This document shows positions 1 through 64,000 of a stretch of 64,000 nt of DNA, in pieces; the stretch's first letter is position 1, and every line of letters begins with the position of its first letter. A program made the position numbers and the translations under genes. Location of the stretch: NCBI GenBank assembly GCA_002356455.1, contig AP017968.1, forward strand, positions 310,001-374,000, read 5' to 3'. The notes below the pieces were generated by a model. It was not told the origin of the DNA and did no database searches. It was given only the letters and a program-made list of their open reading frames with translations. Source of the DNA: Fusobacterium varium (GTDB lineage Bacteria; Fusobacteriota; Fusobacteriia; Fusobacteriales; Fusobacteriaceae).

Positions 1-3000
1 TCCTCCAATAGAGTAATTATTTTCATCTCCTGCATGAAGAGTTACTGTTCCAGTTGCTCCTCCCAATGTTGCTCCATTAACTACATATCCAACACCCTTT
101 GTAACATTTAATGTTCCAAAATTTAAAATGCTTCCTGAACCTACCAGATACATTCCTATTCCATTATTAGTTACATTTATAGTTCCCAGTGCATTATTAA
201 TATTTCCAACATCAGCATACATACCTACTGCATCTTTTCCTGTTACATTTATGATATTATCATTTTGCACAGTTACTGCAGCTCCTGATCCTGTAGCTAC
301 CAGCCCAAGTCCTCCAGTCTGTACATTTATAACCCCTGTTGAAGTATTTGATACAGTATATGGTCCTCCAGCACTATATACTCCAAGAAGTCCAGCTGAA
401 CCATTTCCTATTGTGATAGTTCCTGAGTTAGAAAGGTTTCCATCTTTTGTAGCAGCTAATGTTCCTGTTCCACTTCCAATAGTTATATTAGCTCCAAGAT
501 TTACTGTACCTCCATTATTAAATGAAAGTATTCCACCACCACCATTAAAGTTTACTGTAAGAGTTCCAGTTGTTCCTAGATTTGCTGTTGCTCCTGTATC
601 TACCAATACTCCTATTCCAGTTCCTGTTATGTTTATAGTTCCTGCATTAGCATTAAGTATAGTTCCTGCTCCTTTTAAATACATTCCTATTGCACCATTT
701 CCTACATTTGTAGTTGATGAATAGTTTATTGTATTTCCATTGTCTGTAAGGATTCCTATAGTTCCTGATGTAGGAGCATTTATTGCAGAATTTCCTACTG
801 TATGAGTAAGTGCTGTTCCACCAAGATATAGTCCAATAGATGATGTACTTGTAACTCCTCCAGCTGTGATTTCTGCTCCATTCACGCTAGCTGTGTTATC
901 TGCCAGATAGACTGCAACTGTATCTTTTGAATTTCCAGCATTTATAGTTCCAGATACTACTGAACCATTTTCTGCATATATACCAGTTCCTGATGTTCCA
1001 TTAACAGTAACAGGGAAATCTATTTTAGCATTATCTCCGTATACCCCTACTGAACTGGGAGCAAGAGTTATAGTTCCTGCATTTGTTACTTTTCCGGCTC
1101 CTGTATTATCAAGAACAATACCAGTTCCTGCACCTGTTAGATTTATTGTTCCTCCAGCTCCATTAAATTCTGCATTTGTTCCTTCTACATATACTCCAGT
1201 TCCTGTTGTTACATTTATAGTTCCTGTATTTATTCCTATACTTGTTCCTGTTCCAGTCAATGCAACCATACCAACTGCATCATCAGCTGTTATTGTTGAA
1301 CTGTTTTTTACAGTAGCTATTGCTGAGACTGATCCTTCTGCTACCATTCCTGCTGCCGCTGCTCCAGCTCCAGTCAGATTTATTGTTCCTCTATTATCTG
1401 CTGTTCCATTATCTACATAATATCCAACTGCTGCTCCAGCTGTTGTTCTATTGAAGTTTCCAGTTGCAGTATATGTTGATCCACCACTTACTAAAGCTCC
1501 TACTGAACCAGTAGTTGTATTATCAGTTATATTTTTATTGTTAGTTACATTTATTCCGCCATTAGCATAAATACCAACCTCTTGATTAGCTCCAGCTAGA
1601 ATAATGTCTGCTCCATGAACTGCTGTTTTTGTATTTGTTCCTGTGTAGTATATTCCTATATTTGCATTTGATGAATTGTTTGTTAATGTAATAGTTCCAC
1701 CACTTACTCCAGCTCCATCAGCAAGATAAATTCCTGTTCCAAAAGTACCCCCAAGAGCACCTATATTTAAATTCAATCCTCCTGATATATTAATATTTCC
1801 AGCTGCTCCATAAATTCCAACTGAATTTCCAGTTGATGAACCAGAGTTTACAGTTGCATTAGCCAATGTTCCACCATTGGCAAAATATATACCTACTGTT
1901 TTATCCCCTTCGGATGTATATGTTCCATTACTTAAAGTATTAACCCCATTAACATAAATACCTATAGCTGAATTTTCGGCTTTAATAATAGCACTATTTG
2001 TAAGTATATTAGTTCCGTCTAAATAAATTCCTACAGATTTTTTAGCTCCAGCATCTGCTACTCCATCTATATTCAAATTACCAGTTACATTTACACTTGA
2101 ACCATTTTTAGCATAAACATAAATATTTTCTCCTGAGTTAGCTAATGTCATTGAACCAGTTCCTAAATTAACTGTAGCATTATCTGTTGCTATTCCAAAT
2201 GCTTTTGTTGTATTAAATAGTATAGTTCCTGTATTACTATCTGTAATTACAGCTCCATCTTTTCCTATAATTCCAGCTGCTCCCTGGCTTTTTAAATCTA
2301 TTATTCCATGATTTATAGCAATTCCTGCACTTGTAGCTGCAACCATTCCTAATTGAGTAGAATCTCCTACTTCAATAGTTCCTGTATTAGTAACTGTACC
2401 CTTTTTAGTATACATTCCAACAGCATTTGTTTTTCCTGATGTCATTTCTATTTTTCCATCATTAGATGCAGTTCCTGCATTTACATACACTCCTACTCCA
2501 TTTGCTCCTATTTTCAATATAGTAGCAGTATCAGTGGAAGCTCCATTTGCTCCTTGAACATACAATGAAGTCATATTGCTTATTGAACTAGTGTCTAATG
2601 TTCCTCCAGGCATTACTATTGAAGTTGCTGATGGAGAACTTGTATCTCCATGAATTGCCAGTATAACTCTGTCACTAGCTCCTCCTGTTGTTGTTATTGT
2701 TCCAAAAGTTGCTGATGAATCCAACTTTGATTCTGGACTTAAAGCAATACCAGTAGCCCCTTTTCCTAATTCAAGATTTCCAATATTTGTTATTGTAACA
2801 GCATTTTCTCCATACATTCCTGTAGAATTTTCTCCTACTTTTATTGTTCCTGTATTTCCTATTTTTGTTTCAGATTCATTTCCTATTCCAGTGCCACTAG
2901 CATACATACCTATAGAATCTTTTCCAACAGTTATAGTTCCAGCATTTGCAGCTGATATGTCTCTGTTCATTCCTACAGCCAAGCTTGTATCTCTACTGTT

Positions 3001-6000
3001 ATTTTCCAGATATATTCCTACTGAATTATCTCCATTAGTTGTTATATTTCCATTATTTATTACTGAAGTTTTTCCTTGATTTAAAGCTGCAGCTCCAAAT
3101 TCCTCTCCAGCTAAAGTTCCTAAAGAAGTTTTTCTCCATGCTGTCGCATAGATACCCAATGCTTCCTCTCCATAAACATCAATTTTTCCTGTTGCTTTAT
3201 TATCTACACTTGAACCATTTGTTGCATAAATACCAGTTCCACCTTTTACAGAAGTATATCCCTTTTGTATTTCAATAGTTCCATCATTATTTATTTGTCC
3301 ATAGTTAATAAAAACTCCTACAGATCCTGCACCAGCATCTGTTCTGGCTGCTTTTACTGTTGCTGATGAAGCTATATTAATCTGTGATGTAGTATTAGAT
3401 GTAGCACTTTTACTTGCATTCATTTCAAGAGCTATTACCTGTCCTTTAAAGTTAGTAGTTTGAGATGTAGCAAGTTCAGATATTACATTTTGATTTACAT
3501 TTAAAATACTATTTTGTGCAATAAATCTATTATAGAAATAGAATGAAGTTCCAAGTGTATCTGCTTTATTCAGTACAGTATCTACATTTATTGTAGCCTT
3601 ATCCACTGCTGCTTCTATGTATTGAGTATGAATTCCATCATTTGTTACTGTTACTCCTGGATTTATTGAGGCCTCAAGTGTACTTACGTTTAGTGGTGTT
3701 GTAATATTTTTAACATTAAAAACTATTACATCATTAGAAACTACTTTAACTGCTGTTCCATTTACTGTTAAAGGATTTGTTCCTGACTTATAGATATCAA
3801 ATGCTGTTGCATTTCCACCAAGTATTATTGTGGAATTTTGCATATTTATTTTTCCAGTTCCATCACTATATACAGCATATCCATTGTCTACTTCTATTGT
3901 TGATCCTGCTGCTATATTTATGTTTCCATTGGTATTTATTGAGGCTATTCCAGCAGCACCATTTGTAACTTTTATATAAACAGGAGATAAAACATTGATA
4001 GTTCCACCATCAGCCATTAAACCTATTCCTCTATACATACTAGAAGCATCAGTCAATGCCATTCCTGTAACTTCAATATCTGGTGATGCTGATGTTCCCA
4101 AAGTAGAATTGTTTATATTTATTATTCCATTACTTTCTGCAAAAGCAGCCATTGTATTATTTTTGTTCCCTGTATTTGCCCCTGTAACAGTTAATCCTTT
4201 CATATCAATATCTGTCGTTACATTTGCAACACTTCCACTTCCACTTGCAAAAAGTCCTATGGCATTATTTATAGTTCCTGTTGAAGTCAAGTTTCCTACA
4301 CTGGCTGTTCTTCCATTTTCAGATATAACCCCAACATTTGAAGTTCCTCCAGTAATATTTACAGTTCCTGTTGAGATTAGGTTTCCACTTCCAGCAACTA
4401 AACCAACATTTCCAGTTCCACCACTTAAAGTAATGAGCCCATTTCCAATATTTAAAGCTGCTGCTGATAAAACTCCTGCATTTCCAGTTCCACCACTTAA
4501 TTCAAAAATATGGCTATAATTATTGGTATTATTCACTCCTGTACTTAATAAAGTCTGAGCATGTGTAGAATAATATCCAACATTCCCATTTCCACCTGTT
4601 ATTGAAACATTTAATAAAGATTCTGGATTCATGTTATTTGTTCCATTAGCAACATGAAAAATTCCAGCATTTTTTGTTCCACCTGTTATAGTTATTGGTG
4701 TTTGTAAATCTATAGTTCCATCATTAATATTTTGTACTATATAAACTCCTGCATTTCCATCACCATTTATAGAAATATTACCATTATTTCTAAAGTTATG
4801 TACATGGTTAGCAGAAGTTTTACTCATAGCTATAACAGCATTTTTATCTCCTGTTACTGTTATATTCCCACCAGATAGGTTATCAACATAATAATATCTT
4901 TTAGCAGTGTCATTTGCATTTGTATAACCAAAAACAGCATTACTGTTTCCATTAATTTTTATATCTCCACTATTCATTACATAAACATTTGAGGCTCTTC
5001 CAGAATGACCTTGAGTTCCAACCAACATCATATATCCACCATTTACTATTATTTCTCCCTGTAATGATAACATTTGATAATATCCCCCCAAATCATGTGA
5101 AGGATGTTTATACTTTGTTTCCATTAATTGAGCTTCTGAAAGTTCATCAGAAGTAGCATCTGTTATTGCAGCCAATGAACTTGCAGAGTAATATGAATGA
5201 GGGTCATGATGAATAAATTGTCTCATGCTACCTGTTCTAGTAGAATTAATTGTAACTTTTGTACCAGTTCCAAAACCTCCATAAGTAGTATCAACAATTC
5301 TGTATATTCCCATACCACCACTACCAACAGTAGCCGAATAGTCAGTAGGAGAAAGAGTTCCTCCAGAGACCCATCCATAACTTGAAGCAGCAGTTCCATC
5401 AGCAGATGATAATACTGGCATCTTTGCTGTATAATTTTTAGCTTCTATTGTATATCCATTATTTGTAGAACTACCAGCTATTCCAATAGTAAATTCTCCT
5501 CCAGTAACAATAATATCTCCAATAATTCCATTATAGCTGCTACTAGTAGCTTTTGATGTATCCCAATAATAAAAAGCATAACTATTTCCACCAGAAGGAT
5601 TTGGCAATGTAATACTTGGTGGAACTATAACAGGAGTATCTGGTGCATCTGGTGCAGTTGGTGCTACAACCATTGTAGGATCTACTGCATTTGGAATTGT
5701 TACAGTTGGCTTAACAATAGTCTTATCCCCTGGCACTGTTGGAGTAGGTACACTTGGTGCTGTTACATTTATTGACGCAACTGCTCCAGGTGTTGTTACA
5801 CTAATCGTTGGAGGGATAATTGCTGCTGGTGCAGTTGGTGCTGTTACTGTTGGTGATGTCAAACTTGGAATTCCACCAATTGTAGGAACTCCCACAGTTA
5901 CATTTATTGTTTTGTTTATTTCAGGAAGTATTGGCTCAATTGGAACAATATTTGCTCCTACTTCTATCTCTTCTCTAAATACTTCAGTATCAACAGCTAC

Positions 6001-6471
6001 TCCATTTCCAGCCATTATTTTATCTTTTCCAATATTTCCCGTAGATCTAAGCAGACTTCTTCCGCTCTTTGTTCCATAATGCTTATTTATCGCATCTATT
6101 GTTTCTGCAAACTCTTTATCTGTTCTGTCTTTCATTTTCCCATTATCTAAATACTGGTAAGTGAAAAATATCTGTGTACTGTTGAATAAAGGTTTAGAAT
6201 AAAAATCTCCCTTCCTTACAAGTTCCACAAAATCTGAGTTGTATTCTTTTATCAAGCTTTCATTTTCTTCTATTTTTCTTCTTATTTCTTCGCGCTCTGT
6301 CTGAATTCTAGTTAAAAGATCGCTTTTAGTTTCCTGTATTTCCTCTGCTGTTATTCCTGCACCTAAAGATATTCCTCCTGTTATCATGAAGGCTATCAAA
6401 AGCGAAAGAGAATAACTGACTTTTCTCTTCAGAAATCTCTTTAGAGATTTTTCAATGTCATTTTTTCTCAT
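1..6471 (-). CDS. Giant autotransporter adhesin, 5' portion (gene runs off the left edge)
   Basis: The minus strand is open without a stop from the ATG at 6471 to base 1, giving at least 2157 residues; the C-terminal beta-barrel is expected beyond the window. Residues 1-40 (start MRKNDIEKSLKRFLKRK, then a hydrophobic run) look like the long signal region of fusobacterial autotransporters. A charged segment follows, then a Pro/Thr/Val-rich stretch at about residues 180-290, then a long passenger of degenerate short repeats with recurring VGIY, GTI-V and N-G-I turns, as expected of a beta-helix. A GGGGGAAG ribosome site lies just upstream of the ATG. It sits 16 bases after the FadA-like gene and is probably cotranscribed with it. 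Known relatives (RadD, Fap2, CmpA type) mediate coaggregation and host-cell binding. The family call is strong; which adhesin it is cannot be said. Confidence 0.88.
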   Translation of the reverse strand, partial: MRKNDIEKSLKRFLKRKVSYSLSLLIAFMITGGISLGAGITAEEIQETKSDLLTRIQTEREEIRRKIEENESLIKEYNSDFVELVRKGDFYSKPLFNSTQIFFTYQYLDNGKMKDRTDKEFAETIDAINKHYGTKSGRSLLRSTGNIGKDKIMAGNGVAVDTEVFREEIEVGANIVPIEPILPEINKTINVTVGVPTIGGIPSLTSPTVTAPTAPAAIIPPTISVTTPGAVASINVTAPSVPTPTVPGDKTIVKPTVTIPNAVDPTMVVAPTAPDAPDTPVIVPPSITLPNPSGGNSYAFYYWDTSKATSSSYNGIIGDIIVTGGEFTIGIAGSSTNNGYTIEAKNYTAKMPVLSSADGTAASSYGWVSGGTLSPTDYSATVGSGGMGIYRIVDTTYGGFGTGTKVTINSTRTGSMRQFIHHDPHSYYSASSLAAITDATSDELSEAQLMETKYKHPSHDLGGYYQMLSLQGEIIVNGGYMMLVGTQGHSGRASNVYVMNSGDIKINGNSNAVFGYTNANDTAKRYYYVDNLSGGNITVTGDKNAVIAMSKTSANHVHNFRNNGNISINGDGNAGVYIVQNINDGTIDLQTPITITGGTKNAGIFHVANGTNNMNPESLLNVSITGGNGNVGYYSTHAQTLLSTGVNNTNNYSHIFELSGGTGNAGVLSAAALNIGNGLITLSGGTGNVGLVAGSGNLISTGTVNITGGTSNVGVISENGRTASVGNLTSTGTINNAIGLFASGSGSVANVTTDIDMKGLTVTGANTGNKNNTMAAFAESNGIININNSTLGTSASPDIEVTGMALTDASSMYRGIGLMADGGTINVLSPVYIKVTNGAAGIASINTNGNINIAAGSTIEVDNGYAVYSDGTGKINMQNSTIILGGNATAFDIYKSGTNPLTVNGTAVKVVSNDVIVFNVKNITTPLNVSTLEASINPGVTVTNDGIHTQYIEAAVDKATINVDTVLNKADTLGTSFYFYNRFIAQNSILNVNQNVISELATSQTTNFKGQVIALEMNASKSATSNTTSQINIASSATVKAARTDAGAGSVGVFINYGQINNDGTIEIQKGYTSVKGGTGIYATNGSSVDNKATGKIDVYGEEALGIYATAWRKTSLGTLAGEEFGAAALNQGKTSVINNGNITTNGDNSVGIYLENNSRDTSLAVGMNRDISAANAGTITVGKDSIGMYASGTGIGNESETKIGNTGTIKVGENSTGMYGENAVTITNIGNLELGKGATGIALSPESKLDSSATFGTITTTGGASDRVILAIHGDTSSPSATSIVMPGGTLDTSSISNMTSLYVQGANGASTDTATILKIGANGVGVYVNAGTASNDGKIEMTSGKTNAVGMYTKKGTVTNTGTIEVGDSTQLGMVAATSAGIAINHGIIDLKSQGAAGIIGKDGAVITDSNTGTILFNTTKAFGIATDNATVNLGTGSMTLANSGENIYVYAKNGSSVNVTGNLNIDGVADAGAKKSVGIYLDGTNILTNSAIIKAENSAIGIYVNGVNTLSNGTYTSEGDKTVGIYFANGGTLANATVNSGSSTGNSVGIYGAAGNINISGGLNLNIGALGGTFGTGIYLADGAGVSGGTITLTNNSSNANIGIYYTGTNTKTAVHGADIILAGANQEVGIYANGGINVTNNKNITDNTTTGSVGALVSGGSTYTATGNFNRTTAGAAVGYYVDNGTADNRGTINLTGAGAAAAGMVAEGSVSAIATVKNSSTITADDAVGMVALTGTGTSIGINTGTINVTTGTGVYVEGTNAEFNGAGGTINLTGAGTGIVLDNTGAGKVTNAGTITLAPSSVGVYGDNAKIDFPVTVNGTSGTGIYAENGSVVSGTINAGNSKDTVAVYLADNTASVNGAEITAGGVTSTSSIGLYLGGTALTHTVGNSAINAPTSGTIGILTDNGNTINYSSTTNVGNGAIGMYLKGAGTILNANAGTINITGTGIGVLVDTGATANLGTTGTLTVNFNGGGGILSFNNGGTVNLGANITIGSGTGTLAATKDGNLSNSGTITIGNGSAGLLGVYSAGGPYTVSNTSTGVINVQTGGLGLVATGSGAAVTVQNDNIINVTGKDAVGMYADVGNINNALGTINVTNNGIGMYLVGSGSILNFGTLNVTKGVGYVVNGATLGGATGTVTLHAGDENNYSIGG

Positions 6472-6487
6472 AAAATCTTCCCCCTAT

Positions 6488-7069
6488 TTAATTTCCTGCT
6501 CTTACTTTCTGTTCCATTCTATCTAATCTGCTCAAGTATTCATTAAGCTTTTCATTTTCAAGTAATAAAAGTTCAATTTCATTGTTATTAGTTTTGAACT
6601 TATCATATACTTCATCAAATTTCTGACTTAAAAATACTCTGTTTTCATCTGTTTCCATCCCCAAAACTTCTTCAAGTTTCATAATTTCTTCCTCTTCCAT
6701 CTTCAGGAAAGCCATTCTTTCCCTTCCTATTTCAAAAGCTGCTCCTGCTGCTGCAATTCTTGTTTCAGGAGTATTTTCACTTCTGAATACTTTTTCTTCA
6801 AGAGATTCATTCATATCCCTTCTGATGTCTTCAATTATTTTCTTTCCTTTTTTCTCCTCTGCCTTTTCAGCAGCAATTCTTACTTTTTCTTCAGCTTCTT
6901 TAGCTTTTTCAGCATCTTCGATAGCTTTCTGTTTAGCTTTTTCTTCAGCCTGTATCTCTCTTCTTATCTGTTCAAGAACTTTTCTTCCCTCTTTTTCACT
7001 TACTTCCTGTGAATAAAGTGTTGTTGTCAAACAAGATAAAAAAAGAAACAGAGTAATTGTTTTTTTCAT
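6488..7069 (-). CDS. FadA-like secreted coiled-coil adhesin or accessory protein
   Basis: This 193-residue protein has a signal peptide (hydrophobic residues 4-18, probable cleavage near LYSQ) followed by an almost wholly charged, Ala/Glu/Lys-rich helical region that should form a coiled coil. Its last residues, MEQKVRAGN, match the C-terminal RAGN ending of the Fusobacterium adhesin FadA, but it is longer than classical FadA (about 130 residues) because of an inserted EKAKEAEEK-type helix at about residues 40-75. The gene lies directly upstream of the autotransporter, an arrangement common in fusobacteria, which suggests either an independent surface filament or a periplasmic helper for passenger export. 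Family assignment rests on my recollection of FadA and on the composition; a generic coiled-coil protein is the alternative. Confidence 0.6.
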   Translation of the reverse strand: MKKTITLFLFLSCLTTTLYSQEVSEKEGRKVLEQIRREIQAEEKAKQKAIEDAEKAKEAEEKVRIAAEKAEEKKGKKIIEDIRRDMNESLEEKVFRSENTPETRIAAAGAAFEIGRERMAFLKMEEEEIMKLEEVLGMETDENRVFLSQKFDEVYDKFKTNNNEIELLLLENEKLNEYLSRLDRMEQKVRAGN

Positions 7070-7416
7070 TTCTCTTTCCTCCTAAGATTAAATTACTTTC
7101 AAGATATTATAGTTTTATTTAAGATTAATAAAAAAATCCCCCCTTAAATATATTTTTGACATACAAAAAATCGAAAAAATTGTATAATTCGTTTTTACTA
7201 TATTACATTATTTTTGATAAAATATAGCAAAAAGAAAACAATTTTTATTTATATAATTAAATTATAGCACTAAAAATTTTGTTTTAAAACAAAAAAATAT
7301 TTTATAACATTCAAAATATATTTTTAATAAAAAAGGTATAAAAAAATTTTAGAATTGAAGAAAGTAAATAAAAAAAATCTTTGAGTAACTTTTATAAAAA
7401 AATACAAAAAATAAAA
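7070..7416. other. AT-rich intergenic region upstream of the adhesin operon
   Basis: About 350 bases with no supported gene. It must hold the promoter of the minus-strand FadA-like/autotransporter operon. A minus-strand TATAAT is present at 7111-7106, about 37 bases before the start codon, but its -35 region is only A/T-rich, so the promoter assignment is weak. The left part of the region contains the T-rich tail of the next gene's terminator. Confidence 0.4.
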
Positions 7417-7446
7417 AAACAACCATAAATATTATTATGGTTGTTT
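7417..7446 (-). terminator. Rho-independent terminator of the 154-residue membrane protein gene
   Basis: A perfect 12-base inverted repeat (AAACAACCATAA / TTATGGTTGTTT) with a 6-base loop lies 26 bases after the minus-strand stop codon. On the minus strand it is followed by a T-rich run. Confidence 0.75.
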
Positions 7447-7472
7447 AAATGTGATATAAAAATGAAGAATTA

Positions 7473-7937
7473 TTAATTTAAAGCATTTTCAATTTCTTCA
7501 GCATTTTCAATAGCTTTAGCTACAACAGGATGAAATTTAAAAGTTCCAAATAAAACTTTTTTTAGAGATAATGTTTCTAAATCATATTCCTCTCCATTTT
7601 CTAAAGTTAAAAACACTTCTACTCCAGTTGCCATTCCCGGAATAAGAGAATTGATAATTACTTTTTTATCAGCAATATTATTAATATTTATTTCTAGTGC
7701 TTTGAAATCTAAAAATGCAGGCTGTAGAAGTGCTACAACTTTCTTTTCTTCATCAATAGCTATAGTTGAATAATTACAGTCCCATCTTTTAGTGAAATTA
7801 TAACCTTTTTCTTTTGAAAGATTTTCTAGGCATTTACTTCTTTTCCCTTTCATTACTATACGAGTATTAAGAAAAACAACAAAAAAGTTTCCTAAAATCA
7901 TGAATAATATGACTAGGATAATTACAAAAAAATTCAT
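7473..7937 (-). CDS. Hypothetical single-pass membrane protein
   Basis: I do not recognise this 154-residue protein. Residues 2-24 form one strongly hydrophobic helix, followed by a basic segment (RIVMKGKRSK), so the rest is probably cytoplasmic. The soluble part contains alternating beta-like stretches (KKVVALLQPAFLDFKALEI, VEVFLTLENGEEYDLETL). It has its own terminator and about 110 bases separate it from the next gene upstream, so it appears to be a monocistronic gene. A GGGGGAA ribosome site precedes the ATG. Confidence 0.6.
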   Translation of the reverse strand: MNFFVIILVILFMILGNFFVVFLNTRIVMKGKRSKCLENLSKEKGYNFTKRWDCNYSTIAIDEEKKVVALLQPAFLDFKALEININNIADKKVIINSLIPGMATGVEVFLTLENGEEYDLETLSLKKVLFGTFKFHPVVAKAIENAEEIENALN

Positions 7938-8044
7938 ATTTCCCCCTTAATATTTAATAAATTTTATTAGAATAAATAATTTTCAATTCAATCAGTATAG
8001 CATAAATTTGAAAAAAAAGTCAACTTTACTTTGAATATAAATGC

Positions 8045-8992
8045 TTATATCTCACCATAAGCGATAAGAGGGTCATCAATGGCTATAGCTAAAGATATAG
8101 TTTCATAAAGAATAATTCCATTAAACTCAGCTTTATAAGTTTCAAGTATATTTCCAAAACAATCTTTTATTTCTCCAAGAAAGGCTCCTTTTTTAAAAGT
8201 ATCTCCTGCTTGAAAAGCTGGGTACCAAAATCCATTATGTTTAGATTCAAGATATTTAGAATTAGTTATTTCCTTTTGAGATAAAACTGAGAAATCAGAA
8301 TCATTTTCTAAGACATTAAAATGTTTTAAAAGATTTTTTATATCTTGTTTATAGGCAACAACTTCTTCCTTACTCCAAAGTCCCCTTCCACCTCTTTCTA
8401 CTAAAAGAGAAGGAACACCTTGCATAGCTGCAGAACTATATACTCCAGTAACAGAAGAAGATTTTACTCTGTAAGGGACTGTGAGAGATTTTGCAGCCTC
8501 TATTGAGACTTTTTTTACCTTTTCATCAGCAGAACCAGTAAAATAAACAAAAGGCATCACATTTTCTTGAACATCTCCACCATGAAGATCAAAGAAAAAA
8601 TCTATATTTGGATAAAGATATTCAGAAAAATTATATGCTATCTTTTCAGAAAGAGTTCCATTTTTATCTCCAGGAAAAACTCTATTAAGATTTTTATTAT
8701 CTTCAGGCATTACAGCAGGGAGTCTTTTGAAGAAACCTGTATAATTAACTGGATGTAGGATAATAATTGTTCCAGAAATGTCAGCTGGGGATAGTTCTTG
8801 AGCCGTTTCAATAGCAGCTTGTATTCCAACATATTCACAGCTGTGAACTCCAGAAGAAATAACTATTGTTTTTCCTTCTTTCTTTCCACATATAACAGTA
8901 ATAGGGATATGGTACTTAGTTTTCTCAATATTCCAGTATCCTTTTTCTTTTTTTCCATTTTCACATTTTATATTTCCTAAAATAAAACCCAT
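8045..8992 (-). CDS. M14-type zinc deacylase (succinylglutamate desuccinylase/aspartoacylase family)
   Basis: This 315-residue protein has the zinc-hydrolase signatures of the aspartoacylase/AstE branch of the M14 fold: GVHSCEYVG at about residues 48-56 (His and Glu metal ligands) and FDLHGGD at about 133-139 (third His ligand). A C-terminal beta domain of about 90 residues resembles the cap of this family. Members remove an acyl or aminoacyl group from small N-acylated substrates. It is the last gene of the nik-like operon, 12 bases after the MATE gene, with AAAGGAG before the ATG, so its substrate may be connected with whatever the importer brings in. The exact substrate is unknown. Confidence 0.75.
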   Translation of the reverse strand: MGFILGNIKCENGKKEKGYWNIEKTKYHIPITVICGKKEGKTIVISSGVHSCEYVGIQAAIETAQELSPADISGTIIILHPVNYTGFFKRLPAVMPEDNKNLNRVFPGDKNGTLSEKIAYNFSEYLYPNIDFFFDLHGGDVQENVMPFVYFTGSADEKVKKVSIEAAKSLTVPYRVKSSSVTGVYSSAAMQGVPSLLVERGGRGLWSKEEVVAYKQDIKNLLKHFNVLENDSDFSVLSQKEITNSKYLESKHNGFWYPAFQAGDTFKKGAFLGEIKDCFGNILETYKAEFNGIILYETISLAIAIDDPLIAYGEI

Positions 8993-9004
8993 AATTCTCT
9001 CCTT

Positions 9005-10303
9005 TTAATTCAAAGTTTTTTTAAGAAATGGTATCAACACTATACTTCTTAAAAAATAGAATAGAAGTAATGATATCCAGATACCATCATTATTTAAAAC
9101 AGGAATCACATATTTCCAAGATAATAAAAATCCTCCCAATGCTCCAGCAGTTGAGTAGAGAATTGGAGAAGTAACAGATGAACCTGTAAAAATTCCATAA
9201 AAAGTTAGTCCAATAAAAGCTAAGATAGGATAGAGAGCTATCCAGTAAGCATATCTTTCAGCTGTATAAACTACAGTAGTTATATCTGTAAATATTCCTA
9301 TTATTCTTGGATATAAGATTAAATATATAATTGTAAGTATTCCTGCCATTATCAATCCCCATTGAAATGTTTTCTTCCATGTATTTTTCATAAGGATATT
9401 ATTCTTTTCTCCTGCTGCTCTTCCAGCAAAGACACTGGAAGTATTAGCTATTCCATCTAGTAAGTATGAAATAACTGAAAGTACCTGAAAAAGAACAGCA
9501 TTAGCAGATAGAACTGTTACTCCAAGAGAAGAGCTTGCAGCTGTAAAAAGATTATTATGTACGACAAGGCAGACTGTTCTCAGCATAAGGTCTTTATTTA
9601 CACACATGATAGAGATTAATTCTTTCTTTCTGAAAATATTTTTTAAACATAAATTTTTAATATAACCATAAGGAAGCAGATAATATAATCCAATTAAAGC
9701 AGAAACTATCTGAGATATAAGCGTAGCATACGCTACTCCAGCTATTTTCTGTTTAAAAATTACAACTAAAGTCACATCTAAAATTATATTTAGAAGATTG
9801 CTGCTTATCTGCATAGTAAGAGAGCCTTTTATATTTCCTTGCCCCATCAACCATCCAAGAATAACATAATTAACAAGAACAAAAGGAGCTCCCCATATAA
9901 GTATGAAAAAGTATTCACTTGCAGCTTTTTTTATTTCTATATCAGGAGCAATAAGTTCTATAGAAAAATTAAAAATTGTGTTTTGAAATATTATGAAAAT
10001 TATACTTATAAAAACTGCTATAAAAAGAGGTCTGAAAAAAGTATCAGAAGTTTTTTGTATATTGCTATTTTTTATACTTTGAGCACTGAAACCAGTGGTA
10101 CTTACTCTCAAAAAACCAAATATCCAGTAAATTGTATTAAAAATAAGAGCTCCAATGGATATTCCAGCTATATATTTTTCATCTCCAAGTCTGCCTACTA
10201 CTGCTATATCTGCTGCTCCCAATAGTGGTTGAGTAACAGTTGAAAGCATAAATGGAATCATTATACTGAGATAAGTTTTGTGAGTAAGACTGTTATTTTG
10301 CAT
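9005..10303 (-). CDS. MATE family efflux transporter
   Basis: A 432-residue polytopic protein with about 12 hydrophobic helices in two homologous halves, starting with IMIPFMLSTVTQPLLGAADI, the usual first helix of the MATE (multidrug and toxic compound extrusion) fold, and carrying the typical GLGDEKYIAGISIGALIF-like second helix (here VVGRLGDEKYIAG). The ATG at 10303 is preferred over an in-frame ATG at 10333 because TGAGGAG lies 10 bases upstream; it overlaps the end of nikE by 11 bases. MATE proteins export organic cations, drugs or natural products in exchange for Na+ or H+. Its place inside a metal-import operon makes export of a chelator one possible role, which is inference. Confidence 0.85.
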   Translation of the reverse strand: MQNNSLTHKTYLSIMIPFMLSTVTQPLLGAADIAVVGRLGDEKYIAGISIGALIFNTIYWIFGFLRVSTTGFSAQSIKNSNIQKTSDTFFRPLFIAVFISIIFIIFQNTIFNFSIELIAPDIEIKKAASEYFFILIWGAPFVLVNYVILGWLMGQGNIKGSLTMQISSNLLNIILDVTLVVIFKQKIAGVAYATLISQIVSALIGLYYLLPYGYIKNLCLKNIFRKKELISIMCVNKDLMLRTVCLVVHNNLFTAASSSLGVTVLSANAVLFQVLSVISYLLDGIANTSSVFAGRAAGEKNNILMKNTWKKTFQWGLIMAGILTIIYLILYPRIIGIFTDITTVVYTAERYAYWIALYPILAFIGLTFYGIFTGSSVTSPILYSTAGALGGFLLSWKYVIPVLNNDGIWISLLLFYFLRSIVLIPFLKKTLN

Positions 10304-11117
10304 AAATTTTCTGCTCCTCATTTTGTATATCAATTTCTAAGATAGAATGTAAAAGCTTTGCAGCATAAGAGCTTTTTACTTCTGAAAGCATATAGATGTT
10401 ATCAACTTGTTCTATTATTTTTCCATCATAAAAAAATATAACTCTGTCACACATATATGTCACTGAAGGAAGATCATGAGTTATAAAAATATATGAAAAA
10501 CCAAACTCTTTCTGCAGATTTTTCAAAAGATCCATAACTTGTGTTTGAGTAGAGGCATCCAGAGAACTAATAGCTTCATCAAGAAGAATAACTTCTGGGT
10601 TTGTAGCAACAGCTCTGGCTATACATACTCTTTGTAATTGACCTCCACTTAGTTCATGAGGATATCTGCCCATGAAATTTTTATTGAGTCCAACTAATTC
10701 TAATAATTCTTCTGTTCTTTTTTCTTTATTTATTTTTATATTTTCTCTTTTTTCTATAATTCTCAAAGATTCTCCAATGATATCTTTTACATGAAATCTA
10801 GGATTTGCAGATGAGGTATAATCTTGAAATACAACACTTACAGATTGTTTTACTCTTCTTTTTTCCTCTCTGGAAGATTTACCATAAAGGGTTACTCCAT
10901 TAATAGAAACATCCCCTTTATCAGGAGTTAAAAGACCTATTAATACTTTACCAAAAGTACTTTTACCACTTCCACTTTCTCCTATTATCCCTAAACATTC
11001 TCCTTTTTTTAAGGAAATAGAAACATCTTTTACTACTTCCTGTCTTTCTTTTCCAAAAAAAGAAGTCTGGTTTTCTTTTTTAAAACTAACAAATATATTT
11101 TTAGCTTCCAGCAGCAT
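10293..11117 (-). CDS. nikE: ABC transporter ATP-binding protein, NikE/DppF-like
   Basis: This 274-residue ATPase has Walker A GESGSGKSTFGK, signature LSGGQLQRV, Walker B EVILLDEAISSLD and the switch His in FITHDLPS, plus the C-terminal extension of the oligopeptide/nickel branch. The start at 11117 is chosen because GGAGG sits 7 bases before it; a longer reading from 11135 would encode the ribosome site itself. It overlaps nikD by 17 bases and pairs with it as the two nucleotide-binding subunits of one importer. Confidence 0.85.
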   Translation of the reverse strand: MLLEAKNIFVSFKKENQTSFFGKERQEVVKDVSISLKKGECLGIIGESGSGKSTFGKVLIGLLTPDKGDVSINGVTLYGKSSREEKRRVKQSVSVVFQDYTSSANPRFHVKDIIGESLRIIEKRENIKINKEKRTEELLELVGLNKNFMGRYPHELSGGQLQRVCIARAVATNPEVILLDEAISSLDASTQTQVMDLLKNLQKEFGFSYIFITHDLPSVTYMCDRVIFFYDGKIIEQVDNIYMLSEVKSSYAAKLLHSILEIDIQNEEQKIYAK

Positions 11118-11943
11118 ATACTTTCCTCCTTCCATTATGGAGTATTTCTTTATATCTGTTCATAACTGCCATTTTCTTTTCTATGAGCATTTTTGTATAT
11201 TCTTCTTTTTCAGAAGAAAAGATATAATTTTTATCTCCTTGAGCCACAGCTTTTCCATTACTCATAACAATAACGTTATCAGCAATTTTTGATATGACAC
11301 TCAAATCATGTGAAATAAAGATTATTGCTACTTTATATTTTTCTTTTATTTTTATAAATTCCTTTATTATTTCATATTGAGTAACAGCATCTATAGCAGT
11401 TGTAGGTTCATCTGCTATGAGAAGTTTTGGTTCCATAGCCATAGCTAAGCCTATCATAATTCTCTGAAGCATACCTCCACTTAACTGATGTGGATATTTA
11501 TGAAGAATATCTTCTGTATTTTTTAACTGCATAAGTTCCAGTATCTCAATAGATTTCTTTTTTATCTCTTCTTGATTGAGATTAAGATGTTCAGTAAATG
11601 TTTCAGCCATCTGGTAACCAATAGGATATAATGGGTCAAAACAAGTCATAGGATTTTGCAGAACCATTGCTATTTCTTTTCCTCTTAATTTTCTCATATC
11701 TTCACTATTCTTTTTAAGAAGATCATTATTTTCATAAATAGCTGACCCTTCAATTTGAAAATTTTTATCAAGCAGTCCCATTATAGCTTTACAAGTCATA
11801 CTTTTACCACTTCCAGATTCTCCAAGAATTCCAAGGCATTCTCCTTCTTTTAAAGAAAAGGAAATATTATCTACAAGTTTTACAGATAATTTTTTAGATT
11901 TGGCTTCAACAGAAAGATTTTTAACTTCAAGCAATGTTTTCAT
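11101..11943 (-). CDS. nikD: ABC transporter ATP-binding protein, NikD/DppD-like
   Basis: A 280-residue ATPase with Walker A GESGSGKSMTCK, signature LSGGMLQRI, Walker B KLLIADEPTTAID and switch His in FISHDLS. Its ATG overlaps the nikC stop codon as ATGA, showing translational coupling, and GGAGG lies 7 bases upstream. It powers the importer together with nikE. Confidence 0.85.
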   Translation of the reverse strand: MKTLLEVKNLSVEAKSKKLSVKLVDNISFSLKEGECLGILGESGSGKSMTCKAIMGLLDKNFQIEGSAIYENNDLLKKNSEDMRKLRGKEIAMVLQNPMTCFDPLYPIGYQMAETFTEHLNLNQEEIKKKSIEILELMQLKNTEDILHKYPHQLSGGMLQRIMIGLAMAMEPKLLIADEPTTAIDAVTQYEIIKEFIKIKEKYKVAIIFISHDLSVISKIADNVIVMSNGKAVAQGDKNYIFSSEKEEYTKMLIEKKMAVMNRYKEILHNGRRKVYAAGS

Positions 11944-12764
11944 ATTTGCGCCTCCTTAGGGTCAAAGGAATCTCTAAGGCAATCTCCAAGAAGATTGAAA
12001 GAAGCTACAAGAATAACTACAGCAATACCAGGAGCTATCATTTGTATTGGATTAGTTGTCATTACATTTTTAGCTTCATTGAGCATAGCACCCCATTCAG
12101 GAACAGGAGCTTGTACACCAAGTCCTAGAAATGATAATGTAGAAATATTAAGAACAGCCCATCCAATATCAAGAGTAGCTAATACAGCCATTTCTGAAGC
12201 TATGCATGGAATCATGTGTCTTATCAGAATAAATCTTTCTCCAGAACCAATACATCTTGAAAATAAAACAAAATTTTTATCTGTATATTTTACAACATTT
12301 GTTCTTATCATACGTGCATACCATGCCCATTTTATGAATATATTTGCAATAATGACATTTCTTATATCTACTCCAAGTAGGGCAACAACAGCAAGTATCA
12401 TAATCTGACTTGGAAAAGAAAGCATCATATCTACTATTCTCATTATAATTTCATCAGTAGTTCCTTTGAAATATCCAGCTAAAAGTCCCATAAGAGTCCC
12501 AAGTCCAATAGTTCCCAACATAGTTACAAGAGATAGAAAAAGAGTAGGTCTTATTCCATAAATCATTCTTGAAAAGACACATCTTCCAAGCTGGTCTGTT
12601 CCTAATGGATATTGTAAAGAATAAGATGCAAATTTATTCATAATATCATTTTCATAGGGGTCATTAGGAGCAAACAATGGTGCAAAAATTCCCATAATAG
12701 AAAGAAGTAATATAAGTGCCATACAGAATACAGCAGTTTTATTTTTTAAAAGTTTTTTAAACAT
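11940..12764 (-). CDS. nikC: ABC transporter permease, NikC/DppC-like
   Basis: A 274-residue inner-membrane permease of the BPD_transp_1 type with about six helices and the N-terminal APNDPYENDIMNKF periplasmic segment and YPLGTDQLGRCVFSRMIYG motif that characterise the DppC/NikC family. The coupling EAA-like loop is in the region RMIPCIASEMAVLATLDIG. Its ATG directly follows the nikB stop codon. Confidence 0.85.
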   Translation of the reverse strand: MFKKLLKNKTAVFCMALILLLSIMGIFAPLFAPNDPYENDIMNKFASYSLQYPLGTDQLGRCVFSRMIYGIRPTLFLSLVTMLGTIGLGTLMGLLAGYFKGTTDEIIMRIVDMMLSFPSQIMILAVVALLGVDIRNVIIANIFIKWAWYARMIRTNVVKYTDKNFVLFSRCIGSGERFILIRHMIPCIASEMAVLATLDIGWAVLNISTLSFLGLGVQAPVPEWGAMLNEAKNVMTTNPIQMIAPGIAVVILVASFNLLGDCLRDSFDPKEAQI

Positions 12765-13706
12765 TTAACACACTTCCTTTCTAAGTCTAGGATCAGATAT
12801 ATATTGAATTATATCAAATATGAGGTTGAAAACTACAAAGAGTGTTCCTACCATAAGTACATAAGCCTGTATTACAGGGTAATCTCTATTAAAAATAGAA
12901 GCTATACATAATTTTCCAATACCAGGCCATGCAAATACATTTTCTACAACAATAGTTCCAGCTATAAGTTGAGGAATACTCATACCAATGGCTACTATAC
13001 ATGTGTGAAGAGAATTTTTTAATATATGTTTTCTGAGAATATCTTTTTGTTTTAAACCTCTTACATTTGCATAAAGAACATAATCTTCTTTCATATTTTC
13101 AAGCATATTGTTTCTGATAAGTCTTATATAAGTAGAAATATATGTAAGAGAAACAGTAAAGGAAGGCAGGATAAGATATTTTAATCCCCCTCCTCCGCTT
13201 GTAGGAAGTAGATCAAGTTTGATACTGATCAGCCATATTAAAAGCAGTCCAATCCAATAAGCAGGCATGGCAGTAGTCATAAAAATTATTCCTCTAGTTA
13301 TACGGTCAAAAAGTGAATCTTTGTACACTGCACAAAAGAATCCTATTGGCAGACTGAGAGTTACTACAAAAAGCAGAGACATTCCAGCAAGTTTTAGAGT
13401 AGCTGGAAGACATCTTCCTATTTCACCAAGAACAGTACGAGCTGGGTTTGTATAACTTACTCCAAAATCAAGCTTTAAACATTGAATAAGCCATTTAATA
13501 TATCTTAAAAGAAAAGGGTCATTGAGTCCTAACTCTTCTCTTACCTGCATTATAGCTTCTTCTGTAATTATAGGAGTCTGTCTTACCCTTAGAGCTACCT
13601 CAGCGGGGTCTGAGGGGATAAGATTTATGAAAATAAAACAGACAAAAGATATACACAAAAGAAGAGGGATACTCATAAGAATACGTTTTAATATATAGTT
13701 CTTCAA
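12765..13706 (-). CDS. nikB: ABC transporter permease, NikB/DppB-like
   Basis: A 313-residue permease whose N terminus KNYILKRILMSIPLLL and motif FGVSYTNPARTVLGEIGRCLPATL fit the DppB/NikB family. The start is a TTG at 13706 with GGAGG 7 bases upstream. An ATG at 13736 in the same frame would add ten residues but lies inside the terminator hairpin and has no ribosome site, so I rejected it. The length matches E. coli NikB closely. A terminator separates it from nikA, which should lower its expression relative to the binding protein. Confidence 0.85.
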   Translation of the reverse strand: MKNYILKRILMSIPLLLCISFVCFIFINLIPSDPAEVALRVRQTPIITEEAIMQVREELGLNDPFLLRYIKWLIQCLKLDFGVSYTNPARTVLGEIGRCLPATLKLAGMSLLFVVTLSLPIGFFCAVYKDSLFDRITRGIIFMTTAMPAYWIGLLLIWLISIKLDLLPTSGGGGLKYLILPSFTVSLTYISTYIRLIRNNMLENMKEDYVLYANVRGLKQKDILRKHILKNSLHTCIVAIGMSIPQLIAGTIVVENVFAWPGIGKLCIASIFNRDYPVIQAYVLMVGTLFVVFNLIFDIIQYISDPRLRKEVC

Positions 13707-13732
13707 GTTGCTTCCTCCTAAAAAAAGACTAA

Positions 13733-13771
13733 ACACTGAAAAGAGGACAAGTATTTTCCTCTTTTCAGTGT
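13733..13771 (-). terminator. Intra-operon hairpin between nikA and nikB
   Basis: A perfect 15-base inverted repeat (ACACTGAAAAGAGGA and its complement) with a 9-base loop begins 7 bases after the nikA stop codon and is followed on the minus strand by a T-rich run. It lies only 27 bases before the nikB start, so it most likely acts as a leaky terminator or as a 3' stabiliser that keeps the binding protein more abundant than the permease. Confidence 0.75.
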
Positions 13772-13777
13772 TAAAAT

Positions 13778-15388
13778 TTATTTTTCAAAATACATATTTG
13801 CAAATGGCACTTCATATTGAGTTTGTGTAAATTTGACACCTTTTAGACTAGAATTGTATATAGCTTTATTACATTCATAAGTAAGCGGAATATACACTGC
13901 ATCTTCATGAAGTCTTGTAAGAACAAAAGTATATAAATCCTGTCTTTCTTTTTCATCAGTAGATACAAGAATTTTTGTTATAGCTTCATCAATTTCTTTT
14001 TTATCTTCCAGTCCTAACTGAGCTGCATAGTCACCATAAACAGGCTGACGCATAGCAGCAAGAGAAGATTGAGGATCATATGGAGTACCCCAGCAGATAT
14101 TAAATACCATATCAAAATTACCAGTTTTCATTTTATCACGATAAGATTGTTCCTCTTCTCCAGCAATAGATATTTCTACACCTAGTTTTTTGTATTCTGA
14201 CTGTAAATATTCAGAGATTATTTTTTCAGTTACACTATCACTGTTATAAAGAAGGGAAAGCTGTAATTTTTGACCATTTTTTTCACGGATACCTTTGTCA
14301 TTTTTAAGCCATCCAGCTTGATCTAAAGTTTCAGCAGCCTTTTCCATACTAAATTCATAGGGCTTTAAATCTATATTGCTGTATGGAATAGTTTTAGAGA
14401 AAAGTGTATCAGCAGGTTTTTCTAGTCCATAGAAAACACCATCAGATATAGCTTGTTTATTAGTGGCATATTGAAGTGCATGTCTGACACTTTTATCCTT
14501 TAAAATTCCATTTGAAGTATTTAACACAATCTGTCTTGTAGAAGTTGGTTCTGAAAGTGCTATATTAAATTTTTCACTGTTTTTATATTTATTTATAGCA
14601 TCAGCATCTATCATATTTTTACCAAATATAAGATCAATTTCACCTTTTTCTAAAGCGAGAATACGAGTCTGATTATCAGGGATAACTTTAACAATAATTT
14701 TTTTGATTTCTGGAACTTTTCCCCAGTAATTTTCATTTGCTTCAAATACTGCATATTCATCAGTAACAAAATCTTTTAAAATATATGCCCCAGTTCCAAT
14801 ATATGCGTTTACACCATTTTTTGTAGAACCATCTTTCATAGCCTTTGGAGATATCATGGCAAAAGGTCTTGTAACTCCAAGTTCTGTAAGCATAGGATAG
14901 TAAGGCTTACTCATCTTTATTTGTATAGTATAATCATCTATAAGGTCTACACTTTCTAAAAGCTGCATCATTTCAAGCCATGTATGTCTGCTTTTATTTT
15001 CAATAATTGCATCAAAATTAGCTTTTATAGCTTTTGCATCACATACAGTTCCATCAGAAAATGTAACTCCTTTTCTAATATTAAATGTATAAGTTTTTCC
15101 ATCTTCACTAATAGTCCAACTTTCAGCAAGACATGGTTCGTATCCTTTTTCTGTAATATTTACAAGAGTTTCATAAAGCATCTCTTGAGCATACATCTCA
15201 CCAGCATAAAGATGAGGGTTTAAATCACGTATATCACGATAGTTTACAAATGTCAGCTCCTCTTTTTTTGCAGGTTCTGTAGTTGTATTTTTAGTAGTTA
15301 CAGAGGTATCTTTATCAGAACCACATCCACTTAATAAGCTAGAAATTACAGTTATTCCAAGAATAAGTTTAAAAATTCCTTTTTTCAT
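13778..15388 (-). CDS. nikA: NikA-like substrate-binding lipoprotein of the metal/metallophore importer
   Basis: This 536-residue family-5 binding protein starts at the ATG at 15388 (GGAGG upstream); residues 1-22 are a lipoprotein signal with lipobox LLSGC. It matches E. coli NikA through its length: NPHLY, RHTWLE, TRPF, IGTGAY, NENYWG, PDNQTRILALEKGEIDL, ADTLFSKTIPYSN, WGTPYDP and RLHEDAVYIPL. The positions I equate with NikA Arg97, Trp100, Arg137, Trp398 and Tyr402 are kept. The position of His416, the direct nickel ligand in E. coli NikA, is Tyr here (MRQPVYGD against MRVPSHAD). It therefore probably binds a metal-chelate complex rather than nickel by the E. coli mode; nickel, cobalt or an opine-type metallophore are all possible. 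Dipeptide import is a less likely alternative. Confidence 0.8.
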   Translation of the reverse strand: MKKGIFKLILGITVISSLLSGCGSDKDTSVTTKNTTTEPAKKEELTFVNYRDIRDLNPHLYAGEMYAQEMLYETLVNITEKGYEPCLAESWTISEDGKTYTFNIRKGVTFSDGTVCDAKAIKANFDAIIENKSRHTWLEMMQLLESVDLIDDYTIQIKMSKPYYPMLTELGVTRPFAMISPKAMKDGSTKNGVNAYIGTGAYILKDFVTDEYAVFEANENYWGKVPEIKKIIVKVIPDNQTRILALEKGEIDLIFGKNMIDADAINKYKNSEKFNIALSEPTSTRQIVLNTSNGILKDKSVRHALQYATNKQAISDGVFYGLEKPADTLFSKTIPYSNIDLKPYEFSMEKAAETLDQAGWLKNDKGIREKNGQKLQLSLLYNSDSVTEKIISEYLQSEYKKLGVEISIAGEEEQSYRDKMKTGNFDMVFNICWGTPYDPQSSLAAMRQPVYGDYAAQLGLEDKKEIDEAITKILVSTDEKERQDLYTFVLTRLHEDAVYIPLTYECNKAIYNSSLKGVKFTQTQYEVPFANMYFEK

Positions 15389-15426
15389 AAAATCTAATTC
15401 CTCCTTTGATGACATTAATATTGTCT

Positions 15427-15455
15427 ATGATATCATCAAATTAGATTATTTTCAA
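15427..15455 (-). promoter_or_regulatory. Candidate promoter of the nik-like operon
   Basis: On the minus strand TTGAAA (15455-15450), a 17-base spacer and TATCAT (15432-15427) lie 38 bases before the nikA start codon. The -10 overlaps the palindrome TGATATCA (15428-15435), which could be an operator. This is the best of a few weak choices in the region. Confidence 0.35.
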
Positions 15456-15622
15456 TAAAAAATAATTTGAATATAGAAATATTTTTTTACAACATATATT
15501 ATTTAAGTTATTTTTTCAGAAATAAAGATTTTTATAAAATATTTATATAGGATTTTTTTAGTATTGATATAAAGTTTAAAAAATTAATTAATTAAGAATT
15601 AAGCAGGATAGAAGAAAATAAA
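15456..15622. other. AT-rich spacer upstream of the nik-like operon
   Basis: Together with the flanking promoter and terminator this makes a 345-base stretch without a gene. Apart from runs of A and T and the site entries given separately, I see nothing in it. Confidence 0.4.
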
Positions 15623-15690
15623 AAAAGAAAAAAGATATTAAGGAATTATGAAATATAATTCATTCTTTAGGTTAATATCTTTTTTCTTTT
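15623..15690 (-). terminator. Terminator of the ferritin-like/VIT1 gene
   Basis: An 18-base inverted repeat (AAAAGAAAAAAGATATTA and its exact complement) encloses a second small hairpin (GAATTA / TAATTC). It lies 44 bases after the minus-strand stop and is followed by T-rich sequence. Confidence 0.65.
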
Positions 15691-15733
15691 ATTTGATATC
15701 AAATATTTTTATATTTAAAATAATTTTTTTAAA

Positions 15734-16618
15734 TTAAAGATCTATTCCTAAGAATTTTTTTACTAATATACCTATTACAAAAGATATAGCAGCTACAGAA
15801 AGGCTGATTCCAGCCATTTCTAAAAATCTTTTCATAAATGGCAGATCTTTGGCTACTGAAATGTAATAGTTGAAGAAAAGAATAATAAAAATAACAGTAG
15901 CAAGCATTGTAATTAGAGCACCAAGCCACATATCTTCTGGAAATATAAGATATGGAAGAACAAGAAGGGCAACAGTGATAAGATAAGCTACTCCTGTATA
16001 AACACTTGATTTCATTGCATTTGGATTGTTTTCAGCTCTTTCAGCAAGATAGTTTGAGGCAGCCATAGAAAGAGTTGCAGATATTCCAGTAATGATGCCA
16101 GAAAGAGCAACAATTCTGGTGTTCATAAGAGCAAATGAAAGTCCTGCAATGGTTCCTGTAAGCTCTACAAGAGCATCATTCAGCCCAAGAACCATAGCTC
16201 CTACATATTGAAGTCTTTCTTCATCAAGCATCTCAATAAGTTCATGCTCGTGCCTTAATTCATCTTCTGATGCTTTTTTAGCTTCTGGCACTTCATTTAT
16301 AATATCAGTATATTTAGAACTGGCACTAGTTTCTCCTGATTGAATAAGTTTTAATACAAATGTGAATCCCATAATTACTGTGAGAAATTTGTACCAGTAA
16401 ATAAGTTTAAAATTGGGTTTTACATTTTTTTTAGTAAAACTTTTCCACATTTTAGCATGATCTCTTTCATCATTAGCCATTTTTTCTAAAATTTTTTTAT
16501 TTTTTGGATCTTTTTCTTTTCTTGACATAAAATCATAAATTAAACTGTCAGTTTCTTCATCTGCCTGACTTTTGAGCAATATATCCAGTGCTTTTTGGCT
16601 CAATACTCTTTCTTTCAT
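15734..16618 (-). CDS. Rubrerythrin-like domain fused to VIT1/CCC1 metal transporter (MbfA-type)
   Basis: This 294-residue protein has an N-terminal ferritin-like four-helix region (about residues 1-140) with di-iron motifs ANDERDHAKMW and EDELRHEHELIE, followed by about five membrane helices of the CCC1/VIT1 family starting at GAMVLGLNDALVELTGTIAG. The combination is that of membrane-bound ferritin A, which moves Fe(II)/Mn(II) out of the cytoplasm and helps peroxide resistance. The gene is alone, with its own terminator. The carboxylate residues needed for the di-iron site look present. Direction of transport and metal are inferred from the family. Confidence 0.85.
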   Translation of the reverse strand: MKERVLSQKALDILLKSQADEETDSLIYDFMSRKEKDPKNKKILEKMANDERDHAKMWKSFTKKNVKPNFKLIYWYKFLTVIMGFTFVLKLIQSGETSASSKYTDIINEVPEAKKASEDELRHEHELIEMLDEERLQYVGAMVLGLNDALVELTGTIAGLSFALMNTRIVALSGIITGISATLSMAASNYLAERAENNPNAMKSSVYTGVAYLITVALLVLPYLIFPEDMWLGALITMLATVIFIILFFNYYISVAKDLPFMKRFLEMAGISLSVAAISFVIGILVKKFLGIDL

Positions 16619-16881
16619 TTTATATCCCCCTCTATTTGTAAAATCATAATTATTCTTATATTTAGATTATATACACATTTATATCAAAATACAATTTTTA
16701 TAAAAAAAGAATTATTTTTTTAAGGAATTGTTTTGATATTATGCGGTTATTGAAACTTTTATTATTTAGTTATATGCTTTGTTTTTTAGAAAAATAGAGG
16801 AAAATAGATAATTACATAGTATATAATTAAGCATAAATTTTATTTATATAAAATATTTTATTATTAATAATATAAATAAGG

Positions 16882-17442
16882 ATGAAAAAAATGAATAAAA
16901 ATAAAGGATACACATATTTAAATATAGTTGTTTCAACACTTGTAATATTAAGTTTTATGTATGTAGGAATAATATATTATAGGAATTTAAAAGAAAAAAG
17001 AGAGGTAGATGAAGCAAAGCAAAAGATAGTTAATATTTTTACTGATTATTCTGCAGAAGCTTTTGATAATGAAAAATCATATAATATAAAAATTAATTAT
17101 ATTTTGAAAAAAATAACAGTATATGAAAATTTAGTAAGAGAAAAGGAAAATATAAAATTACCTTCTTCTATAAAATACGCAACTGTATATAATAAAAAAA
17201 ATGTAGAAAAGTTTGAAATAAAAATGACAAAAAATGGAAATATAACGCCTTCTTTTAGTGTATATATTTTTGGTTATGATGATATAGCTAGATATCGAAT
17301 ATCTTTTTATGGATTTGATATAGTGAAATTTATGAAAATAAACATATATAGGAATATTAAAAATAAAAAAGCCAAATATGAAAATATAGTATCTTATCAT
17401 GAGAAATTTGCCTATGAAGAAGATGGCTGGAAAAAGGAGTAG
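16882..17442 (+). CDS. Atypical pseudopilin-like protein, first gene of the pilus/secretion operon
   Basis: This 186-residue protein begins with a short basic leader (MKKMNKNKG) followed by YTYLNIVVSTLVILSFMYVGIIYY, which has the layout of a type III signal: Gly before the cut, aromatic +1 and a hydrophobic helix. The Glu normally at +5 is replaced by Asn, so it may not be a standard minor pilin. The remainder is Lys/Tyr-rich with no motif I recognise. It starts the plus-strand operon and is separated by 2 bases from the next small gene. The alternative is a simple single-pass membrane protein. Confidence 0.55.
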   Translation: MKKMNKNKGYTYLNIVVSTLVILSFMYVGIIYYRNLKEKREVDEAKQKIVNIFTDYSAEAFDNEKSYNIKINYILKKITVYENLVREKENIKLPSSIKYATVYNKKNVEKFEIKMTKNGNITPSFSVYIFGYDDIARYRISFYGFDIVKFMKINIYRNIKNKKAKYENIVSYHEKFAYEEDGWKKE

Positions 17443-17444
17443 AG

Positions 17445-17621
17445 ATGAAATTAATATTTATATTGATATTTTTTTTAGAAATTATTTCAATACATGGAAA
17501 AGAGAAAGAAACAGAATTGATAAAAGTAAAGGTAAGAATAGGAAGCAATGAATATATCAGTTATGTGCAAATGTCAAATAAAAAAGAATCTAAAAATTTT
17601 AAAGTATTGAGAGAGATGTGA
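17445..17621 (+). CDS. Small secreted or membrane protein of 58 residues in the pilus operon
   Basis: The ATG at 17445 lies just after the preceding stop codon, with AAAGGAG (17434-17440) as ribosome site, and opens a frame to the TGA at 17619. The predicted protein has a hydrophobic N terminus (MKLIFILIFFLEIISIHG) that resembles a signal peptide, then about 40 polar residues. I recognise no family. Its tight packing between two operon genes supports it being real. Confidence 0.5.
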   Translation: MKLIFILIFFLEIISIHGKEKETELIKVKVRIGSNEYISYVQMSNKKESKNFKVLREM

Positions 17622-17625
17622 TGAA

Positions 17626-19221
17626 GTGAAGAATATAGTTAAAAATATGAAATTTGATGACAATCAAATCTTTTTAGAAATTTTAAAAGAAAAAGATTTG
17701 AGGAAAGAAAGCTATATTTTAGATGAAAAATTTTTTAAAAACAAGGCAGTTCAGTATTTTTTAGAAAAAAATTTAATAGAAGACAGTTTTTTCCCTTGCT
17801 ATGCAGATAAGGAAAAAATAGTATTAATAGTTTTTGAGAGTTTGAAAAAAGATATTCTGGATATTTTATATATTAGATTTAAGTTAAAAGTTATATCATT
17901 GTTTTGTGATAAAAAAAGTTTTCTAATTGGAATAGAAAAATTTAAAAATATACAAAGGTATGGAAATATTGAAGAAATAGAAAATATATTTAAAGAACTT
18001 CAAAAAAAAGGAAATGGAGGTGAAAAGAATGAAAGTGAGGATATATATAAATCTCTTTCAATAGAAAGCCCAATAGTGGTAAAAGGACTTAGCGCAATAA
18101 TAATTCATGGAGTAGAAAGAGGAGCAAGTGACATACACATAGAGCCAAATAGAGATTATATAAGAATAAGATATAGAATAGATGGAATACTGACTGAAAC
18201 AGAAAAAATATCTCTGGAATTATTAGCTCCTATGATTTCAAGATTAAAAATAATATCAAATTTGAATATTACTGAAAGAAGAATGCCTCAAGATGGAAGA
18301 TTTGATTTAGAGATAAAAGGTAAAAAGATAGATTTCAGGGTATCTATAATGCCTGTAATAAATGGAGAAAAAGCTGTAATAAGAATACTGGATAAAGATA
18401 TAATAGAATTTGAAATAGAAAAAATAGGCATGTTAAAGTTTGATTATGATAGATTACTATTTCAATTAAATAGAAAAAATGGGATATTTTTAGTTAGTGG
18501 TCCTACTGGTTCTGGGAAAAGCAGTACTCTTTATGCTTTATTGAAAAAACTTAATACAGGAGAAGTTAATATATCTACAGTTGAAGATCCTGTAGAATAT
18601 GAGATAGATGGAATAAATCAGGTACAGTGTAAAAATGATATTGGAAGAAATTTTGCTTCTGTATTAAGAGCATATCTCAGACAGGATCCAGATATTTTAA
18701 TGGTAGGAGAAATAAGAGATTATGAAACTGCTGAAATAGCAGTAAAAGCGGCTATTACAGGCCATCTTGTACTTTCAACTATTCATACAAATGATTCTGT
18801 AGGAGGAATAAACAGACTTTTAAATATTGGAGTACAGTCATATATGGTATCAGCTTCTCTTATAGCTATATTATCTCAAAGATTGGTAAGGAAACTATGT
18901 CCATGTTGTCAGGAAAAAGATGAAAAATGGAAAGCTAAAATACAGCTTTTAGGCTATGAATATGAAAAATATCAAAAGAATGTATTCTATTCAAATAAAG
19001 GTTGTGAAAAATGCAACTATACAGGTTATAAAGGAAGAACAGCAGTTTTTGAAATATTTGAACTTAATGAAAAAATAAAAGAGATGATAGAAAAAGGCAG
19101 TTCATATCAGGAAATAGAAAGAGAAGCATTAAAGAATGGAATGAAAAAATTAGTAGAAGATGGAATAGAGAAAGCAGGAATGGGAATAACGTCTTTAGAT
19201 GAAATATTAAGACAATGTTGA
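17626..19221 (+). CDS. Type II secretion/type IV pilus assembly ATPase (GspE/PilB family)
   Basis: This 531-residue hexameric ATPase drives pilin polymerisation at the inner membrane. It has the GspE N-terminal region, then Asp-box DIHIEP at about residue 168, Walker A GPTGSGKSST at about 292, Walker B ILMVGEIRD, His-box LSTIHTND and a zinc-binding tetracysteine element CPCC...CEKC at about 424-466, all intact. The start is a GTG at 17626, five bases after the preceding stop codon; an ATG seven codons further in is possible. No retraction ATPase (PilT) is present nearby, which is more like a secretion or competence pseudopilus than a twitching pilus. Confidence 0.9.
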   Translation: MKNIVKNMKFDDNQIFLEILKEKDLRKESYILDEKFFKNKAVQYFLEKNLIEDSFFPCYADKEKIVLIVFESLKKDILDILYIRFKLKVISLFCDKKSFLIGIEKFKNIQRYGNIEEIENIFKELQKKGNGGEKNESEDIYKSLSIESPIVVKGLSAIIIHGVERGASDIHIEPNRDYIRIRYRIDGILTETEKISLELLAPMISRLKIISNLNITERRMPQDGRFDLEIKGKKIDFRVSIMPVINGEKAVIRILDKDIIEFEIEKIGMLKFDYDRLLFQLNRKNGIFLVSGPTGSGKSSTLYALLKKLNTGEVNISTVEDPVEYEIDGINQVQCKNDIGRNFASVLRAYLRQDPDILMVGEIRDYETAEIAVKAAITGHLVLSTIHTNDSVGGINRLLNIGVQSYMVSASLIAILSQRLVRKLCPCCQEKDEKWKAKIQLLGYEYEKYQKNVFYSNKGCEKCNYTGYKGRTAVFEIFELNEKIKEMIEKGSSYQEIEREALKNGMKKLVEDGIEKAGMGITSLDEILRQC

Positions 19222-19233
19222 AAGAGGGAAAAA

Positions 19234-20409
19234 ATGCCACACTATAAATATACAGCTTATGATATTAAAGGGAGAAAATGCAGAGGAAAAAAAGAATTTT
19301 CAAATGAAAAAGAATTTAGAAAATTTTTAAAAAGCAAAAAAATGCTATTGATTCAATTTGAAATTTTGAAGAAAAATAAAAAGATATCTAGGGGAGAGAT
19401 ACTATCTTTTACCAGAGAATTGAAAATAATGTTGGAAAGCAGAATAAGTATAATAGAAGCCTTGAAAATTTTGGAAGAACAATATGAGAGCAGCACATTT
19501 GGAGGGATTATATTTGATATAAGAAAAGATATATTAAATGGAAGTTCCATAGGAGAAGCTTTTAAAGTACATAGGAATATCTTTGGAAATTTTTATGTAG
19601 ATTTATTATACCTGGGAGAAATATCAGGAAAAATCACTGAAAATTTAGAGAGAATATCAATGAATCAGGAACTAGAAAATAAAATAAGAAAAAAGATGAT
19701 AGAAGCTCTTTTTTATCCATGTATAGTGATAGTTTTTTCTATAATAGTAGTGATATTTTTAATGCTTTATGTACTTCCTAATTTTGTAGATATGTTCAAT
19801 GAAAGTGGAACAGAGCTTCCTTTTATTACTCAAATTTTAATGAGCATAAGTAAAAATATTCATTATACAGCTTTTTTATTTATATGTATATGTGTAGTAA
19901 TAATTTATATAAGAAAGAAAATAAAAAATAATATGACAAACAAGTATGATAAATTTATGATGAAAATACCATTATACAGCAGTATTATGATAAAAAATAT
20001 AATAATAAGATTTTCTAAGAATATGGCATTGATGATGGAATCTGGAATGTTAATAACAGAGATACTTGAGCTTATGAAGGAAAGTTTTGACAATACTATT
20101 GTAAAAAAAGATATAGAAGATATGAAATATAATATTATTTCTGGTAAAGGAATAGCAGAGTCACTTAAGCAGCTGGAAATATATTCAGATAAATATCAAA
20201 AAATGGTGGTAATAGGAGAAGAAAGCGGAGAATTAGTAAATATGTTTCATAAAATATCTCAACTATGCCAAGAAGAATTAGAAAACTATATAGGAAGAAT
20301 ATTAATTTTAGTAGAACCAGCAATGATAACCATATTGGGATTGATATTAGGAACTGTGATTATAGCTATTTATCTTCCTATATTTAATTTGTCAGATGTA
20401 ATTAAATAA
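19234..20409 (+). CDS. Inner-membrane platform protein (GspF/PilC family)
   Basis: A 391-residue protein with two copies of the T2SF domain, each ending in membrane helices (about residues 160-190, 205-230 and 360-385). Motifs LTFTRELKIMLESRISIIEALKIL-like (here SFTRELKIMLESRIS) and the second-half SKNMALMMESGMLITEIL and MVVIGEESGELVNM are diagnostic of the family. It follows the ATPase by 12 bases and would form the rotor that the ATPase turns. Confidence 0.9.
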   Translation: MPHYKYTAYDIKGRKCRGKKEFSNEKEFRKFLKSKKMLLIQFEILKKNKKISRGEILSFTRELKIMLESRISIIEALKILEEQYESSTFGGIIFDIRKDILNGSSIGEAFKVHRNIFGNFYVDLLYLGEISGKITENLERISMNQELENKIRKKMIEALFYPCIVIVFSIIVVIFLMLYVLPNFVDMFNESGTELPFITQILMSISKNIHYTAFLFICICVVIIYIRKKIKNNMTNKYDKFMMKIPLYSSIMIKNIIIRFSKNMALMMESGMLITEILELMKESFDNTIVKKDIEDMKYNIISGKGIAESLKQLEIYSDKYQKMVVIGEESGELVNMFHKISQLCQEELENYIGRILILVEPAMITILGLILGTVIIAIYLPIFNLSDVIK

Positions 20410-20434
20410 AATATAAAAACTTGGAGGAGAGCAA

Positions 20435-20911
20435 ATGAAAAATGGAGGATTTACATTAATTGAACTGATAATAGCTGTGGCATTAGTTGGAATATTATCA
20501 AGTCTGGTGACACCTAAAGTGAGAATTCAATTAGCAAAAGGAAGGGATACAAAGGCTATATCATATCTGGGAGCTATGAGGACAGCAGCAGAATTGTACT
20601 ATATAGAAAAAGGAGAAGCTCCAACTACAGTGGGAGACCCTAGTGAAGCTGATGATAAAAAAGCAATAGAAAATATATTGCCTTATTTAGATCCAAAAGC
20701 TGAAGCTGTAATAAAAGAGGGAAAGATACAAATTGGTGGCAGCAGAAAAGATGAAAATGGAAAGATAACTTTTGGTGGAGAAATAAAGTTTACTTTTAAA
20801 AGTCCACAGCATGATGAAATTGCTAAAAGGGGAGATGGAGTATATATCTGGTTTGCTCCTACAGAAGAGCAGATATATGATGTACAGGGAAACAAATGGA
20901 TAGAATATTAA
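20435..20911 (+). CDS. Major pilin or pseudopilin (GspG/PilA-like)
   Basis: A 158-residue prepilin with a very short leader (MKNGG) and the canonical FTLIELIIAVALVGILSSLVTP helix, including Glu at +5. A strong GGAGGAG ribosome site precedes it, which suits a highly made subunit. The C-terminal part is globular, Gly/Asp-rich, without cysteines. It is the best candidate for the main fibre subunit of this operon. Confidence 0.88.
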   Translation: MKNGGFTLIELIIAVALVGILSSLVTPKVRIQLAKGRDTKAISYLGAMRTAAELYYIEKGEAPTTVGDPSEADDKKAIENILPYLDPKAEAVIKEGKIQIGGSRKDENGKITFGGEIKFTFKSPQHDEIAKRGDGVYIWFAPTEEQIYDVQGNKWIEY

Positions 20912-20923
20912 AAGGAGAAAAAT

Positions 20924-21376
20924 ATGGAAAATTTGCTTTTAATTCTTCTTCTTATTGTTTCTTTTATAATATTTGTAATAGATATAAAAAAATTATATAT
21001 TCCTAATACTATTAATATAATATTTTTTATAACTGCTGTCTGTTATAAAGGGATTGATATATATGAAATAGAAAAGGGAATACTAGGAGCAGGAGTTTAC
21101 ACTCTTCCACTGCTCTTTTTTTATGGATATGGGTCAGATATTTTAAAAAAAGAAGTTATGGGGTTTGGAGATATAAAACTTATGGCAGGAATTGGATATG
21201 TTCTTGGATATAGTGATTTTTATGCAGTTTATATTTATTATCTTGAAACTTTCATTATAGCTGCTATTTTTGGAATGTTATATATTATAAAGAAAAAAAC
21301 AGCAAGTGGAGAAATTGCTTTTTCTCCTTTTTTGCTTTTCTCTTTTTACTGTATATTATTTATGGAGAAAATATGA
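20924..21376 (+). CDS. Prepilin peptidase (A24 family), short form without methylase domain
   Basis: A 150-residue membrane aspartyl protease with the two catalytic Asp regions: FVIDIKKLYIPNTIN near residue 20 and GFGDIKLMAG near residue 85 (GxGD motif). It lacks the N-terminal N-methyltransferase domain of PilD/GspO, as do archaeal and some Gram-positive A24 enzymes, so the processed pilins may stay unmethylated. It sits between the pilin and minor pseudopilin genes and overlaps the next gene by four bases (ATGA). Confidence 0.85.
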   Translation: MENLLLILLLIVSFIIFVIDIKKLYIPNTINIIFFITAVCYKGIDIYEIEKGILGAGVYTLPLLFFYGYGSDILKKEVMGFGDIKLMAGIGYVLGYSDFYAVYIYYLETFIIAAIFGMLYIIKKKTASGEIAFSPFLLFSFYCILFMEKI

Positions 21377-21810
21377 GAGGTAGAGCTTTTTCTTTTGTAG
21401 AGGTAATTATATCCATGGGCTTGTTTTTAATAACTATATTTCCTATTATGGAGCTTAATAGAGAAATATTAAAAATAAACAGAAAATATATGGAGATAGA
21501 ACAAAGCGAGAAAAATTTTCATTTATTTGAAAAAACTATAATATCAAAGGGTTATAAATTTTTATTGCTAAATTTAGGAAATTATGAATACATAGTTGCA
21601 GAAAATCAAAATGTAAATCATATTTTAGGTGATATAAAATTTTTATATGAAAATAATAAAGATGAAAAAATATTACTTTCTATAAATAAAATAATATTTA
21701 GTGATGAAATTGAGCAGAATAATTTTGTGATTTTAAAAATGGAATTTCATAGTAAAAATAAGGTATTTAAAAAAGAGAAACTAATATCAGAATATGATGA
21801 ATATTATTAG
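21373..21810 (+). CDS. Minor pseudopilin (GspI-like)
   Basis: A 145-residue protein with leader MRGRA, then FSFVEVIISMGLFLITIFPI with Glu at +5; the residue before the cut is Ala rather than Gly, which prepilin peptidases tolerate. The rest is unremarkable. Coupled to the peptidase gene by the ATGA overlap. Confidence 0.75.
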   Translation: MRGRAFSFVEVIISMGLFLITIFPIMELNREILKINRKYMEIEQSEKNFHLFEKTIISKGYKFLLLNLGNYEYIVAENQNVNHILGDIKFLYENNKDEKILLSINKIIFSDEIEQNNFVILKMEFHSKNKVFKKEKLISEYDEYY

Positions 21811-21817
21811 GAGAAAA

Positions 21818-22420
21818 ATGTATAAGAAAAAAATAAAAGGAATAACTCTTTTAGAAACAATGATTTCTTTAGGAATAATGGGAATATTTTTACTTCTTTC
21901 TTTTCCTGTCATGAAAATTATTTATAAAACAGAAAATTTTTTTGTAAGTGAAAGAAATTCAGCAAGAAATAGTTCAAGAATAATAGAAATTATTGAAAAA
22001 GATATAAAAGAAAGCTGTTTTGGAAATAAAGAATATATTGGAAAAGAGTATTTGAGCAATGGAAAAGAAATATTTGAAAATTTAGGTTATATTAGAAACC
22101 CATTGAGAGAAGAATTTTTTAAAGCAAAAATAGAAAAAGGAAATATGCTGTTTTTAGAGATACCATTTGTCAAGGATAACACAGTTTTATCTAAATATAT
22201 TATTTATAGATTTTATACTGGAAGTTTACAGATTATGGAGTGCAGTTTATTCAATGGAAATATTTTTGTAGAAAATACAGAAAATATACTAGAAGAAGTA
22301 GATGGATATTTTGAAAGAGATAAAAATGGAATAATAGTAAATTTGCAAATAAGAAATAGTAAAGAAAAAATAAAAAAAACATTGAAAGGCTATGAACTTA
22401 TAGGAAAGAAATATGAATAG
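21818..22420 (+). CDS. Minor pseudopilin (GspJ-like)
   Basis: A 200-residue protein with leader MYKKKIKG and ITLLETMISLGIMGIFLLLSF, Glu at +5. The ATG at 21818 is chosen because TTAGGAG is four bases upstream, whereas an in-frame ATG at 21794 lies inside the previous gene without a site. The globular part is too diverged to assign exactly; GspJ is suggested by operon order and size. Confidence 0.72.
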   Translation: MYKKKIKGITLLETMISLGIMGIFLLLSFPVMKIIYKTENFFVSERNSARNSSRIIEIIEKDIKESCFGNKEYIGKEYLSNGKEIFENLGYIRNPLREEFFKAKIEKGNMLFLEIPFVKDNTVLSKYIIYRFYTGSLQIMECSLFNGNIFVENTENILEEVDGYFERDKNGIIVNLQIRNSKEKIKKTLKGYELIGKKYE

Positions 22421-23000
22421 AAAAGCTTTTTTACTTTTGATAACAATCTTTTTAATAACTTTTATAATGGGAAGTTTTCTTGTGGGATATAGAATGACTC
22501 ACACTAGAGGAAAAAAATTAATAAGCAGACTTAATGCTTTAAAAATTAAGGAAAAAAAAGAAATTTTACATACTTTAGCTTATCATGAACTATATAAAAT
22601 AGATAAATGTATAAAAGAAGGGAAGTATGAGGACAGTATAGATTTTTTTGCCAAAAGTAATGATAAAAAAAGGGTATGGATGAAAAAGAAAGATGAGGCA
22701 CTTCACTCAAGTTATGGAGGATATACTCTGCAAAAATTTTTATATAATAATTCTGAAGAGATTTATCCCAGCAGTACAGGGGAAATATATGAAAGAATAT
22801 TAGATAAATTACAAAGCCATTTTGTAGAAAAAAGAAAGTTCACAGCAAAGATGGAGAAAAGGGTTAAATCTAGTGAACTTGATACGGAAGTAATATTTAT
22901 TGCTGTAATAAATATAGAATATGAATTTGAAAATGGTGATATAAATAGAGCAGATGCAGAATATGTAAAGGAGTTTGTGGTATCGGAAAATGTTCAATAA
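22413..23000 (+). CDS. Minor pseudopilin-like protein (GspK/PilX position)
   Basis: A 195-residue protein starting MNRKAFLLLITIFLITFIMGSFLVGYRM, a basic leader followed by a hydrophobic helix but with no clear +5 Glu, as in GspK, where +5 is not Glu. The start overlaps the preceding stop by eight bases. Position in the operon between GspJ-like and GspL-like genes supports a tip-complex role. Confidence 0.6.
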   Translation: MNRKAFLLLITIFLITFIMGSFLVGYRMTHTRGKKLISRLNALKIKEKKEILHTLAYHELYKIDKCIKEGKYEDSIDFFAKSNDKKRVWMKKKDEALHSSYGGYTLQKFLYNNSEEIYPSSTGEIYERILDKLQSHFVEKRKFTAKMEKRVKSSELDTEVIFIAVINIEYEFENGDINRADAEYVKEFVVSENVQ

Positions 23001-24213
23001 CTTTTTAAAAAGAGAAAAAAATATCCTTTTTTCATTGGAGGATATGAAAAATATAAAAAAGGGAATTCTAGTGCTTGAAAGTGAATACTTTGAAATAATA
23101 AAAATAATATTAGAAGAAGATTTAGATGAACGAGAAAGAGAATATGAAATAGAAGAGCAGTTGGAGAATAGAATAATAAATTATGAGGCACTAGATTATG
23201 TAGAGAAAGAAATTCTTTTGGAGAAGAAAGATGGAACAGAAGAAATTCTTATAATACTTATTAAAAGAGAAAAGATATATGAGATAGCAGACAGAGTAAG
23301 AGGACAAAATATAGAGCTTAAAGGAATAATTCCAGTTTTTCTTTTAAAATATATTTCAGGCAGAAATAAAAAAAATGAGATTTTTCTGGATATGGGAATA
23401 GGCAGAACTTCAGCTGTAGTTTTTAAAGATAATAAATTAAAGGATATAGTGACTATAGATATAGAAAAAAATGAGGTGCTTTATTCTCAAGAAGAATTTA
23501 ATGAATTATTAGAAAGAATAGCTTTTTCCATTGAAGAAGAAAATTTTGATAATATAGAAAAAATAACTGTTTATGAAAAAGATAGGGAATTAGAAAGTTT
23601 TATAGAGAAAAGTAAATTTTATAGAAAAGAAACAGTGGTAGAAAACTGGAAAAATTATGAAATGACCTTTAATAAAAGTTTTGATTTTATTCCGTTAGAA
23701 TATAGAAAAGGAATGGAACAGAGAAAATATATAAAGTATGGAACCGTTATTTTGACAATAATTTTGATTATAGAATTTTTCTTATTTTTCTTTTTTACAA
23801 ATGTAAGAAATAATAAAATGAAAAGTATAGAAAATATGGAAAGGGATTTAGGAAGTCTCAGAGGACAAATAGAAAAAAATAGACAGGAAATAAAAAAAAT
23901 TGAAAATTTTAAAGATAAAAAAAGCAAGTTAATAAAAAAAATGAATTTTGGAAAATTTAAAATGTATGAAATTCTAGAAGAATTAAAAAAATGTAAATCA
24001 TCACAAATCTATTTTGTTGGACTAGAATATGATGGGAAAAATACATTGAAGGTAATTGGAAGGGCAGCAGAAGAAAAAGAAATTTATGAATTTGAAAAAA
24101 ATATTCTGAAAAATAATGATTTCTTTTATTTAAATCATGATTATATAAAAAAGCAGGAGTATGATTATGAGTTTCAAATGGATATAGGAGTAAAAAATGA
24201 AAGGAATAAGTAA
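22990..24213 (+). CDS. GspL / PilM-PilN-like assembly protein
   Basis: A 407-residue protein with an actin-like cytoplasmic region (about 1-245; FLDMGIGRTSAVVF is the phosphate-loop-like motif at about residue 135), one membrane helix (about 253-275, IILIIEFFLFFFF) and a short periplasmic coiled coil plus PilN-like fold. GspL has this layout in one chain, while PilM and PilN are separate proteins. The start is uncertain: the ATG at 22990 has no close ribosome site and a TTG at 22975 adjoins AAGGAG too tightly; both overlap the preceding gene. Confidence 0.75.
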   Translation: MFNNFLKREKNILFSLEDMKNIKKGILVLESEYFEIIKIILEEDLDEREREYEIEEQLENRIINYEALDYVEKEILLEKKDGTEEILIILIKREKIYEIADRVRGQNIELKGIIPVFLLKYISGRNKKNEIFLDMGIGRTSAVVFKDNKLKDIVTIDIEKNEVLYSQEEFNELLERIAFSIEEENFDNIEKITVYEKDRELESFIEKSKFYRKETVVENWKNYEMTFNKSFDFIPLEYRKGMEQRKYIKYGTVILTIILIIEFFLFFFFTNVRNNKMKSIENMERDLGSLRGQIEKNRQEIKKIENFKDKKSKLIKKMNFGKFKMYEILEELKKCKSSQIYFVGLEYDGKNTLKVIGRAAEEKEIYEFEKNILKNNDFFYLNHDYIKKQEYDYEFQMDIGVKNERNK

Positions 24214-25009
24214 TCTTCAGTTGACAGAATGGAAGGAAAAAGTAATAGCTTTTATTTTTATTGGACTTTGGATGATATTGACCTACAAATTTATAATAGA
24301 GCCATATAATGAAATTCAAAGTAAAAAAAAACAAAAACTATCATTAGAAGTTAAAGTAAAAAAAGCTGAAAAAGAATTGGAAGAAGTCAAAAAAATATAT
24401 CAAAAAAAGTCTGGAGAAAATAAAAAAGAAAAAACTGAGTACGAAATATATGAAAAAACTCTTTTAGAAAGAGGTTTTCAAAATTCTGGAAAAATGGAGG
24501 AATACATATATCAAAAATCAAAAGAAAATAAGATAATTATAGAAGTTATAGGAGGTATAGAGAAAAATGGAACTACAGAGAAGGAAAGAAAAGGAAAAGT
24601 ATATATTCCCTATTCCATAGGTGGAGAAGAAAAAAATATTTTAAAATGGATTAAAGAAATTGAAAGTTCAGAAAAATTGATATCATTTACAGATACTCCT
24701 TTTCAATTTTGTAAAAATGAGAATAATATAAAAATTAATTTAAAGATATCTGGCTACATTCTTAATGATACACCTAAAGAAAAAAATACAAAAATTACTG
24801 AAAAAGAGAAAATTTTTTATACATATAATGAGAAAGAAATAATGACAGAGAAAAATATAATTGAAATAAATGGGAAAATATATATGATAATAAGATTTAA
24901 GAATGGAAAAAGAAAAATATTTACTCATGGAGAGGAAATAAAAAAAGATAGTGAGCAGTATATACTGAGGATAGAAGATAATGAATTATATTTAGAAAAA
25001 AAGATTTAA
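24197..25009 (+). CDS. GspM / PilO-like assembly protein
   Basis: A 270-residue protein with a single N-terminal membrane helix (about residues 15-33), a Lys/Glu-rich coiled coil (about 40-75) and a small periplasmic ferredoxin-like region around KGKVYIPYSIGGEEKNILKWIKEIE, the PilO signature. The C-terminal 70 residues (IIEINGKIYMIIRFKNGKRKIFTHGEE) resemble the short beta segment of PilP/GspC-type linkers to the secretin. It overlaps the GspL-like gene by 17 bases; AGGAG lies upstream. Confidence 0.72.
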   Translation: MKGISNLQLTEWKEKVIAFIFIGLWMILTYKFIIEPYNEIQSKKKQKLSLEVKVKKAEKELEEVKKIYQKKSGENKKEKTEYEIYEKTLLERGFQNSGKMEEYIYQKSKENKIIIEVIGGIEKNGTTEKERKGKVYIPYSIGGEEKNILKWIKEIESSEKLISFTDTPFQFCKNENNIKINLKISGYILNDTPKEKNTKITEKEKIFYTYNEKEIMTEKNIIEINGKIYMIIRFKNGKRKIFTHGEEIKKDSEQYILRIEDNELYLEKKI

Positions 25010-25029
25010 AAAATAAACAGGGAGAAAGT

Positions 25030-26721
25030 ATGAAAAAAAATCTTGTACTTTTATTAATTTTTTTTATTTGTTATAATATTTATGGACAAATGGAAAATAC
25101 TTCTTTAAAAGAAATAAAGCTTGAACAAGAACTTGAATTAAAAAATGTAGTTCTTTCAGATGCATTGGCAGTTATATCTAAAGAAAGTAAAATGACTGTA
25201 ATAGCAGATGATAAAGCTAAAGATATAATTTTGGATCTTTTCTTTGCTAAAGGAGAAAATTTTGAAAATATATTAGATGGAATTGCTATAACTAACAATT
25301 TGAAAATAAGCAATATAGATGAAATGCTGGTTTTGTCTAAAAGAAATTCAAATATATCTGGGGAAATGGCCTTAGGAGGAAGAGTCCTTATAGATGGTTA
25401 TGATAAAGGTATAGAAGGGGTAAAAATAACTGTTCAAAAAAGTTCTTCAGTTCCAACTTATACTACATATGGAGGAAATTTTGTTATAAATGATTTAAAT
25501 CCTGGAATATATGTGGTAAAATTTGAGAAGAAAGGATTTCTTACATCAGGGCAGATAATAAATATTGATAAAAACATAAATACTGTTACTGTTTCAATGG
25601 AAAGAAATAAAAACAGTTCTGAAAAGATAAGAGAAGAAAAACAGATTAATGGTGTTATGGAGAAAACTTTTATTAATGGAGAAGAATTTTACGCTGAAAG
25701 AATAAAACTGGTAAATATATCAGCAGATGAAGTAAGCAGTATATTGAAAAATTCTTTTGGTGATGGGATAAGAGTATCTTCTATACCAAAAATGAATATG
25801 ATAATAATAGTAGGAAAAAAAGATAGTACAGTATCCGCTGTAAGATTTGTAAAAGAACTGGATAGAGAAATACAGCAGGTAAGAATAACTTCACAAATAC
25901 TGGATGTGACGGACAATTTATTTGAAAATTTAGGGTTTGACTGGCTGTACAATAACACTGGAAGTATAGAAAAAAGTAATGGACTGGATATTTCATTAAT
26001 AGGAAAAGCAGCAGTAGAGGGAGCAGGAATAAGTTTTGGTTCTGGAATAAATTTAGTAAGACAATTTAATGATGGAAATGATATACTTGGTCTTGGAATA
26101 AATCTTTTGCAAGCTACTCAGGATTTAGTAATAAGTGCTATGCCATCTATACTTGTAGCTGATGGAGAAGAGGGAGAATTTAAAATAACAGAAGAAGTAA
26201 TAGTTGGTGAAGAAAAAAAAGAAAATGACAATACAGAGAAGACAACTTATACACCGCTATTCAGAGAAGCTGGAATAATACTTAAAGTAAAACCTTTAAT
26301 TAAGGAAAATGGAACAATATTTTTAAAAGTAATGATAGAAGTGAGTAACTTCAGATTAAAGAAAAGTGAACAGGAAAATATGACTTCTGAAGGAGGAACA
26401 TATAATTCAGAGGGAGGCTCTAAAATAGGGAGAAGTATAGAAACTACTGTAAAAATGAAAGATGGTGAAACAATTTTTATAGGTGGACTTAAAAGAGCAA
26501 TAGTTCAAAACCTAGACAGCAGAGTACCTTTTCTTGGAACGATCCCTGTAATAAATATTTTTTTTAAAAACCAATCTGTCAAAAGGGAAATAACTGATAT
26601 ATACATAAAATTAAAAGTTGATATAGAAAAAGATAGTTGGGAAAAAGATAGTTTTGATAAAATAGAATTGCATCAAAAAATTAAAGATATAAAAGATAGA
26701 AAAATATACCCTGTATTCTAG
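25030..26721 (+). CDS. Secretin (GspD/PilQ family) with an inserted carboxypeptidase-regulatory-like domain
   Basis: A 563-residue outer-membrane channel protein. A signal peptide (1-19) is followed by an STN/N0-like domain (about 25-105), then an unusual Gly-rich beta-sandwich (about 115-195, with YGGNFVINDLNPGIYVVKFEKKGF) that looks like a CarboxypepD_reg or PEGA module, then one secretin N domain (about 220-290) and the C-terminal secretin barrel (about 290-545) with SAMPSILVADGEEGEF and the terminal GGLKRAIVQNLDSRVPFLGTIP motif. It ends the assembly gene set, giving a complete route from inner to outer membrane. Confidence 0.88.
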   Translation: MKKNLVLLLIFFICYNIYGQMENTSLKEIKLEQELELKNVVLSDALAVISKESKMTVIADDKAKDIILDLFFAKGENFENILDGIAITNNLKISNIDEMLVLSKRNSNISGEMALGGRVLIDGYDKGIEGVKITVQKSSSVPTYTTYGGNFVINDLNPGIYVVKFEKKGFLTSGQIINIDKNINTVTVSMERNKNSSEKIREEKQINGVMEKTFINGEEFYAERIKLVNISADEVSSILKNSFGDGIRVSSIPKMNMIIIVGKKDSTVSAVRFVKELDREIQQVRITSQILDVTDNLFENLGFDWLYNNTGSIEKSNGLDISLIGKAAVEGAGISFGSGINLVRQFNDGNDILGLGINLLQATQDLVISAMPSILVADGEEGEFKITEEVIVGEEKKENDNTEKTTYTPLFREAGIILKVKPLIKENGTIFLKVMIEVSNFRLKKSEQENMTSEGGTYNSEGGSKIGRSIETTVKMKDGETIFIGGLKRAIVQNLDSRVPFLGTIPVINIFFKNQSVKREITDIYIKLKVDIEKDSWEKDSFDKIELHQKIKDIKDRKIYPVF

Positions 26722-26741
26722 CAGGAAGCAAGGAGAATTTT

Positions 26742-27740
26742 ATGGAGAAAAAGAATAATTTTGACTTGAAAAAAATACTGGATAATTTTAAGAACATAAA
26801 AATAGGAGTAGTTGGAGATTTGATGTTGGATGACTATATCTATGGAAGTGTAGATAGAATATCTCCAGAAGCACCTGTGCCAGTAGTCAATGTATTAGAA
26901 GAAAAATTTGTGTTAGGAGGGGCAGCAAACGTTGTGAATAATTTAGCTTTTCTAGGTGCACAGACTATCTGTTTTGGTGTTATTGGAAATGATTCTAATG
27001 GGGATAGACTTATGGGAGCATTTGCAGATAAACATATAGATGTATCTGGACTCATAAGAAGTAAGGACAGAACCACTATTGTAAAAAGAAGAGTAATTGG
27101 AGGAAATCAGCAGTTATTAAGAATAGACTGGGAAGATATAACCCCAATATCTACATTTTTAGAATATGCTCTCCTTAAAAATATAGAATCAAAAATAGAT
27201 GAATTAGATGCAGTAATACTTTCAGACTATGATAAAGGAGTGCTTACTCCAATGGTAGCAAAAGAGATAGTAAGAATGTGCAGAGAAAGAGGAAAAATAG
27301 TAACAGTAGATCCTAAACCTAAAAATGCAGTAAACTATACAGGAGCAACATCTATAACTCCTAATAGAAAAGAAGCTTTGGAATGTCTTGGCCTGAAAAG
27401 ATCAGATGATATGGAAGCTGTTGGAAAAGAACTTAAAGCAAAACTTCAGCTTGATAATCTTCTTCTTACTAGAAGTGAAGAGGGAATGAGTCTTTTCTTA
27501 GACAATGATGAAGTTATAACTATACCAACTTTTGCAAAAGAGGTATATGATGTAACAGGAGCAGGGGATACAGTAATATCTGTATTCACATTGGCTGGAG
27601 CTTCTGGAGTTTCATGGCATGAGGCTGCAAAAATAGCCAATACAGCAGCTGGAGTAGTAGTTGGAAAGATGGGAACTTCTACTGTAACTAAAGATGAAGT
27701 ACTTGAATTTTATAACAGAATTTATGAGAGATGGGAATAG
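26742..27740 (+). CDS. hldE1: D-glycero-beta-D-manno-heptose-7-phosphate kinase (HldE domain I / RfaE1)
   Basis: A 332-residue PfkB-family sugar kinase with the RfaE N-terminal signature GDLMLDDYIYGSVDRISPEAPVPV and the anion-hole/catalytic motif DVTGAGDTVIS near residue 270. It phosphorylates heptose-7-phosphate for ADP-heptose used in lipopolysaccharide core. The adenylyltransferase domain is absent, so it must be encoded elsewhere. It lies 20 bases after the secretin gene and may be cotranscribed with it and with ispF. Confidence 0.9.
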   Translation: MEKKNNFDLKKILDNFKNIKIGVVGDLMLDDYIYGSVDRISPEAPVPVVNVLEEKFVLGGAANVVNNLAFLGAQTICFGVIGNDSNGDRLMGAFADKHIDVSGLIRSKDRTTIVKRRVIGGNQQLLRIDWEDITPISTFLEYALLKNIESKIDELDAVILSDYDKGVLTPMVAKEIVRMCRERGKIVTVDPKPKNAVNYTGATSITPNRKEALECLGLKRSDDMEAVGKELKAKLQLDNLLLTRSEEGMSLFLDNDEVITIPTFAKEVYDVTGAGDTVISVFTLAGASGVSWHEAAKIANTAAGVVVGKMGTSTVTKDEVLEFYNRIYERWE

Positions 27741-27747
27741 TGATATA

Positions 27748-28221
27748 ATGATAAGAATTGGAAATGGATATGATGTACATATACTTACAGAAGGAAGAAA
27801 ACTAGTACTTGGAGGAATAGAAATTCCTCATACTAAAGGGGTATTGGGACATTCTGATGGAGATGTATTGGTCCATGCAGTAATGGATGCAATGCTTGGA
27901 GCATTGGCTCTGGGAGATATAGGACAACATTTTCCTGATACAGATATGAAATATGAGAACATAGACAGTACTATACTTTTAAAAAGGGTAAAGGAATTGG
28001 TTGCTGAAAGAGGATATAAAATAATTAATCTTGATTCTATAATAGTTTTACAAAAGCCAAAAGTAAAACCATATATAGAAGCTATGAGAAAAAGAATTGC
28101 AGAAGTACTGGAAATAGATGTAGAACAGGTAAGTATAAAAGCTACTACTGAGGAAAAATTAGGCTTCACAGGAGATGAAAGTGGAGTAAAATCTTACTGT
28201 GTTGTACTTTTAGAAAAATAG
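27748..28221 (+). CDS. ispF: 2-C-methyl-D-erythritol 2,4-cyclodiphosphate synthase
   Basis: A 157-residue trimeric enzyme of the MEP isoprenoid pathway. GNGYDVH carries the zinc ligands Asp and His, GHSDGDVLVHAVMDA the third His, and the C terminus has ATTEEKLGFTG. The ATG at 27748, seven bases after the heptose kinase stop, gives the standard N terminus MIRIGNGYDVH; a longer in-frame reading from 27694 overlaps that gene and has no family support. Confidence 0.95.
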   Translation: MIRIGNGYDVHILTEGRKLVLGGIEIPHTKGVLGHSDGDVLVHAVMDAMLGALALGDIGQHFPDTDMKYENIDSTILLKRVKELVAERGYKIINLDSIIVLQKPKVKPYIEAMRKRIAEVLEIDVEQVSIKATTEEKLGFTGDESGVKSYCVVLLEK

Positions 28222-28231
28222 ATTATTAAGT

Positions 28232-28290
28232 TGAGGATGATTAAAAAGTTAGAATAAAATTCTGCTTATGAGTCATCCTCATATTTTTTA
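28232..28290 (+). terminator. Terminator after ispF
   Basis: The arms TGAGGATGA (28232-28240) and TCATCCTCA (28273-28281) pair over nine bases and are followed by ATATTTTTT. The long loop makes it a moderate terminator, placed just before the next gene's ribosome site. Confidence 0.55.
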
Positions 28291-28304
28291 CAGGAGGAAA
28301 ATTT

Positions 28305-28628
28305 GTGAATTATAGTGAAGATAAAATGTGTATATATGTAAAAATAAAATTTTTTGAAGCAAAAAGAACGACTAAAATATCATTTTCTGCTGGAAGTTAT
28401 AGACCGCATTTTGTAATAAAAAATGATTCTGAATATTTAGGAGTTCAATTTATAGATGGAGAAGAATTTGTTTTTGAAAAAGAAATACTTGGAATTGTTC
28501 AACCTATTTATACAGAGACTGTAGATTATAGTAAATTAATACAAGGGGCAGAATTTTTTATTTTAGAAGGAAAAAATCTGGTAGGAGAAGGAGTGGTTAT
28601 AGAAAAATTTGAAGCTGAGCTTTGTTAA
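28305..28628 (+). CDS. Stand-alone EF-Tu domain III-like protein
   Basis: A 107-residue protein starting with GTG at 28305 (AGGAGG upstream). It resembles the C-terminal beta-barrel of elongation factor Tu: AGSYRPHFVI matches the NYRPQFY strand of EF-Tu, and FFILEGKNLVGEGVVIEKF matches the closing FAIREGGRTVGAGVVAKVL strand pair. The G domain and domain II are missing. Such small proteins are seen next to unrelated genes in anaerobes and their function is unknown to me. The relationship is by eye. Confidence 0.5.
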   Translation: MNYSEDKMCIYVKIKFFEAKRTTKISFSAGSYRPHFVIKNDSEYLGVQFIDGEEFVFEKEILGIVQPIYTETVDYSKLIQGAEFFILEGKNLVGEGVVIEKFEAELC

Positions 28629-28697
28629 AATTTTTTATATATTTATTATGAAGGAGAGAAAATAGTTTTTTATTAATTTTAGTTTATATATAAAAAA

Positions 28698-28737
28698 CTG
28701 CACTCTTAATCTTAAGTGTCTAAGATGGAGAGTGCAG
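28698..28737 (-). terminator. Terminator of tnaA
   Basis: CTGCACTCT (28698-28706) pairs with AGAGTGCAG (28729-28737). On the minus strand the stem is followed by TTTTTT. It lies 32 bases after the tnaA stop codon. Confidence 0.75.
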
Positions 28738-28768
28738 CACATAATATTTTATAGTTTTTTATATAATT

Positions 28769-30160
28769 CTATTCTTCTATTGGAGCAAGAGAAGCTTGGA
28801 AATGACGAAGAATAGGTGGTTCCCAAGTAATTTTATATCCACGTTTAATTTCATGAGCTCTTTTGCTTACTTCTATGATAGCATCAGCCATTACATCAAA
28901 ATGAGATTGAGTATAAACTCTTCTGGGAATAGCTAGACGAGTAAATTCAAAGTCTGCCTTTAACTGTTCCCCAGTATCAGGGTCATTTCCTAACATATAA
29001 GAACCAATATCACAAGTTCTTATTCCAGCTTCTATATACAATTCAATTGCAAGGACTTGTCCTGGATATTCATTATAAGGAATTTGAGGGAACATAGCTT
29101 TAGCATCTATAAATGCTCCATGTCCCCCTATTGGAGCTTGGTAAGCTATTCCAGCATCATCTAGTCTAGAAGCTAAATACTCCATTTGTCCATTTCTATA
29201 TTTTAAATAATCTTCATCAATTCCTTCATAAAGACCTATAGCAAGGGCTTCTAAATCACGTCCTCCCAGTCCGCCATAAGTAAAGAAACCTTCATAAGAT
29301 ATACAATTAGCTTTTATTTTTAAAATAAGAGGGCTTTCAGGATCTTTAACCCCTATAAGTCCACCCATATTTACAATAGTATCTTTTTTAGCGGACATAG
29401 TAAACATATCAGCATAACTGAAAGTTTCTCTAATGATATCTTTTATTGATTTATTTTGATAACCTTCCTCATCTCTTTTAATAAAATAAGCATTCTCAGC
29501 ATAACGAGCAGCATCAATATTAAATGGAATACCATATTTTTTACATATCTCTGAAGTTTCTCTAATATTTTTCATAGAAACAGGTTGACCACCAGCAGAG
29601 TTATTTGTAATTGTCATAACAATTAACCCTATATTTTCAGGTCCTTTTTCAAGAATTATTTTTTCCATTTTTTCAACATCCATATTACCTTTAAACTTAC
29701 AACGATGAGAAGGATCTTTAGCTTCTTCAATTACACAATCTATTGGACGGGCTCCAGCTAAAATTACATGAGCACGAGTTGTATCAAAAAACATATTTGA
29801 AATAGCAAATTTTCCTGGACTTAAAAATGTAGGAAACAGAACTTTTTCAGCAGCACGCCCTTGGTGAACTGGTTGAATAAAGCCATAATTGAATATATCT
29901 TTACCAGCATCTACTAATTTAAAATAACTTGAAGCACCTGCATAAGCTTCATCGCCACGCATAACTCCTGACCATTGATCATGGCTCATTGCATTTGTTC
30001 CAGAATCTGTTAGAAGGTCAATATAAACATCTGCACCTTTAAGATTAAATAAATTATAGTTTGCTTCCTTGATTTTTTGAATTCTTTCCTCTCTAGTAAG
30101 CATTTTGATTGGTTCTACCATTTTAATTCTAAATGGTTCTGGAATATACTTTACTGCCAT
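28769..30160 (-). CDS. tnaA: Tryptophanase (tryptophan indole-lyase)
   Basis: A 463-residue PLP enzyme that splits tryptophan into indole, pyruvate and ammonia. The start at 30160 ([13 protein letters not shown]) has GGAGG upstream and matches the family N terminus. PLP-binding TMSAKKD lies near residue 255, and [22 protein letters not shown] and [12 protein letters not shown] are all present. Tyrosine phenol-lyase is the close alternative; [16 protein letters not shown] follows the tryptophanase pattern (IGSFLLGRDPKTGKQL), not the ERG of the phenol-lyase, and the neighbouring symporter resembles a tryptophan transporter. It is divergent from the regulator gene. Confidence 0.88.
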
Positions 30161-30752
30161 AAATAAACACCTCCAAAATTTGTATGAAAATTTTTTCTGT
30201 GCCCTGGTCATTGAAATATCAACTGGCAGGCGGCATCTTTTTAAATAGAACTTACTCAGTTCACAGTAAAAAATAAATGAATTAAATTATTTTATTTTCT
30301 TGAGAATATTTTAACTTTTTTTAAATAAAATGTCAATAATTTCTTAAAAATATTTTTCAATTATTTTATAATATAGGTTTTTAAATAATAAAAAATTGAT
30401 TTATAGAAATTAAAAGCTGAAAAAATATTTATTGAACTAAAAAATTAGATTAAAATTTATTAAGTTATGTTAATATATATTTGTATTAACTTTAAAAATT
30501 ATTGAGAGAAATAAAAGGATAGAACTTAAAATTAAATATCTGGCATCTAGAGATATTTTTGTAAAATAAGGAGATTCTATTTAATAATTTAAAATGATTT
30601 CTAAAAAATTTATTTTTTATAATTTTATAATATATTTTTTATATTTTACTTGTTTGAAAAATGTATTATACTTATGAATATAAAACCTTAGAAATTTTTC
30701 TCAATAAAAAATTATATAAGAAAAAAATCTTATGAATAATTTGGGAGGTTTT
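30161..30752. promoter_or_regulatory. Divergent control region between tnaA and the YheO-type regulator
   Basis: This roughly 590-base region carries no gene. Most of it is A/T-rich, but 30199-30235, in the tnaA leader, is strikingly G+C-rich (minus strand GATGCCGCCTGCCAG and GACCAGGGCAC) with a small hairpin GAACT-GAGTA-AGTTC just upstream. It may be a structured 5' leader. No tnaC-like leader peptide with a Trp codon and stop could be found ahead of tnaA. Confidence 0.45.
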
Positions 30753-31421
30753 ATGATTTTTGAAGATGGATTTTCATATTACAGTATTATTATTAATTTT
30801 TTAGAAAGAACATTTGGGGAGTTAACAGAGATAACACTTTATAGTTTTGAAGATAAAAAAGAAGGAAAACTTATAGCTAAATCATCTAATTGTAATTTTG
30901 AATTAGGAAGCCCTATACCAAAAACTTTAGGAAAATTACTTGATAAATATAATAATGAAAAGGAATCAAGTGATAATATTGATTTTATAACAAATTTTCC
31001 TGGAAAAGATAATGATGGGAAATTATTTAGAGTATCGACTTTTTTTATAAAAGGGGAAAAAAATTCTCTTAAAGGAGCATTTAATATAAAAGTTGATATA
31101 TCTGAGATGGTATATGCAGCTAATTTTTTAAACAAAGCATTAAAAGAGCTGACTGGAGGACTAGAAAGAAATCTTGAAAAAGAATCAGAAGAAGTAGATG
31201 AATTAGGAACAATAGAAGAATATTCAAAATATCTAATAAATCAATATTTTGATAGTTTAAAAAAACCAATAGATGCAATGACTACTTCAGAAAAGATAGA
31301 AATTGTAAAATCTTTAGATAAAAAGGGAATATTTAATCTTAAAGGAAGTGTTGGAGAACTTGCAAAAAGATTTAATACTTCTGAAAAAACAATTTATAGA
31401 TATTTAAGCTCAGAGCAATAA
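30753..31421 (+). CDS. YheO/DauR-type transcriptional regulator (PAS-like domain plus HTH)
   Basis: A 222-residue protein with an N-terminal YheO-like PAS region (about residues 5-115) and a C-terminal HTH_22 helix-turn-helix ending SVGELAKRFNTSEKTIYRYLS. The ATG at 30753 is chosen because GGGAGG stands five bases upstream; an in-frame ATG at 30732 would encode the ribosome site. Relatives such as DauR sense amino-acid derivatives. Placed between tnaA and the symporter, it most likely controls both in response to tryptophan or another amino acid, which is inference. Confidence 0.75.
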   Translation: MIFEDGFSYYSIIINFLERTFGELTEITLYSFEDKKEGKLIAKSSNCNFELGSPIPKTLGKLLDKYNNEKESSDNIDFITNFPGKDNDGKLFRVSTFFIKGEKNSLKGAFNIKVDISEMVYAANFLNKALKELTGGLERNLEKESEEVDELGTIEEYSKYLINQYFDSLKKPIDAMTTSEKIEIVKSLDKKGIFNLKGSVGELAKRFNTSEKTIYRYLSSEQ

Positions 31422-31551
31422 TTTTTTACTTCAGCCAATATTTAAAATGATAATACCTAAAAATAGTTTTTATAGAGAAAAATAAATACAATAATCTTTA
31501 TAAAGTTTTTAATAAAAATAAGTTTTTAAAAATAACTTAAGGAGGTTTATC

Positions 31552-33051
31552 ATGGCTGAAACTAGAGAAGTATGGAAGAGTAGAAAAGGATTTATTTTTG
31601 CAGCTGTTGGGGCAGCAATAGGCTTGGGAAATTTGTGGAGATTTCCATTTCAAGCTTATAAAAACGGTGGAGGAGCGTTCTTTTTTCCCTATATAATAGC
31701 ATTATTTACATGTGCGGTTCCATTAATGATATTAGAATACCAATATGGAAGAAAAATAAGAGGGGGCTCAACAAAAGCATTTAGACTTTTAGGAAAAAAG
31801 TATGAATGGGTTGGCTGGGTTCAAGTAATGGTACCAATAATAGTTATGATGTTTTACAGTACAATAATATCAATATCAATAATATTTATGTTTTGGTCTC
31901 TTGGACATGCATTTGGACTGATAAACTGGATGGCAGACCCTGGAAAATTGATGGGAATGATAGTAGGTGGTGGAAATGGGCCATTTGATTTTGCAGCAGG
32001 AATAAGTAAATATTTATTAGGGTTTGTTATATTAGTGTGGCTTGGAAATTGGATTATTGTTAAAAAAGGGATATCAGGTGGAATTGAAAAATGTTCTAAT
32101 ATATTTACACCACTTTTGATGATAATGATGGTAGCTTTTATGTTTAATTCAATTAGACTTGCAGGAGCGAAAGTAGGTTTGAATGCATTATTTACACCTG
32201 ATTTCACTAAAATTTTAAACCCAAGTATATGGGTTGCAGCATATGCTCAAGTATTCTTCTCAACAACTTTAGCAGTTGGAGTCATGATAGCCTATGGCTC
32301 ATATATACATGATGATTGGGATATAGTAAATAGTTCATTTATTACTGTATTTTCAAATGCTTCATTTGATATAATATCTGGAATAACTGTATTTTCAACT
32401 CTTGGATATTTGGTACAAAATATGGGAGTAGATTATAATTCTTTTGGCGATGGTGCAGGGATAGCATTTATAGCTTTTCCAATAGCAATTTCAACAATAA
32501 CAACAAGTCAATTCTTACAGGGAATTATAGGTTTTTTCTTTTTCTTATGTTTATTTATAGCAGGACTTTCTTCAAGCATTTCAATGTTGGAGAGTTTTTC
32601 AACAGCAGCATTGGATAAATTTAAAATAAGTCGGGAAAAGTTAGTAGGAATTGTTTCAATTGTCGGTTTTATAGGAAGTGCATGTTTTGCAACATATGCA
32701 GGGTTTAATTATATATTAGACATAGTAGATTCATATGTTGGAAGTTATATAATAGCTACTTCTGGACTAGTAGAAACTTTGCTTATTTGTTATATTTATG
32801 GAGTAGAAAAGATAAGACAAGATGCAAATGAATTTTCTGATTTTAAAGTAGGAAAATGGTTTAATTTTTTATTGAAATATGTAACACCAGTAATTTTAGG
32901 AACTACAGTAATAACAAATCTTATAAAAGGATTGTCAAAGCTTAATATGCCAGAACTAGTATTTGGCTGGGGAACAATTTTATTGATGATAATATCAGCA
33001 ACTATTTTCTATAAGAAAAAATGGGAAAATAGTGTAGATATAGAAGAGTAA
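31552..33051 (+). CDS. Na+-coupled amino-acid symporter, NSS family (TnaT-like)
   Basis: A 499-residue LeuT-fold transporter. The unwound first helix GAAIGLGNLWRFPFQAYKNGGGAFF is the hallmark of the neurotransmitter:sodium symporter family, and about 12 membrane helices follow. TnaT of Symbiobacterium, a member linked to tryptophanase, imports tryptophan; the same neighbourhood here supports that substrate. AAGGAGG precedes the ATG. Confidence 0.88.
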   Translation: MAETREVWKSRKGFIFAAVGAAIGLGNLWRFPFQAYKNGGGAFFFPYIIALFTCAVPLMILEYQYGRKIRGGSTKAFRLLGKKYEWVGWVQVMVPIIVMMFYSTIISISIIFMFWSLGHAFGLINWMADPGKLMGMIVGGGNGPFDFAAGISKYLLGFVILVWLGNWIIVKKGISGGIEKCSNIFTPLLMIMMVAFMFNSIRLAGAKVGLNALFTPDFTKILNPSIWVAAYAQVFFSTTLAVGVMIAYGSYIHDDWDIVNSSFITVFSNASFDIISGITVFSTLGYLVQNMGVDYNSFGDGAGIAFIAFPIAISTITTSQFLQGIIGFFFFLCLFIAGLSSSISMLESFSTAALDKFKISREKLVGIVSIVGFIGSACFATYAGFNYILDIVDSYVGSYIIATSGLVETLLICYIYGVEKIRQDANEFSDFKVGKWFNFLLKYVTPVILGTTVITNLIKGLSKLNMPELVFGWGTILLMIISATIFYKKKWENSVDIEE

Positions 33052-33073
33052 TTATTACAAAGGAGGGCTTATT

Positions 33074-33175
33074 ATGAATACAGGTGCATTGATAATGATG
33101 ACAATGGGATGTATAATTATTTGGGGTGGACTATTTATAACTTTGGGAATTGCATTTAAAAAAGGGAATATTTAA
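33074..33175 (+). CDS. MetS-like small subunit of the NSS symporter (33 residues)
   Basis: A tiny frame with an excellent AAAGGAGGG ribosome site, 22 bases after the symporter stop, encodes MNTGALIMMTMGCIIIWGG and then LFITLGIAFKKGNI: a single membrane helix with a positive tail. This is the pattern of the MetS/MetP small partner subunit known for some NSS transporters, needed for their activity in Corynebacterium. Confidence 0.78.
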   Translation: MNTGALIMMTMGCIIIWGGLFITLGIAFKKGNI

Positions 33176-33200
33176 TTAAAAATCAATATTTTTATAAAAG

Positions 33201-33280
33201 AGGTTGACCTATAAGTAAGAAGTAATTTTAGAGTATTTTAAAATTTACTTCAACTTTTAGGTCAACCTTGTTTTTATTTT
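33201..33280. terminator. Bidirectional terminator, copy 1 of a dispersed element
   Basis: AGGTTGACCT (33201-33210) pairs with AGGTCAACCT (33259-33268) and is followed by TTGTTTTTATTTT; the left arm is preceded by an A-rich run. It lies between convergent genes and shares AAAAGAGGTTGAC, ATAAG and GTAATTTTAGA with the element at 47568. Confidence 0.7.
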
Positions 33281-33287
33281 AACTAAA

Positions 33288-34997
33288 TTATAGACTATAT
33301 AATTTTAATTTTCTATAGAGGGTAGCAAGACTTATATCAAGAGTTTCGGCTACTTTAACTTTATCCTTAGAAGAACGACCATATTTTAAAAGAAGAGTTT
33401 CAATAGCTTCTTTTTCTATTTCAGCTAAAGTTTTTATTTCCTTTATATTAAGAGAGTTTGTAAGCTTTGGTGGTAAATGTTTTACTGTTATCATCAAATC
33501 TCTTTCTTCTAGCACATTTATTATATATTCAGTTATATTTTTCAGTTCTCTTATATTTCCAGGCCAGCTGTAAGAAAGAAAAATAGACATAACTTCATTA
33601 GAAAGCCTTCTTATAGGAATATTGAAAAGCTGAGAATATTTAGCAATGAAGAAATTTGTTAAATCCTCTATATCTTTGGGTCTTTCTCTCAATGGAGGAA
33701 TATCTATTGGAAAAACATTTAATCTATAATAGAGATCTTCTCTGAATTTACCTTCAGCAACAAGAGCTTCTAAATTTTTATTGGTAGCAGCGATAATTCT
33801 TATATCTATTTCTTTTACCTTATCAGACCCAACAGGAGAGATAGTTTTTTCTTGAAGCACTCTTAAAAGTTTTACTTGAAGAGATAAAGGCATATCTCCA
33901 ATTTCGTCTAAAAATATAGTCCCTTTATCAGCCTGTTCAAAAAATCCAACTTTCCCTTTCGGATTTGCTCCTGTAAAAGCTCCCTTTACATATCCAAAAA
34001 ATTCACTTTCCATAAGAGTATCTGGAATGGCTCCGCAATTGACTGCAACGAGGGGCATATCAGCTCTGTTGCTGTTCATATGAATAGCTTTTGCAGCCAC
34101 TTCTTTTCCAGTTCCGCTTTCTCCTGTAATGAGAACAGTTGATATTGTTTTGGCAACTTTTCTTATTTTTGAATATACAGCTTCCATTTCCTGAGAATTA
34201 AAAATAAACTCTTTAGAAAAATTATAGTTTAATTGATGGAGATATGTTTTAAATTTTTCAGATTCCTGAAATATATACAAGGTTCTAAATCTTCCCATAT
34301 TTTTTGGAAAGTAGATTATATCGCCTACAACATCATGTGAAATGTCAGCATAGGAAAGAGAAAATTCTTTTTTATCAAGAAAGTTTTTTATAGGTGAAAC
34401 TATAAGTTTATGCTCATAGTCTGTAAGTTTAAAAAGAGCTATTCCCTTTTCATTGATAAGCTCGATTTTATCATGTTCATTAGTTATAATAATAGAATCA
34501 GGAATTCTATCAACTATATTCATAAGAACTTTATTATTATTTTCTATCATTATTTTTTCATTGGCTTCATATACTCTGGAACTTATGAATAAAGCTATCT
34601 GCTGTAAAAATTTTATATATGAATCTTTTTTTGAAATAAACTCTTCTTTTTGTTTTTCATCAAAACATATCAAACCTATAACACCAATAGGTTCAGAATT
34701 AAACATGATAGGAGTAGAAATTTCCAATACTTCTGTACAGGTATATTTTGAAGGACAGGTTTGGCATATTTCCTCTTCTCTTGGAGAGAGAATGATTTCT
34801 GTATTTCCAGTTTTTAAAACCTGTTCATAGACATGAGATTCTCCAGCCATATCAAGTCCTACTTTTTCTTTCAATCTTCCAGTACCTGCTATTCTCATGA
34901 GGTCTTTGCTCATAATTTCCACATCTATATTTATTACTTGAGAAATAGTTTCAGCATACTTTGATATTCCATCTTTTATTTTATTTAATAAATCCAT
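33288..34997 (-). CDS. Sigma-54-dependent transcriptional activator (YgeV-like)
   Basis: A 569-residue enhancer-binding protein. A GAF-like sensor (about 1-130) has a Cys cluster CQTCPSKYTC; a PAS region follows (about 150-240); the AAA+ core has Walker A GESGTGKE at about 289, GAFTGA at about 338, the loop that contacts sigma-54, and Walker B FLDEIGD; a Fis-type HTH ends the chain (VAETLDISLATLYRKLK). It is divergent from ygeX and a sigma-54 promoter is present there. E. coli has the same pairing of ygeV with ygeWXY. Ligand unknown. Confidence 0.88.
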   Translation of the reverse strand: MDLLNKIKDGISKYAETISQVINIDVEIMSKDLMRIAGTGRLKEKVGLDMAGESHVYEQVLKTGNTEIILSPREEEICQTCPSKYTCTEVLEISTPIMFNSEPIGVIGLICFDEKQKEEFISKKDSYIKFLQQIALFISSRVYEANEKIMIENNNKVLMNIVDRIPDSIIITNEHDKIELINEKGIALFKLTDYEHKLIVSPIKNFLDKKEFSLSYADISHDVVGDIIYFPKNMGRFRTLYIFQESEKFKTYLHQLNYNFSKEFIFNSQEMEAVYSKIRKVAKTISTVLITGESGTGKEVAAKAIHMNSNRADMPLVAVNCGAIPDTLMESEFFGYVKGAFTGANPKGKVGFFEQADKGTIFLDEIGDMPLSLQVKLLRVLQEKTISPVGSDKVKEIDIRIIAATNKNLEALVAEGKFREDLYYRLNVFPIDIPPLRERPKDIEDLTNFFIAKYSQLFNIPIRRLSNEVMSIFLSYSWPGNIRELKNITEYIINVLEERDLMITVKHLPPKLTNSLNIKEIKTLAEIEKEAIETLLLKYGRSSKDKVKVAETLDISLATLYRKLKLYSL

Positions 34998-35026
34998 ATT
35001 CCCACTTCCTTTTATTTCATATATGC

Positions 35027-35055
35027 ATTATACAATTTTTTCTCAAAATGAGAAA
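35027..35055 (-). promoter_or_regulatory. Probable own promoter of the activator, overlapped by a palindrome
   Basis: A minus-strand TATAAT (35032-35027) lies 30 bases upstream of the activator start codon. With a 17-base spacer the -35 is TTTCTC (35055-35050), inside the palindrome at 35039-35055, which suggests autorepression. Confidence 0.4.
35039..35055. promoter_or_regulatory. Upstream activator palindrome 1
   Basis: TTTCTCAAAATGAGAAA is a near-perfect inverted repeat (TTTCTC / GAGAAA) in the divergent control region, matching the second copy at 35125 in 16 of 17 bases. Confidence 0.7.
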
Positions 35056-35124
35056 GAAAAAAATAATAAAAAGAATAAATCAGAAAATACAGGACTTCAG
35101 TGAAAATTATCAAAATGATAGAAA

Positions 35125-35141
35125 TTTCTCAAAGTGAGAAA
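35125..35141. promoter_or_regulatory. Upstream activator palindrome 2
   Basis: TTTCTCAAAGTGAGAAA lies with its centre about 92 bases before the -24 element, a usual distance for enhancer-binding proteins. A related shorter palindrome, TATCAAAATGATA, is at 35108-35120. Confidence 0.7.
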
Positions 35142-35222
35142 TGTAAGATTGGAATATTTTCTGAAAATGAATAAAAATGATCCTAAAAGTTCTAAAATAA
35201 AACGAAATTTTTTTTTTGAAAA

Positions 35223-35240
35223 TTGGTATGATTTTTGCTT
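35223..35240 (+). promoter_or_regulatory. Sigma-54 (-24/-12) promoter of the ygeX operon
   Basis: TTGGTATGATTTTTGCTT has the invariant GG (35225-35226) and GC (35237-35238) separated by exactly ten bases, as required by RpoN. It lies 40 bases before the TTG start codon of ygeX and next to a sigma-54 activator gene. Confidence 0.82.
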
Positions 35241-35279
35241 ATATATACTGCGAAAATAAAATAACGGGAGGATAAAAAA

Positions 35280-36500
35280 TTGGAATTATTAAAATGGGTA
35301 CATAATAAAAAAAGCAGAAATGCTGAATATAAAAAATCTGAACTTTCAGGTTTCAGCTCTGAGGAAATGAAAGAGGTTTATGAATTTCATAAAAGCCTTC
35401 CTGACTATCAGGCTACTCCTTTAGTTGATTTAAAAACTCTTGCTTCATACTATGGTGTTAAAAAAGTATGGCTGAAAGATGAATCTAAAAGATTTGGACT
35501 CAATGCTTTCAAAGTGCTTGGAGGTTCATATGCAATAGGGAAATATCTTAGTAAAAAACTTAATAGAGATATGAAAGATCTTCCTTTCAATGTGCTTATC
35601 TCTGATGAAGTAAAAAAACAGCTTGGTGATGTTACTTTTGTTACTGCTACTGATGGTAACCACGGTAGAGGCGTAGCATGGATGGCTGCAAGACTTAGAC
35701 AAAAATCTGTTGTATATATGCCTAAAGGTTCTGCTCAAATGAGGTTTGATGCAATAGCTAAAGAAGGAGCAGATGTAAGTATAACTGATCTTAACTATGA
35801 TGATGCTGTAAGACTTGCTAATAAAGGTGCCCAGGATCATGGATGGATAATGGTACAGGATACTGCATGGGACGGATATGAAGAAATTCCTCTATGGATC
35901 ATGCAGGGATATTCAACAATAATAAATGAAGTAGTAGAGCAGCTGGAAGCAGCTAAAGAAGAAAAACCTACTCATGTATTTCTTCAGGCTGGGGTAGGGT
36001 CATTCGCAGGGGCAGTACAGGGATATTTAGCTCATCTTTATGGAGATGACAGACCAGTTACTGTTATTTGTGAGCCTCATGGAGCTAACTGCATATATAA
36101 ATCTATGGAAGCTAATGATGGAAATCCTCATAATGTAACTGGAGATCTTACTACTATAATGGCTGGACTTGCTTGTGGAGAACCAAATACTATCAGCTGG
36201 AAAATATTAAGAGACAATGCAGACTTCTCTGTATCATGTGATGATCAGGTTGCAGCCAGAGGAATGAGAGTACTTTCTAGTCCTCTTGGAACAGATACAA
36301 GAGTTATCTCAGGAGAATCAGGAGCTGTAGGGCTGGGATTATTCACTATTCTTTCAGAAAAGAAAGATGAATACAAAGAACTTATGAAGGAACTTAAAAT
36401 AGATGAAAATTCAAGAATTCTCTGCATCAGTACAGAGGGAGATACAGATGTAGAAGGATTCAAAAATGTAGTATGGAATGGAGCTTATCCAAATAAATAA
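35280..36500 (+). CDS. ygeX: Diaminopropionate ammonia-lyase
   Basis: A 406-residue fold-type II PLP enzyme that converts 2,3-diaminopropionate (and D-serine in some cases) to pyruvate and ammonia. The PLP lysine is in GLNAFKVLGG at about residue 79; ATDGNHGRGVAWMAA, the Gly-rich cofactor loop QAGVGSFAGAV and the C-terminal SGESGAVGLG match the family. The start is a TTG at 35280 with GGGAGG eight bases upstream. First gene of the sigma-54-controlled operon. Confidence 0.9.
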   Translation: MELLKWVHNKKSRNAEYKKSELSGFSSEEMKEVYEFHKSLPDYQATPLVDLKTLASYYGVKKVWLKDESKRFGLNAFKVLGGSYAIGKYLSKKLNRDMKDLPFNVLISDEVKKQLGDVTFVTATDGNHGRGVAWMAARLRQKSVVYMPKGSAQMRFDAIAKEGADVSITDLNYDDAVRLANKGAQDHGWIMVQDTAWDGYEEIPLWIMQGYSTIINEVVEQLEAAKEEKPTHVFLQAGVGSFAGAVQGYLAHLYGDDRPVTVICEPHGANCIYKSMEANDGNPHNVTGDLTTIMAGLACGEPNTISWKILRDNADFSVSCDDQVAARGMRVLSSPLGTDTRVISGESGAVGLGLFTILSEKKDEYKELMKELKIDENSRILCISTEGDTDVEGFKNVVWNGAYPNK

Positions 36501-36536
36501 ATCATATTTTAAATAAAAAATTCAGGAGGAATTTAA

Positions 36537-37721
36537 ATGTTGACTAATGAAAGAAAAGAACAGATAGTAGAAGTACTTCAAAACCTTATTCAAAGAAGAA
36601 GTTATTCAGGAGAAGAAAAAGAGGTAGCAGAATATATTAAAAAATTATGTCTTGAAGTAGGATATGACACTGTACATATAGATAAATATGGAAATGTTAT
36701 TGGTTCTGTAAAGGGAAAATATGAAGGAGCAAAAGTACTTATGGATGGTCATATAGATACTGTTCCAGTAGATGAGGAAAAATGGACTAAGAAACCTTTT
36801 GCTGGAAATATAGAAGATGGAAAACTTTATGGAAGAGGAACTACTGATATGAAGGGAGCTGTGTGCGCAATGCTTTTAGCAGGAGCATACTTAGCTCAAG
36901 ACCTTAAAAAAGAATTCGCTGGAGAAATATTCATTGCTGGTGTAGTTCATGAAGAATGTTTTGAAGGAGTTGCAGCAAGAGAAATAAGTAAATATGTAAA
37001 ACCTGATTATGTAATAATAGGAGAAGCTTCTCAGCTTAATCTTAAAATAGGACAAAGAGGAAGAGGAGAAATAGTAGTAGAAACTTTTGGTAAACCAGCT
37101 CACTCAGCTAACCCAGAAAAAGGAATAAATGCAGTATATAAAATGATGAAGATAATTGAAAATATTCAAAAACTTCCAATGACTCACCATGATACACTAG
37201 GATATGGAATACTTGAATTAACAGATGTAAAATCATCTCCATATCCAGGAGCATCAGTAGTACCTGACTACTGCAGAGCTACTTATGACAGAAGACTTTT
37301 AGTAGGAGAAACTCCTGAAAGTGTACTTGCACCTATTCAAAAACTGCTGGATGAAATGATGAAAGAAGATGACACTCTGAAAGCAAAAGTATCATATGCA
37401 AAAGGAGTAGAAAAATGCTGGACAGGAGCAACAATAGAAGGGGAAAGATTCTTCCCGGGATGGCTGTTTGAAGAAAAAGATGAATATGTACAAAAAGCAT
37501 TGAAAGCTTTAAAAGAAATAGGACAGACACCAACAATAACCCATTACAACTTCTGTACAAATGGGTCACACTATGCAGGAGAAGCAGGAATAAAAACAAT
37601 AGGATATGGACCATCAAGAGAAAATCTGGCACATACAATAGATGAATATATAGAACTGGATAGTTTGTATAATGTAACTGAAGGATATTATGCAATTTTA
37701 AAAGCTTATTTGGCAAAGTAG
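36537..37721 (+). CDS. ygeY: M20-family metallohydrolase, YgeY type
   Basis: A 394-residue dinuclear zinc hydrolase. Metal-binding motifs are MDGHIDTVP (His at about 74), GRGTTDMKGA (Asp at about 104), VHEECFEG (catalytic and ligand Glu at about 139-140), GEAS and the late NGSHYAG. The YgeY group is found next to ygeX and is annotated as a selenium-metabolism-associated or acetylornithine-deacetylase-like hydrolase; its true substrate is not settled. Here it probably releases an amino acid for the lyase. Confidence 0.85.
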   Translation: MLTNERKEQIVEVLQNLIQRRSYSGEEKEVAEYIKKLCLEVGYDTVHIDKYGNVIGSVKGKYEGAKVLMDGHIDTVPVDEEKWTKKPFAGNIEDGKLYGRGTTDMKGAVCAMLLAGAYLAQDLKKEFAGEIFIAGVVHEECFEGVAAREISKYVKPDYVIIGEASQLNLKIGQRGRGEIVVETFGKPAHSANPEKGINAVYKMMKIIENIQKLPMTHHDTLGYGILELTDVKSSPYPGASVVPDYCRATYDRRLLVGETPESVLAPIQKLLDEMMKEDDTLKAKVSYAKGVEKCWTGATIEGERFFPGWLFEEKDEYVQKALKALKEIGQTPTITHYNFCTNGSHYAGEAGIKTIGYGPSRENLAHTIDEYIELDSLYNVTEGYYAILKAYLAK

Positions 37722-37751
37722 TAAATTAAATTAATTTAGGGGGAATTAAAT

Positions 37752-39230
37752 ATGAATAAGGCACAGATCACAGCTTTAGTAATTATTTTACTTTACATGG
37801 CAGCAACTGTTGCTATTGGACTTATTGCTTCAAGAAAAAAAGCAGAAGAGAAAGAAAAACAAAGTAATGATGACTTTTTAATGGCAAGTAAATCTTTAGG
37901 TCCAGTAGTTCTTGCAGGAACATTATTTGCAGCTAATACAGGGGGAGCAAGTACAACTGGTATAGCAACTAACGTTTTTCAATATGGACTATCATCAGCA
38001 TGGTATGTTATTGCAGGAGGGATAGGGTTCGTTCTTGTATCGTTTATAGCTCCTTATTTTAGAAGAGCACAGGCAAATACAGTACCTGAGATAATCAGTA
38101 AGAGATATGGAAAAGCATCTCATATTTTTACAGCGATTACATCTATCTCAGCGTTGTTTATGGCAACAGGAGCTCAAATTATAGCAACAGCTTCTATCAT
38201 CAATGTTGTTACTGGATTTGACTTCAGAACAGCAGCAATTGTAAGTACAGTAGTAGTTATTGTATATACTATGTTTGGTGGATTCAAATCTGTAACTGCA
38301 GCAAATCTTATGCATGTTTTGTTTATTACAATTGGAATGACTATTGCAATGTTTGTAATGGTAAATAGTAAAGAAGTTGGCGGTTTTAGTGCATTATTTC
38401 AAAAAGCAGAAGCTATGAGAAGTGTAAGCGGAGCCAATATGGATATGCTTAGCATGACAAAAATTGGAGCTACAACTATTATAGGATATATAGCTATGTA
38501 TTTTATGACTTTCCCTACAGGACAGGAGATAGTTCAAACTTACTGTTCAGCAAAAGATGGTAAATCAGCAAAATTAGGATCTATACTTGCTGGGCTTGTA
38601 TCTGCAGCATATGCAATAGTTCCTGCTATAATTGGACTTTTAGCTTATGTGTGTATTGATGGTTATGCATTAGGCGGATCTCAAAAGAATGCCTTAGCAC
38701 AAGCAACAATTACATTTGCACCATCTGTAATTGCAGGAATAGTTCTTGCAGCAATTGTTGCAGCTACAATGAGTAGTGCTTCAGGAAATATGATAGGTAC
38801 AGCTACAATGTTTACAAATGATATTTTTGTTCCTTACATTAATAAAGGTGTTAAAGATAATAAAAAAGAAATATGGATTTCAAAAGTTGCTATGCTGATA
38901 GTTGGAACTGTTGGGCTTTTCATAGCATTAGAAGCAAGTAATGTAATCAGTGTTATGATGGGAGCTTTCGCACTTAGAAGTGCAGGACCTTTCGCAGCAT
39001 TCATCTGTGGTATTTTTTATAAGAATGTAACAAGAAATGCAGGGTTTGCTTCAATCGTTGCAGGTACAGTTGTAGCAGCTATATGGATTTATATTTTAAA
39101 TACTCCTTGGGGACTAAATGCAATGGTTCCTGGTGGAATTGTAGCATTTATAGTGATCTTTGCTGTTTCAGCAATAGAAAGAAGTATGGGTGTAAAACCA
39201 GCTCCAGAAATTGAATTTGAAAATATTTAG
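37752..39230 (+). CDS. Sodium:solute symporter (SSS family)
   Basis: A 492-residue transporter of about 13 membrane helices with the SSS features ANTGGASTTGIATNVF (Na+ site region) and FMTFPTGQEIVQTYCSAKDGKSAKLGS. The operon implies that it imports the substrate of the neighbouring hydrolases, such as an acylated or diamino acid; the sequence does not show the substrate. AGGGGGAA precedes the ATG. Confidence 0.85.
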   Translation: MNKAQITALVIILLYMAATVAIGLIASRKKAEEKEKQSNDDFLMASKSLGPVVLAGTLFAANTGGASTTGIATNVFQYGLSSAWYVIAGGIGFVLVSFIAPYFRRAQANTVPEIISKRYGKASHIFTAITSISALFMATGAQIIATASIINVVTGFDFRTAAIVSTVVVIVYTMFGGFKSVTAANLMHVLFITIGMTIAMFVMVNSKEVGGFSALFQKAEAMRSVSGANMDMLSMTKIGATTIIGYIAMYFMTFPTGQEIVQTYCSAKDGKSAKLGSILAGLVSAAYAIVPAIIGLLAYVCIDGYALGGSQKNALAQATITFAPSVIAGIVLAAIVAATMSSASGNMIGTATMFTNDIFVPYINKGVKDNKKEIWISKVAMLIVGTVGLFIALEASNVISVMMGAFALRSAGPFAAFICGIFYKNVTRNAGFASIVAGTVVAAIWIYILNTPWGLNAMVPGGIVAFIVIFAVSAIERSMGVKPAPEIEFENI

Positions 39231-39266
39231 TGATATAAGTACAACTATTAAGGAGGAGATTATATT

Positions 39267-40856
39267 ATGAAGAAGTTGATAAAAAATGGTTTTGTTGTTG
39301 ATGGTAGTGGAGAGAAAAGATATAAGGCAGATGTTCTTATAAATGGAGATAAAATAGAAAAAATAGGAACAATAGATAATATAGAGGGAGCAGAAGTAAT
39401 AGATGCTACTGGAAAAATTATAGCTCCTGGATTTATAGATACTCACAGTCACTCAGATTTAAAAGTATTGATAGAACCATTTATTGAGCCTAAACTTCGT
39501 CAAGGAATAACTACAGAAATACTTGGGCAGGACGGAATCTCAATGGCTCCTCTTCCAAAAGAATTTGTAAGTTCTTGGAGAAAAAATCTGGCTGGACTGG
39601 ATGGAGACAGTGATCTTCTTGCTTGGGACTGGGAAACAACAGATAAATATCTTGATCTTATAGCAAAGACTGGTTCTGGACCTAATGAACTGTATTTAGT
39701 TCCTCATGGAAACATCAGAATGGAAGCTATGGGACTTGAAGCAAGAGTGGCAACTGATGAAGAATTAGCTAAAATGAGAGATATCACTAGAAGAGAGATG
39801 GAAGCTGGTGCAGCCGGACTTTCAACTGGGCTTATTTATATACCTTGTGCTTACTCAGATACTAGAGAATTGGTAGAAATCTGTAAAGTAGCAGCAGAAT
39901 ATGACAGACCTCTAGTTATACATCAAAGAAGTGAAGCAGATACAATGATAGAATCTATGAATGAAGTTATAACTATCGCTAGAGAAAGCGGAGTAAAAAT
40001 TCATTTCTCACATTTCAAAATCTGTGGTAAAAAGAACTGGCATCTAATAAAAGATATCATTGCTCTTCTTGATAAATGTAAAGAGGAAGGAATTAAAATA
40101 TCTTATGACCAGTATCCGTATGTTGCAGGAAGTACAATGCTTGGAGTTATTATTCCGCCTTGGGCACATGCAGGAGGAACTGATAAACTTGTAGAAAGAT
40201 TAGGAAACAAAGCTGACAGAGAAAAAATGAAGCATGATATAATCAATGGAATTCCAGGTTGGGATAACTTTATAGATTTTGCTGGGTTTGAAGGTATATA
40301 TGTAACTTCAGTAAAAACAAAAGCTAATGAAGACTGTATAGGAAAAAATCTTATAGAAATAGCTGAGCTAAGAGGAAAAGATAAATTTGATGCAGTATTT
40401 GATTTGTTAAAAGAAGAAGAAAATGCTGTTGGAATGTATGACTACTATGGAAAAGATGAACATGTAGTTACTTTCATGACAAGAGAAGAAAGCAATATAT
40501 GTACAGATGGACTTTTAGGAGGAAAACCACATCCTAGAGTATATGGAGCTTTCCCAAGAGTTATAGGGAAATTTGTAAGAGAAATGAAGGCTATGACATT
40601 GGAAGAAGCAGTTTATAAAATGACTAATAAACCTGCTAAAACATTTAAAATAGATAATAGAGGACTATTAAAAGAAGGATACTTTGCAGATGTAGTTATA
40701 TTTGATGAAAATACAACTATTGATAAAGGAACTTTTGTTGATCCTATTCAATTCCCAGAAGGGATAAGTCATGTAATGGTAAATGGAGAACTTGTAATTA
40801 ACAATTATAAGAAAAATGAAGTATTGCCAGGAAGAGTTATCAGAATTAAAAAATAG
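39267..40856 (+). CDS. N-acyl-D-amino-acid deacylase (D-aminoacylase)
   Basis: A 529-residue amidohydrolase-superfamily enzyme. The metal-binding DTHSHSDL lies at about residues 58-65, after the usual small beta domain (IKNGFVVDGSG, DVLINGDKIEKIG). STGLIYIPCAYSDTREL and the HFSHFKICG region fit D-aminoacylases, which cut N-acyl-D-amino acids to free D-amino acids. As last gene of the operon, it suggests catabolism of bacterial or modified D-amino acids together with ygeX. Confidence 0.87.
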   Translation: MKKLIKNGFVVDGSGEKRYKADVLINGDKIEKIGTIDNIEGAEVIDATGKIIAPGFIDTHSHSDLKVLIEPFIEPKLRQGITTEILGQDGISMAPLPKEFVSSWRKNLAGLDGDSDLLAWDWETTDKYLDLIAKTGSGPNELYLVPHGNIRMEAMGLEARVATDEELAKMRDITRREMEAGAAGLSTGLIYIPCAYSDTRELVEICKVAAEYDRPLVIHQRSEADTMIESMNEVITIARESGVKIHFSHFKICGKKNWHLIKDIIALLDKCKEEGIKISYDQYPYVAGSTMLGVIIPPWAHAGGTDKLVERLGNKADREKMKHDIINGIPGWDNFIDFAGFEGIYVTSVKTKANEDCIGKNLIEIAELRGKDKFDAVFDLLKEEENAVGMYDYYGKDEHVVTFMTREESNICTDGLLGGKPHPRVYGAFPRVIGKFVREMKAMTLEEAVYKMTNKPAKTFKIDNRGLLKEGYFADVVIFDENTTIDKGTFVDPIQFPEGISHVMVNGELVINNYKKNEVLPGRVIRIKK

Positions 40857-40910
40857 CTACCACTTACAAAATCATTCATGAATTTTGTACTCTAAATAAT
40901 CCTTAAAGAA

Positions 40911-40940
40911 AGAGCATGAGAAATCATGTTCTTTTTTTTG
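40911..40940 (+). terminator. Terminator of the ygeX operon
   Basis: AGAGCATGA and TCATGTTCT form a nine-pair stem (one G-U pair) with loop GAAA, followed by eight T residues. Confidence 0.85.
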
Positions 40941-40949
40941 TGAAAAAAT

Positions 40950-40966
40950 GTTGTAAAATGTGAGAA
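40950..40966 (+). repeat. Putative operator, copy 1 (17-base direct repeat)
   Basis: GTTGTAAAATGTGAGAA is repeated without change at 41164. Both copies lie only in the region upstream of the DeoR-type regulator, so they are candidate binding sites for it. Confidence 0.6.
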
Positions 40967-41296
40967 GCTAAATAGAACATGATATTAAGAAAAGGCCTTT
41001 TAAATATGGAAAAAATATAGAATTATGAAGTGTGTAAAGAAATTTTTTATATCTTTTTGTATTGAATAATATCTTTAGTTTCAAAAATAGTTCAAATTTT
41101 TTTGAAAAAAAATGTTGATTATTTTTGTTAAGTGTGGTATCTTGTTGTTAATAGAAAATAAACGTTGTAAAATGTGAGAATGTATTGGAAAAATAAATAG
41201 ATACAAATTTTGATATAGTATATAATTGTAGATGATGACACATATTTTGAGAAAATGTAATATTATGTGAACTGTATCAAAGGAGGTATTTAAAAA
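40967..41296. other. Control region upstream of the DeoR regulator
   Basis: An A/T-rich stretch with no gene. It includes the second operator copy and a TATAAT at 41221-41226 without a good -35 element, 71 bases before the regulator's ATG. A weak -35 is usual for a promoter that needs activation or is repressed. Confidence 0.4.
41164..41180 (+). repeat. Putative operator, copy 2 (17-base direct repeat)
   Basis: Identical to the copy at 40950, 214 bases apart, and about 41 bases before a possible -10 TATAAT. The spacing would allow DNA looping. Confidence 0.6.
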
Positions 41297-42061
41297 ATGC
41301 TGGCAATTCAAAGATTAAAAGAGATTGAGAAAATCTTAAATGAAAAGGGGAGTGTGATAATAAGCACACTAAGCAAACAATTCAATGTATCTGAAGAAAC
41401 TATAAGACGTGATTTAGATAAACTTGAGAAAACCAAAGTTTTGAAGAGAGTAAGAGGAGGTGCATACCTTCAGTCAGAAACTGACAAACAGGTTCCTTTA
41501 GAAATAAGAGAGAAGATATACCTTGAAGAAAAACATGAGATAGCTAATAAAGCTATTGAATTTATTCAAGATGGAGATACACTGATGATAGACAGCAGTA
41601 CTACAGCAGTGTGTGTGGCTCAGAACATAAATAAATATGAGAAAAAGGTTACTGTAATAACTAACTCAATAAGAGTAGTGGAAGTATTTCAGGATTCTAA
41701 ATGGGTAAAAATAGTATGCGTTGGTGGAAGTTTTAGAAAGAGAACAAAATCTTTTATAGGAACTCAGGCTGTAAATCAGCTGGAAACTCTTTATGCAAAT
41801 AAAGCATTTGTAAGCTGTACAGCAGTTAACAGAAAATTTGGAGTGACAGATGACAGTGAAAGAGAAGCAGAAATCAGAAGAAAAATGATAGCTAATTCAG
41901 AAGAAACATTCTTGATAGTAGATAGAACTAAGTTTGATAATCTAGAATCTCATTTGATTTGCGGATTGGAAAAAATAGAGCATATTATAACAGATCAAAA
42001 GTTATCAAATGAATGGGAAGAATCTCTTAAAAAGCTGAAGATAGATATTGTATATATATAA
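41297..42061 (+). CDS. DeoR-family transcriptional regulator
   Basis: A 254-residue protein with an N-terminal winged helix (RLKEIEKILNEKGSVIIST, then QFNVSEETIRRDLDKLEK, the DeoR signature) and the C-terminal phosphosugar-sensing fold with DGDTLMIDSSTTAV and the conserved acidic/Lys positions near EETFLIVDRTKFD. It leads the operon of methylthioribose/deoxyribose genes, and its effector is likely one of the phosphorylated sugars. AAAGGAGG lies upstream. Confidence 0.88.
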   Translation: MLAIQRLKEIEKILNEKGSVIISTLSKQFNVSEETIRRDLDKLEKTKVLKRVRGGAYLQSETDKQVPLEIREKIYLEEKHEIANKAIEFIQDGDTLMIDSSTTAVCVAQNINKYEKKVTVITNSIRVVEVFQDSKWVKIVCVGGSFRKRTKSFIGTQAVNQLETLYANKAFVSCTAVNRKFGVTDDSEREAEIRRKMIANSEETFLIVDRTKFDNLESHLICGLEKIEHIITDQKLSNEWEESLKKLKIDIVYI

Positions 42062-42082
42062 TTCTAAGGAGGCGTATAAAAA

Positions 42083-43252
42083 TTGGAAAATTTTAATTTT
42101 AAAAACAGCACAAGGCTTATATTTGGAAAAGGTACTCATGAGGAAGCAGGAAAGTATATTAAAAATTACAGTAAAAAAATTCTGCTGCATTATGAGGGGG
42201 ATGGCAGCCTGATTAAAAAACTTGGTATATATGACAAAGTAGTTAAATCTCTTGAAGATAATGGAATAGAGTATGTAGTATTTGGAGGAGTAGTTCCTAA
42301 TCCAAGACTGTCTCTAGTATATGAAGGAATAGAAATATGCAAAAAAAATAATATAGATTTTATTCTGGCAGTAGGTGGAGGAAGTGTTATAGATTCAGCT
42401 AAAGCTATATCTCTTGGAGTTGCTTATGAAGGAGATGTATGGGAGTTTTTTACAGGAAAAAATCAGCCTGAAGCTTCTTTAAATGTGGGAGTAATTCTTA
42501 CAATACCTGGTTCAGGATCAGAGATGTCAGAGAGTTCCATAATAAGTGATGAAAAAACATCAATGAAATGTGTCTGTGATACAGAAAAGAATTTTCCAGT
42601 ATTTTCAATACTTGACCCACAAGTATGTTTTACAATACCGCCTTATCTGATGGGATGTGGAATAACTGATATAATGTCACATCTTATGGAGAGATATTTC
42701 AGTCAGACATCAGATACACAACTAAGTGATGCACTTTTAGAAGCAGCAATGAAAATAGTTGTGGAATTTGGACCAAAAGTAATTAAGGAGCCAAGAAATT
42801 ATAATAATTGTGCACAAATAATGTGGGCAGCCACTATTGCACATAATGGAATGATAGCAGCAGGAAGAGCAGCTGACTGGGCTTCTCATAGAATTGAGCA
42901 TGAAATAAGTGCTATATATGATATAACTCATGGAGCTGGTATGGCAATAGTATTTCCAGCATGGATGGAATATGTAAAAGATGAAAATATTGAAAGGTTT
43001 TCAGAGTTTGCAATAAAAGTCTTTGGAGTGAAAGCAGATGAAGATAAAGAAAAAACTGCTTTAAGAGGAATAATAGAGCTTAAAAAGTTTTTTAAGCACC
43101 TTAAAATGAAAACATCTCTTGGAGAAGCAGGGATAGGAGAAGAGAACTTTGAAGTGATGGCTGAAAAAGCCTTAGCTGGAAATAGAACTCTTGGAAGATT
43201 TAAAAAATTAACAAAAGAAGATATTGTGAATATTTTAAAAATGTCGAAATAG
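42083..43252 (+). CDS. Iron-containing alcohol dehydrogenase (butanol dehydrogenase type)
   Basis: A 389-residue NAD(P)-dependent enzyme. The cofactor motif AVGGGSVIDSAKAI is at about residue 95 and the metal ligands are Asp196 and His200 (GITDIMSHLMERY) plus His residues in HRIEHE and THGAGMA. It starts with TTG at 42083 (AAGGAGG upstream). In this operon it would reduce the aldehyde released by the aldolase, 2-(methylthio)acetaldehyde or acetaldehyde, to the alcohol. Confidence 0.88.
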   Translation: MENFNFKNSTRLIFGKGTHEEAGKYIKNYSKKILLHYEGDGSLIKKLGIYDKVVKSLEDNGIEYVVFGGVVPNPRLSLVYEGIEICKKNNIDFILAVGGGSVIDSAKAISLGVAYEGDVWEFFTGKNQPEASLNVGVILTIPGSGSEMSESSIISDEKTSMKCVCDTEKNFPVFSILDPQVCFTIPPYLMGCGITDIMSHLMERYFSQTSDTQLSDALLEAAMKIVVEFGPKVIKEPRNYNNCAQIMWAATIAHNGMIAAGRAADWASHRIEHEISAIYDITHGAGMAIVFPAWMEYVKDENIERFSEFAIKVFGVKADEDKEKTALRGIIELKKFFKHLKMKTSLGEAGIGEENFEVMAEKALAGNRTLGRFKKLTKEDIVNILKMSK

Positions 43253-43267
43253 GAAGGTAAAAACTAA

Positions 43268-43933
43268 ATGTTATTAGAAAAAGAAAGAAAAGAAGTAATG
43301 GAATACGGCAGACGAATGATAAAAGAAGGTCTTACCAAAGGGACTGGAGGAAATATAAGTGCAGTTAACAGAGAAAAAAATCTTATGGCAATTACTCCAA
43401 GTGGAATTGATTATCTTGAAATAATTCCAGAAGATATTGTAGTCATAGATGTACAGACTGGAAAAATAGTAGATGGAAATAAAGTTCCTTCAAGTGAAGC
43501 AGATATGCACAGAATATTCTATAAATATAGAAATGATATAAAGGCAATGGTACATACCCATTCAAAATATGCAGCAGGTTATTCATGCATCAATCAAAAA
43601 CTTCCAGCAATACATTACCTGTTGGCAGTAGCAGGAACTGATGTGCCTTGTGCAGAATACGCAACTTATGGAACTGTGAGATTAGCTAAAAATGCTTTTA
43701 AAGCAATGGAGGGGACAAAAGCAGTACTTCTCAGCAATCATGGGATGCTGGCAGGAGGGGCCAACCTGTCAGAAGCCTATAATATAGCTGAAAATGTAGA
43801 ATTTTGCTGTGAATTGTATTTTATAGCAAAAACTGTGGGAGAACCAAAAATTCTTTCAGAAAAAGAGATGCAGAATATGATAGAAAGATTTAAAGATTAT
43901 GGAAAAAAATCAGAAGAACATGAAGAAATCTAG
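43268..43933 (+). CDS. Class II aldolase (FucA/Ald2-like)
   Basis: A 221-residue zinc aldolase of the fuculose-phosphate aldolase family. GTGGNIS is the phosphate loop, catalytic Glu is in SSEADMHR (about 78), and zinc ligands are His96 and His98 (HTHSKYA) and His158 (SNHGMLAGG). Neighbours mtnA and mtnK point to 5-methylthioribulose-1-phosphate or 5-deoxyribulose-1-phosphate as substrate, with dihydroxyacetone phosphate as one product. L-fuculose-phosphate is the general family alternative, but no fucose genes are present. Confidence 0.85.
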   Translation: MLLEKERKEVMEYGRRMIKEGLTKGTGGNISAVNREKNLMAITPSGIDYLEIIPEDIVVIDVQTGKIVDGNKVPSSEADMHRIFYKYRNDIKAMVHTHSKYAAGYSCINQKLPAIHYLLAVAGTDVPCAEYATYGTVRLAKNAFKAMEGTKAVLLSNHGMLAGGANLSEAYNIAENVEFCCELYFIAKTVGEPKILSEKEMQNMIERFKDYGKKSEEHEEI

Positions 43934-43975
43934 GGTGGATTAAAATTTATATAAAAAATATTTAGGAGGGGACAT

Positions 43976-45271
43976 ATGGAGAAAAAAGGAAATATCAAAG
44001 GCTTGATTCCACTGTTTGTATTTTTAGGGTTATATGCAGGAGCTGGAATCTTTACAGGAAGTTTTGGAAACATGCCATTACTGACAGCATTTATGATTAC
44101 CATGGGAGTATCTTTCTGTTTAAACAAGGAGGGAAAAAAAGAAACATTAGATGAAAAAGTAGATATTTTCTGCAAGGGGGCAGGAGAATCTACATTGATT
44201 TTAATGGTGGTAATTTTTCTTTTGGCAGGAGCTTTTTATTCTGTAGCAGATGCTATGGGAGCTGTTAGTTCTACAGTAAATTTGGGACTATCTGTACTTC
44301 CAGCAAAGATGCTTCTTCCAGGGCTGTTTCTGGTAGGTTGTGCACTTAGTTTTTCAATGGGAACATCTATGGGAACTGTAAGTGCTTTGACGCCAGTAGC
44401 TGTAGGAATAGCAAGAGAAACTGGGATAGCACTGCCTTTGGTATGTGGGGTGGTTATAGGCGGAGCAATGTTTGGAGATAATATGTCATTCATTTCTGAC
44501 ACAACTATTGCAGCAACAAGAACTCAGGAAGTAGGAATGAAAGATAAATTCAAAGTCAACTTTGCTATAGTTCTTCCAGCAGTTATCATTAATATGATAT
44601 TGATATCTTTTATGGGAGGAAGCGGAGTAGAAGGGAAAGTATATGAGTATAATCTTGTGAATATAATTCCATATATTTCTATCATTGTTCTGGCTCTTAC
44701 AGGACTTAATGTAATTAATGTGTTGGGAATAGGAATAGCTTTAGGGCTGGGAATAGGACTTTTCCATAGAAGTTTTACTTTTGTAGAAATATTTGGAATA
44801 CTTCAAAGAGGACTTGGCTGGATGGAGGATATGTCTATAATTGCTATTGTAGTTGGAGGAGTAGTTGCTCTTATGGATCATTTTGGCGGTATCAGTTATC
44901 TGCTGGAAAATCTTACAGCCAGAATAAAGAGTAAAAAAGGAGCTGAAACAGGAATTGCAGTTCTTGTAAGTCTTCTTGATTTAGCAACTACAAATAATAC
45001 TGTATCAATTATTACAGCAGGACCTTTGGCAAAAGATATAGCAGATAAATTCGGTGTAGACCGTAAGAGAGTGGCAGGACTTCTTGATTTGTTCTCATCA
45101 GCATTTCAAGGGTTGATGCCTTATGCAGGACAGATATTGATGGCAGCAGGAATGGCTCAGATATCACCAGCTTCTATTGTACCTTATTCATGGTATTCTA
45201 TGCTGATGATAGTGATGGGAGCTTTGTCAATAGCTACAGGACTGCCTAATTTTAAGGATAGCAAAGCATAA
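43976..45271 (+). CDS. NhaC-family Na+/H+ antiporter-like permease
   Basis: A 431-residue membrane protein of about 11 helices with the NhaC features SMGTSMGTVSALTPVAVGIA and VIGGAMFGDNMSFISDTTIAATRTQ. Family members exchange Na+ for H+ or carry organic anions such as malate/lactate. Being set between the aldolase and mtnA, it may import the pentose or its precursor, or export a product; this is inference. AGGAGGGG upstream. Confidence 0.85.
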   Translation: MEKKGNIKGLIPLFVFLGLYAGAGIFTGSFGNMPLLTAFMITMGVSFCLNKEGKKETLDEKVDIFCKGAGESTLILMVVIFLLAGAFYSVADAMGAVSSTVNLGLSVLPAKMLLPGLFLVGCALSFSMGTSMGTVSALTPVAVGIARETGIALPLVCGVVIGGAMFGDNMSFISDTTIAATRTQEVGMKDKFKVNFAIVLPAVIINMILISFMGGSGVEGKVYEYNLVNIIPYISIIVLALTGLNVINVLGIGIALGLGIGLFHRSFTFVEIFGILQRGLGWMEDMSIIAIVVGGVVALMDHFGGISYLLENLTARIKSKKGAETGIAVLVSLLDLATTNNTVSIITAGPLAKDIADKFGVDRKRVAGLLDLFSSAFQGLMPYAGQILMAAGMAQISPASIVPYSWYSMLMIVMGALSIATGLPNFKDSKA

Positions 45272-45297
45272 TATTTTTAATAGAAAGAGAGATAAAT

Positions 45298-46347
45298 ATG
45301 AATAGAATGGACCAAGGATTAGCTTTTATGCTTCAATATGAAAATATTGCATGGTATGAAAATGGAAAAGTGAGAATTTTAGATAGAAGAATTTATCCAA
45401 GAGAAGTAAAATTTGTGGAGTGCAGTGATTATCATGAGGTAAGACAGGCTATTACAGATATGGTGACACAAAGTGCAGGACCTTATACAGCAGCAGGAAT
45501 GGGAATGGTTTTAGCTGCTCATCAGGCAGAAGGTTTGCCTAAAGAAGAGCAGATTGCTTTCTTAAAGGAGGCTTCTGATATTATATCTCATGCAAGGCCT
45601 ACTACTGTAAATCGTATGAAACTCATAACTGAATCATGCTATGAAGTAGGAAAAGAAGCTATTGAACAAGGAAAGTCAGCTGTAGAAGCAATATTTCAAA
45701 GAACAGTTGATTCTCTTGAGAGAAGATATGGAAGAATGTCAGAAGTAGCTAAGAATCTTGTGAAGCTTTTTCCGCAAAAAGGAAAAGTGATGACACAATG
45801 TTTTGGAGAAACAATTGTAGGGTGTATGGGAAGAGAAATAAGAAATCAAAATAAAGATATAGAATTTTTCTGCCCAGAAACAAGACCATACCTTCAGGGA
45901 GCACGTCTTACAGCAAGTGTTTTGAAAGATCAAGGCTTTAAAGTTACAGTAATTACAGATAATATGCCTGCATGGACAATAAAATCTAAAGGAATAGATG
46001 TATTTACTTCAGCAGCAGATTCTATCTGCATGGATGGACATATAGTAAATAAAGTGGGAACTCTGCAAATTGCTATAGTTGCAAAATATTTTGGAATTCC
46101 TTATTTTGTTACTGGTATTCCTGATGAAGATAAAAGACTTGAAAATATAGTAATAGAGGAAAGAAATCCAGAAGAAGTGCTGACATGCAATGGCATAAAA
46201 AATACTTTAGAAGGAGTAGAGGCATATTATCCATCTTTTGATATTACTCCACCTCATTTAGTCAGTGGTGTTGTTACAGATCAGGGAATATATTCTCCAT
46301 ATAATCTGGCAGAATATTATGAGAAAGAAGTAGAACAATATTATTAA
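45298..46347 (+). CDS. mtnA: S-methyl-5-thioribose-1-phosphate isomerase (MtnA/DrdI-like)
   Basis: A 349-residue aldose-ketose isomerase of the eIF2B-like fold. The catalytic Cys is in MTQCFGE (Cys168) and the catalytic Asp in AADSICMDG (Asp241); ETRPYLQGARLTA and VITDNMPAW match the family strongly. It converts methylthioribose-1-phosphate (or 5-deoxyribose-1-phosphate) to the ribulose form. The Cys loop differs from the common HCNAG form, so it belongs to a side branch, where 5-deoxyribose isomerases (DrdI) also occur. Confidence 0.85.
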   Translation: MNRMDQGLAFMLQYENIAWYENGKVRILDRRIYPREVKFVECSDYHEVRQAITDMVTQSAGPYTAAGMGMVLAAHQAEGLPKEEQIAFLKEASDIISHARPTTVNRMKLITESCYEVGKEAIEQGKSAVEAIFQRTVDSLERRYGRMSEVAKNLVKLFPQKGKVMTQCFGETIVGCMGREIRNQNKDIEFFCPETRPYLQGARLTASVLKDQGFKVTVITDNMPAWTIKSKGIDVFTSAADSICMDGHIVNKVGTLQIAIVAKYFGIPYFVTGIPDEDKRLENIVIEERNPEEVLTCNGIKNTLEGVEAYYPSFDITPPHLVSGVVTDQGIYSPYNLAEYYEKEVEQYY

Positions 46348-46362
46348 GAAAGAGGGAAGACT

Positions 46363-47562
46363 ATGAATAAATACTTAGAACATTTTCGTATGTCAGCAGC
46401 AGATGCTGTTGAATATACAAAATATTTTGGAATTTTTTCAAATGAAGCTGAATTAAGAGGGGAAGAAATTGGAGATGGAAATATAAACTATATTTTCAGA
46501 GTAGTAGAAGAGAAAACTGGAAAGTCTGTTGTATTAAAACAGGCAGATAAATTTTTACGTTCATCTGGGCGCCCTCTCGATTTAGATAGAAGCAGAATTG
46601 AAGCAGAAATACTGAAACTGGAAGGGGAATATGCTCCTGAATTTGTACCAGAGATATATCGTTATGATGATATTATGTGTGTAATAGTGATGGAAGATAT
46701 TTCTGAATATAAAAATTTAAGAAAAGAGCTTATGGATGGAAAAATATTTAAAAATTTTGCTGATGAAATAAGCAGTTTTTTAGCTGATACACTTCTTCCA
46801 ACAACAGATTTAGTTTTGGATAGAGGAGAGAAAAAAGACAGGGTAAAAACTTTTATAAATAAGGAATTATGTGATATATCAGAATGTCTTGTATTTACAG
46901 AGCCTTATGTTAATGACAGAAACAGAAATATTGTTATTCCAGAAAATATGGAATTTGTAAAAAAATACTTATATGATGATAAAGAACTTCATGTTGAAGC
47001 AGCAAAACTAAAAAATAACTTCATGAATAATGCACAAGCTCTTATTCATGGTGATCTTCATTCAGGATCTATATTCATTAATGAAAAAGGAATGAAAGTC
47101 ATTGACCCAGAATTTTCTTTCTATGGTCCTATGGGCTATGACATTGGAAATGTTATTGGAAATCTATTCTTTCCTTTGATAAATAGGAAATATCTCATGG
47201 AATCAGGAGAAATGAAAGAAAAGTTTATAGAATGGCTTTCTAAAACTATTATAGATATTTTTGATATGTTTGTTATAAAATTTCATAAAAAGTATAAAGA
47301 TATGGTGAAAGATCCTCTTTATATAAATGAAGAATTTGAAAACTGGTATTTAAATCAGATAATGGCAGAATCAGTAGGTGCAGCAGGTATGGAAATCATC
47401 AGAAGGGTAGTAGGAGATTCTAAGGTGATGGAGATAACAAGTATCACTGATGTAGAAAAAAAGATGGAGATAGAAAGAGAGCTTATTAAGATTGGAATAA
47501 AATTTATAAAAGAAAGATATAATATAAGATCAGGAAGAGAATTGATTAAAAAAATATATTAA
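46363..47562 (+). CDS. mtnK: S-methyl-5-thioribose kinase (MtnK)
   Basis: A 399-residue kinase of the aminoglycoside-phosphotransferase-like fold. Catalytic loop LIHGDLHSGSIF is at about residue 227, and the metal-binding VIDPEFSFYGPMGYDIGN follows. IGDGNINYIFRV is the Gly-rich loop and SGRPLDLDRSRIE is typical for MtnK. It phosphorylates methylthioribose at C1, giving the substrate of MtnA. Last gene of the operon. Confidence 0.9.
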   Translation: MNKYLEHFRMSAADAVEYTKYFGIFSNEAELRGEEIGDGNINYIFRVVEEKTGKSVVLKQADKFLRSSGRPLDLDRSRIEAEILKLEGEYAPEFVPEIYRYDDIMCVIVMEDISEYKNLRKELMDGKIFKNFADEISSFLADTLLPTTDLVLDRGEKKDRVKTFINKELCDISECLVFTEPYVNDRNRNIVIPENMEFVKKYLYDDKELHVEAAKLKNNFMNNAQALIHGDLHSGSIFINEKGMKVIDPEFSFYGPMGYDIGNVIGNLFFPLINRKYLMESGEMKEKFIEWLSKTIIDIFDMFVIKFHKKYKDMVKDPLYINEEFENWYLNQIMAESVGAAGMEIIRRVVGDSKVMEITSITDVEKKMEIERELIKIGIKFIKERYNIRSGRELIKKIY

Positions 47563-47567
47563 TATAT

Positions 47568-47697
47568 AAAAGAGGTTGACTCATAAGAAAAATGTAATTT
47601 TAGAATTTTTTCAGTAGAAGGGTTTGGTGTTAAATAAATAAACCTTTCTAATTTCTAGAATTCCAATATTTATCTTAAATTTTGATCAACCTCTTTT
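47568..47697. terminator. Bidirectional terminator, copy 2 of a dispersed element
   Basis: A perfect 12-base pair of arms, AAAAGAGGTTGA (47568-47579) and TCAACCTCTTTT (47686-47697), encloses a smaller stem (AGAAGGGTTT / AAACCTTTCT). It lies between convergent genes and shares its left arm and following bases with the element at 33201. Confidence 0.65.
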
Positions 47698-47716
47698 GTT
47701 ATAATTAAAAGTTGTT

Positions 47717-48217
47717 TTATTTGATTTTTTCAGTTATAAATTTTTTAAATTCTTCAAAAGTTCCAATTGAAAAACTATCTTTTTTTAATATTAACCCCTG
47801 TTTTTTCCCAATCATTAAGACATAGGCTAACTTATATTCTTTTATTTTCTTGATTTGATTATATTCAAACTCCATGGATATTTTACCTTCTTTTAAAGCA
47901 ATATTACTATCAGTAAATTGTAAAATGGATTCTGGTGTTTGTCCATTATGCAGATTAAGAGAAGATTTCTTCATATTTTTCAGATAAACTAAATGATAGA
48001 AAATTAATCGCAGTGAAACAATAAATATTAATATAGTCAGTGCAGCCATAACAAAACGTAAGCTTCTCATTTTAAATAAAATAAAATAAGTATAAAGCAT
48101 TGCAATAAGCATGAAAAAAAATCCAATTATTCTAAGATATTTGCAATGAACATCTTTTACATATTCAAGTAGAACTTTTTTATCAGAGTAATATCTATTT
48201 TCAAATAATATATTCAT
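47717..48217 (-). CDS. YcxB-like two-helix membrane protein
   Basis: A 166-residue protein with two membrane helices (about residues 30-50 and 58-80) and a C-terminal domain (EGKISMEFEYNQIKKIKEYKLAYVLMIGKKQGLILKKDSF) whose pattern fits the YcxB-like domain, a PH-fold-like module. The ATG at 48217 with GGAGG five bases upstream is chosen over an in-frame ATG at 48229. Function is unknown. Confidence 0.65.
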   Translation of the reverse strand: MNILFENRYYSDKKVLLEYVKDVHCKYLRIIGFFFMLIAMLYTYFILFKMRSLRFVMAALTILIFIVSLRLIFYHLVYLKNMKKSSLNLHNGQTPESILQFTDSNIALKEGKISMEFEYNQIKKIKEYKLAYVLMIGKKQGLILKKDSFSIGTFEEFKKFITEKIK

Positions 48218-48398
48218 TTTTTCCTCCATCCCCTATTATTATATATATTTTCAAAAATTTTTAAGTACTTAAAATATTATATAGTAATTCATATTTTTAG
48301 TCTACTTGTATTTGGAATAAAATAGAAAATGATTGCAGATTTAGGAGCATACAAAGAAAATTACTATTTATTTTAGAAAATCTAATTTTGAAATTTTA

Positions 48399-49469
48399 TT
48401 ATTTTACAGAGTAACTTCCTAATATTTTAAGGTCTTTACAATTTTTTCTCATAGCATCTATCAAATCTTTTGCTCTCTGTTCTTTTAATTCTCCTACTAT
48501 TTCTACATAGAAGAAGTACTGCCAAGGAAGGTTATGAAGAGAACGAGATTTAATACTTTCCATATTGAATCCATGCTCAGCTACTATTTGAATAATATGT
48601 GCAAGCTGCCCTGCATTGTGGTCAACAGTAAATAAAAGATTAAATCTATCTCCCTTTTCTTCAAGTTTTTTAGTTAATATAATAAATCTTGTAGTATTTT
48701 CTATACTTGTGTTTATATTTTCTACTAGAATTTTTAAACCATAAAGTTCTGCAGTTTCTCTGCTAGCAATAGCAGCTTTGTGTATATCTCCAGCTTCACT
48801 TACGAATTTTGCTGCTAATGCAGTATTAGGATATGGAATAGCTTCAAAATTAGTTCCTTTTAAGAAAGTCTGACATTGAGATAATGCCTGATGGTGTGAA
48901 TAAACTTTTTCTATATCTTTTATTTCAGCTTCTTTTAATCCCAATAAATTTTGATCTATTTTAAGGTCATAAATTCCAGAGATGTGGCAATCATATTTTA
49001 AAAGAAGATCAAGAACTTCTCCCACTTCTCCTGTAAATGAATTTTCAAAAGGAATAACACCATATGCAGCACCACCATCAGCAACTGCTTTAAATACATC
49101 TTCAAAAGTTGCAAATGATTTTAATTTTGAATCTGGAAAAACTTTTTTTGAGGCTATGTGAGAAAAAGCACCCATAGTCCCTTGATATGCAACTACCCCT
49201 TTATTGATGATGGTAGCTTGATATCTTTTAGAAGTATCCATAAGATTCTGAATAAATTCCTTATATGATTCAATATATTTTTCTTCTGTGATATAGGCAC
49301 AGTTTTTTTCTATAACTTGTTTTTCTCTGCCACTGTCAAAAATAGGCATATTATTTTCCAGCTTATAGAGAATGACATCTTCTACAGCCTGCATTCTTTT
49401 TTGGAAAAGGGCTGCTACTTCTTTATCTATTTCATTTATGGCTTTTCTTGCTTCTTCCAGTTTATTCAT
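48399..49469 (-). CDS. pheA: Bifunctional chorismate mutase / prephenate dehydratase
   Basis: A 356-residue enzyme making phenylpyruvate for phenylalanine. Domain order: AroQ chorismate mutase (1-90; INEIDKEVAALFQKRM, DSGREKQV), prephenate dehydratase (about 92-270; YQGTMGAFSHIA, PFENSFTGEV, NTTRFIIL) and a C-terminal ACT domain (about 278-356; HNAGQLAHIIQIVAEHGFNM and ESIKSRSLHNLPWQYFFYVE), which gives feedback control by Phe. It is transcribed away from the aro operon. Confidence 0.93.
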   Translation of the reverse strand: MNKLEEARKAINEIDKEVAALFQKRMQAVEDVILYKLENNMPIFDSGREKQVIEKNCAYITEEKYIESYKEFIQNLMDTSKRYQATIINKGVVAYQGTMGAFSHIASKKVFPDSKLKSFATFEDVFKAVADGGAAYGVIPFENSFTGEVGEVLDLLLKYDCHISGIYDLKIDQNLLGLKEAEIKDIEKVYSHHQALSQCQTFLKGTNFEAIPYPNTALAAKFVSEAGDIHKAAIASRETAELYGLKILVENINTSIENTTRFIILTKKLEEKGDRFNLLFTVDHNAGQLAHIIQIVAEHGFNMESIKSRSLHNLPWQYFFYVEIVGELKEQRAKDLIDAMRKNCKDLKILGSYSVK

Positions 49470-49498
49470 AATTTACTCCCCCTTTAAATTTTGAAATT

Positions 49499-49534
49499 AT
49501 TATAGCACTATTTTATGTGACATTCTACATAAAA
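49499..49534 (-). promoter_or_regulatory. pheA promoter region with palindrome
   Basis: A minus-strand TATAAT lies at 49504-49499. Just upstream TTTTATGT (49511-49518) and ACATAAAA (49527-49534) form an 8-base inverted repeat over the expected -35 region, a candidate operator. Confidence 0.4.
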
Positions 49535-49628
49535 TTTTTTTGCTTTTCTTAAAAGCTTGAAAAATTAGTAAAAATAAGGAGTCTTGTGGAATATAAAAAT
49601 TAAAGTTTCAAAAAATTAAAAAAAAGTG

Positions 49629-49657
49629 TTGCAAATTTTTTAATATAGGTTTACTAT
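49629..49657 (+). promoter_or_regulatory. Promoter of the aro operon leader
   Basis: TTGCAA (49629-49634), a 17-base spacer and TACTAT (49652-49657) precede the leader peptide; transcription would start near 49664. Confidence 0.6.
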
Positions 49658-49689
49658 AAATAAAATTCGTTTTTTCGGAGTGGTAACTT

Positions 49690-49740
49690 ATGAGAGATAA
49701 AAAAACAGACAATATAGTATTCAGATTTTATTTTAGATAG
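49690..49740 (+). CDS. Aromatic-rich leader peptide of the aro operon
   Basis: A 16-residue frame, MRDKKTDNIVFRFYFR, with CGGAG nine bases upstream. Its last six residues contain Phe, Phe, Tyr, Phe, and its stop codon abuts the first strand of the leader hairpin, as in pheL-type attenuators. Ribosome stalling at Phe/Tyr codons when charged tRNA is scarce would alter folding of the downstream RNA. Confidence 0.7.
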   Translation: MRDKKTDNIVFRFYFR

Positions 49741-49786
49741 CCTTGATACAACCATAAAGCCCTTATGGTCTTTTGTTGTATCAAGG
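49741..49786 (+). promoter_or_regulatory. Attenuator stem of the aro leader
   Basis: CCTTGATACAAC (49741-49752) pairs perfectly with GTTGTATCAAGG (49775-49786), extended inside by ACCATAA / TTATGGT. The 3' strand can alternatively pair with the terminator's TTGAATGC, and CCTTGA can also pair with TCAAGG at 49795-49800, so the fold is mutually exclusive with the terminator. Confidence 0.7.
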
Positions 49787-49790
49787 CGAA

Positions 49791-49818
49791 GCATTCAAGG
49801 AATTGAATGCTTTTTTTT
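49791..49818 (+). terminator. Attenuator terminator of the aro operon
   Basis: GCATTCAA (49791-49798) and TTGAATGC (49803-49810) form an 8-base stem with a 4-base loop followed by eight T residues, 30 bases ahead of the aroB start. It stops transcription before the structural genes unless an antiterminator forms. Confidence 0.85.
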
Positions 49819-49848
49819 ATATCTGGGAAAAATATAAGGAGGATTTTT

Positions 49849-50850
49849 ATGAAACTGAGAGTGGAACTTAAAGAAAAAAGCTATGATATTCATGTTGAAA
49901 AAGGAATACTTTATAAAATAAAAGAATATATAAACTTAGATAGAAAAGTTATGATAGTGACAGATAAGGGAGTTCCTCAAAGATATATAGATATAATAAA
50001 AGCTCAGTGTCCAAATGGGGACTCTATAGCTGTAGAGCAGGGAGAAGGAGCGAAAAGTTTTAAAGTATTTGAAGAAGTATGCAGAAAACTTCTTGATCTG
50101 GGATTTCATAGAAATGATTTGATAATAGCTCTTGGTGGAGGAGTAATTGGAGATTTAGGAGGCTTTGTAGCAGCTTCTTATATGAGGGGTATAGATTTTA
50201 TAAATATTCCAACTACTACACTGTCGCAGATAGATAGCTCTATTGGAGGAAAGACAGCAATAAATCTTGGAGATACTAAAAATATAATAGGAGCTTTTTA
50301 TCAACCTAAAGGAGTATTTATAGATTTAGAAGTTTTGGAAACTCTTCCTGAGAGGCACTATTACAATGGACTGGTAGAAGCATTGAAAGCAGGGTTGATA
50401 TATGACAAAGAACTTTTTGAGATATTTGAAAATAAAAACATAAATAATAATCTTCAGGAGATAATATACAGAGCTCTCTTGGTAAAAAAAGATGTGGTGG
50501 AAAAAGATGAAAAAGAAGAAAATCTTAGAAAAATATTAAACTTTGGGCATACTGTAGGACATGGAATAGAGGGGTTCTTTCATTTGAAAGATGTTCTTCA
50601 TGGAGAAGGAGTAGCTATGGGAATGCTTCCTATGATAGAGGATGAGGATTTAAGAGAGAGAACTAAAAAGATATTGAAGAAAATGAATATAGATACAGAT
50701 ATAGAATATGACAGAGAAAAAGTATTTGAACTTATGTTTAAAGATAAAAAAGCTGATCAAGATAAAATAACTTTAGTAAAGGTAAAAGAGCTGGGAAAAG
50801 CTGAATTAGTAAAAGTTCCAATAGAGGAATGTAAAAATTATCTTAAATAA
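49849..50850 (+). CDS. aroB: 3-dehydroquinate synthase
   Basis: A 333-residue enzyme for the second shikimate-pathway step. NAD-binding GGGVIGDLGGFVA, FINIPTTTLSQIDSSIGGKTAIN, and zinc-ligand regions FGHTVGHGIE and LHGEGVAMGM are intact. The ATG at 49849 has AAGGAGG upstream; an in-frame ATG at 49807 lies in the terminator stem and is rejected. First structural gene of the aro operon. Confidence 0.95.
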   Translation: MKLRVELKEKSYDIHVEKGILYKIKEYINLDRKVMIVTDKGVPQRYIDIIKAQCPNGDSIAVEQGEGAKSFKVFEEVCRKLLDLGFHRNDLIIALGGGVIGDLGGFVAASYMRGIDFINIPTTTLSQIDSSIGGKTAINLGDTKNIIGAFYQPKGVFIDLEVLETLPERHYYNGLVEALKAGLIYDKELFEIFENKNINNNLQEIIYRALLVKKDVVEKDEKEENLRKILNFGHTVGHGIEGFFHLKDVLHGEGVAMGMLPMIEDEDLRERTKKILKKMNIDTDIEYDREKVFELMFKDKKADQDKITLVKVKELGKAELVKVPIEECKNYLK

Positions 50851-50861
50851 GAGGAGGAAAA

Positions 50862-51971
50862 ATGCAGAGTACAATAGGAAATAGTATAAAGCTCAGTCTT
50901 TTTGGAGAATCACATGGAACAGCTATTGGAATAGTGATAGACGGCTTGGCTCCTGGAATAAAATTAGATATTGATTTTATACAGCAGCAGCTGGAGAAAA
51001 GAAAACCGAAAGGTAAAATATCAACTCAAAGACATGAAGCAGATGATTTCAAAATAGTCAGCGGATATTTTAATGGATATACAACTGGAACACCATTATG
51101 CCTCATAATTGAAAATAAGTCACAGCTGAGCAGAGATTATGAAAAAACTAAAAGCATAATGAGACCTTCTCATGCTGATTATACAGCAGATGTAAAATAT
51201 ATGGGATATCAGGACTACAGAGGAGGAGGACATTTTTCTGGAAGAACAACAGCACCTCTGGTAGCAGCAGGGGCAATATTCATTCAGATACTTAAATCTA
51301 AAGGAATAGAAATAGGAACTCATATATTAAAATGTAAAAATGAAAGAGATAAAGATTTTTCATCAGATGAAATAACACTTTTAAAGGAAATCAGAGAAGT
51401 AAATGAAAAATATTTTCCTGTACTGGGAAAAGATGCAGAAGAAAAAATGAAAAACATAATAGAAAAAGCTGGAGAGGAGCTGGATTCAGTAGGAGGAATA
51501 CTGGAAACTGCTGTAACAGGACTGCCAGCTGGAATAGGAGAGCCATATTTTAATTCTGTAGAAAGTGTTCTTTCTCATCTTATATATTCTATACCAGCAG
51601 TAAAAGGAATAGAATTTGGAGCTGGTTTTGGAGTGACGGATATGTATGGAAGTGAAGCTAATGACAGTTTCTGTTATGAAAATGGAAAAGTAAAAACAAA
51701 AACAAATAATAATGGAGGTATCAACGGAGGGATAACAAATTCTATGCCGCTCATAATGCGAACTGCTGTAAAACCTACACCATCAATATATAAGGAGCAG
51801 GAAAGCATAGATATATCTAGAGGAGAAAATGTAAAACTTAATATTGAAGGAAGGCATGATCCAGCTATAATACACAGAGCAAGAGTAGTTATAGATTCTA
51901 TGACAGCATTTGGGCTGCTTGATCTCATATGTATGAGATATGGGTATATGTGGATGACGGATAAAAAATAA
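50862..51971 (+). CDS. aroC: Chorismate synthase
   Basis: A 369-residue FMN enzyme for the last common step. FGESHGTAIG is at the N terminus, GGGHFSGRTTAPLVAAGA in the middle, and KPTPSI and HDPAIIHRARVV near the end. GAGGAGG precedes the ATG, 12 bases after aroB. Confidence 0.95.
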   Translation: MQSTIGNSIKLSLFGESHGTAIGIVIDGLAPGIKLDIDFIQQQLEKRKPKGKISTQRHEADDFKIVSGYFNGYTTGTPLCLIIENKSQLSRDYEKTKSIMRPSHADYTADVKYMGYQDYRGGGHFSGRTTAPLVAAGAIFIQILKSKGIEIGTHILKCKNERDKDFSSDEITLLKEIREVNEKYFPVLGKDAEEKMKNIIEKAGEELDSVGGILETAVTGLPAGIGEPYFNSVESVLSHLIYSIPAVKGIEFGAGFGVTDMYGSEANDSFCYENGKVKTKTNNNGGINGGITNSMPLIMRTAVKPTPSIYKEQESIDISRGENVKLNIEGRHDPAIIHRARVVIDSMTAFGLLDLICMRYGYMWMTDKK

Positions 51972-52004
51972 AAATTAAAACATAAAAGCTGAGGGGGAAC
52001 AAAA

Positions 52005-53024
52005 ATGATAATAACTTTAAAAAAGAATGCACCACAAGAAGAGATTCAAAAGATGATTGAGGCTTTAGAAAGTAAAAATGATGTAGCTGTGACTCTTATA
52101 TCAGGAGAAAACTACAATGTATTTGGTATTGTAGGGGATACAACAAAAATAGATGAAAAAGCATTGAAGGCAAATCCATATGTTGAAGATGTAACTAGAA
52201 TAGCAGCACCATATAAGAAAGCCAACAGACTTTTTCACCCAGAAGATAGCATCATAGATGTAGCAGGAATCAAGATAGGAGCAGGACAGAAAATAGCTGT
52301 AATAGGAGGTCCTTGTTCTGTAGAGGGAGAATGCTCTGTTATGGAGATAGCTAAAGAAGTAAAAGAGGCAGGAGCTTCTATGCTTAGAGGTGGAGCTTAC
52401 AAACCTCGTACATCACCATATGCTTTTCAGGGAATGGCAAGTGAAGGAATACAATGTCTGGTGAAAGCAAGGGAAACTTATGGACTTCCAATAGTAAGCG
52501 AACTTATGAGTGCAGATAAAATAGATGAATTTGTTGAAAATGTAGACCTTATTCAAATAGGGGCAAGAAATATGCAGAACTTTGATTTACTGAAAGCTGT
52601 AGGGAAAATAAATAAACCTATTCTTCTAAAAAGAGGGCTTTCAAATACTATTGAGGAATGGATAATGTCAGCAGAATATATAATGGCTGGAGGAAATGAA
52701 AATGTAATACTGTGTGAAAGAGGTATTCGTACATTTGAAAAGTATACTAGAAATACACTTGATCTTAGTGTAATACCTATTATCAAACAGAAAACTCATC
52801 TTCCTATAATAATTGATCCTTCTCATGCTACTGGAAACTGGGAATATGTAGAATCAATGGCACTGGCAGCTATTGCTGCAGGAGCAGATGGGCTTATTAT
52901 AGAGGTACATAATGACCCTGAACATGCTTGGAGTGATGGAGCTCAATCATTAAAACCTAAAAAATTCAAACATTTGATAGAACAGGGAAGAAAAATAGCA
53001 AAAGTCATTGGAAGAGATATGTAG
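52005..53024 (+). CDS. aroF: 3-deoxy-7-phosphoheptulonate (DAHP) synthase, type I-beta
   Basis: A 339-residue enzyme for the first shikimate-pathway step. Residues 1-70 form a ferredoxin-like regulatory domain as in the Thermotoga enzyme, where it gives Tyr/Phe feedback inhibition. The KDO8P-synthase-like barrel follows, with GGPCSVEG, LRGGAYKPRTSPYAFQG, LKRGLSNTIEEW, CERGIRTFE and DPSHATG (metal and phosphate sites). GAGGGGGA ribosome site. Confidence 0.94.
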   Translation: MIITLKKNAPQEEIQKMIEALESKNDVAVTLISGENYNVFGIVGDTTKIDEKALKANPYVEDVTRIAAPYKKANRLFHPEDSIIDVAGIKIGAGQKIAVIGGPCSVEGECSVMEIAKEVKEAGASMLRGGAYKPRTSPYAFQGMASEGIQCLVKARETYGLPIVSELMSADKIDEFVENVDLIQIGARNMQNFDLLKAVGKINKPILLKRGLSNTIEEWIMSAEYIMAGGNENVILCERGIRTFEKYTRNTLDLSVIPIIKQKTHLPIIIDPSHATGNWEYVESMALAAIAAGADGLIIEVHNDPEHAWSDGAQSLKPKKFKHLIEQGRKIAKVIGRDM

Positions 53025-53051
53025 AACTTGCTGTAAGGAGGAAATAAAGAG

Positions 53052-54323
53052 ATGAAAGTAAAAATATATCCATCAAAATGCAGTGGGCAGACAATTATAC
53101 CACCTTCTAAAAGCATGGGACACAGAGCAATAATATGTGCTTCACTAGCAGTAGGAAGAAGTGTCATAAAAAATGTAGCTTATTCTGATGATATAAAAAC
53201 AACTATTGAGGGAATGAGGAAATTAGGAGCTGAAATAGAAGAAAATGGAGATATTCTCATTATAGATGGAATAAAAGATATTACAAAAATTTCAGATGAA
53301 ATAATAAATTGTAATGAATCTGGTTCAACTTTGAGATTTTTTATACCTATATTTTCTCTCACTGGAAAAAAAATAACTTTTCTTGGAAAGAACAGACTTC
53401 TTAAAAGACCTCAAAAAATATATGAAGATATATTTAAAGAACAGAAACTGCATTATTTTCATGATGAAGCTAAAATGGAAATAAAAGGTAAATTGAAAGC
53501 TGGAACATATGTGATAGATGGAAATATAAGTTCACAATTTATAAGTGGACTTCTTTTTACTCTTCCTCTGCTGGATGGAGATTCTGAAATAAAGATAAAA
53601 CCTCCTTTTGAATCAGCTTCATATATAGAGCTTACCATTGAAATGCTGAAAAGATATGGAATAGAAATATCTCAGACAGATGAACTTACTTTTAAAATTA
53701 AAGGAAATCAGAAATATAAACCTTGTGATTATACAATAGAGGGAGATTTTTCACAACTTGGTTTTTTTGCAGTACTGGGAGCAATAAATAATGATATTGA
53801 ATGTCTTGGGCTGAATCATGAATCTAGCCAAGGAGATAAGGTTATAATAGAAATATTAAGAAATGCTGGAATAGAAATAGAAAATATTGATGGAGGATAT
53901 CTTATTCATAAGAGTATTCCTAAAAGTTGTGAAATAGATCTTGCTGACTGTCCAGATTTAGGGCCGATACTTAATGTATTGGGAATGTATGGAGATGGAG
54001 ATTTCAGAATATATAATGCTGGAAGATTGAGATACAAGGAAAGCGACAGAATAGCAGCTATGGAAGAGGAGCTTTTAAAGCTGGGAGTATCTATTAAAAC
54101 TACAGAAGATGAGATTTTTATATCTGGAAAAGAGATATATGATGGAGGAATAGAGGTATCAGGGCATAAAGATCATAGAATAGTTATGAGCATGGCTGTA
54201 GCAGCTACCCTTATGAATAAACCTGTCATTATAGATGGAGCAGAGGCAGTGGAAAAGTCTTATCCTGATTTTTTTGAAGATATAGAAAAAATAGGGGTAA
54301 AGGTTGAGTGCTATGATAAATAA
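53052..54323 (+). CDS. aroA: 5-enolpyruvylshikimate-3-phosphate synthase
   Basis: A 423-residue enzyme with substrate-binding PPSKSMGHRAIICA, NESGSTLRFF, DISSQFISGLL-like (here GNISSQFISGLL) and the C-terminal RYKESDRIAAMEEELLKLG and GHKDHRIVMSMAVAA. The Gly in NESGSTLRF replaces the usual NAGT Ala, a feature known from less glyphosate-sensitive class II enzymes. Start ATG with AAGGAGG upstream. Confidence 0.94.
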   Translation: MKVKIYPSKCSGQTIIPPSKSMGHRAIICASLAVGRSVIKNVAYSDDIKTTIEGMRKLGAEIEENGDILIIDGIKDITKISDEIINCNESGSTLRFFIPIFSLTGKKITFLGKNRLLKRPQKIYEDIFKEQKLHYFHDEAKMEIKGKLKAGTYVIDGNISSQFISGLLFTLPLLDGDSEIKIKPPFESASYIELTIEMLKRYGIEISQTDELTFKIKGNQKYKPCDYTIEGDFSQLGFFAVLGAINNDIECLGLNHESSQGDKVIIEILRNAGIEIENIDGGYLIHKSIPKSCEIDLADCPDLGPILNVLGMYGDGDFRIYNAGRLRYKESDRIAAMEEELLKLGVSIKTTEDEIFISGKEIYDGGIEVSGHKDHRIVMSMAVAATLMNKPVIIDGAEAVEKSYPDFFEDIEKIGVKVECYDK

Positions 54324-55185
54324 AGATATGAAATTTTTCATTGTGGGATTAGGGCTTCTGGGAGGAGCTTATGCAAAAGCTCTCAAGAAAAACGGATATA
54401 CTGTATATGCTGCTGATATAAATGAAGACAGTATAGAATATGCTCTTGAAAATAATATAATAGATGAAGGAGCAGTTTCTGATTATGAATCATTGATAGA
54501 AAAAGCAGATGTAATAATATCAGGTATGTATCCTACTACTATGGTAGAATGGCTAGAAAGAAATCAAAAATATTATAAAAAAGGCTGTATAATCACTGAT
54601 GTAAGTGGTGTAAAAAGAGGTATAGTTAACAAAGTGCAAGAAAGTTTACCTAGAGATGTTGAGTTTATCAGTTCTCATCCAATGGCAGGAAAAGAAGTGA
54701 GTGGAGTAAGAAACAGTGACGAAACTATTTTTGAAATAGCTAACTTCATTATAACTCCTACAGAAAAAAATACAATTCAGGGAATAGAATTTGCAAAGGA
54801 ACTTGGGAAAATACTCGGCTTTAGAAATATTACTCAACTTTCTTTGGAAGAACATGATAAAATGATTGGGTTTGTATCTCAGCTAACTCATGTGATAGCT
54901 GTATCTCTTATGAATACAAATGATAATACACATCTTGTAGAATATACAGGGGATTCATTTAGAGACCTTACAAGGATAGCTAAAATTAATGAAGTTTTGT
55001 GGAGTGAACTTTTTCTTTTAAATAAGGAAATATTAGTAAAGGAGATAGATGATTTTGCAGCAGAGCTGAATAATTTTAGAGAAAAACTCGTAAATGAAGA
55101 TGTGAAAGGAATGAAGAAACTCTTTATTCAGTCTACAGAGAGAAGAAAGCTTTTTGATAAGAAAGATGTAAAGAATAGAAAATAA
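54313..55185 (+). CDS. tyrA: Prephenate dehydrogenase
   Basis: A 290-residue NAD(P) enzyme on the tyrosine branch. The Rossmann motif is FIVGLGLLGGAYAKAL, followed by FISSHPMAGKEVSGV and the all-helical dimer domain (LSLEEHDKMIGFVSQLTHVIAV). No ACT domain is attached. The ATG at 54313 overlaps the aroA stop; a TTG at 54304 or ATG at 54328 are possible. It completes the operon, giving a Tyr route to match pheA across the promoter region. Confidence 0.9.
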   Translation: MINKDMKFFIVGLGLLGGAYAKALKKNGYTVYAADINEDSIEYALENNIIDEGAVSDYESLIEKADVIISGMYPTTMVEWLERNQKYYKKGCIITDVSGVKRGIVNKVQESLPRDVEFISSHPMAGKEVSGVRNSDETIFEIANFIITPTEKNTIQGIEFAKELGKILGFRNITQLSLEEHDKMIGFVSQLTHVIAVSLMNTNDNTHLVEYTGDSFRDLTRIAKINEVLWSELFLLNKEILVKEIDDFAAELNNFREKLVNEDVKGMKKLFIQSTERRKLFDKKDVKNRK

Positions 55186-55359
55186 ATTTTTTTAATAATT
55201 AATGATGTAGTGAAGTTTTTTAGATAATTTATTTTAATAGTCAAGTGATTAAAGAATGAATTTTATATTTGCTAGGATAATAATTATTAGATATCATCAA
55301 TATATTTTTAAATTTAGTGTTTAAGTAAAATAACTATTAAAAAATGTGAATAAAAAATA

Positions 55360-55384
55360 AGGGTACTCAAAATCAGAGTACCCT
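55360..55384. terminator. Bidirectional terminator between tyrA and the ROK kinase
   Basis: AGGGTACTC pairs with GAGTACCCT around a 7-base loop. T-rich sequence follows on the plus strand and A-rich sequence precedes it, so it can serve both convergent transcripts. Confidence 0.8.
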
Positions 55385-55390
55385 TTACTT

Positions 55391-56257
55391 TTATTTAAAA
55401 CAAAGAGCCAAAGCTCCCAAAATTCCAGCATCTTCTCCAAGAGCTGGAGGAACGATATATTCATCAATATTTTTTAAAATATTTTCAGTTTGAATATATC
55501 CATTTAAAAGCTGAACTACTTTTTTTCTGATTATAGGGAAAAGATGTTTCTCTCTCATTACTCCCCCACCTAACATTATTTTTTCAGGTGACAGAACAAG
55601 TATATAATTTACAAGGGCATGGGCTATATAGTATCCTTCCATTTCCCAAGCAGGGTGATCATCTGGGATATCTACACCTTTCATTCCCCATCTTCTCTCA
55701 AGAGCTGGACCTGAAGCCATACCTTCCAGACAGTTTCCACCATGAAATGGACAGTTTCCAACAAATTTATCTCTAGGATGTCTGTTGACAAAAATATGTC
55801 CCATCTCTGGGTGAAGCATTCCATGGACAAGTTTTCCTTCAACTACTGCTCCTCCTCCAATTCCAGTTCCTACAGTGAGATAGATTGAGCTTTTTAAGTC
55901 TTTTCCAGCTCCCCATACATATTCACCAAAAGCAGCAGCATTTACATCTGTATCAAAATATACTGGAATATCAAAGTTCTTTTTAATTTCTCCAACAAGA
56001 TTGAAATTTTTCCATGCAGTTTTAGGAGTGGAAGTTATATAACCATAAGTTTCGGAATTTTTATTTAAGTCAATAGGACCAAAACATCCTATTCCAATTG
56101 CTTCAATGTCTTTACCCTTAAAAAAAGATATAACATTTTTCATTGTTTCATGTGGCAGTTCTGTAGGGAAAGAAACTCTTTCTATTAATTCACCAGATTT
56201 AGTTCCTATTCCACATACAAATTTTGTTCCACCAGCTTCTATTGCACCAAAGAACAT
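55391..56257 (-). CDS. ROK-family sugar kinase (fructokinase/glucokinase type)
   Basis: A 288-residue kinase with the ROK features AIEAGGTKFVCGIG (phosphate loop), DTDVNAAAFGEYVWGAG (catalytic Asp), TVGTGIGGGAVV, HPEMGHIFVNRHPRD and the zinc-binding GNCPFHGGNCLEG. The pattern EMGHI...CPFHGGCLEG is that of ScrK/GmuE-like fructokinases rather than NagC-type regulators, since there is no HTH. The ATG at 56257 with GGGAGG is chosen over an upstream in-frame ATG at 56320. Confidence 0.85.
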   Translation of the reverse strand: MFFGAIEAGGTKFVCGIGTKSGELIERVSFPTELPHETMKNVISFFKGKDIEAIGIGCFGPIDLNKNSETYGYITSTPKTAWKNFNLVGEIKKNFDIPVYFDTDVNAAAFGEYVWGAGKDLKSSIYLTVGTGIGGGAVVEGKLVHGMLHPEMGHIFVNRHPRDKFVGNCPFHGGNCLEGMASGPALERRWGMKGVDIPDDHPAWEMEGYYIAHALVNYILVLSPEKIMLGGGVMREKHLFPIIRKKVVQLLNGYIQTENILKNIDEYIVPPALGEDAGILGALALCFK

Positions 56258-56498
56258 AGTATTTCCTCCCATTCCCATATATTTTAAAATCATTTTATCT
56301 TCTATGATATATTTTACCATTTCTTTGAGAAAGTTTGTAGATAATAAATAAAAAAATTTAGAAAAATTAATTCTCTAAACCACTGTAAGAAATGGGTTTT
56401 GAATTTGAAGAGAAAAGGAGTATAATAAAGATTAAATATAGGAGAAAACTATATAATTTGATATAATGTATTAGATAATATAGATTTAGGAGGAAAAA

Positions 56499-56939
56499 AT
56501 GATACTAGCAGGAAATAAGAAAGCATTTTTCGATTATTTCATAGAAGATAAATTTGAAGCCGGTATTGAGTTAGTGGGAAGTGAAGTGAAATCTGCAAAA
56601 GCTGGGAAAATAAGCATAAAAGAATCTTTTATAAGAATAATAAATGGAGAAATTTTTATTATGGGAATGTCAATAGTTCCATGGGGATTTGGAAGTGTGT
56701 ATAATCCAGATGAAAGAAGGGTGAGAAAACTTCTTCTTCATAAAAAAGAAATAAGAAAACTTTACGAAAAAGTATCTCAAAAAGGATATACTATTGTTCC
56801 TTTGAATGTTCATCTGTCTAAGGGATATGTAAAACTTGAAATAGCTCTGGCAAGAGGTAAGAAAAACTATGATAAGAGAGAAAGTCTAGCTAAAAAAGAT
56901 GTAGAAAGAGATCTTCAAAGGATAGCAAAAGAAAGATAA
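56499..56939 (+). CDS. smpB: SsrA-binding protein
   Basis: A 146-residue tmRNA partner in ribosome rescue. AGNKKAFFDYFIEDKFEAGI and LVGSEVKSAKAGKISIKESF are canonical, and the C-terminal basic tail (KKNYDKRESLAKKDVERDLQR) is the part that enters the mRNA channel. It lies directly upstream of ssrA. Confidence 0.96.
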   Translation: MILAGNKKAFFDYFIEDKFEAGIELVGSEVKSAKAGKISIKESFIRIINGEIFIMGMSIVPWGFGSVYNPDERRVRKLLLHKKEIRKLYEKVSQKGYTIVPLNVHLSKGYVKLEIALARGKKNYDKRESLAKKDVERDLQRIAKER

Positions 56940-56941
56940 AA

Positions 56942-56970
56942 TTGAAAAAAATTTAAAAATGTGCTATACT
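56942..56970 (+). promoter_or_regulatory. Promoter of ssrA
   Basis: TTGAAA (56942-56947), a 17-base spacer and TATACT (56965-56970) stand immediately after the smpB stop codon, about 27 bases before the mature tmRNA 5' end; the short leader would be removed by RNase P. Confidence 0.7.
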
Positions 56971-56996
56971 CTGATGTAGTATAAAAATTGAATAAT

Positions 56997-57344
56997 GGGG
57001 ATGCAAAGGTTTCGACGGGGTTCTCAGGTTATAAGTAGCAGGCCAGGATGACCGCTGTGAGAGGTCAACTCATCGTTTAGATGGAAATAGAAATTACGCT
57101 TTAGCTGCTTAATGTCAGCTCACCTTTGAACATATTCTTCTGTAAATGTGTTCAGCCAAGGTGTCACTAAAATACAGATTACCCTAAATGATTTCTCTAA
57201 GTTATAGGGGACATTCCAGAGGATAGCTTTAGTTAGCCCTGTCTGTGGGATTAACTACTGCGAAATCTAATAGCAGACTAAGCTTGTAGAAGCCTATGGC
57301 GCTGGTAATTTCGGACACGGGTTCGATTCCCGTCATCTCCACCA
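56997..57344 (+). ncRNA. ssrA: tmRNA (SsrA), 348 bases
   Basis: The 5' end GGGGATGCAAAGGTTTCGAC and the 3' end GGTTCGATTCCCGTCATCTC followed by CACCA form the tRNA-Ala-like half: GGGGATG pairs with CATCTCC and CCA is encoded. The tag frame reads GNRNYALAA followed by TAA (57083-57112), with ALAA as expected for protease recognition. Pseudoknot-forming G/C-rich stretches fill the rest. Accessory DNA starts straight after the CCA. Confidence 0.96.
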
Positions 57345-57760
57345 TTTCTAGCCATGTCCATCATTGAAAAATTTTTCATGTTGATAACAACACGGTTATT
57401 GTAGACAATGACCTTTTCAATGAATGTTTCTAATATATTTTTCACAATATTATCATCTTTAGAATCAAGGGTTTTACTTAATTCTATGAGGTGATTTTTT
57501 ATTTTATTTTTATCAATAAATTCTGGGTTAAAATCATATTACTTTATTTTTCTTTTCAATTCAAACATCTTCAATTCTATTTCATTATTTTTTTTATTGA
57601 AAACCTCATCAGATATTTTTTTATTTAAATTACAATCTAATAATTTTTCTGCTTTTAATTTATTCTTACTTTTGAAATATATATTATAAAATTCATATTT
57701 CAATAATCTTAAATTTATTAAATATTCTGTCAATAGGCTAGTATTTCTGAAATATATCAT
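57278..57760 (-). pseudogene. Decayed C-terminal part of a large serine recombinase, ending inside ssrA
   Basis: Read on the minus strand from 57760, the frame gives KLLD...KISDEVFNKKNNEIELK, then an in-frame TAA (57541-57539), then IDKNKIKNHLIELSKTLDSK, DDNIVKNILETFIEKVIVYN and so on. This lines up with the C-terminal part of the intact recombinase at 60912 (TDKYKIKNHLIELGINLNSK, DDYLLKTLIQTFVRKIVVH). The frame then crosses the ssrA 3' end as GGDDGNRTRVR and stops at 57278. The N-terminal catalytic domain is missing. It is the remnant of an element that integrated at the ssrA 3' end. Confidence 0.8.
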
Positions 57761-57952
57761 AGAATGGCTGCCTTATTTTTTGATTTTATCCTTTCTGTCA
57801 ATTTCTAAAATAATGATATTTTACTGTTTAAAAACTCAGGATATTGTAGAAATACTAATATTTATATGTTATACTAATATCAAATTATACAAGCAAAAAT
57901 ATGAAAATTGTTTTATTTTTAGCTGATTAGCAGCAGATGAGGTGTACTAGAT

Positions 57953-58354
57953 ATGATTCAATGCAAAATACGAACAGAATGTGGTAAGGAAAAAACTGTT
58001 GCTTGGGAAGAAATTAGGGAGGAGCTTTTCTCACTTGATAATTCTGAGCGTGGAGTTTCAAACAGAGAAGGAGCTTTTGTTACAATGTGGTTTGAACAAA
58101 ATGGGACTGATGATGAATTTATGCAGTGCATGCCTGACTACCCTAAATCAGAAGGTTTTTTCAAAAGACTGTTTGGTTTATCAAAAAGGGTATCTGTAAG
58201 TATTTCTTCTTATACTGTAGAAGTGGGCACTGGTGAAAAAATATACATATCTCAAGTTGATACAAAAGAGCAAGTTATTCAAATTTTTTATAATTATTAT
58301 TTGAGCCGAAAATTACCAGATATTACTGACTGGAAAGACAGTGGAATCATTTAA
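57953..58354 (+). CDS. Hypothetical protein, 133 residues
   Basis: I do not recognise this protein. It is soluble, acidic, with several aromatic residues (FVTMWFEQNGTDDEFMQCM) and no signal or membrane segment. It lies alone in the accessory region after ssrA. Its ribosome site is GATGAGGTG, modest. Size and isolation would suit an immunity or antitoxin-like cargo gene, but nothing in the sequence shows this. Confidence 0.5.
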   Translation: MIQCKIRTECGKEKTVAWEEIREELFSLDNSERGVSNREGAFVTMWFEQNGTDDEFMQCMPDYPKSEGFFKRLFGLSKRVSVSISSYTVEVGTGEKIYISQVDTKEQVIQIFYNYYLSRKLPDITDWKDSGII

Positions 58355-58748
58355 GATAAATTTATTGAGGTTATATTTTTTAGTAGCCAAATTTATCTCT
58401 AGATTAAATTTTTAAGGGATTATGTAGATGTATAAATGTTTATTAAGGAAATAATTTTTATATTAATAACAGCATAATTAATATATACTGTTATTTTTTA
58501 AAGTAATGCTTTTAATATATTCTTATGAAAAACTCATCTTTAAAATGAAAGAAATTATATAATTTAAAAAATTAATTTTTTAATATCAGAAAAAGAAAAT
58601 TATATATTTTAAAATTAATGAAAAAAATTAAAAAATAAAAAAGGAAAATATATAGTGCTGGCAGTATAAGTATAATAGATATGGAAATAAATTACGATAA
58701 TACAGGTGATTTATTTATTTAAAATAAAAATAACTAGGAGGAAATGGT
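58355..58748. other. AT-rich intergenic region before the rubredoxin gene
   Basis: About 390 bases of very A/T-rich DNA without a supported gene. A TATAAT at 58671-58676 may be the -10 of the rubredoxin promoter, with no clear -35. I see nothing else in it. Confidence 0.4.
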
Positions 58749-58907
58749 ATGAAAAAATATGAATGTAAAGTATGTGGATATATTTATGATCCAGTAGAAG
58801 GAGATCCAGATAGTGGAATAGCTCCAGGAACAGCATTTGAAGATATTCCTGATGATTGGGTATGTCCTTTATGCGGTGTAGGAAAAGACGATTTTGAAGC
58901 AATCTAA
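58749..58907 (+). CDS. Rubredoxin
   Basis: A 52-residue electron carrier starting [15 protein letters not shown], with the second iron-binding pair [13 protein letters not shown]; the four Cys bind one Fe. TAGGAGG lies upstream. In anaerobes rubredoxin feeds electrons to rubrerythrin, superoxide reductase or flavodiiron proteins. Monocistronic with its own terminator. Confidence 0.96.
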
Positions 58908-58926
58908 TAAAAAAATTAAAAGATAG

Positions 58927-58953
58927 AAGGCAGGATGTTGCATCCTGTCTTTT
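58927..58953 (+). terminator. Terminator of the rubredoxin gene
   Basis: AAGGCAGGATG and CATCCTGTCTT pair around TTG (one G-U pair), followed by TTTGGTTTT. Confidence 0.75.
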
Positions 58954-59085
58954 GGTTTTAAAGGAATAAGAAGGGAAGAATAGCAACTTTAACTAAACAT
59001 TTTTTTAAGTAAAAGCAACTACTGATATATAGAAGAAAGAAAAAAATTATGTTAAAATGATAAAAAAACAGCATAAGGGGGAAGA

Positions 59086-60090
59086 ATGAAGTACAGAAGC
59101 AGTTTTTTTATAATGATATATAATTTTATATGGACTATACTTGGATGTACAGGAATAATGTTATTTTTAACATATATACTTTCAAGATTTATAGTTATAA
59201 GATTTTCTCATTTATATTTAATAGGAACAGCAGTATTGTTAATTTGTGCTATTTATTCAATAACAGCAGGGTATTTTGTTGTAGATATAGGAGAAAGGGA
59301 AGTTACTATAAAAAATCTAATATCACAAAAAGAAAAATTAGAATTTGATAAATATGTCTTTTCATCAAGAATATGTACTCATTCTATAAATTTTATACCG
59401 ACACAGGTAGAAAGATTTTTAATTATATTTGATGGAAATTTAGAAAAGGAAATAAAATTATCAAATTTTTCAAAAAAATCATTTGATGAAATACTAGCAG
59501 TTTTAAATAAAAAAACAATTAATAAAGAAGAAATTAAAAATTCTTTAAAAAAAGAGATATTTAATATTCCAAAAGAAGATATATTGGAAGAACATATGAA
59601 ATTACTGAAAAGATATATAATAATAGCTGTAGGAGCTTCCATAGCATTGAGTGGAGGATTGTATTATCTAATTAAAAAAAACTCTGGGAGGAATGAAATA
59701 ATTCCATTTTTTGGAATGATGATTTTATTTAATATTTTAATGTTTGGAATACCGGGAATAGCCATATTCTATGAATACTTAAAAAAAGGAAATGAAACTC
59801 CTGAAAGAATACATGTTGATATGGATAGTATTAATATTGATAATAAAATTTATAGTATGAAAGAAATAAAAAAAATAGTTGCTACTCCAGCTTCATATGA
59901 AGAGGGACTGATTGGAAAAAATTTTAGAAAAATAATTATATATACTAACAGGAATAGGAGAATTCTGTATCTGGGAGCAAGAGCTGCTGCTGGAATAAAT
60001 AAAGTGGTCTATGAAGAATATGAAGAACTTTGTAATATTATAGAAAAGTCAGCTATTATAAATGATATAGACTTTTTCTATGATTTATAA
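59086..60090 (+). CDS. Hypothetical membrane protein with duplicated two-helix plus soluble-domain layout
   Basis: A 334-residue protein with two pairs of membrane helices (about residues 10-65 and 172-230). After each pair comes a beta-rich region (FVVDIGEREVTIKNLISQKEK and HVDMDSINIDNKIYSMKEIKKI) resembling a PH-like or YcxB-like module, so the chain may be an internal duplication. No enzymatic motif is visible. It has GGGGGAAG before the ATG. Confidence 0.6.
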   Translation: MKYRSSFFIMIYNFIWTILGCTGIMLFLTYILSRFIVIRFSHLYLIGTAVLLICAIYSITAGYFVVDIGEREVTIKNLISQKEKLEFDKYVFSSRICTHSINFIPTQVERFLIIFDGNLEKEIKLSNFSKKSFDEILAVLNKKTINKEEIKNSLKKEIFNIPKEDILEEHMKLLKRYIIIAVGASIALSGGLYYLIKKNSGRNEIIPFFGMMILFNILMFGIPGIAIFYEYLKKGNETPERIHVDMDSINIDNKIYSMKEIKKIVATPASYEEGLIGKNFRKIIIYTNRNRRILYLGARAAAGINKVVYEEYEELCNIIEKSAIINDIDFFYDL

Positions 60091-60179
60091 AATATTTATA
60101 AAGAAAAAGGATATGTCTAAATACAACAGAATAATTTTATGAAGTAGAATTTTATAAAATGTATTTAGGAGGAGTATTT

Positions 60180-60830
60180 ATGGCAGAGAATAAAAATAAA
60201 AAAGGGATGGTGGTTTTCACCAAATTCAGTCCTTATACAGTTGTGGATACTAAAATAGAAAATTATAAAGGGGAAGAGTATGAAACACCAAGAACAGTTT
60301 CATTATGCAGATGTGGTCATTCTAAGAACAAGCCTTTTTGTGATGGAACCCATGCAAGGGGAGTAGAATTCAATAATGAAAGGGAAGAGGAGAAAACTAG
60401 AGGAATAAAAGGATATAATGGAGATAAGATAGTAGTTTATTTTGATAAATATATATGTAAACATGCTGCAAAATGTGTAAAGGGATATCCAGAAGTATTT
60501 GATCCTGATAAAATTCCTTGGATAGAAATGAAAAATGCAACAGATATAGAAAAATTAATAAAAGTAATAAGAAGTTGTCCATCAGGAGCACTTTCATATC
60601 AACTAGAAGGTGGAGAAAGGGAAACTATTTATCATGATGTGGAAAAAATAATTATTGAAAAAAATGGGTCTATCAATATTACAGGTGGAGTCAAGGTAAT
60701 AGATGATAATAATTCTGAAGAAATATTAGACAGTAAAGAACACTATTCATTATGCAGATGTGGTCATTCAAAACATAAACCTTTCTGTGATGGAACACAT
60801 AAACATATAAAATTTAATGATGAAGAATAA
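60180..60830 (+). CDS. Iron-sulfur protein: two CDGSH domains flanking a mono-cluster ferredoxin domain
   Basis: A 216-residue protein. The first CDGSH motif is CRCGHSKNKPFCDGTH (about residues 42-57), the second CRCGHSKHKPFCDGTH near the C terminus; each supplies three Cys and one His for a 2Fe-2S cluster. Between them, residues about 85-140 form a Fer4_19-type segment (YICKHAAKCVKGYPEVF, VIRSCPSGALSY). The ATG at 60180 has AGGAGG upstream and is preferred to one at 60159. Role is probably electron transfer or redox sensing; no partner is evident. Confidence 0.88.
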   Translation: MAENKNKKGMVVFTKFSPYTVVDTKIENYKGEEYETPRTVSLCRCGHSKNKPFCDGTHARGVEFNNEREEEKTRGIKGYNGDKIVVYFDKYICKHAAKCVKGYPEVFDPDKIPWIEMKNATDIEKLIKVIRSCPSGALSYQLEGGERETIYHDVEKIIIEKNGSINITGGVKVIDDNNSEEILDSKEHYSLCRCGHSKHKPFCDGTHKHIKFNDEE

Positions 60831-60834
60831 AAAG

Positions 60835-60885
60835 AAGGGGCTGTTGCAAATTAGTTTATCAATCACTAATTTGCAACAGCCCCTT
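60835..60885. repeat. Long perfect hairpin repeat, probable terminator or relic of a mobile end
   Basis: AAGGGGCTGTTGCAAATTAG and its complement CTAATTTGCAACAGCCCCTT, extended by one more pair, form a 21-base stem with a 9-base loop between the iron-sulfur gene and the recombinase. The core CTGTTGCAAA resembles terminal repeats of some insertion sequences. A short T-run makes termination possible. Confidence 0.7.
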
Positions 60886-60911
60886 TGTTAAATGAAGGAG
60901 GGAAATAGAAG

Positions 60912-62459
60912 ATGGGAAAAAGAGCAGTAGCTTATTGTAGATTCAGTTCAGATAATCAAAGAGCAGAAAGTATATTAGCTCATATGAGAGCAATAGAAGA
61001 GTTCTGTGAGCGAGAAGGGTACTCATTAATACGAGCATATAAAGATGAAGCTATATCTGGGACATCTATAGATGACAGAGAACAATTTTTAAAAATGATA
61101 AAAGATGCAGAGGAAAAAGAGTTTCAATATGTAATAGTACATAAGTTTGATAGGTTTGCAAGAAATAGATATGATCATGCCATTTATGAAAAAAGATTAA
61201 ATGATAACGGAGTTAAATTAATATCAGTGTTAGAACAGTTAAATGATTCTCCAGAAGCAGTAATATTAAAATCAGTGTTGACAGGAATGAATGAGTATTA
61301 CTCTCTTAACTTGGCTAGAGAAGTAAGAAAAGGACAAAAAGAGAATGCACTTAAATGTTTTCATAACGGAGGTTTGCCACCTCTTGATTATGACCTGACT
61401 AAAGATAAAACCTATATCATCAATGAACAGGAGGCTAAAATAGTTAGATTGATTTTTAAATTATATTTAGAAGATAAAGGAGACGCTAATATAGCTGACG
61501 AATTAAATTCATTAGGATATAGAAATAAACTAGGAAGCCCATTTAAGAAAATAAGTATTCGAGATACCTTACTTAATGAAAAATACACAGGGACTTTCAT
61601 TTATGGAAAGAAAGACAAAAAGGGAAAACTTACAGGACAGGAGTTGAGAATAGAAAATGGAATTCCTATTATTATATCAAAGGAGATATTTGAAAAAGTA
61701 CAGATAAAATTTGCTTCAAAAGTTAGAAGTACTACAGGAAGATCTACAGCAAAGAAAACTTACCTTTTAACTGGGCTATGTGAATGTGGGGAATCAGGAG
61801 GATATAGAACTGTTAATAGAGATGGATCTTCTTATTATGGGTATCAATGTAGAAATAGAAAAGATAAAGTCAATAATTGTCAAAATACATCTATCAGAAG
61901 AGAAATTTTAGAAGAAACTGTAATTTCTGCACTAAAAGAAAATATTTTCTCAAGTTCACAGATAGATATTATCACAGATAAAGTCTATAATTACATAAAT
62001 GAAAATTTTAAACATTCAGCTAAAGAGATAAATAGAATTGAGAAATCTCTCAGTAAACTTCAAGATAAGGCGAATAAATTATTAGACCTATTCCTTGAAG
62101 GAACAATATCAGAGGATAATTATAAGAATAAGAAAGGAGAAATAGATATGGAGAGTATAAGGTTAAAGGAAGAAAAAATAAGATACAATGATGCTCCAGA
62201 ATTTACAGACAAATATAAAATAAAAAATCATCTCATAGAATTAGGAATAAATCTAAATTCTAAAGATGATTATCTACTTAAAACTTTAATACAAACTTTT
62301 GTCAGAAAAATTGTTGTTCATCGTACTTCGATAGTGCTAGAACTTAGAATTTTCCCCATGTTGACACCAGCTAAGGTTGGTGGAGATGAGGCACAACACC
62401 CTTTAGCCATATCTATCACTCTGCCAAAATTATTCAAGAAAGGGAGTTTAAAACAATAG
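60912..62459 (+). CDS. Large serine recombinase (site-specific integrase)
   Basis: A 515-residue recombinase. The catalytic domain (1-145) has the nucleophile in AYCRFSSDNQR (Ser12 or Ser13) and the conserved FDRFARNRYD. Then come the recombinase domain (about 165-265; IRDTLLNEKYTGTFIYG), a zinc ribbon (LCECGESGG...QCRNRK...NCQN, about 290-330) and a coiled coil (about 370-430). Intact, so it may be active. Its C-terminal coding end contains TGGTGGAGATGA (62378-62389), the exact complement of the last 12 bases of ssrA. Confidence 0.93.
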   Translation: MGKRAVAYCRFSSDNQRAESILAHMRAIEEFCEREGYSLIRAYKDEAISGTSIDDREQFLKMIKDAEEKEFQYVIVHKFDRFARNRYDHAIYEKRLNDNGVKLISVLEQLNDSPEAVILKSVLTGMNEYYSLNLAREVRKGQKENALKCFHNGGLPPLDYDLTKDKTYIINEQEAKIVRLIFKLYLEDKGDANIADELNSLGYRNKLGSPFKKISIRDTLLNEKYTGTFIYGKKDKKGKLTGQELRIENGIPIIISKEIFEKVQIKFASKVRSTTGRSTAKKTYLLTGLCECGESGGYRTVNRDGSSYYGYQCRNRKDKVNNCQNTSIRREILEETVISALKENIFSSSQIDIITDKVYNYINENFKHSAKEINRIEKSLSKLQDKANKLLDLFLEGTISEDNYKNKKGEIDMESIRLKEEKIRYNDAPEFTDKYKIKNHLIELGINLNSKDDYLLKTLIQTFVRKIVVHRTSIVLELRIFPMLTPAKVGGDEAQHPLAISITLPKLFKKGSLKQ

Positions 62460-62469
62460 CTCCCTTTAA

Positions 62470-63585
62470 TTATTCCTTTATTCTATATTTATTTTTTACT
62501 AAATCAAATTGTGACTTTTTTATAATATATAAATTTCCTTTTGTTCTAGTTAATGCAACATATAATTTATTAACTGTTATAGAAGTTAATGGTTTTTTAA
62601 ATTCTCTGGAATCTAAATTTTCAAACCCACTAGATAAAATTACACATATATTTTCATATGTATCTCCCTTTGAATATCCCCAGTTAACTGCATTAAAATT
62701 ATATTTTTCTGCTTCCTTAAATACTAATTTTTTTATCTCTATATTTTCTAAGATATCTTCTATTTCTTCATTCTTTAAAAAAGTTACTTTTCCAACATTT
62801 TTATTATCAGCTGAAATATTTATATCTAATTTTTCTTTTACAAAACCACAAATTTCTTCTGGACATCTTCTAGAACTTAATAAGGATTCAGTATCTATTT
62901 TGATTTTTAGTTTTGTCATTTTTTTTAAATATTCTTCATAACTAACACTTTTCTTACTTGTTCCTAAAGGTTTTCCTGTATTATTTTTTCCGCTTACTGA
63001 ATGCTGATAATAATCTCCTACAGCTAATACTCTATTGAATTTTTTTAACAAGTTCTCTAAAAATTCGTAGTCATTACCTCTAAAATCTTGAAATTCATCT
63101 ATATAAATTTTATCAAAAAAGATATTAAGATTAGTAATACCTTTTTCAATTAAATTTATATCTTTATTTTTTACTACACAAATCAGTTTTGTCATCAAAC
63201 AACAGAACCATTTATTATTTTCAATATAATGTCCTATTTTATCTTGTGTAATATAATTTTTATTATAAATACCAATACCATTATTAAATGGTGGTGGTGG
63301 ATCTTTGAAAGAAATTCCATTAACTTTTAAATTTTCTATTCCAAAAAATTTAAAAATAGTGGGTTTATAAGGAAGAATAAAAAATTGATATACAAAACTA
63401 TGAAAAGTCATAATTTTAGTTTTTATAGGAATTTTTCCATATTGTTTTTTTATTTCTTCTTTTATATTAAAAATATTTTGATTAGTAAAAGCTAATATAA
63501 GATTTTTTTCTTCTAAATTTAATTTTGAAACTAAAGTATATGTTTTCCCTGCTCCTGCGACAGCTAATATTAATTTCTTATCCAT
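62470..63585 (-). CDS. Small UvrD/GajB-like superfamily 1 helicase
   Basis: A 371-residue helicase. Motif I is AVAGAGKTYTL at residues 8-18, motif II IYIDEFQDF at about 165, the Q/III region AVGDYYQHS, and the C-terminal motif VI VALTRTKGNLYI. It is shorter than PcrA/UvrD (over 600) and GajB (about 490), so accessory subdomains are reduced. Its start overlaps the end of the OLD-type nuclease gene by 16 bases, so the two are cotranslated. That pairing is the layout of Gabija (GajA-GajB) and class 2 OLD systems. It converges with the recombinase gene. Confidence 0.82.
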   Translation of the reverse strand: MDKKLILAVAGAGKTYTLVSKLNLEEKNLILAFTNQNIFNIKEEIKKQYGKIPIKTKIMTFHSFVYQFFILPYKPTIFKFFGIENLKVNGISFKDPPPPFNNGIGIYNKNYITQDKIGHYIENNKWFCCLMTKLICVVKNKDINLIEKGITNLNIFFDKIYIDEFQDFRGNDYEFLENLLKKFNRVLAVGDYYQHSVSGKNNTGKPLGTSKKSVSYEEYLKKMTKLKIKIDTESLLSSRRCPEEICGFVKEKLDINISADNKNVGKVTFLKNEEIEDILENIEIKKLVFKEAEKYNFNAVNWGYSKGDTYENICVILSSGFENLDSREFKKPLTSITVNKLYVALTRTKGNLYIIKKSQFDLVKNKYRIKE

Positions 63586-64000
63586 GCTATAGCTTCCTTT
63601 ACATACTTAGGTATTTCAAATTCAAAATTGTAAGACAACATATCATAGGCAGTTTCTACTTTAGTATTAAGCATCTTTCCTAAATGTTTTTCATAACTTT
63701 TACCATTAAATTTATAATCAAATTTTTCATCAATCTTAATGATTTCTTTTAATTTTTCTTCATTAAGATTATAGATGCATACTTCCCATGTCCAATTTTC
63801 AATGTCTTTATCCATAAAAATATGTTGTAAATCATTTTTTTTGTTAAAGTCGTTCATTTTATCGATTCTCTTTTGACTACAATCATTATCTGTAATTACA
63901 GCTATTTTTTTCTTAGTTTCTGAACCTATCTCTAAATAATTTTGATATGAAATTCCATTACAAGAAATAACTGTAATCTCTTCACTCTCTATTTCAGCTC
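63570..64000 (-). CDS. OLD-family (GajA-like) nuclease, C-terminal TOPRIM part, cut by the right edge
   Basis: The minus-strand frame is open from the window edge to the stop at 63570, giving the last 142 or so residues. It shows the TOPRIM pattern of OLD nucleases: EEITVISCNGISYQNYLEIG, then the strand KKIAVITDNDCSQKRI with the metal-binding DxD, then a helical C-terminal region. The ATPase half must lie beyond the edge. Its overlap with the small helicase supports a two-gene defence system that cuts phage DNA. Assignment depends on the TOPRIM motif and on the neighbour. Confidence 0.7.
   Translation of the reverse strand, partial: AEIESEEITVISCNGISYQNYLEIGSETKKKIAVITDNDCSQKRIDKMNDFNKKNDLQHIFMDKDIENWTWEVCIYNLNEEKLKEIIKIDEKFDYKFNGKSYEKHLGKMLNTKVETAYDMLSYNFEFEIPKYVKEAIAWIRN

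Follow-up and report, generated by a model that had tools for sequence, protein, structure and literature searches.

A Phe/Tyr leader and a terminator precede the aro operon of Fusobacterium varium

How is the aroB-C-F-A-tyrA operon of Fusobacterium varium controlled, and how did a fusobacterium come by such control? A sequence-only reading of the window (the whole 64,000-nucleotide stretch of DNA analysed here) had proposed a ribosome-mediated attenuator with a Phe/Tyr leader peptide, in which the strands of a first stem also pair with the terminator. Inspection of the sequence located all the parts that it had named between a candidate promoter and aroB: promoter, ribosome site, 16-residue frame, stem at the stop codon and terminator. 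The stem, P1, begins at the stop codon as described, its first paired base being the last base of TAG, but is 13 bp long and not 12 bp. The features are as follows.

49629..49657, + strand: candidate promoter, TTGCAA-17-TACTAT (sequence)
49677..49680, + strand: Shine-Dalgarno GGAG of the leader frame (sequence; invariant in four species)
49690..49740, + strand: predicted leader peptide frame MRDKKTDNIVFRFYFR plus stop, 16 codons (sequence and comparison)
49740..49752, + strand: P1 5' strand (alpha), GCCTTGATACAAC; a ribosome at the stop codon would mask it
49751..49774, + strand: apical P1, hairpin ACCATAA/TTATGGT and U-rich CTTTT; candidate pause site
49775..49787, + strand: P1 3' strand (beta), GTTGTATCAAGGC (folding, conserved alpha:beta pairing)
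49789..49818, + strand: intrinsic terminator with U8 tail (stem-loop 49789-49812, then T to 49818)
49837..49842, + strand: Shine-Dalgarno AGGAGG of aroB (sequence)
49849..50850, + strand: aroB, first gene of the operon (ATG at 49849; TIGR01357 above cut-off)
50862..55185, + strand: aroC, DAHP synthase (aroF), aroA and tyrA (NCBIfam names; same order in Erysipelotrichales loci)
48399..49469, - strand: pheA (chorismate mutase/prephenate dehydratase), divergent (NCBIfam; same arrangement in L040-L042)

The candidate promoter is weak, with 8 of 12 consensus bases, and falls below the scanner threshold, so it is unlisted there; 28-30 of the 32 bases of the promoter region (49629-49660) are the same in three related species. 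The Phe/Tyr codons of the leader frame start at 49720, 49726, 49729 and 49732. Folding of the 183-nt leader gave -50 kcal/mol compared to -31.7 +/- 4.2 in shuffles (z = -4.4; none of 200 as good), and a terminator scan of 441 bases found one terminator where 0.1 was expected in shuffles. NCBIfam names the downstream genes aroB, aroC, DAHP synthase, aroA and prephenate dehydrogenase, which confirms the proposed operon. A tmRNA gene lies further downstream, at window positions 56997-57344 (RF00023, 159 bits).

The leader was found in only four of 61 Fusobacteriaceae genomes: the window's own and those of three other species of the genus. The terminator is identical in these four species at all 30 bases, and P1 and terminator together at 77-78 of 78; the upstream intergenic DNA (49485-49625) is identical at 105 of 141 positions in the most distant of the four. 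Changes within the leader frame are confined to its N-terminal half, with one exception, a silent change from TAT to TAC at the Tyr codon of one species. Thus, in the comparison of fusobacterial leaders that had been suggested, the Phe/Tyr codons are kept in the three relatives, and the single change among them is synonymous.

Phe/Tyr leaders recur upstream of aroB in Erysipelotrichales

We searched 316 Erysipelotrichales genomes, found AroB in 170 and took the DNA upstream of aroB. Short frames recur there with the endings GFYYYL, YFYYYE, FYFYR and TYFYFYYR directly before the stop codon. Under a strict rule (at least four Phe/Tyr in the last eight codons, Phe or Tyr at the next-to-last codon, stop codon 85-160 bases upstream of aroB), 41 of 87 distinct upstream regions carried such a leader compared to 0.6 expected from dinucleotide shuffles, the 41 loci being diverse but related and so not 41 independent events. 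On average, 4.9 of the last eight leader codons encode Phe or Tyr. Furthermore, exactly one codon separates the last Phe/Tyr codon from the stop codon in 48 of the 59 leaders of the family, which places the last Phe/Tyr codon at a constant spacing from the hairpin that follows, as control by ribosome position would need.

Together with the silent Tyr codon in Fusobacterium, this comparison strongly supports the proposed Phe/Tyr leader-peptide attenuator. A short frame with its ribosome site precedes the operon (49690-49740, GGAG) in the four Fusobacterium species and in Erysipelotrichales, translation being predicted; the frame carries a cluster of codons for the products of the pathway, and an intrinsic terminator lies between frame and first gene. 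We therefore consider it very likely that the locus is a ribosome-mediated transcription attenuator of aroB-C-F-A-tyrA with the 16-residue leader peptide as its sensor of charged Phe- and Tyr-tRNA, a judgement that covers leader-peptide attenuation as a whole up to, and excluding, the last antitermination step. With similarly good confidence, the operon would be switched on when Phe or Tyr runs short. On the other side, the operon is present but the leader absent in two further species of the genus, and the Fusobacterium leader has no convincingly conserved pairing that replaces the terminator.

Many Erysipelotrichales leaders are predicted to form a classical three-state attenuator

The leaders fall into two architectures. 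In type II, exemplified by L171, L176, L179, L182 and L201, the elements occupy the first 110 bases past the leader stop codon in the order segment 1 (GGGCA..), segment 2 (AGATAATTGCCC), a short U-rich stretch, segment 3 (GGCATTATCTGAATGGA) and the terminator (GCCATACGGATAATGCCGTATGGC-T). In most loci, the duplex of segment 3 with the 5' arm and loop of the terminator has an energy between -14 and -25 kcal/mol (24 loci, Fisher p ~1e-23); segment 3 has two further partners, segment 2 and the leader-frame end (AGATAA). These pairings predict three states. With no ribosome on the RNA, the leader end would pair with segment 3 and the terminator would form. A stalled ribosome would cover the leader end and leave segment 1 uncovered, so that segments 1 and 2 would pair and segment 3 would take the terminator arm. 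A ribosome at the stop codon would cover segment 1, whereupon segments 2 and 3 would pair and leave the terminator free.

Folding with the ribosome masked agrees with this scheme in several type II loci and less or not at all in others: with masks whose edges are assumed footprint edges, the terminator probability for a stalled ribosome and for a ribosome at the stop codon was 0.008 and 0.997 in L170, 0.04 and 0.999 in L182, and 0.29 and 0.999 in L171. Type II, which has many representatives among the relatives, is by its predicted pairings a complete classical three-state attenuator. No type II leader matched an Rfam family at gathering level.

Type I leaders conserve P1 and show no clear antiterminator

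In type I, which comprises the leaders of Fusobacterium, Longicatena and others, alpha lies directly after the stop codon and pairs with beta just before the terminator, with a small hairpin (GCCA...TGGT) and a U-rich run enclosed between them. The alpha:beta pairing is the strongest conserved pairing among type I relatives. The strand sequence changes completely from one relative to another (GCCTTGATACAAC, CGTTATAAAG, CCCCAAAA, CCATCATAAAGC) and the partners still match. The TGG and T run of apical P1 are also kept, and the U-rich stretch is a possible pause site; the TGG followed by a T run (window 49760-49775), like its type I equivalents, resembles a hairpin pause site. Many type I relatives carry a TTNTTT motif, and the Fusobacterium copy has it in no strict form.

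An all-against-all duplex scan of type I segments for a conserved antiterminator brought out P1 and, more weakly, a pairing between leader codons and terminator, and nothing else. The MAFFT alignment of type I was out of structural register and was consequently not used for pair counts. Masking and folding the Fusobacterium leader with five ribosome placements gave a terminator probability of 0.998 each time. A helix exclusive with the terminator and chosen by ribosome position is clear in type II, whereas in the Fusobacterium form the leader-codon pairing alone is suggestive, and it has the wrong sense.

P1 may control the room left between ribosome and polymerase

Intrinsic terminators are repressed by a ribosome in their vicinity; with a reporter in E. 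coli, the effect was lost at stop-to-terminator distances above 27 nt (PMC4824070). The linear distance from stop codon to terminator is 48-65 nt in type I leaders and 48 nt in Fusobacterium, so that termination should still work with a ribosome at the stop codon. We propose the following states. In RNA without a ribosome, P1 and terminator would both fold with no obstacle, and the operon would be off. When Phe and Tyr are sufficient, a ribosome at the stop codon would cover the 5' strand and block P1, leaving about 48 nt free before the terminator, which would fold and keep the operon off. When Phe or Tyr is short, the ribosome would halt on the FRFYF codons with the 5' strand largely free; P1 would then form and take up the RNA that lies between the stalled ribosome and the terminator, shortening the effective distance to what we calculate as 12-18 nt for stalls on FRFYF in the Fusobacterium element. 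The terminator would lack the slack to fold against the polymerase, and the operon would be on. If P1 and terminator are indeed unable to fold together, a stall would mean read-through and arrival at the stop codon termination. The states come in the right order, the exclusion of P1 and terminator through lack of room being conjecture; that P1 takes up the slack as the last step of type I is a conjecture that we put forward tentatively, as one possibility of rather modest likelihood.

Hairpin energies are broadly consistent with these states. For stalls at least two codons before the stop codon, P1 is about as stable as the terminator or stabler in nearly all of 21 sequences (median -14.1 compared to -10.6 kcal/mol), and with a ribosome at the stop codon the leftover type I hairpins are weaker, at -5.5 kcal/mol. 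We used these energies because a plain effective-distance measure at the stop codon was not clean: weak hairpins always shorten the minimum-energy path there too, and the contrast between stall and stop codon therefore rests on hairpin strength. When the stall falls on the final Phe codon, part of P1 is masked, which leaves -14.1 kcal/mol in Fusobacterium and -4 to -10 kcal/mol in other type I relatives; the marked weakening of P1 by a stall on the last Phe/Tyr codon in several relatives speaks against the proposed last step.

Alternative explanations of the Fusobacterium leader

Two alternatives to a loss of slack are improbable in our judgement. In one, the loop and 3' arm of the terminator are bound by the leader codons GTATTCAGATTTTA, a copy of the terminator 5' arm, giving read-through when no ribosome covers these codons. 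This pairing is the second most conserved in the Fusobacterium-like subset of type I; it reaches -9.6 kcal/mol here (p = 0.017) compared to -11.0 for the terminator, with Fisher p values of 4e-5 over 18 sequences and 8e-4 over eight clusters, and five relatives are predicted to lack the terminator in their ribosome-free leader. However, about 30 windows were tried, so that the corrected significance is weak and the pairing only suggestive, and it is missing in L040, L044, L048 and L124. Moreover, these same codons are covered by a ribosome that stalls at Phe/Tyr, and starvation would therefore turn the operon off, which is the wrong sense for biosynthesis.

In the other, to which we give a similarly low chance, the P1 of type I acts on RNA polymerase beside the stalled ribosome, either as a processive antitermination RNA like put/EAR or as a pause hairpin. 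The conservation of TGG and the U-rich stretch beyond the needs of pairing points this way, and Bacillus subtilis offers a precedent in hairpin and U-rich pause sites that serve leader peptide control (PMC6851288, PMC12288461). Such a P1 would fold in untranslated RNA too, though, and give constant read-through; it also has no conserved single-stranded core, and the strict TTNTTT motif is missing from the Fusobacterium copy.

Classical alternative helices as originally drawn, with a stall masking the first P1 strand and the terminator prevented either by its pairing with the second strand or by a duplex of CCTTGA and the second TCAAGG copy, are very unlikely. The repeats exist as claimed, TCAAGG occurring twice and CCTTGA once, and the duplex of 5' strand and terminator (CCTTGA:TCAAGG) reaches -8.3 kcal/mol, with p = 0.11 in this leader and 0.2 family-wide. 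The 3' strand, however, pairs with TTGAATGC of the terminator at only -5.4 kcal/mol compared to -11.0 for the terminator itself (p = 0.44 here; family-wide p 0.81 and 0.95), and the second P1 strand found no support as an antiterminator of the family in the pairing test. The 5' strand, whenever free, is held in the 13-bp P1; at most a few of its bases lie under a ribosome on the last Phe codon; and when the strand is masked the terminator still forms with a probability of 0.998, which leaves the drawn switch unsupported.

That the short frame arose by chance, control lying with the terminator alone or with a protein- or ligand-bound RNA, would fit the absence of the leader from two sister species but is scarcely credible given the excess of leaders in Erysipelotrichales and the constant placement of the last Phe/Tyr codon. 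No riboswitch or T-box was matched either: Rfam gave no riboswitch at gathering level, and T-box covariance models gave no gathering-level match in the window or nine related loci and, within 49480-49860, no match with E as high as 1.

Relation to known attenuators

Leader-peptide attenuation is a known kind of control, from which the Fusobacterium form apparently differs by lacking a visible antiterminator. Like the enterobacterial trpL, hisL and pheL leaders (the last represented by Rfam RF01859, Phe_leader), it has codons for the product amino acids, a stop codon beside a hairpin and a terminator before the first biosynthetic gene; unlike them, it has no demonstrable antiterminator helix and controls a whole aroB-C-F-A-tyrA operon. 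RF01859 matched window positions 49725-49818 below threshold (24.9 bits, cut-off 55, E 0.048). Among Firmicutes, leader-peptide attenuators have been described for hisS/hisZ in Bacilli (PMC2965389) and, with a Leu-rich leader, for ilv in Staphylococcus aureus (PMC5794164). These share an amino acid run in a short frame ahead of a terminator but involve other amino acids and genes, and the passages searched hold no Phe/Tyr or aroB case. The proposed last step recalls attenuation of the pyrBI/ampC type and the repression by ribosomes of terminators close to stop codons (PMC4824070), where a nearby ribosome likewise blocks terminator folding; closeness comes about there by coupling or short distance, whereas here it would be brought about by a hairpin, and only on a stall.

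The nearest likeness is to the type II relatives (L171, L179, L201), which also stand before aroB and have the same type of leader peptide, a hairpin after the stop codon, a U-rich stretch and a terminator, but which, unlike the Fusobacterium form, possess segments 1, 2 and 3 and the terminator 5' arm with full alternative pairings. Two architectures thus appear to do the same job, one by classical alternative helices and one with no visible antiterminator; if the latter works through slack, the regulated quantity would be ribosome-polymerase spacing and not base-pair competition. In the open-access literature we found no earlier description of a Phe/Tyr aro leader for fusobacteria or Erysipelotrichales, and the present set would extend Phe/Tyr leader-peptide attenuation to Fusobacterium and a large group of Erysipelotrichales.

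The locus appears to have been acquired horizontally

The attenuator had been called unusual for a fusobacterium, and this is borne out, because the locus looks horizontally acquired. The closest AroB outside the group comes from Erysipelotrichales, an order of gut Firmicutes (62% in Longicatena caecimuris), and other Fusobacteriaceae reach at most 44%. In an AroB tree of 63 sequences, the six Fusobacterium rows fall within a clade made up mainly of Erysipelotrichales and other Firmicutes (support 100/97), apart from 14 other Fusobacteriaceae rows, and the arrangement of pheA divergent from aroB-C-F-A-tyrA is identical in Longicatena loci. From this tree, which is of AroB only, and from gene order, transfer of the locus from the Erysipelotrichales side looks the simplest reading, its direction following from two sets of relatives. 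The attenuator apparently moved across phyla together with the operon. The fuller claim, that an attenuator without an antiterminator helix, in which P1 uses up the RNA between ribosome and polymerase, passed with the whole operon from Erysipelotrichales-like Firmicutes to Fusobacterium, is rather doubtful as a whole. In the two same-genus genomes without the leader, G024 (locus L006) and G028 (locus L005), pheA lies divergent beside aroB and the intergenic region is short, with neither leader nor terminator; the leader has probably been lost there.

Several relatives depart from the common pattern. L148 and L149 have a terminator before aroB and a partial type II look, with no Phe/Tyr leader frame detected. 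The leader frame of L135 (DYYY) continues through the P1 5' strand, with no stop codon ahead of that strand. Finally, in L040, L053, L085, L129, L135 and L142, the leader's ribosome site and start codon can pair with the TGG side and U-rich part of P1, so that in these loci the leader, once transcribed, may occlude its own start site.
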